This document shows, piece by piece, positions 1 through 64,000 of a stretch of DNA of 64,000 bases (the stretch's first letter is position 1; the number at the start of each line of letters is the position of its first letter). Made by a program: the position numbers and the translations under genes. Source of the stretch: Branchiostoma floridae. Lineage: Eukaryota; Chordata; Leptocardii; Amphioxiformes; Branchiostomatidae. The stretch covers positions 12,512,968 to 12,576,967 of the forward strand of contig NC_049986.1 of the NCBI RefSeq assembly GCF_000003815.2. The letters are read 5' to 3'. Below the pieces are notes generated by a model that did not search any database, was not told the DNA's origin, and saw only the letters and a program-made list of their open reading frames with translations.

Positions 1-1104
1 TAAATAACTTGTTTAAGATATTATATCTATTGTAGCTGACAAAACGCAAGATGTAACGTTAGATGTAATATGTTCTAGGAATTGTATGATTTGTAGCCTC
101 TTGTGTTGCACGGGTGATTTCAACAGTAAGTTGTATTGCAGTGTTCTTGAATATTTGATGTAAGATCATATATGATGGGTTACAGTCACTACTATCCCGA
201 AATGAATATTTCCATGTGATTTATCTGTGCATTTTCAGGTTACCAGAGTGTTGCACCTGCGCTAGTGGGAAGATCATTAATTCCTTGCAATTGTTTACGC
301 TATTTCAACTAATGTTAGTGTGGTAACGTTATACCTTGTTGCCTGCATGACCTTCTCACTTACTCACTATTCATGGTTTAACGTCTATTTCTCGCGCGCT
401 CAGTTTGCAGGGTTTAAACGTGATTGTGCTTCAGCTATCATGGCATCATCCTATATGTTTTAGGTCCTAAAATGTCTTCTTAGACTACGTGGAGACTTAG
501 ACTATGTCAAAGATGTTGGTTTGCTTTACACACGAGTTTTTTAGTCAACTTCACTCCACCGTGACATATCAACTCAGTTGAGTCGTAGGCCACGAAGTGA
601 TTTGGAACATCCATCAACGACAGCTGCGATTTGGGCTTAGCCTTCCTTGTCCCGCGCCTTCTCAAGTTAGTTTTGAATCTATCGTCTTTCAGATACTCAT
701 CCGCCATTGAGTCTCTAAAGTAGTCCAAGACCTGCCACGGCCTTCCGCCATGTCTCAACTAACAAAGCTGTTTAGGTGAGCAACAGCTGGCAAGATTCAG
801 ATGAATTGAGACTGCTGAAAATGTCGCTAACAAATCCTCTGTAATGACGTTTAGTGGTTTTGCGGATTAGGCTACGACTACTACCCTGAGCGTTGTGTAA
901 CTCACCCTGAATCTATTCCAGGTCGACTACATTTTGTTGCCTTGAAAAGGCGTCTTCTAACAGGAAACACCTGTCCCGCCATACCTTCCACTGTATTTGG
1001 AGAATCTTAATAAATAGATAAATTACACACACGAAAAACTTGGTGTTGGCCCTCCCACTGACTGACTCGAGTCCTCAGGAGTTGCCCAACTCGATTCGCT
1101 ACTT
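1..1104. other. Left-edge spacer, no supported gene
   Basis: I see no exon structure with flanking splice signals and no recognisable protein family here. A minus-strand open frame of 83 codons at 507-758 is basic and not obviously repetitive, but it matches nothing I know and has no convincing splice context, so I do not call it a gene. Confidence 0.5.
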
Positions 1105-1749
1105 TATTTTATTCATGTAGTCCCCGCGGAAGTAAAGAGAACGTAAGCAATCCAATTAAGAACAGGTGAAACCTGACAGGTGATAATTAGGGATGCCTCG
1201 TATGTATTTAAGCGAGAAGAACACGCATACACGAGGCAGATACGAACGTTCGTCACCGGACGAAGGAAGCGCGAGGAAAGCAGCAAGGTTTAACGACCTC
1301 GATGCCAAGGGTATACCACCACCCATCCTGGCCTGACGCGGCTAAGGGACAAGTAGAAGACTTTTCGGTTCGGTTTGCAAAGCCGCACAGTGCCTGGAAA
1401 CTTGCTGCCGCCACGGATAGCGACAGTCCACCAGCCGAGCCGCGTCAGGGCCTTGGGGGAAGAATTTGCGGCAGGTGAACGGAGTTTCTGGCGTAGAATT
1501 GAGCGCTGCAAGTATTGGACATTTTCTGATTGTTTAGTTGCTCTCCATGTTTGCTTTTTGCTATAAGGGCCTTGGTACGAGTATTGCACTGAATTGACCA
1601 TATGTACTGCAAATTTGGACTGGAAGACGGTAATTAACATAACAATCTTGGAACGGAAGGAATTTGGCCACGTAGTTTATACCGATAAGAATTTGGCAAT
1701 GGAATGGAAGCAATTGGCCACGTAATTTTTAACCTGGACGGGGAGTATT

Positions 1750-2170
1750 GATGTAGACAATGTGGCAATGGAAGGAATTCGGCCATGGAATGGATTGGAA
1801 TTTGGGCCATGTAATTGAAGGAATTCGGCCACGGAATGGATTGGAATTTGGCCATGTAATTGAAGGAATTCGGCCACGGAATGGATTAGAATTTGGCCAT
1901 GTAATTGAAGGAATTCGGCCACGGAATGGATTAGAATTTGGCCATGTAATTGAAGGAATTCGGCCACGGAATGGATTAGAATTTGGCCATGTAATTGAAG
2001 GAATTTGGCCATGGAATGGAATGGAATATGGCCATGTAATGGAAAGAAGTTGGCCAAGGAAGGGAAGGAATTTGGCCATGGAAGTTGTAATCTGGACGAA
2101 CCAGGTATATGTAAATAATAGGGTAACGGGAGTAATTTGGCCATGGAATGGAAGGAATTCGGCCATGTAA
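1750..2170. repeat. 45-bp minisatellite, open in both strands
   Basis: At least four near-perfect 45-bp units start at 1817, 1862, 1907 and 1952, with more degenerate copies on both sides. The unit contains two GGCCA blocks (one GGCCATG, one GGCCACG) and internal 15-bp-like periodicity. As 45 is a multiple of three, open frames of about 136-177 codons arise on both strands with a repeating peptide. This is expected of the repeat and I do not regard the frames as genes. Confidence 0.9.
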
Positions 2171-2723
2171 TGTGTAACATGAACTGGGAGTCAGGTAATG
2201 AGGAACACAAAATGGAAGGAATTTACCTATGGAATGGAAAGATTTTGTTCACGTAATTTGTAAGTTTGGTCTTAGAGCACGGTATGAATGAAAACTATGG
2301 TGGAATGGAAGTAGTAAATTCACATGTTATTGAAAAAAAAAAGTGGCATTTGGTTGTGGTGGATTAATGGTACAATAATTACAATGAGTTGCTAAACATT
2401 GCTCGAAGAGGTACCATAAGAACAAATTCGGAAGTTTCAATCCCTTGTGTTGCTATGGTTACTTTGACATGAAAGGGAGCAAGTGTATCGCTACAGTTGA
2501 CATTGCTTATGCAAAGCTGGCAAGTTCCTTCAACAGGCGAAGATGTTGCCGTCTCACTGTACATGTGATGTTGTGTTGAGTGCTAGTTGACATACGGCGG
2601 TACAGAATAGAAATCTCAGACTATGTAAATTAGAAAGACGGGTTCATGATGATTCCTTTTCGCACTTAGGGGAGGTAGTCATGCACTCTGGCGACCAGGT
2701 CATTCTGAGCCTCAGTACCTGGG

Positions 2724-2903
2724 GTGCTGACACGCCTCCTCTCCTCCAAATTTTGTTTCATGCTCGTTAATACTAGGTGATGGTTACGTCACCGGGATGA
2801 AATATCACGTTGGGATATATGGAGTAGTAGACCCTAACCAAAATCACGGGCACCTCTCCCTGCCACCCGTTAAATAGATTTGGAGGGGGAGGCGTGTCAG
2901 CGC
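2724..2903. repeat. Imperfect inverted repeat
   Basis: The stretch GCTGACACGCCTCC at about 2726-2739 reappears inverted at about 2889-2902 (GGAGGCGTGTCAGC), and the match extends to roughly 25 bp per arm with a few mismatches. The loop is about 125 bp. It lies inside the longer copy of the tandem element and may be a foldback remnant. Confidence 0.6.
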
Positions 2904-3129
2904 CACAGGAGAGGCGGAGTTTGTGACAAACAACACATATACGGCGAATATATATAGGATGTAATACTCTGTTGAGAGAAGGGTAGGCACAGGCCCTGAC
3001 ACTGTGGAGAGGATGAAGAGTGACAGTTAAAATCTTAATTTTAAAGTTGAAATTTGAACAAGGTTGTTTGTCAAAACTGTTACAGGTACACGTTGTGTTG
3101 TCCTGATTATGCAACACCGCGACATTTGA

Positions 3130-3295
3130 GTAGAGAAAGGTTTGGGGAAATCGGGAAGGTTTGGGAGGATAAGACAGAGTAAGGCAAGGATAAGGTTTGG
3201 GAAATTATAAGGTTTGGGGATTGGAGAATGATATGAGGTTTGGGGAAAAGGAGAAGGAGGGGATAATATTCGGGGTGTAAGGAGAGGTGATTTGG
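3130..3295 (+). repeat. Polypurine tract with AAGGTTTGGG-like repeats
   Basis: This strand is strongly purine-rich, with many diverged copies of AAGGTTTGGG and several G-runs. It could adopt triplex or G-rich structures, but no function is shown by the sequence. Confidence 0.6.
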
Positions 3296-3441
3296 GTGTC
3301 ACCGAAAGAGAGGTCCTAGGGAAGAGGAAAGACGAACGACGTGCAGAAACGTCCCACTTACACCCAATATCATTCCCCATACCTAACATGTGAGATGTCT
3401 TCTGTACTGTAGCGGAGGACTACATGATTGAGATACAGTTA

Positions 3442-3862
3442 TATTTTATTCATGTAGTCCCCGCGGAAGTAAAGAGAACGTAAGCAATCCAATTAAGAAC
3501 AGGTGAAACCTGACAGGTGATAATTAGGGATGCCTCGTATGTATTTAAGCGAGAAGAACACGCATACACGAGGCAGATACGAACGTTCGGAACAAGGGCG
3601 ATGGAAGAGGGAGGGATAGCAGCAAAGAAACCAGAAGGGGAAAGGGGGTTGGGGGATCGGAAGGGGTGTGGTAAACCGCCTACAGGTGAGCGATTTAAAA
3701 AGGCCCACCCGCCCGCCCTTATTTGCATAGTAGATCAAACTGGAAGTCCAAGACTCCGTCAGTGCAGAAACGTCCCACTTACACCCAATATCATTCCCCA
3801 TACCTAACATGTGAGATGTCTTCTGTACTGTAGCGGAGGACTACATGATTGAGATACAGTTA
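3442..3862. mobile_element. Element copy 2 of the pair, short form (421 bp)
   Basis: This copy begins directly at the last base of copy 1 and has the same 148-bp left end and 101-bp right end, with a different 172-bp interior. The inverted motif CATGTAGTCC / GGACTACATG sits about 9 bp from the left end and about 15 bp from the right end. The size and ends suit a MITE-like non-autonomous element. Identical ends imply recent amplification or gene conversion between the copies. Confidence 0.6.
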
Positions 3863-4321
3863 GATCTGAGTACCTGTCTCAAAAGTCTGTCTCAAGTCGA
3901 CTCAAAAACTTGTATGTAAATCGTGACACCACTGATAATCTACAACATAGTAGCTGAAATAAGATGGGTTGATTCTGAGCTAAATTGGAATTACTTGTCA
4001 TGGCAAACTGCGCATGTCTTTAACATGGCGGTATCATAGAGTTAACGTTAGATTGGATTAGTTGGAAAGAATTGAATACCACAGTCACCTGTTGCATGAC
4101 GTTGTATGCGGCTTAGCGTCTTAAAGGGTTGAACAGGTTAAGTGGTGCGTAGATCTACATAACAGGATCAATATCAGTGCGCAAAAGCTGTCTGGTGTAT
4201 CAGCCTTGACTACCTCCTGGCCACGCTAAGACATACCTCTCGGGGTTTGATATACAGTAACCCGGATGTGGTGAAGGTAAACCCCAATGAGGATATCAAA
4301 GGATACTGTTCCAGAATTCTG

Positions 4322-4588
4322 AAACCGGGTTAACCCAAAGAGGATAAGGATACAATCCCAGAATTCCAAAATACACACTCCACAATACACACTGTCTGCT
4401 GTACAATTCACAAGAGTTTGTTGACAATGAAAGAAAACAAAAATTTACTGGTTACATTGTACCAGTTGCCGTATTTTCAAAGGCAACATGACAAGTCCGG
4501 ATGTTTGTGAGTCACAGACAGCCACCCGGGAGTGTGTATTTTGGAATTCTGGGATTGTATCCTTATCCTCTTTGGGTTAACCCGGTTT
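4322..4588. repeat. Perfect 60-bp inverted repeat (foldback element)
   Basis: Positions 4322-4381 are the exact reverse complement of 4529-4588, separated by a 147-bp loop. The arms contain GGGTTAACCC and GAATTC palindromes. Within the left arm and just upstream, AGGATAC...CCAGAATTC occurs twice as a diverged direct repeat. A 267-bp foldback of this kind is typical of a MITE, or could come from a local inverted duplication. Confidence 0.9.
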
Positions 4589-6639
4589 GGAAAAACATGA
4601 ACTGTGGTAGGAAGAAGTGAGACGTTAAGTTATTCAGTAGTATGAATTGAAGGATGTTTTTGGATTGCACTAACACTGTTAGTACGTTTTGAACATATAA
4701 CCTTGGAGCACCATAAAGTTCTAATCTAACGTTCTATTTTTGGTCGATATGGGTTAAATGTTGATCTACTGGAATTTCAGAATAAACTGGATGGACCGAC
4801 AGTGTTGTTGTTGGTGTTATTTGTAAACTTAAGTTTATCTATTTTCTATTCATTTATCTGTTTGCACCAGGCCCGTGGTCCATATAAACAACCACAGTAC
4901 AAACAGTTTTAAGAATTGAAAACTACTGTACCTAAAATAACGAGATCTACATAGTGTCGCCACAGGGTACTATGGCGGAAACCATCAGAGTGCACGAGAA
5001 GGTGAATAATTTTACCATCTGAAGACAACCCGCGGCGCTGGAAGCAAAGGAATTTGCGTCAAATGTATCCGTCCAATTGTTGACAAACAAATAACTTGTA
5101 CTTTGAAATCTGCCAGCAGAAAATAAAAATAAAACAAGTTAAAGGCACTATGGTATGCCACTCGTAGTTTTTAAATAGCACTCATGGTATTCTAACTTTG
5201 CGCACAATATACTGGAGAACAGTACGCTGAGAACAACACTCCTCACCTCTGCTGAGCTGTATCAGAACCTTCCTAGGTGCGAGTTTGCTCGGGAATTAAA
5301 ACCTATGACGTGGGCTCGAATTTCCGGGTCAGCAGAAAGGTCGGCAGTGATTGTGTAGCCGATATAAATGTGTAGCCACAAGAAGTGTTTTTTCAAGCAG
5401 TAATATAAGTGTACTTCTCATCAACGCCAAGGTATTTGTGGGGGAGGGCGTGGAATGTCCCAAAGGGTTTTCGCTAAGGCTTTTAAGGTGAGAGACGGTG
5501 TGCGGACTACTGTTCACCTATCTTCACAACCGAGCTTCATTTGCCATGGCCTAGCAAGGTCCTCGAGCGCAAATTTAATACCAGTGTGTACCTGTTGACA
5601 TAAAAGCAACGTGACAGCACTGATGAGCTGCAGCTGCTTTGAAATAGAATCCTCTGTGGTGTCAAATGGAGACATATGTACTGTACTGAATGTTTTGAAC
5701 CAGTCTCCCAAAAACAGAATGTAACTCGAGTACTCATGTATTAACCTAGTCCTTTGAAATAGAAACTCTATGGCAGAAGTCGGACTCTGTCATCAATTTG
5801 ATATCTTTCTGTAGGTAAAGTGTTGGCCTTAGTGCTGAAAGATGGGATGTGATAATTGATATGCAGAAAACAAGACCTTGGCTTTATATCCGGGGAAGAC
5901 AAGCATGTGGAAAAAAGCCTAAAGCACCATTTTCACTAGAGTAAAGAAATAACGTGTAAAAATTCATATAAAAAATAATACAAAGGCCAACAGAAACTGT
6001 TTCACTATTGAACATATGGCAAAACAGTGAGTGAATATGATTAAGAAAAAAATGCACGTTTTGATTTTCATCCATGGTGAAATGTGGATCATTTATGCAT
6101 TCTTTTACAAACCAAACCGAATCATACATCTGGTTAGGTTAAAATCTCTACCATAGTTAGACGTTTCCAACAGCATGTACTATTTTCCATCAGTGAACTG
6201 TATATGAGTCTCTGCAGACAAGTGAAGCATTTTTTTTTTCAATCAGTAAAAATAGTTTGTAAATGTCTGATCATTTCATGGTACAGTTTCTGCACCATCT
6301 GATACTAGGGTGAAAATGCTTGTCCTATGTTACAATTTGTATAGAGTAACGTTTTAATGACATATCGTAATATACAGAGCGGGGCTGGGTGGTTCACGAT
6401 TACCAACGTCATGCGTCATCTTTTTAGGCTGGAGAAAACAACCTTCCACGGCAAACTCTGAATCCTTTCCTCGGAAAACACCTTTTCCCGGCACAAGAGA
6501 ACCTACCCAACATTGCAAATCCCACCCCCCCCCCATAAAATAAAAGCCAGCCTCGCACAAAGTCCGCGAAGGTTTTTAACTATCATGGACACTAAAAAGG
6601 GAGATGAAGCCCACCCCTCTGCTTCAACCATCTTTTAAC
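4589..6639. other. Spacer, no supported gene
   Basis: The stretch is AT-rich with only short open frames in all six frames. I found no splice-bounded exon, RNA gene or strong repeat. Confidence 0.5.
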
Positions 6640-7012
6640 CTGAGCCTGGTACATATTCATACCTTGGACCAGAAAAGTTGTTTTAAGTGTACATGCATGA
6701 AGAGTACAATGTCTAACCCTGAGCAGCCAGGAATTGAACCCTCACCTCACCACACCTCGTGCAATCTTCATCAAGAGGGTCAGGGACCATGGTTGCCTCC
6801 AGCACAGGTCTTTGCCATTCCTCCCTGTTCTTAGCCTTTTGGGTGTAGACAGCTAGGGAATTGCCTGTCCAATCCCTTGTGTCGTGACCCCATCTCCTGC
6901 ATGGCCTCCCTCTGCTTCTGGTGCCATTGATCTTTGATCACGGATTGAACCCATGACCTTTTAATCCTATTCCTACAAGCCTAACTGCTAGGCACCTGCC
7001 ACCTGTTGATTT
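6640..7012 (-). mobile_element. LINE C-terminal fragment behind a tRNA-like head
   Basis: Read on the minus strand, 6990-6942 contains a box A-like TAGCAGTTAGG and a box B-like GGGTTCAATCC, as in a tRNA-derived SINE head. Directly downstream a frame reads SRGRPCRRW, then RDWTGNSL, then NREEWQRPV. This is the conserved C-terminal tail of LINE-encoded polymerase proteins (GRPxxRWxDD...RxxWR). The frame is short and stops on both sides, so it is a relic. A SINE whose body comes from LINE coding sequence is less usual than one with a LINE 3' tail; a chance junction of two relics is the alternative. Confidence 0.7.
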
Positions 7013-7110
7013 ATCATCCACCTATGACCTAAATGCCCAGACTTAACTGGTACATATGTTGCAAGCAAAACTATAAATGCATGATTATCATCTTTGAATT
7101 CACTTTTTCT

Positions 7111-7116
7111 TTTATT
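7111..7116 (-). terminator. Candidate poly(A) signal of mitoguardin
   Basis: AATAAA on the minus strand, about 600 bp past the mitoguardin stop. I saw no nearer canonical hexamer, so a 3' UTR of roughly 600 bp is likely. Confidence 0.45.
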
Positions 7117-7712
7117 TTCATACCACATTATCTACTGTATAATGTGTAGCTTGTTTATGTTGGTTCTTCATGATGAAATGCACTTCAACAGTTTAAACAC
7201 TTCTGCAGCATGTATTTACACAAAGTCTCTTTCCAATGTTATCTACATGTGTACATCAAGTCAAAGAAAATAATATCAAACTTGTCACTATATTCAAAAT
7301 ATTACAGCAAACACTACCTTAACATACAAATGGCAAATTGAGACATAAAACAGTAATAAAAAATAAAAAACAGCTTCTCTTGATGATAAAATTGCATTGT
7401 TTATAATGTTAAACACGGCCCATCATGCTACTACTTGTATGGGTGTCCAACAATTTTTTTACCATTTCAGTGTAAGCCACTACAATAAGTCGTAAATTAA
7501 GTTTGAGGGGACTTGATTTTACATTGACAGGAAGGAGAAGTTTTGCTTTAAGTTCATGGTGGACAAACAGAATGCATTACTGACAGAAAATCTGTATTGT
7601 CCACGATGTGACAATCTTACGGTGAAGAGGTCACCCGCAAAAATCTGTGAACACAAAAATCCACCGTGAATATTTACTAGATCTACTAATATCCAATAAC
7701 CTTATTGATATG

Positions 7713-10700
7713 CTACTCTACATATTCAAGAGATACATCCACATGAATATTCTCTTCCTCAACTGAGTTGATGACTCCATTTACATGTTCTGGGGTGTGC
7801 GGTGAAGAGGAGGCTATAGATAGTCTCTCCTGCAGAATGCTTCTTCGCTGTCTGGCCAGGAACATGATGTCATCCGCCATTTCTTGCACAGAGGAATACC
7901 GAGTCTTCTCAAAGTCAAAAACATCTGTGATGAAGCCTTGTACCTGGTCCTTTGCAAACAAAAAAACAATGGACTAAACAACAGAACTGGTGCCAAGCAA
8001 TGACAGTCAAACTGACCAAGTGAATAGAAGTTAACTTCATACAACTAAATACTATAGCTGACATCCCTTTCACTTTGGAAACCTTGAAACAGATTTTAAG
8101 AGTAACTTCTTGAGACATGGGAAATAGAAGATGTGCAGCATGGTACTTCAGAGATTAAAGCTTTTCCAATATCTTGTGTGGGAGTCACTTGTGCAGTCAG
8201 TGAAGATTGCCACTTGTGGTGAAGTGAAATCAAGTAATGGCTTCACCAACCTAGCTAAGGATTCCCAAGGAGTTCTAAAAGCTTCCAAGGTCAGAAGTAC
8301 ACAACCATGTTACAGAACACGCATGGATTAAAACCTAGCAGGAGACTGTGATTGCCATTATTCATTGTACTATGATTGTTCTACCAATTTTCTAACATAT
8401 CATAACTTAAGTACATGATATCTCTTAGTTACTTTGGTTTTGTATACCTTAATTTGCAGTTTGTGTAAATTTTTGTTAATCTTAATATTGTTAATTGCAT
8501 GTGATGTTGCTAGCAAAATGTAGTTTTCTGCTTACATTGAAGAATGCTGACATTATTCAACATTTTCTGCTGGTGACATGAATAAATGATATATAAGGTT
8601 AGTTTCATGTAATTACGGCGGATAAGTGGCAAATGGGCACTCCTTTTCAAGAACTTGAAGAAGATACCGTGAATGCAGAAACTTTTGCAGTGGTTTAATG
8701 TTCGTGGTTTTCGCGGTGGCCGCTTCACCGCAAACTTAAATCCACCGCAAAACATTTTTCCATGGCAGTAAGAGACTACAGTGCCTGGTGCTACTGCGAA
8801 CTTAAGTCCTTTTACCGCAAAATTAAATCCCTGCGAAATTAAATGCATTTACAGTACCTGAATGTCTAGCATTAACACAAAAGGCAAGTTTTCTATTTCA
8901 CCTTGAAGAAATAGCACAATTGCTTCAGCTCTTCATCTGTACCCAGAAATCCCCAGGCCAGGACTGGACTCACGTGCTCAGAGATGCCGTAGAAGTGTGC
9001 GATAAAGCCGTCAGGATACTGGAAAGGTAAAGTAGTACATGTAGTCTATCTACAATGCCAAGGACGATAAATACATTGTTCTTAAAAAGAACGGATAAAG
9101 GTCACCCTATGGATAAAGGTGAACTAGTGTTACCTGTAAACACAACATTTTTTTCTTAGGCCTTACAAATCAATACACAGCAAAATCAGCAGGCCAGGAA
9201 CTGAATGTATCAGTCAAAATAACTGTCCACAATCGTCTTGAAAGAGGCAGGGCTCGAAATTCATTTTTTGGATTGGGTGCACTGGTGCACCCAGCTTAAA
9301 AAATTGGGTGCACCAAAACTTTTTTGGGTGCACCACATAAGATAAAGTAGAATGTCAGAAAAAAACTACATTCTGAAATTAAAAAACTTAATTACAAGCT
9401 ATTAAATTCTTAATAAAGAAGTTCCATGACAGACATTTTTGTCATCTTTTAAACAATTGGATGTCAAGACTATGATGTATACTAGACTAGTAGTATACTT
9501 TGATATCTTAACATACGTAAACCTAAGAAAATCTTTGGGTGCAGTATTTCGAGCCCTGAAAGAGGTAAAAGTATATATATGTAAAGAGGCAAAGGTTGTT
9601 CAATTATCCAACATACAATCATGGAGAGTATCGGCTTTGAGGATGTGAATTGAAACTGGTAAGTACAAGATCAAAGTCAAGGATGTGAAATGCGTCATGT
9701 GCAGTTTGATCTTCCCAAGCACCCATGGCAATTTCCAACCGCTTTGAAGACTTGTCAATCAAAGGCTCAGCATACTACGCTATGAATGTGGCAGGAAAAA
9801 TCAATTTATGGATCAAACAGAATGGATCACACACTGAGATATACTTATACTTAATCATATTATATACAGGGTTGGTGAAAGTGATGCTCTACTGTTATGA
9901 ACTAACCTCATTCTGCATACAGGAGGTGCAGTGAGGGCAACAGAGAGGACGTAACGTTACATGAAACACTGAATAGATCTAACGCTGGGTCACCTTTATC
10001 CACCAGTAACCTATATTCGGTTTATTTCAAAGCAGGATATTTTGGGATATCACTTTGACGGATGGTAGTTTTAAACTGCAATATTTTGAAAATAGTGCAA
10101 CTTGAAACCACCGTCCATGGACTTGATATTCCTAAATATCCTGACTTTTGCAGACAACGGATATAGGTTACCAAGCAAATAAGGGTGAACTAGCGTTTAC
10201 ATGGATTACAAAAATTTCACATGCAGACACACAAGCAATTATTACAGACATGATAAAGAAAACATTCAAGACATTCACTGCGAATGTACTTTTTTAACAA
10301 CTAAAATAAAACGTTAGACTAATCTGTATGGCCAATTACAAGGGAAGCTGAAATTGTGCAGCAGACAACAGTTTTACTTTTTGATCAACTTGAAGGAGAT
10401 TAAAGAGTGAAACTCTTTGATAACACATGGGAGACAGGTAACATGCAAATCACACACTTATTCATTCCAATTATCCAGGCATATACATTATCCAATTACC
10501 TATCATGCCGAACACTAACCATATCTCAAAATAGGAGGTTGGTAGTAGGTCAAAATAAAGTAAAATTCCCTGTCATTACCAGCCGTGCTTTCTACAATTG
10601 GACTAATCTATATCCTTTTCAAATTGATTGTGGACTGGGGGGGGGGGGGACTTACCAGCAGCATTCTCCTTTTTGCCTTGAGTACGGACCACACTGCAGT

Positions 10701-13700
10701 GGCCAGTGCCTGGAAAAGATCCAAGGACAAGTTTTCATCTGATTCAAAACACTTATTCCTGCTGAAATTCTAGCCTGGTAACCCCTCTCAACAAGCCTAC
10801 TTAGGCCACAGCAAGGAAACGTTTGGATGACATCCATGCCCTTATCAATTTTTGCCTGAATGTAGAAAATTTTTTTTTCTTCTTTGGAGAACATGACGAG
10901 AAAGTAACAAAATTGTCAAATATGTTGTGTTGTAGCCTAATGATTGTACATTTGTACTTATAGAAGTGACACTAGCAAGGTAGCCATAACTGTAGTTGTA
11001 AAAGTGAAACTACAAAATACAATAGTTGCAAGAGTGGCATTGCTATTGAAGTCATGAATGTAGTTCCCAACTTGGTAAAGAATACCAGTCTACCACACTT
11101 GTGTCACTTTTACTACACTATAGTTCAATTCTTGAATAAATGAATGAAGGATTTTTTGTCCGTGCTACCATTTTTAGCACTTCAATTTTTGTTATGTTTA
11201 TGGTGTCTATTTTGAAAATGTAGCCATGTTTTTTTTTTACCCATCTTGTCTTCTTTGCCCTATCTCATTATTCTTGCAGTCTGCATAGTACACACTTTTG
11301 TCATCCATAGAGATGACTTGCTGTGGCCTTAGGGTACCCGGGTGTTTCACTGGCTCAAGTCTGCAGTGTCCTTGTTCTGACAGCTTATCTTTCCAGCTGA
11401 CCTTTCTAATCACTGTTGACCAGTGAGCAAAGTAATGGAAACCAACCCCATAAATATGCTCTGGCTTGCATTAATGGCCTTGACAGGCAGGCAACACTCC
11501 CTGCACTGTAGAGATAGTAGCGAGCTCACGGTGGTATGATTGCCACACTTTGAAAATCAATATTCAACTGAATATTCCACAGTTGAAAGAGATAGAAACA
11601 TACATGTATGGCATATTCATAAGTCTAGTAGGATGCCTAGCACTTATCTCTTATGGTTGATTGAAAATTATTGGGTTGTCAATCAAGGAAATATGTGACA
11701 TTTTCAGGCGTATCCAGATGAAGTATTGTAAAAAAGAAAAGCACATACAAACTAGAATCTTAAATTGAAATATTTGTGGGTAAAATTAACATAACTGTTA
11801 TTTACCGTCTCCTTGAATCCGTTTGACAGCCATCTATTCTGCACCACAGCTGTGACAGAGGATGGTGGATTGGCCAGGTCGTCAAATGCGTCCAATAGGA
11901 TAAAGTCTAGCACCACATCATAGAAAGATAAACACATCACCTGAAACATGTACCGTACATGTAAGTATATTAAAAACAGTTATTACAAATGGTGTCAAAA
12001 ATTGGAACTGATTTTCAACATATTACAGTATATGTGTCATTTTCCTTCACATTTTCAACTTTGGTAAAAAAAAAAGAAAGACAGCCACAAAAAGTCCCAA
12101 GTTTTCAGTTTTCTACCAAATTCTGCCTAGCAACAGAATGTAACAACTTTCAAAAGATTCTCACGACACAACAAAGTTGTCCTCATACAATGTGAATAAT
12201 AAGCATAATAAGAGCTCAGCAAGTAAACTTTATGGCAGAAATCCTGTGAAAGGACTAAAATAAAACCAAGTTGGGTACGTCAAAACATCTAGATCTTCAA
12301 AAAACACACCATAAACATGGTAACAAGAATTGGCACAAGATGTGTTAAATAGAGCCCTTCAGACGTACCCCCCGGGCCCTCAGCTCCTCAGCCATGCTCT
12401 CCCAGTTGCTGGAGTCTTCACAATATCTCAACATGTCTTCAAAGGCTTGCTGGAAGTCCTTAGGATCCTATGAATGTGAAAACAGACATAAAAGGTTCAT
12501 GCATTTAATGTAAGACAATCATACTGGGATTGGCAAAAACATGAAGAAGAGATTTGGATAAAACAGACTGGCACCTCACATCAAGTGGGCTGAAAAAACT
12601 TTCTCCTTGCTGCTTGCTGTCTAACATTTTGAACAACACAAATTAATTAAGTACCAGAAAGCTAATTCAAGGTTTGAGTTAAAGCCAATATGTGTAATGA
12701 ATCTGAACTCACTCAACTTTTGTATTCTATATCTATACAACTTTTTCATACTGTTGCATTGCTAAGATGTAGGTATGTGAATGTTAATGTTTACATTTTG
12801 TATGAAGTGATGATTTAGAGTTGTATCATTCTGTAGTTGTATACAGCCGGTATAACTGCCCTTTGGCATAACACACCAGTTTTTTGAGCTGGAGATGATA
12901 AAGTGAAGAAACATGTACCTTCTCTGCTCTCCACATGAGTTCTGATATCATCTCCTTCCCTGTCTCAATCATCCACTGTCTCACCGTCTCATCCTCAAAT
13001 AACAACTGAAAACCAATGAGGTAGAGTGTGAACAACCCTAAAACTTATTAATGAGGCAAACTTACACTTAAAGCAAGATTGTCAAATTGTCAAAGTGGTA
13101 GGCAAGTTAAATTGACAACAGTAGCTTTGGTTGGGTCTTAGGAAAGAGGCTCTATCAATTGACAAGTGAAGCATACCTATATCCATTTAACAGCATGTGT
13201 GCAGTGACTAAGGATGTAAAGTGACAAGTTAGTTCTTGCCTCACCTGGAATGCTTGTCTAACACAGTGGAGCTTTGCAATGAATTCTCTGTTAGAGAGAC
13301 AGTCCAACATTTCGGTTCTGGAAAAGGAAAGCAGAAAAGAAGCATTTTTTTGTACACTCCTGGTGATAATATAACATTCTGAAATTGATCATGGATCTAA
13401 ACACAGTAAGGCCATAACGGGGGCCGCCCTAAGATGCCCCCTGCCCTAAGATGCTGGGATTTTTTGCTGATCTTATTATGCATAAGTACGCCGTGTTTGT
13501 TGCCACTGACTTTGATGATTAGAAAGGTAAATAAACCAAGTCCAAACAAACAGCTTTTTTTTTCTCTTAAATTTTTTTTTACACATGTTCACTTCCCCTT
13601 TTTTTAAAGACAGAATTTTCACAATAATGTTGGTACTGCCAAATCACTGTGGTCACCTGGTACAGTCAAACCTGCCCATCCAACCAACTCTATCCACCAA

Positions 13701-16700
13701 CTCCAGTCAACAACCACTCTGAGACGGTCCCGTCCTATTTTGCATAGTAATGCACCAGTACTAGGTATTGGTGGCTCGTGGCCATAAATAAACAACCAAT
13801 AAAAAACAGCCACACAACTGTCATACACATAAGAAACAAAGCTTCACAAAACACTACAAATATTGGTCTTCAAATGTTTGTTTAGTAGAAGACCGGCCAT
13901 AGAAAAAAAAAACATAAGTATCACCGCCGTTGTTTTCCCCAGGGAGCGTGGCCCCGCAGGTGGCAGACGAGCGAACGCCCAAAAGACTTGTTACTTTAAA
14001 AATGGTTCGTACCGTCTATAAAAATGAAGCTTCATAGAGTGATGTCGAATATGTTTCCCAATATGTACACAGAGTTTTTTGTGATTTTGGCGTTGTCGTT
14101 TTTCGTAATGATTTTGTTAGTCGGGCCGCCGCATTCAGTGCATTTTGCCCATTTCCCATGAAAACACAACCTGGATTGTGAAAGATTTAGCCCTCCTCGC
14201 GGGAGACAAGAAGCACACACAATCACAATTCTACTGTCAAAAGAAAGCTAATATATCATAAAATTAGAATTTTTATTTATGTTTGTCTAAATTGGTCACC
14301 AGCTTCCGAAGAGAGCAAATTTCCAAAAGCGGGGCAAGTTAGGGCGCACTATTTAACGCGGCTCAAAATCGGAATTTATATTCACGATAACGTCCTCGGT
14401 GTTTGCCAGTTGTAACGCGGAGGGTGAAGAGTTCATGAACAGTATGGATGCCTTTGTAAAGAAGGAAGCGTGGCTCTCTGGCGATAGAGAATGATCACAG
14501 ACACACAAGATCTGCCGTGGCTGAGAAACGATCTTTATTCTTCACTGTCACATCCTCTCTCTCTGTGTCCCAACTCTCTGAACTGAACCCTCATCCCTGG
14601 TGTCCCTTCTTTTTATCTCTTAGCTGGGTGCTGACGTAAACAAAACAAATTCTTCCCACATGTACTCAACGGGTCATTAATTAACTGTGATCGCCCCTTT
14701 GTTCTTCCTTATCTCATCTACTGGTCAGCTAAAATACAAGATGTTTATCTGTTTCTGTTAATTTCTGAGAAACCTTCCCAAGAATCATTTTAAACGGATG
14801 TTGTCAATATGGGCTCTATTACATCCCCCTGCTTTGAAACAAATGCGTCCCCGCATTTTACAACATTAACAGCGACTCTGACAGAACAAAAAGAGTAACA
14901 AGTCAGTTGCATCAGTGACATATTGATTGATATATGACAAACAGATCTGAGTGGAGAAACACTAGCTTCCCAGTATCAGGTCTAAATCACAATGTGAAAG
15001 ACATACAGTATAGTATGAAATCTGTATCGAAAATCTCGTCAATGGATCAAGAGTTCAGTCATCAAGTCCATGCTTCAATGTTCATGTTCAGGTCGCAATC
15101 TGCGTGATCCTGGGGTCACCATCACTCAGGTCGTCGTTGTTGCTCTAGGGTCTGCTCCGCTCAGGTGCACCAGTTGTCTCTCTGTCCTCCCCTTGCTTCC
15201 TCGTCCTCACGGCGGCTGTGTCCTGTCCTTGCCCAATTGGCTGCCAGTGTGGCTTGTCGGGATCAGGTCACAGGCCCGTTGAATCCTTGGTCCTTCGCTG
15301 GTGGGGTGCCCTTTGTGGCGTCTCCTCCACCGTGTCTGGACCATTTACACCCTCCATAAGTGACTCTCGCTTCGCCACTGTCTGGGTTTATCTCCTGCGA
15401 GGTAGAGCATTGTACAACCTGGCCACACCGTCTTGCAACCTTCGCTAGACCCTGCACTAATTTCAGATGTTCATCTCTAGTCTATCACTAGCATAAGCTG
15501 AGCTCCTGGGGTGTAGGATTTAACTGACTTTGCTATCAGCTGAGCCTTCATGACGCCCAAACATCCCCGCTAACCGGCAACATTTGCCCGAATGTCTGGC
15601 TTTCCACGGACATCAATCCGGCAGTCAGCTCCATCCCCACTGGCTTACGGACCCAAGGACTCTCACAAACATTCTTCACTACAATGATAACTGTCGTCTG
15701 TCTTTCCATGGCTAAACTACTTGACTGAGAAACAACAAACTGCTTTTACCCTGCCCATTCCTACAAAAATCTATCATGTGTTTGACATAAGGCCATAGTT
15801 CAAGCTAGGTCTCACTAGGCACGCTCAATACCGACCCCACCCCGGGAGTCTGCAGAGTTCCCCTACCCCCTGCTCAACCGTGGCTGTCGATAGAGCTCCT
15901 GTCGACCTATCCTAACTGGAGTCCCTCTCAAAAACTTGCAAGTATCATTGTCTACAACTAGTACAAGGCTAACATACACGTGCACAGCAGAACAGAATCT
16001 GACCTACTTTTCCGTCCACCACTCAAACAAATAACAAGGAAAACTACCCTCTAATTGATATGTTTCTGATTTGCTTTGTTTCTCAGACTAATTCCGAACC
16101 ACGGAGAGAATTTCCTAAAGCCAAATTCAAAATCACACGAGTTCACTTGGGACATTCAGATCATTCCAGGAAAAGTCTATTAAACTCCACTGTACTCAGC
16201 TAACTAACATTGTGGGATCGACACTTCACGGCTTTTTTCTTACATCATGTTACCACACCAACTAAACAACCTGTATTTTGAGAACCTATTTTTTGCTGTC
16301 TAACGAGAACTACGGTCCACCTTGTGTTGCCCCTACATAACCTACAAAGTTTACACTACAATCTACAGATTTACGCTACACAGAATCAGACTAGGTGGCC
16401 AGGTCACAATGCTCAAAACCAAGCAAAGGCAAGCTCTCACCGGACTGGTTGTGGTCTGTAGTCATCTTCCGTGGCCTTGGAGTCGTCCGGTTGTTCATGC
16501 TGGGCCGCGCCGGGCTCACGGTGCTCTGGAGTGGTCGTCTCTTGTGGTCTTGTAGCCGGCGTCCGAGGGTTGGTCATAGTCCCTCCCATCCCGTGCAGGG
16601 AGATATTACCGGATCCATGCAGACAACGCCATGTAAAGAAGGAAGCGTGGCTCTCTGGCGATAGAGAATGATCACAGACACACAAGATCTGCCGTGGCTG

Positions 16701-19700
16701 AGAAACGATCTTTATTCTTCACTGTCACATCCTCTCTCTCTGTGTCCCAACTCTCTGAACTGAACCCTCATCCCTGGTGTCCCTTCTTTTTATCTCTTAG
16801 CTGGGTGCTGACGTAAACAAAACAAATTCTTCCCACATGTACTCAACGGGTCATTAATTAACTGTGATCGCCCCTTTGTTCTTCCTTATCTCATCTACTG
16901 GTCAGCTAAAATACAAGATGTTTATCTGTTTCTGTTAATTTCTGAGAAACCTTCCCAAGAATCATTTTAAACGGATGTTGTCAATATGGGCTCTATTACA
17001 CCTTCCTTATTCAAGTATGGTCTCTAGATGAATGTGTTAAAAATTCATCGATCAAAACTTGACCACTCTTTGGCAACTAGTGATGGAGCGCCGTGAGTTC
17101 GAGCGCGTAAAAAGGGGGGGCATCTTAGGGCGGACCCCGTTATATCAAATAGATAATATATATAATTTAGTTTACAAAAATAGCAGAGTTAACAACAGAG
17201 CTAATGGCCAATCAGCACTCCCGGAACTGGTTTTACTGGCCAATCAGCACTCCAGGCACTGGTATAATGGCCAATTAGCAGGGAGGTCACAGCAGGTAAA
17301 GCAACAGCAACTGATTCTAAAGCTGAGCCTGTAACACTCATTGTAAATTTCACACACATAGGACCAAGGATTTATTGACTACATGTAGGTGTGTAGAAGC
17401 TTTACAAACATTGAGTACAGTGTGTGTGAATGGTCTTCCCACTGCAGGTGGTAAATCAAACAAATTAGAAGAAAGTGGATATGCTGATTTTATGTCTGAA
17501 CTTTTTATGTCTACACTTAAAACTCAGCAATAACAACTAAAAGTTTTGCCATATCAAGATTCCAACACAGAAAAGGGTTTTGTCATGATGTTCCTGCCGG
17601 TAAGAATTTCTTGGCACTATTGACAAGATGCTAGTCCATTATTTGACTACACTGCTGTGGGATTCCCTGACACGGGTGGCCAGCAATCGGCTAGTCTTCA
17701 CACCTTACCACAGTCTCCAAGCAACTCTGTCCAGCAGATTAACGTTGGTCAGGCCGCACACCTTACTGTCCTTCCTAGCAAGTTGCAACCAAAATTTCCT
17801 TGGTCTACCATGACCTCTACCATGATCTGCCATGAACTACAATTTGGCAATGGCATTGAAGCAGCCACTGCCTTACACAACATGTCCATACCACTGGCGG
17901 AGTTGGTGTGACCGTAGCACTGTGGCAATGACGACAACCACAAGTCTAGCATACATAGCAGCTGAAGACATTGAGTGTTGGGGTTTGATGCCATGGATCC
18001 AACTAATCATGGCTCTGTTATTGTGGCACAATCGCTCACTAGAGACCCAGTGGAGCCTGGCTTTAACAGGTACCTTAATAAGCCTTTTTGAAGGGTAGAT
18101 GTCTGGAAGTTAGTATAGGCAGGAACTTTTAAAATCTTCCCCAAGGCTCCTGTTAATAGAAATATTTGGACAACACAAATTAGACGTTCCTGTCAGTAAC
18201 ATTTTCTTGTACTGTTGACATATTGATATTTCTTTCAAAAGCTCTGCTGACAGACATATAAAAAAAGAAGTACACACAAAAAAGTACCTTGGTGTCCGAC
18301 AGGGAATCTCTTCATTGTGTAACAGTCCCCGTGCTGCCTCATACAGCTCTAAGGTGACAGGAACAATAGGGGTCTTCTCTCCTGATGCCAGCTCATCCTC
18401 ATAGTCATCCTGTAACTCTTGCAACTACCAGAAAAAGACAACACAACTTGTAAAAAAACTTTCCTAGCCAAGCACTTCCTAATGCTACTCTGGTTATAAT
18501 TTAAATGAACTACTAAAGTAAATTTTAACAATCATGGTTTAATCAGATTTATTTCAAATGCATTTTATTTTCTTTTTAACTTGGCAATAAAATTTAAGGA
18601 ATACAATTCCAAGATGCTAAAATTTCCCAAACTTGGTCAAAAGTATTCTGTAATATCTATACAGAATAGCCATCCAGGTCTTTGGTGACATACATTTGAC
18701 CTGAATGTGTACATGTATATTGTATTTGAACAATAATATATATTTTTTGTGGTTGTATGAAATTCTATTCTATGTGTAATAAATTTCAGTACAAAAAGAG
18801 CTTGAAACAATCTCTGAGGCTCTTGCGTACGTAGATGCCGGGAACCAGTAAAGACAGGATTGACGTAGTTGGACCAAAGGTTACTCCTTTCATTCTCTTA
18901 GAACCAGGGTAATTTGAGTCCACTGACGTGACATATTCAACCCTTCCTCTTATCATAAGTGCAAGCCCATTAATTCCACGCACCAATGTTATGGACAAGA
19001 ATATCAATGTCTTACTTGCCAGACATGTTAAAGTTAAGAAAGTGCACTCTGCTCTCACTCTAAGCTACAAAGAACAATTCTAGTGACCCTCGAAGGATAA
19101 GGTCGGTCTCGTCACACACAGATATTATTGTGACTAACTTGGTTGCTATGCATTTGAAGTCTTATCGCATGTATAGCTAAGGCCATGTTGATTTGTTTAT
19201 ATGGATGACATTCGCGCGTGCATCAATTTACAGCTGTTTCCCCCAAAAAACATACTGTTAATCATACAAAGCAGCTGGTGATAAAATGCCATAGATTGGG
19301 AAAATGAATACTAATGTCATCGAATGCTAAAGTCAAGGTCAAAGAAGAAGATGTGAAAGAACAAAAATGAAGAATCTATTATTGTTCAGTCATTTGCTCA
19401 ACCTTCCTGACCACTCAGACTTCATAATGACGCCAACTTTTTGACCAAACTTTTTTCTTTATTCGCACGCTCTCTTGGGGTTCCCAGAGGATGTCATCCA
19501 TATACTAGTAATGAAATCAACATGACAGGTTTTTCTAGGGTGGGTCAGGAAACACAACATTTTTTTTCTAGGCAAAGTGTATTATTTTGTAGATCACTGT
19601 GACCAAAATACATGTAATACAAAAACAAATCCCTAGATACCAACCCTAATTTTTCAGGACTCTAATTGGAAACACATTCAATATTGATTTTCCTAGGCCT

Positions 19701-22700
19701 AAATACTGTACCTGTTCAGCTTGGAATGTACTAGTACCATCTGTAGAAGGGGGGCTAACACACTCAGGGGACAGCCAGTCTAACATGTCTACAAGAGACT
19801 CCTAATGAGAAAAAAAGTGGGGAGGGGTGGGGTGGTTTTAGAAAAGCGAGCAGAATAACTTAGTAAACGTAAATGTGTGAAGAAATAAAAGTATCCCTTC
19901 AATTCTAAGTGACAGCTTAGATATGCCAATGTGGTTACCTTAACCCCATCTATGCTGTATTCTACAGTAATCAATACAGATTGTATGTATTGATGCACAT
20001 GACTAGTCATAGAGAGGGTTAAGTACATCTGAGGAAGTGAAGATCAATTGTTTGCATTGATTGAAAAGAGTTCCTTATTAAAACAAGAAAAGAAGCAATA
20101 TAAGAGAAGCAACATTAAAGATTGAAATGGATTTGAAATCTGAAACAGAATGCAATCAAGAAATGACGGGAAATCTGGGGAAAGAGTACAAACTACAATG
20201 AAAATAGGATTTTAAAAGGGTTCTGTGTTTTTCTTGTGCTATTCCTACCTCTTCAGCGGATACAAATGAGCCAGTGGAGGAGGTCTCATCTCTGCGCCAG
20301 TCTGCCTGTAAGTACAGCTGGTCCAGCTCGGAGATGGCGTCCAAACCAGTCATGGTCGTGTCTCGGGACAGGTTACTACAGACAGGAGATACAACTGTCA
20401 AATTTCAGCATTTTCTTTTACTTATTCTTTAATATGGTAAGTTGCCACAGTCCAAAAAAGTTTGGTGTATTGGTCTTCACTGTGTAGAAAGAACATAGTG
20501 ATAGATTAACATATAGGACAGGCTACTGTAGGCATGGACAGAAGACAGAACTGTTAATCATCGGAATTTCGTAAACTTTCTTTGGAACAAGTTGACAGAG
20601 TAAAGAATACCGATTGCTGCATTGGGCTTCTATAGCAGGTATGTATGTAACATACATGTAAAGCTCATTATTTCGTGGACAGAGAAAGATAGATAATAGA
20701 AGGAATTAAATATAAATAAGAAATTTTGGAATAGAACATATTCCTGACCTACTATCACCCTTTAAAATCCATTTCCATTCATTTCTACATTTGTCTGAAT
20801 CTTTTGAAATGCTTTGATTATTTTTTAAGTAGACATGTACATTTGTATTTGTATCAACTACTCACGCTATGGAATGGTCCAGGAGAATGTTTCTCCCATC
20901 CTCCTGTAGTCTGTACGCTCTCTGGAGTAATCTTTCTACTCGCTCGACCAACTCAGTATCATCAGCACCCTGGAAATTAAAACAGTACATCAAACTACAT
21001 CTATCTTAACGCAACTGTGGTTGCTATGCAAAGTTGCCATGCCAGAGTGACCAGTATGAGTCAGATGACCACAGCCTGTCACAAGAAAGTTGAGCAAGAC
21101 ATAATCAACAAAAGGTCGAAATGGAAAGTATAGAGACGTATTCTTTTGATCATTACACAATTTTTAAGTATCAGCCAATATTCACATATTACCAAGCCCC
21201 TTTAAAGGCTCAATTTTAGGTGAAAACAAAAATATGCAACCCTCTGTCAATTTTAAAATCAGACAACGTTCTGGTAAAACAAATACAACCAAAGCTCATC
21301 AACTATAAGACCTAAGAGTAAGAGTTTTTGTGTGATGAATATTCTAAAGGAAATAATACCCTCTGGGAAGTCACTAATGGATTTTCTTAAAGTTTATACC
21401 ACTGCCCCAGCTGCCTCATTTTGATTTTCTAGACACTCTTGGGCAAGTGCCATTGATACATTTTCTTAATAAAGTCTCGACGTCTCATACCTCAGCCCCA
21501 GCTGCCCCCTCCCCCCTCTCCAGCTCCATGACTCTTTCCTCTACTCTCATGGTCGCTATCTCCTCCCAGCAGCTGATGGCATGTTCCAGGTGCTGCATAC
21601 CTGAAGGTCAGATGCATACACAGGTAATAGTAAGGACATCACAAATGCACTAAATGTGAATTCAACAAACGTTAACAAGGCATAGAAATTGAACGGCTTG
21701 AATATCAAACAGTTAAATCATCCCATGCAACAATATGCAGGCAAGGGACAAAGACTGCAATATGAAACTTTTAGACATGAATTTTTATCAGCAGGAAGTT
21801 CCAAACCTTTTCATTAATTTGTGTTCTTAATTCATAAAGCATACCTTCGGCAGTGACTAAAAGCACAACAAAAGCTGGCCCCCAAACTGTACCTTTAGGA
21901 GTGACTAAAAGCACATCAAGGCTGGACCCTGAAGGTACGACTAAAAGCACAACAAGGCAGGACCCTTAGGCTATTGAAACATACATTGACAAAAAAAACT
22001 ACCAACAAAGTTCACACATACTAGTAACACACTGAGAACACTTAAGATACTAGCCCATGCATGTTTTAGACATAAACATTTACAAAAAGCACAAGATGTT
22101 GATAAACATTGGTGGCACACCTTTCAACCCTGGATGATTTTACACATGGAAGAGACAGAGAGACAGAGGATGAAACATGACAGTCAGTGTATTGAAGTAA
22201 TTAGTACAGGAAAAAGTTCTACCAAACAAAAGGGCTACATACATGAAATGATGGGAAAATGATGACAAAGTGGTGGCATATCAAATTTCTTTCTCACTAT
22301 ACTTCAGCTGACATGTAAACTGGGTCTTGTACATTTGTAGTCCTCTAGCATATTTTCAAAAGCTACATGTGCACGAAAGGATACAGTTGACAGAAAGGGT
22401 TTATACATTATTTATACATAGATTATGTAGAAACAGTGTTTGAGATTGTGTGTCTTCATGCATGAAACATGTTGACTGTGTTGGTTAACATAGTATACAC
22501 AAACTTTTATACTGAGTACACATATGGTACACAGGTTGTGCTTTGTCTGTACGTGTTAGTACAACTTGAGCACAATAAAACATACAGACAGGCTGAATAG
22601 AAGTTCGAAACTGGAACTATGCAGCTCTAAATGTCTTACTGAGGGATGACTGTGGTGCGATAGATGTTGGTTAGCTGAGGAATGAGTCCTCTCTACTATA

Positions 22701-23564
22701 TAGAACAAAAACTCACCTGTCTGAAAGATCTGTGCAGGTGCCATGTCGATGTGTTCCATCTGCATGGTCCTCTCCGAGCAGGCGCTGCGGACGGAAGTGA
22801 GCGATCCGTGCAGGCTGGACCGCGTGAGAGAGTGGCGTCTACTCGTGTTACTTGATGCAGATGCTGTGCTGATGGTCCGTACATGGCTTCCTACCATTGG
22901 GGATGGACATAAGAAGTGTAAATTGAGAAATAAAGGTAGAAACTTTGGATTCTAAGATTCTCCTACCATGAAAACATAATAGAGATTTACGTATGACATT
23001 TTCAACAACTGTTACAACTAAGTCACAGACGAAATATGCTATATCTGAAAGGCCTTGACCATTTACTACATTATCCAGTTGCTTGAGTAACTAAAACTTG
23101 AAAATTGTGTACCAACTAGCTTTGCCCAGGATCACTGCATAACATCAAAAGAAGCAAAGTGTTGCTTGTCAATGAGAAGCAAAGTGCAGATAATATGACA
23201 TCTACAAGAGAAAAATTACAACAATGTTTTGAGTCTATTCCTGAATTGTCCACTCAATGTGAAATAGGAGATTCTAGTATGTATCAATGCTTCAAATGGG
23301 TGCAGACTATAATATACAAACGGTGGCTATACCAATATGTTGCAAACCTTTCCCACCTCCATCCACATTAGCAGGACTCCTGGCCCGTGGGGTACTCGTG
23401 CTGACATGCAGACTCAACGCCTCCACAAAGTCTTTCTCCGCAGCCCTGGGGCTGCGTGCGGGGTTTGGTCTCGTTCTACGACGGAAGTATCTCGCTGCAA
23501 TGCTGAGCAAAGTCACGCTGACCGCTACCGCAAAGCCAACTTTGGAGTAGATACTTATCGGCAT
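7713..23564 (-). CDS. MIGA: Mitoguardin (FAM73/MIGA family)
   Basis: Thirteen coding exons give 565 aa: 23564-23357, 22890-22717, 21600-21491, 20969-20866, 20375-20249, 19801-19712, 18424-18288, 13317-13245, 13005-12919, 12467-12369, 11940-11806, 9018-8902 and 7949-7713. All junctions are GT-AG and in phase. The N terminus has a membrane segment (about residues 5-25, KVGFAVAVSVTLL) followed by an RRR cluster, fitting outer mitochondrial membrane anchoring. The conserved C-terminal part includes FYDVVLDFILLDAFDDL and SPVLAWGFLGTDEELK. Mitoguardins act at ER-mitochondria contacts, in lipid transfer and in mitochondrial fusion (established for the family). The ATG at 23564 is the first in the coding exon; a non-coding first exon probably lies at 24179-24240. 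The large intron 13318-18287 holds nested transposons. Assignment rests on recognition of the family pattern. Confidence 0.88.
8670..8860. repeat. Dispersed repeat with CCGC-AAA-TTAAAT motifs
   Basis: The intron contains several diverged copies of ACCGCAAACTTAAATCC and CTGCGAAATTAAAT, plus a TTCGCGGTGG block, in a compact element ending near TTTACAGTA. A weaker related piece is at about 7625-7670. This looks like a high-copy non-autonomous element. Confidence 0.5.
9248..9558. mobile_element. hAT-like MITE with target-site duplication
   Basis: The element starts CAGGGCTCGAAAT and ends with the exact inverted copy ATTTCGAGCCCTG (13-bp TIR). It is flanked by AAAGAGG on both sides (9241-9247 and 9559-9565). 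A CAGGG terminus is typical of hAT elements, although those usually make 8-bp duplications and only 7 bp match here. The 311-bp interior repeats GGGTGCACC several times and has no transposase. Confidence 0.85.
9981..10197. mobile_element. MITE with long imperfect inverted arms
   Basis: The left arm (AACGCTGGGTCACCTTTAT...GTAACCTATATTCGG) pairs with the right arm (CCGTTGTCTG side: GGATATAGGTTACC...AAGGGTGAACTAGCGTT), extending about 60 bp with mismatches. Total length is 217 bp. A related half-motif (AAAGGTCACCC, AAAGGTGAACTAGTGTTACC) lies at about 9095-9135. It sits in a mitoguardin intron. Confidence 0.65.
14455..14823 (-). repeat. LTR (3' LTR for minus orientation)
   Basis: 369-bp terminal repeat, TGTAAAG to CTATTACA on the plus strand, apparently identical to 16632-17000. 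Confidence 0.9.
16632..17000 (-). repeat. LTR (5' LTR for minus orientation)
   Basis: 369-bp terminal repeat, apparently identical to 14455-14823. The bases just inside, read on the minus strand, are TGGCGTTGTC, compatible with a tRNA primer-binding site. Confidence 0.9.
17206..17290. repeat. Three 32-bp units containing GGCCAAT
   Basis: GGCCAATCAGCACTCC-like units start near 17206, 17238 and 17269. Each carries a CCAAT motif. This is a short minisatellite in a mitoguardin intron just right of the TIR element. Confidence 0.7.
20249..20269 (-). other. Candidate phospho-FFAT motif in mitoguardin
   Basis: The last seven codons of this exon read SFVSAEE. This fits a FFAT-like core with F at position 2, S in place of D at 4, A at 5 and E at 7. 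A serine/threonine and acid-rich stretch (DETSSTG) precedes it. FFAT motifs recruit the ER protein VAP, and mitoguardin is known to bind VAP. The motif call is mine and untested. Confidence 0.55.
21853..21970. repeat. Degenerate minisatellite, about three units
   Basis: Units of 37-48 bp sharing GACTAAAAGCACA and GGCTGGACCC start near 21853, 21901 and 21938. It is intronic in mitoguardin. Confidence 0.65.
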
Positions 23565-24178
23565 TCTACCTTTGATGGATCTACAAAATGAAATCAATAA
23601 GCAAGACATAAAGGAAAAGAATGCAATCTTGCATCATTAATACAAAGATTTACAATGTAGAATATTTTTCATACATCACAACAACTAAGACCATTATGAG
23701 TGTGTCAAAACGTTCACCGAGTGTATCTTGAGTTTTAACCATAGGCGAGTACCTATAATGGACACATCTAGGCCAAAACAGCAACAGGTTGGTAGTGACG
23801 CAAGCCAGGCCACAAAATTATGTTAGCCATGTCATGTGATACTTGATCCATCTTTCCAGCTGATCAATCTTCATATCAAGGCTACAATCGTGATCGGAAG
23901 CTAAAATCTACAACTAACGCAGTCTAATACACACAGAGACCTCAAATCACAACAATCAGACATTCCACATGTAACAGATGTGTTGCTTGACCCACGTGTC
24001 TTTCGTTATGATGCAAGAAACCGGAAGATGTCTTGCCACCCTCCCTCCCCCTCTGAGTTTTTTTCGACCCTTATCTTTCATACATGCAGGTATCAAATAA
24101 CTTCTAAGCTGGATAACATCATAGCTTTGCATTTAAGATACAGCATCATTTAAAAACCAATAAAAATGTCCCGATTAC

Positions 24179-24240
24179 CTGCTAACCTTGAAACAACGCA
24201 CGACCTTACATGCCTGTGTCCCGCTTGGTCGCCGCCATAA
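24179..24240 (-). other. Likely 5' non-coding exon of mitoguardin with uORF
   Basis: On the minus strand a leader ends at AGCAG|GTAATC (24179), a plausible donor for the acceptor at 23581. It holds a small upstream frame, ATG at 24238 to TAA at 24206, coding 10 residues. If transcribed this could damp translation of the main frame. The transcription start is inferred, not seen. Confidence 0.45.
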
Positions 24241-24536
24241 AGGTTTTAATGCTCAGCGTTTTCCGATTGGTCAAGTCCTTTCTAGGTCACTGTTTTGACC
24301 AATCAGAAAAGCGTCTCGCCAAAAGTCAACACCATTCTTATCATAGGGACAAAATTTAAACTCTTTAGCATAAAACGATTGAAAGCAATAAAAAAAATTC
24401 TTAAATATATCAATACAAAACCAAACATGCAGTTTATTATTTCATATATTCATTTGTGTCTTTCAAACGATCTATATTTGTGATAGAGAATCTAGGCCAT
24501 CCCCTTGAAAATAGTGGTTTCTACTAAAGGTGCAAA
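24241..24536. promoter_or_regulatory. Bidirectional promoter MIGA / INTS5
   Basis: The two genes are divergent with about 300 bp between their first exons. Two CCAAT boxes face each other in a near-perfect inverted arrangement: TTTTCCGATTGGTCAA at 24259-24274 and TTGACCAATCAGAAAA at 24295-24310 (one mismatch). CCAAT boxes bind NF-Y and are common in bidirectional housekeeping promoters. No TATA box is evident. Confidence 0.65.
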
Positions 24537-27500
24537 ATGGCGACAACTATTGGCGGTGGAGGAGTTTCCGCGGCTTCTCACACCCCTCAGGTACGATAGG
24601 CATCATCAACACGCATTTTTATCAGCTTTCATAAATCTATAATGTTCATAAATACATTACTTCAGAGGGATTGTGCTGTTTTTGTACGTCACCTGAGTAT
24701 GACTGTGTTTTGTCTGGCAGTTTCACTGCCCCCCTCCCCACTTCAAAGCGACAGTGCACCACTGCCATAACAAGAGTTCGGAGACCTCATACCGTCAGGA
24801 AATATTCAGAGCCTTTGTAGATTTATTGCCCCTTATCACTGCTGCAACCATTTCTGTTGCAACGCTCCCTGCAGCATCCATCCCTGCCACTCCTTTTCCC
24901 ATTGTATCTGTCGCCATTGCATCCACCGCTGTCACATCTGTTCCTGCGGCATACGTTCCAATGCGTACGTTCCCACTGCAACGCTTCCCGCTGCATCTGA
25001 CCAAGCTGCATGCTCCAAGCCACATCTGTCTAATCCTCATCTGTCCAAGCCGCATCCATGCTGCCATATAGGTTCAAACCACATCTCTCTAAGCTGCATC
25101 TGTGCAAGCTGCATCTGTTCACCTGTATCTGTCCTCCTGTATCCATCCCTGCAACATCAATTTTTGCAACCTCAGTCCCCGCAACATCTATTTATTTATG
25201 GGTTATTTGTTTATTATTGTTTTGTTATTATTATTATTTATTATCATTTTTATTTATGGGCCCCTCTTATCTGTCCCCCTGTATCCATCCCCACAACATC
25301 AGTCCCCGTAACATCCGTCCCGCTGCATCTGTCGCCATTGCATACTTCCTGTCGCATTAGCCCCGCTGCTCCAGCCCCTCCGTCAAAGCTCAATGCACAA
25401 TTGATGTGGTCTTTTGTAAACAATGGTATTTTCAATAGCCCTGACCAGTCAAAAGTTTGAATAATGCCAGGTTGCATGACTTTTTTGCCAATATGTTTAC
25501 TTATCCTATGGTTCTTTTTTCTACCATTTTAATCACAAAGGAGTTGCAGGCTGAGATCAAGACATTTGTCCAGGGCAAACATGCCACGTTTGGGCACAAG
25601 TTGACTTTGGAGGAGCATGCTAGAAGCGCCCTCTCTCTGCTGAGGACCGTACCTGCAGCCCGCTCAGCTGTGCTGGAGTTCCTGCAGGGAATTTTTGATG
25701 AAGCAGTCAATTCTCACATCCTTCAAATTGAGAGTGAAGGTTCAGGTAGGAAGATACATGTATATGAGATTTTTGTGTAATGCAGAATCCTTTGAGTTTG
25801 ATGTTTTTAAACTGCTGATATTTCGACCAAGACTAACAAGCAAGCCCCATACAAGGATATTCAACAAAGACTTGCAAATAACTATGCTTTAAATACTGTA
25901 AAACTTGTTTGTAGCTGTTTGATTTTTGTGACTTTTGTGGTGACCTTTAACCTGAAAATTATGACACTAAATGTATGTTTTGTAACTTTTTGTTGTTGCT
26001 AGGGACTGTGGGTCCGAACTTGGACCCAGTCATACAGGAAGTGTGCAGCGTTTTACTGGGCTTTGTCAAGGTCAACCCTCAAGCATGGGCTCCTCTTATT
26101 TCTGCTGTAAGTACACATGCACATACAATTTAAAACATCACACTGCGAGAAACAGATCCTGGTGAGAACACAGATTGTTCTGATTTTGGTCAACAAAGGA
26201 TAATTTTTTTTTTGTAGAATCTATAACATAAACATAAGGAATTAATTAGCCCCTTTGTTTCACTGTCATAGTGCATTGTCAGTGGATTCCATGTAGTTTA
26301 TAAATGTATCTCTCTTATGGTTCTTGTTTACCTTGGAATGTTATCAACAAGTTAGGTGCCTAACAATAATTATTTTGGTCATGGTTTTGTTGCAGTGGTC
26401 AATTGACCTCCTGGGACAGATTAGCACCAAATATGCAGGAAGAAGAGGTATTTATTTGCAGTTATCACAAATTAAATATACCATACTTATGATTTGTTAA
26501 ACATTTTAAGGTGTTACTTGTCTTAGAATTTGAGATAGCCTTGCCATAAACTATAGTATGTAAAGGTAAAAGAGAATGTATGGTTATACAATGTTACCTG
26601 AAATGTTTTGTAAGTGATAGGTAGAAAGTACTGCAGGGCTGGGACATGTTTTTGTACTCCCAAATAAATGCCAGTCCATCACTGTTATGTGATGTATGTA
26701 CTAAGACTAAGAGTTCCCATTCCTTGAGTGTTGAACAGTGAGAGACATTATCCATATTTAACAGTTGGTCTATAGTTCTGTCAGTTAGGTTTTTTTAACT
26801 TGTGTGTGTTTCAATTGTAGGAGTCCCTCACTCTTCCAGTCTGAATGAGCTGTTACAGCTATGGATGACTTGCAAAGGTACAGGGATTCTGTGATTACAC
26901 GCATTCTTAATCTAATAGTACCATATTCACTTGCATTCACTAGTACTTGTCAATTAGTATTTTGTACAGGATAATCTGCAGCAATCTATTTTGTCAAGTT
27001 TAAATTCATATACCTGTATATCATTCTGTAATACTAAGTGACTTGCTACGGGTATAATCGACAGCACTTCTCAATGTCTTATGAACAGCACTTCTTAATG
27101 TCTTATGAACATTGCTTCTCAATACTGAATATTAATTTTACAGCAACAAGAACTCTGATGGATATCTACACCCAGTGTCTAGCAGCAATGTTAGTATTTT
27201 TCCCGTTGTTTCTAGCTGTAAACTGTGTATCAATCAATACTTTGTATGCAAGCTACAGTAACTGTATGAAAATGAAGTGGCAAAGAGCCTGACTATAGAG
27301 TTCTCTGTTAACAAGCTTCAAAATTTTCAAGGAAGAAACAACGATTTTAGACAGGAAACCCACCTAGAAAATCTGTTCGTGGTTTGACTGGTCACGATAG
27401 ATTTGATTTTAGAATTTTAGATCAGTTCTACAGTTCTTTTTTACCCTTTTTGATAATGTAATAATTACATGTAATTTTGTATTTGACAGGACTGGTAGCT

Positions 27501-30500
27501 CTGCTGACCTGTGTGTAGATGCACTACTGGACACATCAGTGCAACACTCTCCACACTTTGACTGGGTAGTGGCTCATATTGGGTAAGGATGATCCCTACT
27601 AATGTGGAGAAGTGACATAGAAGATGTTCTCTCTCCACAATGAAGTTGGCTTCAGAGTGAAGTTGTACTCCTAGTGCCATTTTACTACAGAGATCATGCA
27701 AGGCACCTAAAGTTTGTTAGTGAACCATGATTTTTTAGATATTGAAAACATACAATTTTTTTCAATCATGAAGGACAACATCAATTTTAAGGATAGTTGA
27801 GCTTTGTTCCAGGTATAGTGAAAACTCCATAAACACATACAATGTAGCTCACATGTATGTTATTTAAAAGTGAATGTACTCAATTCATTCAATGCAACAT
27901 GTATCTTTTCTTTAACCTGTATCATGCTCTACTATTCTCTTGCTCTAGCTGAAGTGGCCCTGTGTGACCCAAGGGCTATAGAGAAGGAGATTGATATCAC
28001 CCTAAACACTGAAAGGTGTTGGAAGGGTTTTAACTCACTAGGATATTGTGTTCTGTTTAGGTCATCCTTCCCCAACACCATCATCACCCGGGTCCTGTCA
28101 TGTGGTCTGAAGGACTTCTGCAGCCACAGCAGCAGCCAGGTGACGGAGAGCCACGTGCCCAAGCTGGCGTCTGTGGTGGGCATCCTGGGACACCTGGCCG
28201 CTCACCATGCACAGGACATCAGGGAGGCTCTGCTGCAGCTCTTCCATGTAGGGGCTGGCTAATGTTCTGTATTTTACTGCCTGATATACATGCAGTGAAA
28301 ATCATGGCCTATATGACCACTCTTTTGGTCGTCCCTTAGTTGGTGATCCCTGTGTCAATCAATGATAGCATTGCAATTAGCTGTCCAACCAATGGGAGAG
28401 TGACTGTGTTTTTTTAATTTTTTTTTAATTCTCCTGTCGATTTGACAGATAAGCAGGCATTTGCTTGTTTGCCTGACCTGCACATGACTTTTTAAGGTGA
28501 AGGAGGGGTGTGCAATTCCTTCTCCACCCTCTCGTCTATTGGAGCAGTAAGTCTCACAGGGGCAACTGTATGCAACATGTGAGGCGGCTCCAGCAGATGC
28601 AGCTTTGTTGTTCGGAGTTTCCGTCTCCTAGGAGGACTTCCGACCAAGGATGTAAGGGGTTCCTCCTACCCCCGACTCGTGTCATGGCGGGTGCGTCATG
28701 CCCGAACGTACCCCTAAGGCCTGTCTCAGCCACAAAGGCCTGCCACTGCCACTAGCCGCAGCTAGATACTTATTTACACCTGAGTTAAGGGAGGAAAGTC
28801 GTGTTTGCCTTTCCCAAGGGCACAAGATCGGTGGCACGGCAGGCGGGTGACACGGCAGGCGGATTCGAACCCGCCATCTCTCGGTCTTGAGCCGAACATG
28901 CTGCCACTGCGCCACGCGGTCCCACGGTAACTGTGTGTAACTTGTATTTTACAGGTCATCATTCATTGCAACTCTCTCTCTTCTTGAATATGTTTGGGAT
29001 TTTTTTTCACAGGTTAGCCTAAGTGAGGGTAAACAGGAACAGTACACTGTGCCCTTCCTGCTGGAGCTGGCCACCATGTCTCCCATGCTACTCAGGGTCA
29101 TCACAACTGAACTGGTAGACTCTTGTAAGTGATAATGTTCATCATACATACTTACTGCTTCATCTGCTTGTTACCAAGCACATAGTAAGATTATGGTACT
29201 TGGACACACCCACTAGCCCAATGGCTGCATGGAAAGTATTCATAATCATTTATAGAGACATGAAATATCAAAAGTCGTTTTTTTTATAAGTAGATTCGTT
29301 TTCTTGTCACAGAGTTCTTACTAACACGTAGAACTGCCAGGTAAGTAAGTCATACAGAGCATACCTTTAGCTATCTTGAGTTGAGCAGAAAAGATATTTA
29401 AATGATGTTTCTGTACCTTCCACAGTGAGCGCTGATGTTCTAAACCAATTGGCAAGGCAGTTATCAAAAGGAAGGTCCAAGGCAGACATGGAAGGGTACG
29501 GATGAAATTCTCATATCAATGTCAAATTATTTCTTTAGACAACAATAGGGTGATCAAACCTTAGTATGAATGCTTTTCAGCACAAGGATGTGATGTTTTT
29601 ATTGTTGATAACAATAATAATGTTTTGCTGTCATGCAAAACCAGAGACAGAGCATATATGAATATTACCAGAAGTAGCATTTGTGCTGTGTGAATGTTGT
29701 TCAGCAACGGGGGCAGGGCATATGTGAATGTGTATGATAGACACAGCATGCATGTATGTGCATGGTTATATGTTGTTCAACACCAGGGGCAGACCATGTG
29801 CACATGTGTATGACAGAGATGCATGTAAGTGTGTATGGTAGGTGAATGTTTTTCAGTACAAAGGACAGGCATGTGTGAATGTGTATGATATAGAGATAGT
29901 ATGTGAGTGGTAAGTGAATGTTGTTCAGCACCAAGGACAGGACATGTGGACATGTGTATGACAGAGATGCATGTAAGTGTGTATGGTAGGTGGATGTTTT
30001 TCAGTACTAAGGACAGGACATGTGTGAATGTGTATGACAGAGAGAGAGTGTGTTGTAAGTGAATGTTGTTCAGCACCAAGGACAGGACATGTGTACATGT
30101 GTATGACAGAGATGCATGTAAGTATGTATGGTAGGTGAATGTTTTTCAGTACAAAGGACAGGCATGTGTGAATGTGTATGATATAGAGATAGTATATGAG
30201 TGGTAAGTGAATGTTGTTCAGCACCAAGGACAGGACATGTGGACATGTGTATGACAGAAATGCATGTAAGTGTGTATGGTAGGTGAATGTTTTTCAGTAC
30301 TAAGTACAGGACATGTGTGAATGTGTATGATAGAGATAGTGTGTGAGTGGTAATGAATGTTGTTCAGCACCAAGGACATGGCATGTGTGTACGTGTATGA
30401 CAGAGAGAGGGTGTGTGGTAAGTGAATGTTGTTCAGCACCAGGGACAAGACATGTTTGGATGTGTATGAGAGGTTGTGTTTATGTTGTTCAGAACCAGAG

Positions 30501-33500
30501 ACAGGACATGTTTGAAAATTTATGATGGTGATAGTGTGTGTGGTAGGGGAATGTTGTTTAGCACCAGGGACAGAACCAGTTTGAATGTTAATCAGCTATG
30601 ATCAGACAATTGTATACAGTATGTGTGTGTGAGATTTGACTTGCTGCTCTCCTACTCTTCATGTCTATTGCTGTTACCATGAAGAATTGCCATGCAGAAT
30701 TGACAACCATGTCATCTGATTCCAACCTCCAGACTAATATCCCTGGTTGTTCACCTCATCACCAAGACTGGCAGTGGCTGCCAAAAGGTCCTGAAGTTCC
30801 TACTGGATACTGCCTGTCCAATGGATCAAAAAGGTAGGTGATATATATAACCATATGGTCCAGAAATATGCAGAATAAACTTTAAGTTTAAGGCTTATAA
30901 ACGACTGGAAATTTTGTTTCAACTGCTGGTTGTAAAATGTGTAAACTATTTGATTCAAACAATTGTGTTTTGAATAGGGTTGGGATCAGGATTATTGAAA
31001 CTTGAATGTCTCTGCCTTCAGGTGAAGTGCCACTGGATCCTGCAGTGCAGCACACATGCACAGTTATTCTGGTATGTATAGTTTGTGTTGAGTTGTAAAG
31101 TCTAGATAAAGATTCTTATCTGCCTAAATGCTTAGGTCAGGTCTAGCCCTTTCCTGCTCTGATGCTAAAGAGGATCATTTTGAAAATATTTTCTTTCTTG
31201 ATTTTAGGCACATCAAATCTAATGTTGTACAAAAACATTAATTATAAGTCTGACTCTGTTGTACTCTACAGTAAGTCGTTGATCATGTACAACTGAACAG
31301 TATGACACTCACAGCAACAGACTCTTTCTTCATCTTTTGCTACAGCTGTGCATCCTTAATCATCACTAACCCGTCTTGACATTAGTACCTTACTTTACAT
31401 GTACCTCAGCCCCTTAGTAACTCCTGTGCCTTTAGGGCACATTGGGCCTTCCACCCTGCCCAGTTCTAATCTTCTCTCTAGTACACTATTCTTTAAAGAC
31501 TACCAACTATATTTCTTGTTGAAACTCTACTTTTCTGTTCCACTAGAACACCCTGGTATCAGACCTACAGAAGTTGGTGTTTGGCAGGGCCCAGCAGGGA
31601 GACATTACAGAGATCCTGTTCCTCTCAGAGCTGCAGGCACACAGGACACACTTGTGTCAGGAGATGCTATCGGTCAATGGTAACAGGTAAGAAACTGTCA
31701 ATCACAAGAAAATACAGTGTACATTTATATATGACATAGATGTTTGGGAAAGATGCAGTTAAGAAAGCTTGTGTAGTACAATGTATGTCTGCCTCAATAT
31801 TAACTTTTTCCCCTGTACTATATTGTAAATTTTTGTAAAGACCCGAAAAGCTTGTACTGTTTTGTTTTCTTTTGCTTAGTATTGGTAAGTAATACATGAA
31901 GCTTACTGTATGACTGTGTTTGAGTCAGACAGTGGTGGCTGGTCCAGATCCTGAGGCTGCTGGGCTGTCACCTTGGTGAGAGTTGTGCTGCAGACATCGT
32001 GACCTTCAACCTCCAACATGCTCAGTCTCAACAACAGGTATTTATGTACACTTGTCACATATTCAACAGTCAATTGAACACATCCAGATACATAGTCACA
32101 GTCACATGTCTCACTACATGTGTGGGATGTTTGAAATTTCCCATCCAAAATTTCTTGTTTGAAAAGTTCTGAAACGTTTATTAGACCTGTTTAGCAGCAT
32201 ATTAATTTTGAGTACTTTTAGCAATTGGTGTTTGAAAGACGTACATGTTTGTACACTCTAAATGGAAGAGGCACATTTACTGGGTTCAACTTTAGTTGAG
32301 ACTGCTCAACTGGTGCTTGGATTAATGTATTCTTGTATGTTTTGGTATAGCTGAGTAGACACTTCATAGCATGTATAGTTTTTATTTTTGCAACATGTAC
32401 ATGTACATTTGTACATAAATTCAATCTGAATTCTGACTTTTAAAGTGGTCACATTGCACATTTTGTTTTCTGTGTAATTCTGATGTAGGAAACATAAACT
32501 TAGTAACTGATGATTGGCAACCACTTTGGGGCATAACAGAAGAGCTGCATTGACATGTTTCCTTATCTTACCCATTGCACCACCTGGTACAGCTGGGGCT
32601 ACTACTGGAGCTGCTGGAAGGGTTCCAGTGCTGCCTGCCTGACGTGACAGGTGCAGCTGTCTGCAGGTGCATGGACTCTCTACAGACAGGGACGCTCAAC
32701 AACACACAGGTCAGTACTAGTCTATTATATGGACTCACTACAGACAGGCACCCTCAACAATACACAGGTGAACACTTTTGTACCAGTAGGTATACAATTT
32801 GGATATCTTAGATGCTTTCCTCAGGATGACTGCACCCATTGAACTCCACCCACCTTTGGACCCATCTTTACATGTATGTCATGCCTCCATAGGATGGCTA
32901 CTACTAGTGCCTCACTACTTTTGCTCTGATATGATAACTTTTCATTATGTACACCACTATTTATTATCACATTTAATGCTGGACCATGCATGCATACACG
33001 TAACACACTTCACAACTTTGATTGTAAAACAGGCAAAACACAAATACTGCCATCTTTCATGTATTTTGCAGGCAAGCAGACTGTTGGCGAATATTGTTCA
33101 CCTGCTCAAGAGTGAGGACATGGGAAAAAGGCATTTCAGGTAAATATTCCCTTTTAGGCCAAGTGCACATTTTATTTACTATTGTGGATGAAGGAAGGAA
33201 ATGCCACCCTCAGTATGCATTAAAATGTGTCATCCCAGGCCCCTAGATATATATTTGTGTAGAAACGTTGTTTCCTGTTTCCAGCTACAAATATAACTAT
33301 CATATGGTATCTTTAGTTATATCATATCCTTAAAAATACAAACTTTCACATGAATTTGATCCTGTTTTTCTAAATGTATTTGATGTGTATAGGGACCAGA
33401 GTTAACTTCATGTTATTGAGTCAAACAAAATTTATTTGTTAACTTTCAGGTGGCAGCTACAGGAGGCCATCCTGCTGCACCTGCAGCCCATGACATCCCA

Positions 33501-36500
33501 GCTGGAGCACAGCTGCCTCCAGGTGGCTGCCAAGGCCATGCAGATCCAGGCCATCGTGGGCTTACCTGCCAAACCCACCACACCTGCCCTCATTCACACC
33601 TGCCTGGCAGCTGTCAGGTGTTTCTTCAGGGTGCTGCATGATACAGGTGTGATAATTTTCTATAGTTAAAATAACAGAGCAAGGTTGATCTATGCTATCA
33701 TTTTGAACAGTTGTTTCCTATAATTGTAATTTCTTATAAGTTGTATGAGAACTTGTTCTCTGTACATTGCAACTTGTTATTTGCTCGAGAAGATAAAGTT
33801 TTCTTAAAAATCATGGCTACCATGTAAAACTCTCTCCAATAAGATTTCTCCAGTGTCACTGACGCATCCTCACTGACGAAAGACATTGGATGGTTGTCTG
33901 AAACATCTGACCATTTCCAAAATAATATCCAGTTGCTTGAGTAACTGCTTTTTGGGGTATCTTATTTCCTTGATGTCTAACCTTCATTGATGCATGGCTT
34001 AATCAGTTAAATGCCAAAGCAACTGTCCCAAAATCATTTGCAGTCTGGATCCTACTAATGTTCTGTAGTCTAAAGTTACAGACATCTAAATCTATTTTCA
34101 TATCACTGTTGTGATGTTATGTGATACAGTGTTATTATTGTGTGTTTCAGACCTTGAGGAGAAGATAACAGTTATCCAGTACTGTAAGGTGTACCTGTCC
34201 CATCTGTGTGGGGTGCAGCTGGGACAGACACTGGTTATACGGCATCTGGTAAAGGGTATGCTGGACAAGGTGAGGATAAGACAGGAGGGCATTTGTACAA
34301 TAAAGGACTGTTGTGCTGACAATTAAATGTTTTCATAACATATAATAATGCATTACAAAGGTTTTGCTTATGATGAAAAAATAAAAAAATTGTACCAAGG
34401 AAATGTTCCTGCTTTTGATTTATATTACTTTTATACCTTAACTCTTGTATCTGTTATTTTTAGGAAAATGCAGTGTTATTTGGAGCTAAGGTGAAAGGTA
34501 AGTCAACTTTTATGAATCATATCCTCTGAGAAAGTCACAATATCTTTCAAATTTTACTGTATAACCTTCCAATATACCAAATGGGTAATTCCCAACATAA
34601 TACAAGGATTTGTATACTATTAGGTACTAGTACCATGTAGTCAATATTGACCTAAGGAGGCCATATGAAATGTAAGAAAGATGCGACCAACACAGTTCTG
34701 AACTTAATTCTACATTGTGTACATGTACATGTAGATTATTCCAGTGGTGAGAGCAGTGAGGGCCAGTCCTCCCTCCTGCAGCAGAACATCCAGCTGGGCC
34801 GCTCCAGCACACCAACAGTCTTCCACGCAGGAGTCATCGGCAAGGGGCTCAGACCTAAGCCTGATGCCAAACAGTTGCCAAGTGTAAGTTCCTCAACATA
34901 TTTAGAGGTCCTACATGTATGTTTTACTATAGTATGTTAGTAAGTCTATCATATGCATTTATATTAGGTGCTTGGTAATTTGTAACATTAGCCATTTCAG
35001 ATAGTGACCTAAAACATTGGCCCCATGTATGTGAGAGCTTCAGTCATTAGCCTCAAATGTCAGTCCCTTGTACATAAAAGAAGCCATCACACATGTCTAG
35101 AAGTGTAAGGATGACCCAGTGTGCTTGACTAGATTATAGATATCCAAGCCACAACACAACCGCATTACACTACATGTACAATGTAGGTAGTGAAAAAGCA
35201 TTGTGCTTTGTCATTAGTTTGAGGTCGACCAGAAAGAAAAATACAGCCAAGGATGAGGGTTATATGTCCTGTCCTTTGTGCTGAACAGCATTCACGTTCT
35301 AGATGCAGTGTTTCACCGATTATAAAATCCATTGATTCCCCTCTGAAGTTTGGTTTTATTTTTGCAGTTTTTAGAACGACTTCTCTAATGCAAATTCATG
35401 ACACTGTGAACATACCATTCCGATGTATTACTAACTTAAGAATTGTTTCAACCTTGAACTGAAAATGCTGCAAAAACCTACAGTACATCATGTATATAAT
35501 TGTTACATCCAAATGAATGATTCTCCTGCAGGACCAGGTAACAGGTAGTTGCCAGGCAGTTCTGGATGTCCTGTACACCTGTACCCTCCACGAGCACCAC
35601 CACGCCTCCATCCCCAAACATGAGGAGGACAGGATGGACACCTCCGACAGTCGCGTGGAGAGAAGGAGGATATCCTCATCAGGTTGGGGACGGTCTAACG
35701 CCAAACAATTTTCTTTTTAATTGGACACAAATAAAGCTGATGAATATAAACATTCTTGCACACTGGAGCTTCAACATTAAGTACATATTTAGATTATAGA
35801 AAATTTCTTACAGCAGGCACAACTTTATATCTATATCCATTGCCCATTGTCAGTGTTTTCCGAGCTGCAACTCTTTTCTTGACTTTTTTAGGCTCAAGAA
35901 CTCTTGCATTACTGGTTGTAGAACTGGTCTGCCCAGATGTCATCCAAGCCCCCACAGACTGGCCTGATGAGGAGTTCACCAAGTACACTGTAGAGAGGTA
36001 TATGTGGTCTTCTTTTCAATGTCAAATAAAAAAAGGACATTCATATGACATTGTGTGTGTGTGTGTGTGTTGTCCTTGTGTTATTTTCAAAATTTGTGGA
36101 AGCAATGTCCATTGCCAACTCAAGCTTTCTTTGCAGAGATTTACACATTACAAGAAAGTTTAAGGAAAATCCAATACTTTGGGACATCTTGAAGATGGTA
36201 GCAGAAGGCAAGTATCATTTTTACTGTCTCTTAATGTGATTTCAGCTCAGAATTTCCTCTATTTTTTAGATGAACTTTTTTCCATGGGTGTACATGTAAT
36301 GTATTATTCTGTACTGTCTTGGTTTGAAACTGATTTGAAGTTCATATCTTGACACATTGAAATTGCTTGTGTATGACAGGGAGAACAGCACTGTGTCACT
36401 GTGCAATACTGCTGAGTAGTGTGATCTCCACCCTGATTACCCACTGGGAGGGTTCACGTAGCAGCGTGACAGCTGACACTCTATGGCACCTCCGGGCATC

Positions 36501-37616
36501 ATGCAAGGCGCTGGAGTGTATGGGGGAGGTGAGCAGCTACATTTGTGTGACTGGGTAAAGTTTCTCACTGATGTGGCCTCACAGGGCTCAAATGCCCGTC
36601 TGCAACTTGCAAAAGAATTGATAAGATTGCAGAAAAAGTTAAACATTTTGTAATTTGAGCCCTGGTTTGCTAGTTCCTTTCTGCAAGTCAAAAAGGCTAT
36701 TTTTAACCTCCTCGCTTTATGCCACCCTTCGAGATTGAAAAATTTCCTTTCAACTGTTGTGACAAGCAAATTGTGTTAATATGTTTTCAATTATGATATT
36801 TTGTAGGCTTTGAACCATAGGTTGAAAATTAAGTGTTTGGCTTGTATTTTGTTGAATATGCTGATCCATGTTAATCTTTATTGTCTTAGTTTATAACAGA
36901 ATTACATGTGTATGTTTACAACTTGATTACTTGTTCTATTCCAGGCCCATCTCCTGCCGGCTCCGCTGGGTTATGTTTCAGAACTGTTCCACATCGTGAC
37001 TCCATATGAGGTGGCACTCCTGCTCAGGGAGGTTTGGAAGTTTATGGTGGTAAGTCTGGTTCAATTCAACGTGTAATAGTGTTTGTTCTTGTGACAAGAC
37101 ATATCATTTTGCATTGGTGCTGTATTAAAGTTTCACTGTATTAAAGACTGAATTATCCTACCAAAAAGAATTCTTAACGTATGTTGTGTGTCTCTTGTAT
37201 TTATTTTTAATTAGAGTGGATTTATTTTACATACTTGCTTGTATAAATGTAAACCAAGTGATGAAATATTTTAAAACTGTAGTTCTAGTACCAAAACCAT
37301 TGATAATCACTTCATCGATATCTTTCCACAGGAAAATCCACCTTCACCAGAACTGTACAGTATGAGGGACATCACTGGACGACCAATCAGATTCTTCAAC
37401 CCAGGTAAGACAGCTAAGTGAAAAGTACAATCTATCCTCAGTAGTATGGCTTTGCTTCAAAGTCACAATCTCATATTGCAAAATCGGGATTGCTAGCCAC
37501 TAGAACATTATATACACCGCATGTACTTACTAGTGTAAACTGAACATATGATACTAGTAATATGAAGACAATATGTCATTGTCTGCAATAACAATGTTAT
37601 ATTTGCAGACCTGTAA
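24537..37616 (+). CDS. INTS5: Integrator complex subunit 5
   Basis: Twenty-seven coding exons give about 907 aa: 24537-24590, 25541-25745, 26003-26106, 26396-26447, 26821-26877, 27144-27186, 27490-27582, 28061-28247, 29013-29124, 29426-29495, 30733-30833, 31022-31071, 31547-31686, 31929-32037, 32593-32709, 33072-33139, 33450-33646, 34151-34269, 34464-34497, 34735-34883, 35532-35682, 35892-35997, 36137-36207, 36380-36528, 36945-37049, 37332-37404 and 37609-37616. All phases fit. Diagnostic blocks are SWSIDLLGQ-like, [40 protein letters not shown] and [15 protein letters not shown]5 belongs to the nuclear Integrator complex, which cleaves snRNA 3' ends and attenuates RNA polymerase II. The last coding exon holds only eight bases (D-L-stop). 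One intron uses a GC donor. The family is usually about 1000 aa in vertebrates, so this is somewhat shorter. Confidence 0.95.
24840..25380. repeat. Degenerate GCTGCATCTGTCC-like repeat in INTS5 intron 1
   Basis: Many diverged short units (CTGCATCTGT, CCGCATCC, CATCCATCCCTGC) recur, interrupted by an AT-rich block at about 25185-25260. The open frames it produces are by-products of the repeat. Confidence 0.6.
28400..28936 (-). mobile_element. tRNA-derived SINE with target duplication
   Basis: On the minus strand the head contains TGGCGCAGTGG (box A) and GGGTTCGAATCC (box B) with an anticodon-like CTCAAGA loop, so it is related to a leucine tRNA. The acceptor stem does not pair, so it is not a functional tRNA gene. 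A conserved-looking core follows (CCCTTGGGAAAGGC, then CAGGTGTAAAT-like), and the tail is A-rich (T-runs at 28409-28430 on plus). Flanks GTGACTGTGT and GTAACTGTGT look like a diverged target duplication. The core resembles SINEs shared by marine invertebrates and amphioxus (MetaSINE type, tentative). It lies in an INTS5 intron. Confidence 0.8.
29690..30590. repeat. Higher-order minisatellite, 147-bp units of two halves
   Basis: GTTGTTCAGCACC-like starts recur near 29772, 29917, 30065, 30212 and 30360, spaced about 145-148 bp. Between them a half-unit with GTTTTTCAGTAC recurs near 29849, 29997 and 30290. The two half-unit types of about 74 bp thus alternate as a dimeric repeat. It is in an INTS5 intron (29496-30732) and creates long but meaningless minus-strand frames. 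Confidence 0.85.
32671..32767 (+). repeat. Duplicated exon end with second splice donor
   Basis: The end of INTS5 exon 15 (GACTCTCTACAGACAGG... to CAG|GTCAGT at 32709) is followed by a diverged copy at 32731-32767 that ends CAG|GTGAAC. Using the second donor would add 58 bases and shift the frame, so the first one is the functional choice by phase. Confidence 0.75.
35263..35296 (-). repeat. Lone inverted unit of the 29.7-30.6 kb minisatellite
   Basis: TGTCCTGTCCTTTGTGCTGA and following bases are the reverse complement of the CAGCACCAAGGACAGGACA core of the minisatellite 5 kb upstream, in a different INTS5 intron. Confidence 0.7.
36208..36379 (+). other. INTS5: GC-AG intron in INTS5
   Basis: The donor reads GAAG|GCAAGT and the acceptor GACAG|GGAGAAC. 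Only the GC donor keeps the frame into LCHCAILL. The next GT four bases on (AA|GTATC) would shift it. A strong +3 to +6 match (AAGT) is typical of natural GC donors. Confidence 0.8.
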
Positions 37617-38075
37617 AGGAAGCACCTTGCAGTGGTACTTTCCATCCTCCACAGCAACATCCCCAAACTTGGTCACCTCTACTCCAGATTTCAACTTCAG
37701 TAACTTTCTTCAATGTTTCAAAAATGATGTGTCCCAACAATTTTGTATACATGGTTCTAAAAAGGTATTAAACTATGTATCAGGATAATTGAGAGGACAG
37801 TTACATTGTACATACAAAGTAATATGTAGAAGGATTGAGATGGATTACATGTATATACACTTAATACATTTTCAGTGTATTGATGTAGTTTAACCTTAAG
37901 CACACTGAAATAGTCATTTGATTGGCAATTCTCTATTAGTTACAGTGTTAGGCAGCAGGGAGAAAGTTAAAAGCTGCTGGGACATAGTGCTCACAAAAGC
38001 ACATACATGTAGCTCTAGAAACATTGTCTACAATGTATTGTAGATGGATGTTAACAATGCGTGAACACTACATAG

Positions 38076-38081
38076 AATAAA
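38076..38081 (+). terminator. Candidate poly(A) signal of INTS5
   Basis: AATAAA about 460 bp after the INTS5 stop. A second hexamer is at 38291-38296, so alternative ends are possible. Confidence 0.45.
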
Positions 38082-38483
38082 TTATAATGAATATAAAGTC
38101 ACAGTTCCAATTTTCCAAAGAATGAACTTAATACATTTTCATGCCAAATGGTATAATCTAGTTTACACATTTAAAGACGAACTAATTCGAGACATTAGAT
38201 GAATTGCCATGTATTTTTGATTTACATGGGTACAGTTGGTTGAATTGGCAATGAACTGGCAGAGATGACACATGGTACTGTAAAACTTGTAATAAAATGT
38301 TGCAGAAGTGATCATGACTAGCCACTGCTTTTTTAAAATCACAAGTTAAACCCCAACAAAAGCAGGATATCTACTGCTCTGATTCTTGCACTGAAATCAG
38401 CTACAGAATATGCTATATGCAATTTAGTATCTACCATAATTTACATGCATGCCATGGAGCTAGCATCTCTTTGCCACCAGCTA

Positions 38484-38551
38484 AACTTAGCCTGGATACC
38501 ATCCGAGTATAAGAAGCCCCAGGTGAAATTAGATGGTACCCAGGCTAGCTT
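38484..38551. repeat. Small inverted repeat (MITE-like)
   Basis: TTAGCCTGGATACCATC near 38487 pairs with GATGGTACCCAGGCTAGC near 38532, about 17 of 20 positions. Total 68 bp. Confidence 0.6.
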
Positions 38552-38593
38552 AACTAAGACTGTCTATCTCTAGCTGTATTGACATCTTCTAGA

Positions 38594-40506
38594 CTAGATT
38601 ATGACACAGCATGTTTTGTTATGTTCAGGTAGGTAGTTGAAGAAGAAAATACAGTTTTTGCCTACATCAGACACAACAAGACTCCTTGGCGTACGGGTCA
38701 CACAGCTTGGGTTTCCCAACCCATCATCTCTATCTGCGATAACCCCCACAAAATTGCAGAACCTGTCAAAGTACTGCAGCCTACCACTGCCCTGGTCAGG
38801 CACCACAAAATCATGGTCATGGGAGTCAATGTAGGTGCCTTGTCCAATAGGACCTTTGAACCTCCCGCCCCCTTGGCCCCACCCACCAATCACGTAAGCC
38901 AGACTAAAGTCTGCCCTGTAGAATAGCAGTTGCTTGGTCATGTTATTTGCAACAGAGAAATAACCAGGCCCAATAGGCTGCTTTGAAGGGGCCTCGCATT
39001 CAGTTGAGAGGCAAATTCTTGCAAAGATGTCTCCTTTTAGGTCAAACAGGACCAGCTCATTTTTGTCTGTAACACCCACTATGATTCCCTGAGCCTGTTC
39101 TAGGTATCGCACAATGGAAGGCTCTTTGAGCTGCCCTTTCCCAAGAGTTTTCAGAAACTTTCCCTTTTTCGTGAACAGTTTAGCAAGCTTCAGACCACTG
39201 TCTAGTACAACCATACGGTCTCTAGTAGGGTGCATAGAAAAACTGCATGGCTTGCTTCCGGTTTCCTCAGGAAGACTTACTGGAAAACTTCTTTTGAATT
39301 TACCTGTCAGGTCAAAGATTTGCATCCGGTGATTATTTTGGTCAAGAACAAAGAGACCTTTGTCTGTAGCAATGACAGCCACAGGCTGATCAAATTCCCC
39401 TTCCTCCTTTCCCTTGTGGCCAAATCGAACTATCTGAATAGGTTTAGGATAGATAGAACCTTTCTTCTTTTTTTCAGAAATGAATTCACCGGAGGTTTCA
39501 CTGTCGTTAGCAATGTCCATGCTACATTCAATCTCCTCTTCCTCTACATCACTGGCTTTACCATCCTCAGTAGTGACACTGCCCAAACTGTAAGAAGCGT
39601 TGGGAGAAGCTGGCACAAAAGTTAGCATCGGGGCAAGCACCTTTTCCTCATCCTTACTTAACACCCCAAGCTCTTTCAAGGCTTCTATACATGACAGANN
39701 NNNNNNNNNNNNNNNNNNNNNNNNNNNNNNNNNNNNNNNNNNNNNNNNNNNNNNNNNNNNNNNNNNNNNNNNNNNNNNNNNNNNNNNNNNNNNNNNNNGT
39801 CATCAGAAAGCACAGAGATGTTGTCCCTACACTGTTTCTCTATCTGCTTGATCAAAGCATCTCTCTGATTCTTCATACTCTCTTCCAACCTCACTATGCT
39901 CTCAGTCGTAGCTTGGATCACATCTTGTATAACAGTTTGCATGTTGGTCTCAATGCTGGACACTGCCTCTCTGATATACTGAGGTTTCTCTCCTAGTGCT
40001 GTCAACTTCTTTTTGGCCTGACTCACTAGCTGGACTAACTCTTCCTCTTTGCCTGGCATTATGTCTTGCAGGCGTTTTGTCTTGTGTTCGTTATGATCTG
40101 TGAAGAGACAGTCTTCACATATCGGAACACTGTGGGTTTCACAGAAGTACCTCATTTCTTTACTTGGATGTACTGGGCATGTTCTGTCATCCTTAAAACT
40201 ACAGTCAGCAGTAGTCTCAGACTCAGGCGTTATGTCGACAAGCTTTTGGGCACTTTCCATTAGATTTCTGATGACAAAGTTTGTCCCGAAGGCTGTAACC
40301 CCCCCACGAGGGACAGACACTTGAAGCCTGCACAGTGGACATGTAATGCGTGACCTGTTCCCTACACAATCCTTCAAACAATCTTTACAAAATGTGTGGT
40401 GGCATGGTAGACTCTTAGGGTCATTATATGTGTTAAGACAAATGCTACATGTTATTATGCTAATGTCTGCTGCAATGTAGTGCCTTTCCAGTGGCCCTGC
40501 TGCCAT
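38594..40506 (-). CDS. TRIM-NHL protein with C-terminal CAAX-like end
   Basis: The ATG at 40506 opens a frame of 236 residues up to an assembly gap, and the same frame resumes on the far side and ends at 38594 (about 365 residues). An N-terminal C3HC4 RING finger (CSICLNTY, CHHTFCKDC, CPLCR) implies ubiquitin E3 activity. A B-box (CPVH...YFCETH...CEDC) and a coiled coil (about residues 140-230) follow. After the gap come an acidic linker (DVEEEEIEC) and NHL-type blades (FDQPVAVIATDKGLFVLDQNNHRMQ style). TRIM proteins are expanded in amphioxus and often antiviral. The last four residues are CVII after another cysteine, fitting a prenylation CAAX box, which I do not know from vertebrate TRIM-NHL proteins. 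It appears single-exon apart from the gap. The exact TRIM subfamily is open. Confidence 0.9.
39699..39798. other. Assembly gap in TRIM-NHL gene
   Basis: 100 N, probably a placeholder length. The missing bases lie in the coiled coil to linker region, so the true protein length is unknown. Confidence 0.99.
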
Positions 40507-40573
40507 TGTGGTCTCGAGTGCAGTGTGTCAGTTCTTCAAAATGGTGAGAAGCTGCTTTCTCTTTCTCTGTCTG

Positions 40574-42160
40574 TTAAGCCTAAAAGTGCAAGAGTAGATG
40601 CTTGCTTCCACATGAACTATTAACACATTGCTTGCAAAGGAACTATCATAACTACATGTACTGGAAATTATATGCAAGTGCATCAGCATGATTGAGACTT
40701 GAAATTATGCCATATTTTATATTATATGATGATCAAGAAAAAAATACTTTAAAAAACTTGAAATTTATAGACCATCTCTGACTCAACAGTGCTGTTTTAG
40801 AAGCATTGAGCTTGCTTGATTATATGCAAGATGGTCAGATCAATAATACATAATGATGTTGAATTATGTGACTGAACTCTGGTCTATGATGTTAATGTTT
40901 AATAGTAAAACCAACCTTCAGATCACCTGCATGACATGGTAGACCATTCAATAAGTTTGTGCTGTCATCAGATGAATACAAGTTCCTGGCAGAAATAACA
41001 TATGACCAAATTTGGAAATACAGGCATGATAGAAGCAATTTAGTCTACTATATTAGCATTATATAATGACTTTAGTTGTACAATAATTTGTTGTGCATGT
41101 GACATGACCTTCACATTTGCAAGGTTAGCCCTTCAAAGTGCATTTAGGCCCATAGGTTTTGTAACAGACGACAACATCTGACATGTCTTGTATTGTCAAA
41201 AAGTCAAAATGACAAGGAGTACAACGGCATGCAACTTTTCTTAGGTATCCCCACCATTGTACAAGTTGATAATCTAAATGTAAGAGATGCTCACTGCACT
41301 CAAACAGTGCAATTATTAACTTTCAATTGTCCCCTACCATACTACCAATATCATAAGCCCTACTGATGCTCACCTACAAACATCCTGAAATATCTGGCCC
41401 ACAGAATGGCCTTGATTGTCTCAATGGAGGAAATTGACAGTCTCCAATCTTCCAGTGATGTCCCTGTCTCTCAAATAAGTTTGAATCACGAGTTGGTGTA
41501 AGGTGCTGAACTTGTAACCTCAGCACTTTGGACTTTGCCCTCTCATATGGATTTTTATCATGCATAGGTCATGAGAAACTACTGTTCTGTCAACATTTGG
41601 TTGAAAATGGTTTTATGAAACAATGGTTACATGGACATTGTGTATGTGTGACCATATTGAAAACTGCTAAAATGACAATAAATTGTATTGATTTGATGGA
41701 TGATACAAATGCTAGATCTATACATTCTACATTATTGTGCTTGCAGATTCTGCTTTTTCCTCAATCTAAAGCCATACAATACATGACTAACTTGCATTAC
41801 GCTGGGGCAAAATCCTGTAGGCTCCATACATGCTTTTTGTCCAGTCTGTCCAAGTCTCATGTCATGACTTGATAACCATGTTTCTAAGATGAAAAGTTTA
41901 TGAAAAGAACTGTGTGCTCATAATATGTATTTGCTAACACTCAGCAATTTATCAGGTCTATTCCACCTCCTGAGCAGTTACACCTGGCCATTACTCTATG
42001 CATCTTTCTGGGGCACTTTTGCAGTAGTCTATTGGATTAGTTTTACATGGGTTCTGATCCTAGGGTTTTATAATCCTTCTTTCTTGCTGTCACAGGCTTT
42101 CAAGTTTTGAATTGGTCTCAGCTGACTCCAGTCTGAGATTTACTACAATCATGACATCTC
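40574..42160. other. Spacer between TRIM-NHL and ROCO genes
   Basis: AT-rich. A possible acceptor for a 5' leader intron of the TRIM gene (TTAACAG) is near 40574. I see no gene, RNA or strong repeat. Confidence 0.5.
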
Positions 42161-42272
42161 ATTTCCCTAGACAATGTTGATTTTTGCCCCTTGATATTAG
42201 TTCCTTTTTCTCTGAGTAAAATGTTTCAGCACACAACATAAGCCATGCAAAGTCGTATATGAAAATATAATC

Positions 42273-42278
42273 TTTATT
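42273..42278 (-). terminator. Candidate poly(A) signal of the ROCO gene
   Basis: AATAAA on the minus strand about 400 bp after the stop at 42674. Confidence 0.5.
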
Positions 42279-42673
42279 TACATCAATGTATACTACATCA
42301 CTCTTAGAACAGAATGTAAGGAGAATAGCAGCAATATCTGACAATAGTACATCAAACAGACTCTAAGTCTTAAACATCTTCTACAAGATGTAACAAAGAT
42401 TGCAGTTTCCATTACACAGGTATACACCTGTCATGCTATAAAGTATAATCAAGGAGGTTAAACCTCCTTGTTATAATCAATGTAGTTCTCTACAGAAAGA
42501 AAGGTAACTTGATTTAAAACATAACATACAGCTCTCAAAAGGCACAGCTCCCCAAAGACAAGTTTTTGTACAGCAAATATTATAATGTCATTACAATCTA
42601 TAGGCTATTATGGTACTGATTATCTATGCGCTCTATACACTGTAACTTTTGTAAGTAGCAACAGTTAGCATAC

Positions 42674-43863
42674 CTAAAGGCCAAATGCCTCAAGGAACTT
42701 GCTGTGTGATGCATCCCAGTACTTTGAGGCCAAAAGTGTCTCTTTCAACCGTCTTGCAGCTTGAAACTCCCTTTTCCCATCCTTTAGAACCTTAATGATC
42801 CTCTTAGCAAGTGTTTTGGCGGCTTCATTGTCATCATCCGCAATCTCCACAATCAGACGATCAAACTCAGGGTCTTGGCTCCTTAAGAACCATGCAAGAC
42901 CAGACTTGTGGGAAACCAGAACTGGTACTCCTGCAGCAATGGCCTCGAGAGCAACCAGTCCAAATGGCTCTGCACGTGACGGCATCAGGACAACGTCGAC
43001 TTTCTGCATGTCTTCGCTCAGCTCTCTCTGTGTGGCGTACTTCAGGGGGGTGAAGTTGAATTTGCCCTTTTCCACATTGGCTTGAATAAGTTTCTTGCTC
43101 TCTGGAAAGTCTTCATGACTGACACCACGGACTCGCCACTTTGTGTTTGGTAGGTGGTCGATCACCATGCTCATGGCCTTTGCTACAAGATCATAGCCTT
43201 TCAGTATTTCTACGCCCATCACCCTGCCAATGGATAGTACCACTTTTGTTTCTGTGTTGACATGTTTCACTTGCACCTTGCTGAAGACGTCAGATGGCTT
43301 AGGCAAAAACTCATGGTGTGGCTTTATCTCTCTTGTCTGACTCTTATAGTAGTCATACATGTATGGGCCTACTGAGAATATCACATCGGCATGTTTTAAG
43401 TCTTCCAGAATGCTGTCACTCTCCTCCCCAATGCTCATCACCTTCTCATCACCCTTGTAGTGACTGGTGTCTTCTGGGATCACGTGAGTGACCTGGACCA
43501 ATTTGGCGTTAGGAAGGCGTTGCTCCTTGATCTGTCTTGCTGCACGGCTTGTGATGTTAACATGGCCGACGACGAAGCCTACCTCTGAAGGCAGGTTTGG
43601 ATAATGGCTCTTGTGCTCCCATGTCAGCCAATCAAGACTGGGTTTTCTCTTGTCTCCATCGGATGTTGTCGGAAAGATCAGCTGAACCCCATCGGCAGCT
43701 GCATCATCCTCATCATCCCTGCTGGCACCTAAGATGGTACTGTAGACCACTGCTCCTTTGGAAACCAGCATGCCTGCCATCTGGCGGTGTATTGTGGAGA
43801 CACCACCTCGAGAGGTGCCATATTCATCATTGATCATCAGCACCACAGGCTTGCTTCCAGATC
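42674..43863 (-). CDS. GT-B (GT4-type) glycosyltransferase C-terminal exon
   Basis: The exon codes 395 residues and ends at the gene's stop. The acceptor at 43863 is in phase with the upstream linker exon. N-terminal features (VVLMINDEYG, RGGVSTIHRQMA) fit the glycine-rich start of GT-B enzymes. IGRVMG...KGYDLVAKA fits the second Rossmann half. EPFGLVALEA carries the E-x7-E signature used for nucleotide-sugar binding, so the domain looks catalytically competent. The substrate is unknown. Glycosyltransferase domains at the C terminus of NLR-type receptors are known in corals, which is a useful parallel. Read alone, an ATG three codons into an upstream extension would exist (43873), but the splice model is preferred. 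Confidence 0.88.
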
Positions 43864-46800
43864 CTTGAAACAATTCAGTGAAGAAGAGTGTAAAGATAAA
43901 TCAACATGTATTCATCTTATAATTTTCAATGATTGAGGCATAAAAAATCAATTTCCCTCTTGGGGTAAAAGAGGGACACATTGGTAAATGGGACAAATTG
44001 GGACAAATGGAAACACATTGTGGTACTTAGCTTCAAGTACATGTATATTGCTATGTATAGTTTGCTGTGCTGTTAATTACATTACATTTACCTACCCTTT
44101 GCTCTGGATTCTGCTCTTATGATGATGTCACAAGGCCCAACTCCAGGTTGAGATGTTTTATTACTGTCACCTTTGATACATAAACATTAACATTATCACA
44201 GTAATTGCAATTATTGGTGAATCTGTAACATATGTTGACAGCAATAATACCAACCAACTTGAAGAATTAATAAACAAGATTCATTCAAAGTTCTGATAAA
44301 GGAATATATACTTACCATCAAGACTAGCATAGTGGTTTTCAGCATAGTGACCCAGCAGAAGTGGCGGCCCTGTAGTGACTTGTTGGTTCCCCATAGGTGA
44401 CAGTATGGTTATGTAGTTGTCTGCATCAATGCTGGACACAATCCTAATGTCTCTGCCTAACATGGAAGCCAAGGCCTGTAGTACGATGTGATCTCCCCAC
44501 ACTCCATCTCGAGACATCTGCTGTAGGTAACCTTCCCAATCTAAATTGCGTACAAAGGCTCGAAGGTGATCACCCTTCTCCTGAGAGAGAGACAGGAGAT
44601 AAAATCAGGGTTAGAAGTAAACAGGTTCATCATAGATAATCATATCTGAAGTTACTGTAAATTATAACAGATAGTCCCAATTGACTTTTTAAAGTTAACA
44701 TTTCCTCCCTTAAAAGATTGTTGAAGATGAATGCATAAAAATATGTTCTTGATATAAATGGCTTTTGTCATGTATAAGAGCTTGTCAATTTTCTTTGGTA
44801 AAATGTTTTATATTCTGAAAATAGAAGGATCTACAAAAAATTATTGTAGCTATTCTCGTCCAACTGTCAGTACAATGCACTACCTGTTCATTTTGCAGAT
44901 AAAACAGACTTACATTGTGAGGATGTTGCCTCAAGTAGCCAACCACATCTTGTCTGAGCTGTGAGTGACTGATCGCTGTGCTTCCAGTGCGCACAAGCTG
45001 GTCAGATACAGCATGGAAGAGACAGTTCCCATCTTTGGGCACATCGGGTCGGAGCGTGAGGCCTGACTCCATCAGGTGGTCTCTCAGTCTACTTTGTTCA
45101 TCTCCTGGCTGCATCTCTATAGACATACTTCTGAACCTTTCCCATACATTCTCTGAGGCAACATATGATCAGAAAACAGTTAAGAAAGTGTTGGTCTGTC
45201 TGACATGCATGTTCTCATGTATTGAACCCACATTTTTTTTAAATTTGTTGTACTGCCATTTGATCAATTTTGCACATCATCTATATTGATTGTGTTCATC
45301 AGGCTCTGTGCATTACAGTCCCTTGAAATGTGTGTTGCATGAACTGTACGTTGTCTTCCTTATTGGATTACCAGGTTTTGGCTGTGTGAAAGGAAAAGTG
45401 ACTTTGTCAAGTTATATGCCAATAATTTTAAGACTTACATGATTTTCATACTTAACATTGATTCCCGAGATCCATGGAAATATTATCCTTGATAATGAAG
45501 CATTCAGTCGCTTTCAAAACTGTTGTTTTACCTGAATATCGAGGTTGTTTCTCCATCATGATCTCTTCAGGAGCTGGGCTTTTTCCACACTCCTCAAGTG
45601 CCCTCTTTCTCCGCTGTTGCCACTGCGCTGGGGCTAGTTTGTGTTGCAGAGACAAAAAGACAGTATACGTAATGCCTCAATATGAAAAATTGCCAAATCA
45701 ATTATGCGAAATATGCCAAATCAATTTATTATGTAAACCTTCTTAAGTGGTCACTGTAGACCTAAACCAATGCAGAAAACACAGTCATCTGAGATAAGGG
45801 AAGTACGCTTTCTCGTCTGCATTACAACCATTTTAAGTAACATCATGCATAATTATAGAAACATACTTGTGTGTGGGTGAATCAGTCTGGGGTCAATCTC
45901 ATCCCATGTCTTTGGACACACCACAATGCCTCCTGGTGTCTTGTCCAGAACAGCTCCGGAGAACCGGTGAGGTTTGTCCACCCCAAGCTTCAGACAGTGT
46001 GGGCACACCACTCGAACACAGTACAGTACACCTGGCCACTGCTGTAGGAGCTCCTTTGTTGCATTGATGATCAAGACCATAATACCCCATGCTTCCTTCA
46101 GTTTCTTGTTTTGTGTTTGCACAGAAATTAGGATTTCTTCACTTCTTTCCTTTGGTTCAAGTTGCACCAAAAGTTCAAATTTGTTCTTTCCCACCACACT
46201 GACTGCTTGAATGCCATATTGCCAGTCTTTACGATATTTGATGAATTTGTTCAGTTTGACTGAAAGAGTTTCAAACAGACCTACAGGGCAATAGTTTTGC
46301 AGTTGGAAGACCACCATGAGCACAACGTCATCAGGTTGAATTTCTCTGGGCATGCAAGTGGCAATAGCTGTTAGCAACCATGGAAAACGATACACAGGAG
46401 GCACAGACTGAATGGTGTATGGATCAGCATCCTCACATTGTGGCATTTCAAAACAAAGGTCAAACTTCTGAAGTAAACAGATTAACATAACTTCCTCTTC
46501 ACCTGATAGTTTCATATCTTTCCATAAACATTGCAACATCTGTTTTGAAACAATTCCTCGAGTTGAGAAATCCTCGACCATATCATCAAAGTCAGCATCA
46601 GATACTGAAGCAAATCGTTCATCAAATCTGTCAACTGGNNNNNNNNNNNNNNNNNNNNNNNNNNNNNNNNNNNNNNNNNNNNNNNNNNNNNNNNNNNNNN
46701 NNNNNNNNNNNNNNNNNNNNNNNNNNNNNNNNNNNNNNGAGTCAAAACCCTCTAATGGATGACACCAGGTCCAAGCGGCTTGCCAGCTTCTAGTTTAAAA

Positions 46801-49800
46801 CATCATCTATCTCTGACAAATATTTCTTGAGACTCTCTACCTCAGCAATTTCAATCTGCTTGGTTTTCTGCATTATCAATTCTGCTTTCCTCTCTATCTC
46901 TTCTGGCTCACACCTGTCTATGTGTGTAGCAACAATTCTGAGTACTGGTTTGGAGTCAAGACGAGTTTTTATCACATTCAACCAATATTTAACAGCAGCA
47001 TCAAATGATGATGATATGAAAGCCTCTAGATCCACAACTATAAGGTACAGTGCAGCCTTGCTAAAGAAGAACTGATGGGTTAAATGGTAGATCTTATGAC
47101 CACCAAAATCATGCATCAGAACCTGTATACTATCTTGTAGCCGAGTCGGATGAACTTCTATTCCTGCTGTTCTATCTGTGATATCTGTCAAATTTGATTT
47201 TCCCAGTCTGATGGCATTGCATAAGCTGGTTTTACCAGCTGCTACCTCACCAAGCAGAAGGGCCTTGACACGTGGTACTTCAATAGCTTTGGATAGATTC
47301 AGCTCTTCAAAATATGCAACAATTCCCTCCATCCCTTGTTCAAACACTTCAATTGGGGGCTGTTCTATAGGATTGCCATATATCTGTTCCTTTCCAAACT
47401 GACAAAGTTTGTGGAGTTTACCAAACTGTGTTGGCAATGCTGTGATATTGTTCTCCTCGAGGCTCAGATACTCTAGATTTTGCAGCTCACAAATGGTGTT
47501 TGGTAGAGTCTCAATTTTATTACCAGCAATGTTGAACTCAGTCAGGTTCCCAAACTCAAACATTTCCTCTGGTATTGCTTTCAGGTAATTTGATGAAATG
47601 TTAAGTGAGGTTAAGTTTACCAGTCTTGTAAAAGAACTGGGAAGTTCCTTAAGTTGGTTACTACGTAGATTAAGAACAATCAAGCTTAAAAGGTCCCCAA
47701 TTTTTTCTGGTAGCTCTGTTAAACTGTTTTCAGATATGTCAAGTGTTTGCAAGTATTTAAGCCTACATATGGATGAGGGAATACTTACAAGACTATTGCA
47801 AGATAGGTAAATTTCTTTCAAACAAAGCAGGTTACATAGTGATTTTGGAACTGCTTTTAAGCAGTTTGCAGAGAGTCTTAGTTTAGAAAGCTTCTTCAAT
47901 GTTCCTATACTATCTGGTAGCTGTTCAATTTGGTTATGTTCAAGAATCAACTCTTCAAGTTCTTGAAGATAGCCAATGGACTGTGGTAAACTGTTAAGAC
48001 TGTTACTAGAAAGGTTTATGTATTTAAGCTCTTTCATTCTGCCAATATCATCTGGAAGACTTTGTATTGCATTTGCTTTGTATTGATCAAGTCTGTTGAA
48101 TGACACATCAAGGTATTCCAATGATAGAAGATTGCTAATCCTCACTGGTAAGTTAGATAACTTGTTGTCTTGTAATGACAGACATCTAAGTGAGGTAATG
48201 TTGCATAGTTCATCTGGTAGGTCTTCAATTTTGTTTCTGCTTAGATCAAGGTGGGTCAAATTTACCATCAGTCCAATCTCCTCTGACACATTAACTAGGT
48301 TGCAGTTAGAAATGTTCAGTTCCTGAAGAGCAGTTTGTTGACAGACAAATTTTGGAAAGTCTTGGCTAATGTTGTAATACTTATTGCAACTGATATTCAT
48401 TCTCATCAGATTTCCAGGTAATTCTATTTCATAGGATTTGGGATCAAGGTCATAAAAGGCAACACTTAGCTCCTGTAAGGTGGAGATGACACCTAGATTT
48501 AGTATCTGGTCATCACCAAGTCCACTTAGGTCCATTTTGATTATGTCTCCATTGTATGTAAATCCATCAGGAGGGTTTATGATAAACAGGTCATACCCGC
48601 ATTGCAGCTTGACAACACCATGCTGCAACTCCTCCAGAGCAATCACCACTGGTGATATTAAGTTTTCATCCCTACCGTATGCCTCACAACATGTTTTATG
48701 ATCCAAATAAACAGCTCTTACTTGCACAGACGCTGATAACTGCTTAGCTGTGTTCCTTGGAATAGAGACAAGTTGCCAAAAGTCTACTGAAAGTTCTTGT
48801 AACTGTCCAAGTTCTAAAAGAAGGTCTAACTTATAGCAACCACAGTGAAACAATTTCAGACTTTTCAAAGAATCCAAGCATCTGAATGAGCCAGGTAAAT
48901 TAGTGAGTCTGTTAAGTGATACGTCAAGATATTCCAAGGAGAGAAGACTACCAATCATGCCAGGTAAGCTGGACAACTCATTGTCCTGCAGGTAAAGCCA
49001 CCTGAGTGTGGTAATGCGGCACAGGGAATTAGGAAGACATTGAATATTGTTTTTGCTAAGATTGAGGTAGGTCAAATTGACCAATTGTCCAATCTCTTCC
49101 GGCACACACTGTAGGCTGTACTTAGACATGTTGAGCTCCTGAAGTGCACTATGATTAAGGATGATAGCAGGAAAATCTTGATTACAATACATTCTTTCAT
49201 TACAACTGATATTTGGTTGGGTCAGATAATCAGGTAGTACTTTGTTAGATATGACATTAAGGTCACAACAAAGTGCAGCATCCAGCTCAAGTATAAAGGC
49301 ACAACTGAAAGCTATTTTGAGTATTTTGTTTTGTAATGTGCTTCCACTAAGATCCATTTTAACTATGTCATGACTGTTTCTGTGGGGACACTGTAGCAGT
49401 TGTACAACACCATGCTGTAACTCATTGGGAGCAACTATTGGTAAATCCTCTCCATCAATACAGTACTTTTTATAACATGTCTCATAATCTAGGGAGACAG
49501 ATTTGATTTGTAGATAACCTGGAAACTGAACAGCTGTCTGCTGTGGAATTGACACCAGCTGCCAAGCATCTATTGTTAAGACTTTCAATGCTTTAAGTTG
49601 AGGGAGAAAGTCCAACTGATAGCAATTACAGTGGAGCAAGTTGAGCTTGTTTATAGAACTTAACTCTTTGAATGACTCAGGTAAAGAATGAAGTTTGTTA
49701 AATGATACATCAAGGTATTCCAAATAGAATAGATTGCCAATCATCCCTGGTAATCTAGATAATTCATTGTCTTGAAGTGAAAGCCATCTAAGTGAGGTAA

Positions 49801-52800
49801 TGTTACACAGCTCATCAGGAAGGTCTTTGATCCTGTTTCTGCTCAGATCTAGATGAGTCAAGTTTAGCAGCTGTCCAATACCTTTTGACACATACTGCAG
49901 GTTGCAGTTAGACATGTTGAGCTCCTGAAGTGCACTTTGCTGACAAAAGACTTGGGGAAAATCAAGGTCATCATTAGCAGACATGCTTGTTTCAGTCAAA
50001 CTCATATCTAGTCTAGTCAGATTAACTGGTAACTCCATTTCTTCTATCAGGTCACGGCATTCATGATGATAAGCTCCTTTAGGGTATGAATGACTCCTAT
50101 ATTGAGTATACATTCATTATAAGATTCACATCCTCTTAAGTCCATTCTGATAATGTCTCCATTGTATTTGAAGTCATCGGGAGGGGTTAGCCAAAGATTT
50201 TCACTGCATTGAAGTTTTACAGTCCCATGTCGCAACTCCTCTAATGCAATCCCATCTGATGGTATGTCTTCTTCATTCTCACATCATCTCTCCTGACATG
50301 CCTCTTCATCTAAGTAAACTACTTCAATCTGTATGAAATCAGGTAACTGTTCAGCTGTCTGCTGTTTGATAGACACCAGCTGCCAAAAGTCTACTGTTAG
50401 TTCTGTCAACTGTTTCAGTTCAGAGAGAAAGTCCAACTGATAACAACCACAGTGGAATAGTTTCAACGTACTCATGCAATTCAACAGTTTGACAGCATTA
50501 GGTAAATAATCAATCATATTGATGGATACATCAAGATATTCCAAAGAGAATAGGTTGCCAATCCTCTCTGGTAAGCGAGACAACTTATTATGCTGTAATG
50601 AAAGCCCTTTAAGTGAGGTAATGTTACACAGCTTATCAGGCAGGTCTTCAATCCTATTTCTGCTGAGATCTAGATGTGTCAAATTTACCAGCTGTCCAAT
50701 ATCTTCTGGCACACAATGTAGTCCACATTTAGACAAAGTGAGTTCCTGAAGTGCACATTGCTGATAGATGACTTGGAGAAAATCAAGCTCATATTTACCA
50801 AACATGCCTGACAAAATTGGACTTATACATGTATCTACATGTAGTCTAGTAAGATTAACTGGTAACTCTATTTCTTTTATCACGTGAAAGTCGGCGATCG
50901 TGATGATAAGCTCCTTTAGAGTATTGATGACTCCTATAATGAGTGTTATGATATGATAAAATTCACGTCCTCTCAAATCCATTCTAATAATGTCTCCGTT
51001 GTATTTGAAGTCATCAGGAGGGGTTACAGAAAGATCTTTACTCCACCGCAGTTTTATGATCCCATGTCGCAAATCTTCTAATGCAATCCCATCTGATGGT
51101 ATGTCTAGTTCATACTCACAGAATCTCTCCTGACATGCCTCATTATCTAAGTAAACTATTTCAATCTGTATGAAATCAGGTAACTTTTCAGCTGTCTGCT
51201 GTTTGATAGACACCAGCTGCCAAAAGTCTACTGTTAGTTCTGTCAACTGTTTCAGTTCAGAAAGAAAGTCCAACTGATAACAACCACAGTGGAATAGCTT
51301 CAACGTACTCAGACAATTCAACAGTTTGATGGAATTAGGTAAATAATCAATCGTATTCATGGATACATCAAGATATTCCAAAGAAAATAAATTGCCGATC
51401 CTCTCTGGTAAGCTGGATAACTTATTTTGTTGCAATGAAAGCCATTTAAGTGAGGTAATGTTGCACAGCTTATCAGGAAGATCTTCAATGCTGTTTTTGC
51501 TGAGATCTAGGTGCATCAAATTTACCAGCTGTCCAATATTTTCTGGCACACATTGTAGTCCACATTTAGACAAATTGAGATCCAGAAGTGCACTTTGCTG
51601 ACTGACTATTTTGGAGAAATCATCATCAAATACGCCATGATTATATGCGCAATTACTAGTATAACACTGATGTAAACTCATATTTAGTCTAGTCAGATTC
51701 ACGGGTAATTCTATTCCTTTTAGGTCTGTATCAAGGTTACGGAAGGTAAGGATAAGCTCCTGTAGGGTATGAATGACACTTAGATTGAGTGTAAAGCCAT
51801 CATCAAGATGACTTCCACCCAACTCCATTTTGATAATATCTCCATTGTATCTAAAGTCATCAGGAGGGATTATTTGCAACTGATTATCACAGCATTGCAG
51901 CTTTATTACACCATGCATTAAATCTTCTAATGAAATCCTGTCTGATTCTACATATCCTTCACACTCAAGGAACATCTCTTGACATTTCCTTTTATCTAAA
52001 CAAACTACTTCAATTTGCACAGAACCTGGTAACTGTTCAGCTATCTGCCGTTGTATGGAGACCAGCTGCCACAAGTCCACTGTTAGTTCTTTCAACTGCG
52101 TAAGTTCAGACAGAAAGTCCATTTGATAGCAACCACAGTGGAACATTGTCAGTTTCTGCAGTGATGACAGTTTGGCCATTGATACAGGAAGCATCATATC
52201 TGTGATATAATTCATTGATATATTTAACTCTGTCAATGAGGGAAAACCTCCTATTGAATCAAGTAAAGTCTGAAGATTGCAATTTGACAAATTCAATTGC
52301 CTAATGGTATCCTTAAACCAACATATAATACATGTCTGCTTGAGTTCACACTGTAAATGTTCACTGAACCCACCTTCAGTCATTTCTTTTGTGTCAATTG
52401 TAACTTTCAAATATCCGTCATCTTTTCTTGCAATGAAGTGAGCTCCAGTTCTAGCAGAAGTAGGGTTATCATTACATTTAACAGTCACAGTCCATTCTAT
52501 ATTCTTCCATGGCATGGTCTTCAACTCAGACACATGGCTCAGATCCTGTAGCCTTTTTATATCCCAACAGAGAGTGTTGAGGTTTGTAAGTCTTGCAATG
52601 TCAACAGGAAAGGATGCAATATTGTTTTCTAGCAGATTTAAGTAAATAAGACTTTGTGTTTGTAAAACACCCTCTGGTATCATTTGAAATTTATTATAGG
52701 AAAAATCAAGGTGCTTCAAATTTGGAAACTTTGTAGCAGGTAGCTGTTGGACAGAATTGTAAGACATGTTAAAAATCTCCAATGAAAGTAATTCATGTAC

Positions 52801-54475
52801 CCCTGGGGGAATGGACTGGAGTTTGTTATGGGACACATTGAGAATCCTCAGTTTTGACAGAAGGTGTATCTCTTCTGGAAGAGCTGACAACAAATTGTGA
52901 CTAAGGTCAAGGTGTGTTAGTCTAGAGGGCCCCACCACTGGACTGCTGACTGAAAATGCTTTGATCCTGTTATGACTGAGTAGTATAGCTGAAGGGTGAT
53001 GAATATCAAAGAACTCTGGTAAAGTGTAAAGTCCTATACCTGAGAGGTCAATGTCACCCTTACAAATGTCAGCAGCATTGATTTCATATCCCTGACTCAA
53101 GGAAATTACAAGCTTTCCTTCCATCTCCTCAAAATACCATTCATCCTTATCTGTTAAATGTACATATTGTCTATGATCAACGCAGACTGTCACTCTTCTT
53201 TCCATACAAAAGTCTGACATGAGTTGATGTTCAGAGTCTTGGATAGGGTTGCCTGTGAAATGTATCTCTTGAAGTACAGGAAATGCACCATGTTTCAAAA
53301 ATGGCACAAGTGAAATTTGGTTGTGCTTTAAATTAAGATGCACAATCTTAACTAAATCCTCACAATTATCTGGCAAGCTGGTAATGGAATTACAGGCTAC
53401 ATCCAATGTTTGTAGCTCTGTGAGCTCTACAATAGATAAAGGGAGCCTCACCAGTTGGTTATCAAATACTTTGAGATGTTTTAACTTTTTAAGGTTGGAA
53501 ATGCTCTCTGGAATTTCTGTTATTGAATTGTCACAAAGATTCAATTCCTCCAGATTGACAAGACTTTTGAAAACTGATTCTGGCAGTGATGAAATTCTGT
53601 TACAACTTAAGTGAAGAATCCTAAGCTTCTTAAGGTTACCAATATTTCCTGGCAAATAGCCAAGGTCACAAACAGACAAGTTTAACTCCTCTAAATCTGA
53701 CAACTGGCAAAGCTCCTGAGGTAGAGTCTGGAGAGACTGGTTCCACCTGAGATTGAGCACCTTTAGTGATAACAGATTCCCTATCAATGGAAACACTTCT
53801 GACAGTTCATTATCTGAAACATCAAGCTCCTCAATACTCCGGAAGGAAAATACCTGCTCGGGTATGGTGACAAGGGAATTGTTTCGATAAATTAACACTT
53901 TCAGTGCCTGCATGTTTTCCATTCCTTTAGGAAACACCTGTATTGTGTTACCAGATATGTTCAATTCTTCAAGATTTGATAAAGATGAGATAGAGTCAGG
54001 TAGGTGGGAGAGTTTGTTGCAACTGATGTCCAAATATCTAAGCTGAAACAACAGACCTATGTCTGTGGGTATGACTTTGATGATGTTACGTTGGAAATTT
54101 AGGGCCTGTATGTCATGTTGCTGGAATACCTGGTCTGGCAGACTTGACATTTTCCTCCCAGACAGGTCTAGCTCAAGGAGTCCATCATCATTTTTTCTGG
54201 GTTTTATGATTTGCTCCTCAGTCTCATCGCTGTCTGTTTCTCTGTTATGACAACAAATAAAATGCCATGCTGTATTCATGAACCATGATCCAATAATACA
54301 GAAGAGTCTAGCTTGCAGAGCATCATTAGTTTGGCAAATTGGAAAATCAGGAAATATGATGTTAGAAAATGTTTGGTACTCACCTTAACATAGGGCCAGG
54401 ATTTTGCTCAATGTCTCCTGCCTGTAGTAGAAGTTTGTGTGCCATCATGAACCAGACCAACAGGCAAGACATCAT
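42674..54475 (-). CDS. Giant 2A-LRR-Roc-COR-OTU-glycosyltransferase protein
   Basis: Exons: 54475-54384, 54241-46790 (with lesions), gap 46738-46639, 46638-45867, 45633-45532, 45152-44914, 44580-44316, 44170-44096 and 43863-42674. Every testable junction is GT-AG and phase-compatible, which argues for one transcript. The order is an N-terminal 2A leader, more than 2400 residues of leucine-rich repeats and repeat-associated segments, Roc GTPase, COR, basic linker, OTU protease, linker and GT-B glycosyltransferase, well over 3000 residues in all. LRR-Roc-COR defines the ROCO family (LRRK, MASL1, MFHAS relatives). The OTU and glycosyltransferase additions are unusual. An in-frame TGA (50284), a frameshift (about 50060) and a TAG (46790) break the model, so it may be a pseudogene, a mis-sequenced allele or split genes. 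Function as an intracellular sensor is inferred from domains only. Confidence 0.85.
44096..44170 (-). CDS. 25-codon linker exon between OTU and glycosyltransferase
   Basis: The acceptor ATCAAAG|GTGACAG and donor AAAGG|GTAGGT give an open 75-base exon. It carries two bases, 24 codons and one base, which fits both neighbours. It codes a short polar linker (SNKTSQPGVGPCDIII). Its inclusion is inferred from phase; skipping it also keeps the frame, as it is 75 bp long. Confidence 0.6.
44316..45152 (-). CDS. OTU-type deubiquitinase domain (two exons)
   Basis: Exons 45152-44914 and 44580-44316 join at AAT|GAG in frame. The first has PKDGNCLFHAVSDQL, containing the OTU catalytic D-G-N-C block with the nucleophile cysteine. 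The second has WGDHIVLQALASMLGRDIRI and GHYAENHYASLDG, with the catalytic histidine. All core residues are present, so an active ubiquitin protease is likely. Size (about 170 residues) fits an OTU core. It would remove ubiquitin from targets of the LRR-Roc sensor, though this is inference. Confidence 0.9.
45532..45633 (-). CDS. 34-codon basic linker exon between COR and OTU
   Basis: The acceptor AACTAG|CCCCAG and donor TTCAG|GTAAAA fit the phases on both sides. The peptide (AQWQQRRKRALEECGK) is basic and resembles a bipartite nuclear or membrane-contact stretch, but no function is shown. Confidence 0.7.
45867..46638 (-). CDS. COR domain exon (partial at gap)
   Basis: From the gap edge the frame runs open for about 257 residues to a donor at 45867 (ACAA|GTATGT). 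Features typical of COR are STRGIVSKQMLQ, LLQKFDLCFEMP, the PVYRFPWLL region and CPVGLFETLSVKLNKF. COR mediates dimerisation of Roc GTPases in ROCO proteins. The first residues of the domain are lost in the gap. Confidence 0.85.
46639..46738. other. Assembly gap between Roc and COR
   Basis: 100 N, placeholder length. The Roc frame meets a TAG at 46790-46792 and a TGA just before the gap, so an intron or error may be hidden here. Confidence 0.99.
46790..47275 (-). CDS. Roc GTPase domain
   Basis: The end of the long LRR exon codes VKALLLGEVAAGKTSLCNA, with a P-loop GEVAAGKT. It is followed by HDFGGHKIYHLTHQFFF, where DxxG forms the G3 motif. ATHIDRCEPEE supplies the T-H-x-D that often replaces NKxD in ROCO proteins. 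Upstream, NPIEQPPIEVFEQG matches the usual LRR-Roc junction. All main GTP-binding motifs are intact, so GTP binding is likely. The frame stops at 46790, 51 bases before the gap. Confidence 0.9.
   Translation of the reverse strand, partial: PRVKALLLGEVAAGKTSLCNAIRLGKSNLTDITDRTAGIEVHPTRLQDSIQVLMHDFGGHKIYHLTHQFFFSKAALYLIVVDLEAFISSSFDAAVKYWLNVIKTRLDSKPVLRIVATHIDRCEPEEIERKAELIMQKTKQIEIAEVESLKKYLSEIDDVLN
46790..54241 (-). CDS. Very long LRR exon with five internal module copies
   Basis: After acceptor AACAG|AGAAACAG at 54241 the frame enters canonical leucine-rich repeats (LxxLxLSxNxLxxLP) for about 2400 residues. The N-terminal third is regular LRRs. From about 52600 a module of some 790-845 bp recurs five times. 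Each has several LRRs, then FHCGCYQLDFLSEL, then FWQLVSI, then PPDDFKYNGDIIKMDL; the HCxCY motif falls near 52130, 51285, 50450, 49625 and 48840. The frame is broken by TGA at 50284-50286 (sister copy has TTC) and by a net one-base shift near 50060 (four bases fewer than the sister copy). Everything else is open, with no other stops in over 7 kb. Confidence 0.85.
54384..54475 (-). CDS. First coding exon: hydrophobic leader plus 2A motif
   Basis: Two adjacent ATGs (54475, 54472) start a 30-codon exon. The leader is hydrophobic (SCLLVWFMMAHKLLL) and runs into AGDIEQNPGP at 54392-54421, a complete 2A consensus D-x-E-x-N-P-G-P. The donor AAG|GTGAGT follows three codons later. The acceptor at 54241 keeps the frame (ML-R-ETDSDE) after a 142-bp intron. 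In 2A, the ribosome skips the Gly-Pro bond, releasing the upstream peptide and starting a new chain with proline. N-terminal 2A leaders that double as signal sequences are known in sea urchin NLR-type proteins. No in-frame ATG lies upstream in this exon's open frame. Confidence 0.85.
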
Positions 54476-54571
54476 TACATCACAGCATCTGGACTGTGGA
54501 TGACAGTGGAGCTGGTAGGTCTGGACTTCAGTCTGATATAAAGTAGGCAAAAGCCCATCCAATGGCAACCT

Positions 54572-57454
54572 ATTGGAGTGACCAGAGTCATCATCAGAAA
54601 TTTAAAGTAACTACTTGTGATTACCTTTACTTGGTGGATACAAATACTATGTCTATAACCCATGACTAGATCTAAGAGTGTCTGTCAGTGAATGAATGAT
54701 ATGGGAGTGACTGGCACTCAAATTCTTTTTATCATAGCAATCATATGAAGAGTGTAACAGTTACAGATAGCAGTACCGGTACATGTAGTTTTCACCATAT
54801 TATGTACTGGCAGTGAGATACAAGAAAATCACTGTAAAGGCAAATGTATGGGTCTTTTTGTATCCATGTGTACATGTAGGTAACAAGTTAAACATTAAAA
54901 AACACCAATAGGGAGATATATTATTAAACAAGTGCTGAAAAAGACTTGCAATACAAGGCAGAGCAAGATACTTGCTAGGAAGTTGCAAGAAAATGATGAG
55001 TCTTACCCGACTACTTTGCCTTGCCCATCTCCCATCACCTTGTCCCAAATCTGTGCCAGGATGACCCCCACCAGCAGGGCTGATGCCTGGGACCAACATC
55101 GGACAGACCTGGGAGCCGGGTTTTGGAAACAACCAATCCGAGCCCGGTATGTAGCCAAGTCCACACCCATGGTGTTCTTAGCTTACACTGTGGATTGCAA
55201 TGGAATGGCCATTGGATGATATCAAATGCAAGATATCCATGATTGACACATTATAGCCATGGGTGTTTATGTCAAATACTGGAGAATCAAGCAGTAAGTG
55301 GACTGCATGCCTCTCATTCTTTATTAGGTTTACCCATAAAGTATTAACGTTCTGCCATTTACCACAACATGAATTGGAATAAAATTTTCCTCATTGACTG
55401 ATATGCAAATCTATTCCTAATTCACACCGTTGGGACTTGGCATATAATGTTGATCTTCATCAAAGTTACCCACAGGGAAAAAAAAACATTCATTTCATCC
55501 ATCATCAAAACATTTATTTATCTCATCCTGACTTCAAAAGAAAACTGGTAGAGGTCTGATGATGTCACTTCTTCTGGAGTGCCTTTAGGATTTCCACTTC
55601 TCACTTAGGCAGCCTCACTTAGTATTCAAGCATTTTTTCCGTCCTACATTTGCTCTGGGGGTCAAGGAAAAATATAGTTTTGTGTGACCTTTGAACCCTT
55701 GCCAGGTATGTCGTTTCATCTCAAAAGCCGTGACGGATTTGTTGGGCTTTGTTCCGAACTTTAGGCTGGCAGATGAAAGTTAACAAAACTAATGACTATG
55801 TATTACAGGCCATTGCAGATTAACTCAATAGTGTTATACATATAGCTGTTACTGACGGTAACTTTTGGTCGTTCAATGTCAAAGTGACATTGGAACAACT
55901 GCGAACAACATCGGAAAACATGTCCGCCGTTTAGAACAAAGGTGCACCGACTGCCTGCCAAGTTCCCAGTGGATGGTTCAACTCCAACCCTATTGTTTAT
56001 TTACAATGTAACCCTCAATAATGAGGGATAGTTAAGGAATATATCATGGAACTATTACCTTGTATAGTCATGGCAACGGAGGACGGTTTTGTGGGGCATT
56101 CAGGACGGATGCAGAACACCTGGGAACACGTTCTTAAGGTTCCGCTTTCGTGTGTAATGTTATCCCTCACCGGGGATTCCCCTCCGTCACTGGAAATCAC
56201 CAATATATATATATATGTACAGGTTTATGTCATCGGTGGAAGGGACATTCATTTCTGGATTATTTTACCAGATACAGGTAGCCTGTAAATCCAAGTCTTC
56301 CCTTTGATTGAAAACTGTCTTCTAGGTAACGTTACCTTTGATGATATAGCACATGTATTTCATCGCATTGGTGACTGACCAAATTACACCCGGAAGTGCG
56401 AAGTACCATTACGCTGCCGACTCACCTTGACAACAAGTAGTTCTAGTTCAACTTCGTAGCAAAAAAAACACATCTATAAGAATGTTTCTTAAATTGTTCA
56501 TCTTTTTTTGAAGATATACGCAATTAATCTTTCTTCATTTTTGCCCCAAAACGATATCCGTACAGTAGGTGATGCTTACAGGTGTCTTTTGTCGAGTTTG
56601 AAAGTCCTCTTTTCATCTTCAACACTTATGGATAAATATTGATCCTCAGAATTACCATGTCACGCCCTTCACACCCAATAGCTTTCGATTCGCGGCCTTC
56701 CACGAGCGCTGGGGGAGCGCTGATTCGCGGTTCAATATCATGGGCCCAGGTTCTTTTGCCGCGAAGGGTTTGTATGGCGAGCCCAGACACGACCTTTGCG
56801 GCATAAAAACTAACCCTGGCCCAAGAATGACATGTCAATACACATGTAGACAATCCGTCTCGCCTGAATATTTGCCTTTTTATGGACTCGTCAACAGAAC
56901 GATACAATGACTCAATAAGCATTGCAATTTTTAAAAAGCATCAGAAATTCAATGATTGAACACTAATTACAGCAGTATTCACATATAACAGACTTGAAAA
57001 GTTTCTGAAAACCTTTTACTGTTCGCGAATCTGACTCAGAAGTACATTCCTGGTAGCTGTGCTACTAAAGAACTGAAAGAATCTAGATGCAATACATAGC
57101 GGTTGAAATGGGGGTATGATAAGAAACATCAAAGGTGGGTGTCCCAAACACCACTAACGTTACTACAAAAGTACAAACTTTAACTATGATTCGCCTCTGC
57201 TCTGATCTCAAATTGTAGCTACTATATCAACAAGTCCAACATATTAGCATTAACAGTCATCTCCTGTGTTGGTAAATGACATAGTGGAAAGGTTTACTAG
57301 CTGCATCCAAGACGAGCACAACACATGGTCAAGGCTGTTAAAAATCCACTCACACAATACACAGCGCTGCTAATGTTGCATCAAGAAAAAAAGTATTTTT
57401 AAAGACAATATCCGTCAACAGTATATGACTTCCAAAAACAACCAGGTTAAACCC
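54572..57454. other. Spacer between ROCO 5' end and UEV-Death 3' end
   Basis: It contains the presumed ROCO promoter and 5' leader (possible acceptor near 54490 or 54569) and the UEV-Death 3' UTR. An imperfect inverted repeat (TGGGCC...TTTTGCCGC against GCGGCATAAAAA...GGCCCA) is at about 56741-56824, and a short (AT)n run at about 56203. I found no gene. Confidence 0.5.
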
Positions 57455-60400
57455 TCACATAAGGAATGCATACTTATCAACATCAACATTCTGCTCTTTT
57501 AAAAATTTACATAGTCTTTCTCTTGTCGCTCTGTCTCCTGCTCTGTCTCTCCAGTCGTCTAACATGTAGAAGACTTGTTTCCGCAGTTTGCTGTGCTTGT
57601 CCTTGTACCTGTGCACGTCAGCTGGTGTGGAGCCCAGGCTTATGGCGATTTGTTGCCACTCGTTTCCCAGGTTACGGGAAAGCTTCTTCAGGTCCTTATG
57701 ACTGACCCTCTTACCACTTTCTGTTGAACCTAAATTACAAGAAACAAAATGTTTATTTCAAGCCTTCTTCTGATGTCTTTATACTGTGCGAAGATTTGAT
57801 AATGCACTTTGTTCAGTAACATCGAAAAAATCGCAATATCTGACAAATTGTTCATAGCCGCAAAAGAAAAGCCAATGTTTCTTTAGTTTCGTTACAATAT
57901 TGCAGTTTACGATGGTCTATTTTCCCAGATGGACGCCATTGATTTAAAACTCTAGCTCTTACCGTGTTTAGGAGGTGGTGTGCTCTTCAACCGCCGTGCG
58001 GAGCGTTGTCGTGGGAAACAACCCCCAGATTCTTCTTCCATGTAGTCTTCATCTGACGGAAAACAAAATCATAAACTAACATGGGAAAGTGTGAGCAGAG
58101 TTTCTTTCAGTTTAAGATGATTTACGAAATGTAGGTATTCGTTGCAGATGATGATTTCTCTGCGCTTACACTGTTTGTAATATAGGTGAACATCATACTG
58201 ATATACTTAACACTTACCACTAAAAGAAGCATGCTTGTTTGCTTCTCGCTTCCTCTGTTCTGTTGTTGACTTTGCCGTCCTTGCATCTTTTTTGCCTTTC
58301 GGTGTCTCAAAATCTTTCTTATTTTGTCTTGTTGTCTGGACTTCTACCTTGGCGAGGAGGGGTGTTGTGACATCTTCATTGGTTTTCTCATCCTTCTCAT
58401 CTGATGTTTTTGGCACATTTGGCTCTTTGCTGCCATCTGTCCTCTCATCGTTCGCCATCTTATCATCTTTGGTTGCCACTTCTTTGGCCTTTGGCGTTAA
58501 CTGTCTGTTCTCGTCTGGTTTCTGTGCTGTTTCCAGGCTCTGCACTGTTTCACGAACTACATGTACATCTACTTCTGTCGTTTCCTGTTTCGTTGTCTTT
58601 TCTTCAACAGTTGTGTTGTTTCCGTCATTTTCATTGGTCTTTTTGCTCACATCTTCCGTAGGCTCTTCGAATATGTCGCCAATTCTGTGAAGATGACAAT
58701 AGGTAATCTGTAATCATGATTTCGATGAAGCAACTTGTTGTTAGCATGAACGCTCATCTGTGTCGGTACATCCCACATGCATTGTATAGGCTAGTCATTT
58801 TTTTTAGTTCATTACAAATGTGTTGCTATGTGAAACCACCATCTCTGCAAGAGTGCATTATCATCTAGGAACACATTTTTAATACAAACCCACCCGTACA
58901 GCCCTGACGGAAGAGACGTGTATCTGGTCCTTCTCAATGGCTGTGGGGACGGCAGTCCAGCTGTCAACATATAATACAACAAACTTTACCATGAGTCTTA
59001 CAACATCGACACAATCAGTGCTACTTAGATCAGTGTACCAACTTTAGTGTTTTATGGAGAAATGTTCAGTCTATTTAATACGATGAAAAATACTACTTAG
59101 GAAGGTTTCACTTCTCAGGATGTCGTATACCTGCAAGTTTATAAATCTGGTAGAGGAGATATCACTGATATAGGTAGACGTTTATCAAGTATTCCCGTAC
59201 CTGGAGAACTTCCTTTCTTGACCTCTAGACTGGCGAGCACCTCATCAGTGACTGGAGGCCGTTCTCCGAAATGTGCTGTGATGACTTCTATCAGGGTGGT
59301 CAGGTTGGACGTGCGCTGGAATGCAAGCAAGCAAGGTAAATGATTGGACGCGTTTTCGGAGTGTTGATTCAGGCGTAACGTTATATAATTAAGGTACGTT
59401 CGTTGAACTGTCAAGTTGTCAAAGCCATCACTTCTCTGACAATTCGAAGGGACTGTTTCAAATCATGTAGAGTGCAGTTTAATCTTGTACAGCGTTTTCT
59501 ATGTCTCAGTAATTGAGATAGCGACGTCGACTCTGTCCCTTGAAACTTCATTTAAACATGGTCAAGCACATGATATGACAAAGTGACACGTGTAACTAAT
59601 TTTTTTAAAAGTTTTATTACGTTCGAAAACCATAACAGGTTGGCCTTGGTACCATCCGGGTAGTAGTTTGTTCCTATATTCGCTTCTGTAATAGCAGAGA
59701 AGCAACTGTATATATTGTATGATAAATGTTGGAGCGAGAGGCGACTGTATGTAGTGTATAATAAACGTCTCAGCGAACTTCTATCCGGATAGTACCAACG
59801 CTATGGACAGATATGAGCCTTTATAAAACTCACATAGTTCCAGTCCTCCAGGTAGGGGAAGGTTATCTTCCCGCTCGTCTCCACACACAGGCACACCTTA
59901 CTCTCCACAATAGGCGTCGTGCCTGTATCGGTGCACGTGGGCCGTACCAGACAGGTGGGAGGGTCGTGGGGGAACTTCCGTGGCAGCACGAACACCATCG
60001 GGATGCCGTAATGTTTGCCTGTGTTGTAGAGAAGGAAAACATTCTAACATCCAAAACTCGGTAACAACGTAACCATCTTTCTAGGTTGGAACAATAGATG
60101 TAACGTTATCTTAAGATCACTGATATTGATACTAAATGTAATGCGTACATCACGCAGCACCCATACAATCTATTGATGTTGGGTCCATATCAACAAGTAT
60201 GATTTCATTCTTTTGATGAGTTTATACACATTGTGATGCATACCTTTGTGCCTGATAGGAACAGCACCCTCCAAGCAAAGCCGGACTGTAGATCCGATGT
60301 GACCGGCTTCCGCCAGACCTGCGCAAGGACGTGCATTGTTTACAGCTTTGTAACTTATACCGTTTGTTTTCATTTATCATAACTGCCTTGTTCTTAATTA

Positions 60401-61067
60401 GAATTTTGTCCTCTTCGCGTCTTTTACTTATACCATAGACTTCACGTATGTTTATAAGACAGCACAATCTAGCATTTACATGATGGAGCATAAGTTAAGT
60501 ATGCTTCTGTAAACCACTGAATATGTTAAAACAATGAATGTTTGTAAACCTTAACTAGTATTTTTCCATTGAACACAACACCGTGTACCTTCTCCTACAG
60601 CTGCTTCAAGAGTGGGAAACCTGGAGATAACATGAGCGGTCTCCTCTCTGGTCTTGCTGCTGTACGTGTAGTTCGTCTGTTGACAATGACAAATTGCAGT
60701 TGGTCAGGCAGTCATTTGGTTTACCTTTGACAGTAATTGGCATTATTTCAAAGGACAGAGATGAAAACTATCGTAATTTTATCACACAATCACAACGCGT
60801 ACGGAACAAAACATCCAACATTGCTAGACTGTATACCTGCCTATGTTTTGGTATCGTACAACTTCAAATTCTGAATCCATCACTCAAATGTACACATACA
60901 TTGTTAAACTATGACTATGTTTACGGTATAGATTGGCTCAGCTGCAGCTACTCGTCAAAGTTCTGTGCCTGACGTACCCTGATACGATCCACGTCGTGAC
61001 TATTGAGGCGCAATACTTCAGACACAGTCTGCGTTCTCCGTGTGTATGGCAATGGGCGGTACGCCAT
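57455..61067 (-). CDS. UEV (TSG101-like) plus Death domain protein
   Basis: Nine coding exons (61067-60978, 60676-60589, 60318-60244, 60018-59834, 59315-59201, 58960-58894, 58684-58218, 58052-57963, 57729-57455) give 483 aa with every phase consistent. Residues about 15-175 are a UEV: PIRHKGKHYGIPMVF, PHDPPTCLVRPT and GKITFPYLEDWNY match the TSG101 ubiquitin E2 variant fold. The E2 catalytic cysteine is not expected and not seen, so it probably binds ubiquitin or a peptide motif. Residues about 210-390 are Lys/Glu/Thr-rich and low complexity. Residues about 400-480 are a Death domain (LSRNLGNEWQQIAISLG, KLRKQVFYMLDDWRDRAG, RLCKFLKEQ). TSG101's coiled coil and steadiness box are absent. This fusion suggests a ubiquitin-reading death-fold adaptor, by inference. 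The start ATG at 61067 sits seven bases after the acceptor. Confidence 0.9.
59644..59800. mobile_element. MITE with CCTTGGTACCATCCGGGTAG ends
   Basis: The left end at 59644-59663 pairs with the right end at 59781-59800 (CTATCCGGATAGTACCAACG) with about 16 of 20 matches. The interior carries two diverged copies of ACTGTATGTAGTGTATAATAAA. It lies between exons 5 and 6 of the UEV-Death gene. Confidence 0.65.
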
Positions 61068-62345
61068 GGTTAACCTGCAGACGTGGGGACAGCGACTATC
61101 AGCCTTGGTTGGTTGAAAAATGCCCCCAAAGAACAAAACAATACAATTAAGGCGTGTACACACACACGTTCACGGATTAAGTGTCAGTCATGGAGTATAC
61201 AACCATGTAGTTTTGTTATGTGGAACATTTTTTTTTATGCAAGGGATCGCGCGGGAGGATTTATAGAATCATAGAAATGTGAACCTGTACATTTGTACTT
61301 TTTACTCAAATACAAGTGACGGCTGTGCTATGCATGCTCTTACGTTACATATAATACCAGTAGTATTCTATAAAACTAACAGGGTGCATCGACGTTGCGT
61401 ACTAGGTTTGGAATGTGAGGATTAATAATTACCTAAACTATAGTCTCTGTGTGTGGCGATGTTTGAATGAGAATTGTAGGCTCGCTCCCTGCCATTGGCA
61501 CGGGCTACCGACCTGTTTCACAAACTCACATTCATGTCGCATTACTACTAACTTTTAGTGTCAGAATGAAACTCTACGTAGAGTTTCAGCCGGATATGAT
61601 AGGAAACCAAAGATATGAATAGCTATTTTGGGTATGGTAAGTGCACGTTTTTCAATTTTGCCAGCATGTCAAGTTAAGTTTTCTGAACGCTGCTCAGTGT
61701 TGCCACTGTTCAGCCGCCAATGGAGGTCATGTTGGTCAAGTCTTCGTCTTTTATCTTTTATAAAAGTTGGTAACGTTTAATGCAGATTCTAGACACAATA
61801 CTTACCGTTTACAAACATAACCCTCCCACTCAAAAGCCTGCACACTAGGCTAACCAGACGCTACATGATGAAAAATTCCACCGTAACTAATATATTTACG
61901 GAGCTACTCTGTGCTAACGGCGATATGTTTGCACTGTACATACAGCCATGACTCGCCAATACAGCTCATTGTTGCAAACTTAAATCGTAATAGAGATAAA
62001 ACGGTGTCCTCTCTTCTTCAGATATCATGGATACCGCTAGCTGATTGGTCGTTGGAAGGATTGCAAATTTTGACATTCTTGCCAAGTTCTTCTAAGATGG
62101 AAACGTAGCCTACTTATCAGAACACAACGACAGCAAATTAAACATGTACACGCGTAACCGCCATTTTATGGTGCAGCTGCCATATCACTCTTGGGTTAAG
62201 TTATTCCAATGAAGACCAAAGCATGGAAACTCACGTTAGCGTTTAGAATAGCTATAGATGCAGGGTTATAAGGCATGCCATGTCGTGAATGATAGTATAG
62301 AAATGATAATGGAGAAATAGCGTTGCAACGAGACCTAGAACTCAC

Positions 62346-62405
62346 CTGCACCACACCCACAACGCCAAGTTTGATCGACACGGCCGGGCTTAAATAATGA
62401 CGTCA
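62346..62405 (-). promoter_or_regulatory. UEV-Death promoter and short first exon
   Basis: On the minus strand a full CRE, TGACGTCA (62398-62405), is followed at once by TTATTTAAG, a TATA-like box. Some 30 bases later a leader ends at GTGCAG|GTGAGT (62346), an ideal donor for the acceptor at 61075. A start near 62365 is inferred. The CRE suggests control by CREB/ATF factors. Confidence 0.6.
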
Positions 62406-63150
62406 CCGCTTGCCCAAGTTGAAGTATTTGCTTTTATCCTTTACAAATTTCAAACCAACCGTGAGTAGCGTTGGCGTTATCGCGCCAGCGCTTGCGACTA
62501 AAACACAAAAGAGTGAGCTTTTTGTATTAAAATTTAAAGATCAACAGATAAGAAGATCGAGTAGAAAAGTTACCTCGAGTTTCTGGCAAGAGGTTTACGT
62601 TACTGTCAATGGGCTATTTTAGACCTATAGTAGATTAATAACTCACAACGCGATAACCCATGAGAATTATGATGACCCCCGGACGCACAGGCGCTATCGG
62701 TATGATGGCACCTTATTTGTTCCAAGGTGGATAAACGCTTTGCTCGTTCTTTTAAAGCCACCCTATAAACTTGTAGGAGTTTTCGAAGAAATGCTACATT
62801 TTCCACAAGTATTTGTATTGTGTTGGAGATACCTCGTAAAGATATGTACCTTTCTGTATCGTGTTTTCTTTTAAAAATACACAGATGTCATCCGTTTAGG
62901 TCATTTAGAATTTACTCAGTATTTCGTTTTTATAATAACCTCCAATCAGATGTGAAAGATCGACATGTACTAGTACTCTGACGGCCCGGCTTCCTCACGC
63001 TAACTGTGAAAGAAGCCCGGACGTTAGAAAACATTACGATCTTTTATCCAACATCTGCTTGTAGATCACCGCTTTTCGGCTTTCCCGCCCAAACTGTAAC
63101 CCTTGACCCCTAGTATGATGACGTATGCGGAAGTGACAGGGGAACAACAA
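62406..63150. other. Divergent spacer
   Basis: The spacer lies between the UEV-Death promoter and the plus-strand gene at the right edge. I found no gene or clear repeat. Confidence 0.45.
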
Positions 63151-63570
63151 CAGATAGAGGACGAATCGGTCTCTGTAAAAGATTGGAACAGTGGCCTTAA
63201 ACTAGCCTTTGCTGGCTTGTTTTACAGAGCTTATGTGATATAGGAGAAAATATAGATGCACAGACTGCAAGGTACAGCCTGACAACAAGGTAAATATTCG
63301 ATCGACTTAACGTTACATTGATTTTGTAGTGAAGTGTGGGAGGGGGGCTTCAAGTCATTCGATTCTTGATATGATGATCTGTCATAATTCTGGAATGTGT
63401 GATTGTTAATTTCCTCGCGTTGCTCGGTTTTACCAATTTCTTAGTTATACTAATTATATAACTGGTATACTGATTATACCACTTTATAGAAGAAAGTGCC
63501 AAAGCAACATATTTTCTTGAAGACGTTTTAATTTTTCCTTATTTACCGTAGTTTTCCAAGTTACTGAGTG

Positions 63571-63664
63571 ATGTCTGAGGCAGAAGCTGACCTGCTGAAG
63601 ATCCTGTGTGGAGAGACACCAGGGCCGTTTGTGTGTGATGTGGATCCCATAGGGGCTGACTCAG
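63571..63664 (+). CDS. First coding exon of an unrecognised gene
   Basis: An acceptor (ACCGTAG, 63545-63551) precedes an ATG at 63571, and 31 codons lead to a donor TCAG|GTGAGA at 63665. The peptide starts MSEAEADLLKILCGETPGP. A likely 5' non-coding exon ends at CAACAAG|GTAAAT (63289). GCGGAAGTGAC at 63127-63137 is an ETS-type site often found in housekeeping promoters. The rest of the gene is outside the window and I do not recognise the family. Confidence 0.55.
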
Positions 63665-64000
63665 GTGAGAATAGCCGGTGCGACTATACACGAAAAACGT
63701 ATTTACTTGTAATACATAGACGATGTTTTTCTGTCTAGTCGGGGCGGAGCACGTGGCCTAAAAAGTATTTGCGTATCCGTTCCGTGGAGATACCTTTTCC
63801 TCCGTTTTTTTGCACGTCCCTGGCTTCCCTGGAGTCTTGCCTACTGCGCCGTGCCGTTCGCGATCTCCGCTTTCCCCAAAGTAGCCCGAAAGGCGACCTT
63901 TGTCAACGGATCGCTATGCCTAACTCATACTAAACTCATACCGTTCGCCATCTTGGATCGCTTCGTCGATCTCCGTCGATCTTAGTCGATGTACGGGACA
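63665..64000. other. Intron start, nothing further seen
   Basis: Presumed first coding intron of the right-edge gene. The last 60 bases repeat a GTCGATCT-like motif three times. Confidence 0.4.

Follow-up and report, generated by a model that had tools for sequence, protein, structure and literature searches.

The locus raises the question whether the LRR, Roc, COR, OTU and GT4 glycosyltransferase domains that follow each other in a stretch of lancelet DNA belong to one gene and, if so, what kind of protein this gene would encode. ROCO proteins, to which Roc and COR point, are the LRRK2 family. We analysed 64,000 nucleotides, called the window throughout (C8:12512968-12576967 of the 513.4 Mb Branchiostoma floridae assembly), with Pfam run on separate pieces and not on whole joined proteins, and sought relatives in this one animal genome.

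Domain order and exon chain in the window

On the minus strand, Pfam confirmed the order LRR, Roc, COR, OTU, GT4 that the first-pass annotation had proposed (Table 1). Its further claim, that these domains are joined in phase across the visible splice junctions, could be upheld for one part of the gene: from COR to the GT4 stop codon six exons were joined by script in phase (1, 1, 0, 1, 1) with no internal stops, across GT..AG introns, whereas in LRR-Roc-COR of this copy the reading is broken by two in-frame stops, one frame change and an assembly gap, so that this part is not one open frame in the assembly used. Roc and COR do not share an open frame here, because the TAG at 46792-46790 and the gap lie between them. 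At the level of sequence, a single gene of the predicted order LRR-Roc-COR-OTU-GT4 is nevertheless supported.

Table 1. Features of the predicted LRR-Roc-COR-OTU-GT4 gene, in window positions
Feature	Position	Strand	Remark
Second, tandem copy of first exon, NPGP motif absent	55024..55170	-	MGVDLATYRARIGCF...
First exon	54384..54475	-	ATG 54475; MMSCLLVWFMMAHKLLLQAGDIEQNPGP-MLR, hydrophobic leader ending in 2A-like motif
First exon donor		-	Phase-2, GTGAGT
LRR part of one giant exon	47267..54241	-	Acceptor aacag before 54241
In-frame TGA	50284..50286	-	LRR part of giant exon
Frame change within stretch	50047..50113	-	Reading shifts to frame of ORF 46790-50113
Roc GTPase domain	46916..47266	-	Pfam Roc 3.4e-15; P-loop GEVAAGKT
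In-frame TAG between Roc and COR	46790..46792	-
100-N assembly gap, where COR-A expected	46639..46738	.
COR exon, part beyond gap	45867..46638	-	Phase-1 donor
Linker exon, phase 1-1	45532..45633	-
OTU exon a	44914..45152	-	Asp and Cys of triad (DGNC)
OTU exon b	44316..44580	-	His of triad (NHY)
Linker exon, phase 1-1	44096..44170	-
GT4-conflict glycosyltransferase exon	42674..43863	-	Ends at TAG

The LRR part of the giant exon is built of internal tandem units, 69-85% identical to each other. In addition to its P-loop, Roc shows a THID motif, and it is followed by COR, as in ROCO proteins; COR-B matched at 3.7e-9 and COR-A at 3.9e-5, the latter under its Pfam cut-off, with the 100-N gap falling into the COR-A region.

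The OTU domain is split by an intron, its two pieces giving Pfam matches of 2.5e-9 and 5.6e-7 and the joined domain one of 2.5e-17. Its Asp, Cys and His codons, annotated earlier as an intact triad, are indeed present (45033-45031, 45024-45022 and 44334-44332). We take these residues, which are kept in 7/7 OTUs compared, to be the catalytic residues of a cysteine protease, and in sequence the domain is an OTU with Asp, Cys and His as in OTU cysteine proteases. It resembles deubiquitinases of the OTUD1/OTUD5 type in being an OTU by sequence and in the aligned positions of D, C and H, but the similarity is distant (E 5e-6 to 2e-5), and here the domain is part of a fusion with a receptor and a GT4 domain. 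A retrotransposon origin of the OTU was unsupported as far as tested; the OTU at L038 on C16 looks different by eye.

The glycosyltransferase matched the GT4-conflict family PF20706 at 1.2e-74, and the E-x7-E signature of a GT-B enzyme, claimed from the motif alone, was located at 42970-42968 and 42946-42944; the two glutamates (E298 and E306) are invariant in 18/18 aligned copies. In Foldseek the predicted model (pLDDT 88) matched MshA (7e-16, TM ~0.64, 17% identity) and also BshA, both retaining GT4 enzymes. Pfam, predicted model and alignment thus agree on two Rossmann domains with E-x7-E, as in GT4-conflict proteins. Between close copies, dN/dS was ~0.20-0.26 for GT4 (7 pairs) and ~0.32-0.41 for OTU (4 pairs), all point estimates from rounded values, with dS saturated in both OTU pairs that include the window; the values of both domains fit purifying selection.

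Related loci and an exchangeable position between COR and GT4

A first single-protein scan of the genome contigs returned no relatives. The first-pass annotation had staked its claim on the order recurring elsewhere, and the full order LRR-Roc-COR-OTU-GT4 was found at three further loci, L030, L032 and L036, all on C14, giving four with the window. At L030 the joined exons give a single stop-free frame 1645 codons long, where the count begins at the open-frame start and not at a Met, with phases 1, 1, 0, 1 by script, the second linker exon being absent from the model; Roc and COR share one open frame in a contiguous exon, with COR-A under the Pfam cut-off. By eye, the phases at L032 and L036 equal those of the window and L030; the GT4 domain of L036 changes frame near SRAEPFG. 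A fifth locus, L033 on C10, shows the order Roc-COR-OTU-GT4 only; its Roc is split into two matches (0.0025, 6.6e-7), COR-A scores 2.9e-18, and no LRR was detected in the stretch examined.

For the genome as a whole, 57 out of 102 GT4 candidates were scored. For 6/57 GT4 exons, an OTU of the same orientation lies under 5 kb upstream (expected 0.02), and other arrangements of the two were found 0 times. Using 48 hand-picked of 147 Roc matches, we counted a same-strand Roc upstream of at least 21/57 GT4 exons within 25 kb, 16 of them within 10 kb. Of these distances some (14-16 kb) possibly extend over two genes. On the opposite strand, a Roc within the 25 kb range was seen for 1/57.

Phase-1 introns bound the OTU exons on both sides and make them a symmetric 1-1 cassette (by script in the window and L030, by eye in L032 and L036), and the position that they occupy is filled differently elsewhere. 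Death and FIIND lie between COR and GT4 at L010 (C3) and L020 (C191), L023 (C17) has COR-A, Death and FIIND ahead of GT4, and pieces of Death and FIIND occur in further loci of the cluster. At L029 and L031, LRR-Roc-COR is accompanied by GT4 with no OTU at E 0.01. Conversely, OTU-GT4 stands behind ankyrin exons at L034 and behind a DED exon at L035. The arrangements at L034, L035 and the Death-FIIND genes are known from exon order; joined frames were computed for the window and L030.

L030 itself is a mosaic. Its OTU is 84% identical to that of L032, which carried two extra intron codons in this comparison, and its GT4 domain is 89% identical to L029 and 48% to L032, so that one module descends apart from its neighbours. 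On a GT4 tree of 18 rows, of which 6 are OTU-GT4 and from which L036 was excluded because of its frame change, the OTU label needs 5 changes, also when starred branches only are counted. Shuffled labels were as low in 291/500 cases (mean 5.2 changes); the label is therefore merely scattered on the tree, and a number of OTU gains is not given. Since one copy is mosaic, exon shuffling appears likely, and the simplest account, given the phase-1 introns that flank the OTU, is that exons were shuffled or genes converted. Loss of the OTU, for example from L029, may contribute to the pattern.

Proposed role, alternative readings and known systems

We propose, with a probability of about 0.7, that the window gene belongs to a shuffled family of genes for intracellular proteins resembling immune receptors, in which a sensor and a GTPase switch would be followed by a deubiquitinase and a GT4 effector. 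In such a protein the LRRs might sense either a product of the invader or a host protein that has been modified, upon which the GTP state of Roc-COR would open the protein. The ubiquitin that the OTU would then remove could sit on the bound target or on the receptor complex, and GT4 would next add a sugar from a nucleotide-sugar donor, leaving the target disabled or shielded. The outcome might be an attack on an invader or a control of ubiquitin signals of the host. More tentatively, lancelets may possess a combinatorial set of intracellular receptors, in which shuffling of phase-1 exons would combine a constant GT4 with exchangeable sensors (LRR-Roc-COR, ankyrin or DED) and an exchangeable middle module (OTU or Death-FIIND). 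One molecule would then erase ubiquitin and write a sugar on the same target, and in some members a 2A leader would direct part of the product to secretion; we hold this wider picture, including the interchange of sensors, to be possible and no better than that.

A rival reading is that neighbouring genes merely seem fused, either as a ROCO gene next to an independent OTU-GT4 gene or as three genes in a row. The occurrence of OTU-GT4 behind ankyrin and DED exons shows that this pair could stand alone. However, in the window as well as in L030 the frame runs unbroken between COR and GT4, matching phases were read by eye at L032 and L036, the window introns are short (145 to 379 bases), small linker exons sit at the same place between COR and OTU in the window, L030, L032 and L036, and sister genes carry Death-FIIND in the OTU slot, all of which renders separate genes highly improbable. 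It is also unlikely, albeit less so, that GT4 is a metabolic enzyme or a catalytically idle scaffold without a defence role. Its fold is like that of the metabolic enzymes MshA and BshA, and PF20706 matched in 14/14 control genomes; against this reading stand the 57 scored copies in one genome, the company of Roc-COR, Death, FIIND, DED, ankyrin and LRR among the examined copies, and the conservation of fold and E-x7-E.

A different matter is the state of the window copy, which is probably broken or misassembled and may be a misassembled gene or else a pseudogene of the receptor family. For the pseudogene the scales are evenly balanced in our view. TGA, frame change and TAG all fall into one exon, the tandem first exon lacks the 2A motif, and a search of the assembly with the LRR stretch found no second copy that might be the other haplotype. 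On the other hand, the exons for OTU and GT4 are intact, as are the splice sites and the residues of the triad, and a gap within the lesioned exon together with its similar tandem LRR units could favour an assembly error. The lesion-free 3' part is the shorter one, and its intactness is weak evidence in either direction. An intron that would explain the lesion pair at 50286-50047 was thought unlikely, as the intervening sequence reads in frame, by eye, like the neighbouring LRR units. The first-pass annotation made no mention of the TGA, the frame change, the TAG or the gap.

How far the predicted receptor departs from known proteins can be judged from the portions of PMC8195603 that were available. 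These describe bacterial LRR-AP-GTPase (Roc)-COR proteins whose C-terminal domain is one of at least 24 kinds, GT4 included, GT4-TRADD-N fusions in cephalochordates, hemichordates and cnidarians, and GT4 expansions in cephalochordates, hemichordates and corals, with >500 GT4 paralogs in Acropora (PMC8195603). The bacterial AP-GTPase (ROCO)-GT4 conflict proteins are alike in carrying LRR, Roc and COR and then a C-terminal GT4; the lancelet gene, in contrast, belongs to an animal, has an OTU between COR and GT4, contains introns and starts with a 2A-like leader. Like the metazoan GT4 fusions, it has a GT4 of this family in a presumed immune protein; the partners of GT4 vary among these proteins, and here the partner is LRR-Roc-COR plus OTU. 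The same portions of the text contain no animal ROCO-GT4 protein and no tested activity of GT4-conflict domains in animals, and the word OTU has zero occurrences in the text of PMC8195603. Among open-licence PMC papers we found no report of a ROCO-OTU fusion, nor one of OTU-GT4 attached to a ROCO protein of an animal. In view of the bacterial LRR-Roc-COR-GT4 proteins and the animal GT4 fusions and expansions, as far as that source was available, the initial description of the gene as a new kind of effector was too strong; LRR-Roc-COR-GT4 being already reported from bacteria (PMC8195603), the new part is the addition of the OTU and the swappable slot.

In our own scan of six bacterial GT4 proteins the bacterial parallel is weak: one carried CATRA-N, one matched NACHT under the cut-off, and for the remaining four Pfam gave GT4 and nothing else. 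A bacterial source of the whole ROCO-OTU-GT4 array was likewise considered and found no backing, Roc, COR, LRR and OTU having no match at E 0.01 in 72 prokaryote loci; as the loci had been selected for GT4 motifs and the queries came from animals, the search may have overlooked ROCO-GT4 proteins of bacteria.

If the proposed role holds, the lancelet gene would be an animal counterpart to the bacterial LRR-Roc-COR-GT4 conflict proteins reported in the available portions of PMC8195603. The ROCO family would gain a predicted enzymatic output besides the kinase, and the presence of a ubiquitin eraser beside a sugar transferase predicts that one modification is exchanged for another on one target. 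L030 offers a clean test gene for the question which molecules are modified by the GT4 domains of immune proteins.

The 2A-like leader

The hydrophobic peptide encoded by the first exon of the window gene (54475-54384) has GDIEQNPGP at its end, which matches in sequence the D(V/I)ExNPGP pattern of 2A-like recoding peptides; the junction of this exon with the LRR exon is of phase 2. A Death domain exon at 57458-57757 was considered as an alternative N-terminus and is unlikely, since its frame closes with its own stop. According to the parts of PMC4981915 at hand, 85/241 sea urchin NLRs carry N-terminal 2A-like signal sequences, and such a leader was demonstrated to skip and to serve as a signal sequence (PMC4981915). 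The lancelet gene is alike in having an N-terminal D(V/I)ExNPGP peptide ahead of an LRR immune receptor, but its putative 2A leader precedes a ROCO and not a NACHT protein and occupies an exon of its own. By analogy with sea urchin, the peptide might split the product into a secretory form, made when no skipping occurs, and a cytosolic form, made upon skipping.

Across the genome the 2A pattern occurs at 51 sites, with 0 in the reversed control; many of these sites look like repeats of few sequences. At least 2/51 lie, by eye, within 8 kb upstream of a Roc, namely the window and C14:18605531. The exon at the latter site (C14:18605393) is homologous to the first exon of the window, stands ~3 kb upstream of another Roc and has, by eye, a phase-2 junction too. 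The pattern was not found at C14:1.9-2.05 Mb, so that by pattern search L030 is without such a leader. A third homologous first exon is present on C16, beside which the OTU of L038 lies inside an open frame of 2239 codons. The tandem copy in the window (55170-55024), in which NPGP is absent, is 55% identical to the L037 exon over residues 1-49. The end coordinate 54475 of the first-pass annotation is the ATG of the 2A-like exon, which that annotation left unmentioned.

Neighbouring genes in the window

Upstream of the ROCO gene lie exons for a TSG101-like UEV domain (2.1e-15) and one for a Death domain (6.1e-9). The two are rarely seen together, and they may belong to a single gene. The TRIM-like gene is interrupted internally by a 100-N gap.

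Features in the window and at related loci of the same genome
Feature	Position	Strand	Basis or remark
UEV domain and Death domain exons	window 57458-61070	minus	domain matches
TRIM-like gene	window 38594-40527	minus	RING, B-box, NHL (NHL below cut-off)
Second first exon, tandem copy	window 55024-55170	minus	NPGP motif absent
Third homologous 2A first exon	contig C16 (G000), 10021978-10022139		homology to other 2A first exons
FIIND-type exon piece, tandem copies	L016:4206-5643		within ROCO-GT4 locus
GT4 exon with frame change	L036:1676-2856	minus	reading frame

First exons and related loci

The first exon of the ROCO gene is duplicated in tandem. On contig C16, a frame of 2239 codons starts about 1 kb or less after the 2A first exon; it contains a distant OTU and may be a transposon. 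Several near-identical copies of the FIIND-type piece lie inside the single locus L016, and in the L036 GT4 exon the reading frame changes within that exon's most conserved motif.
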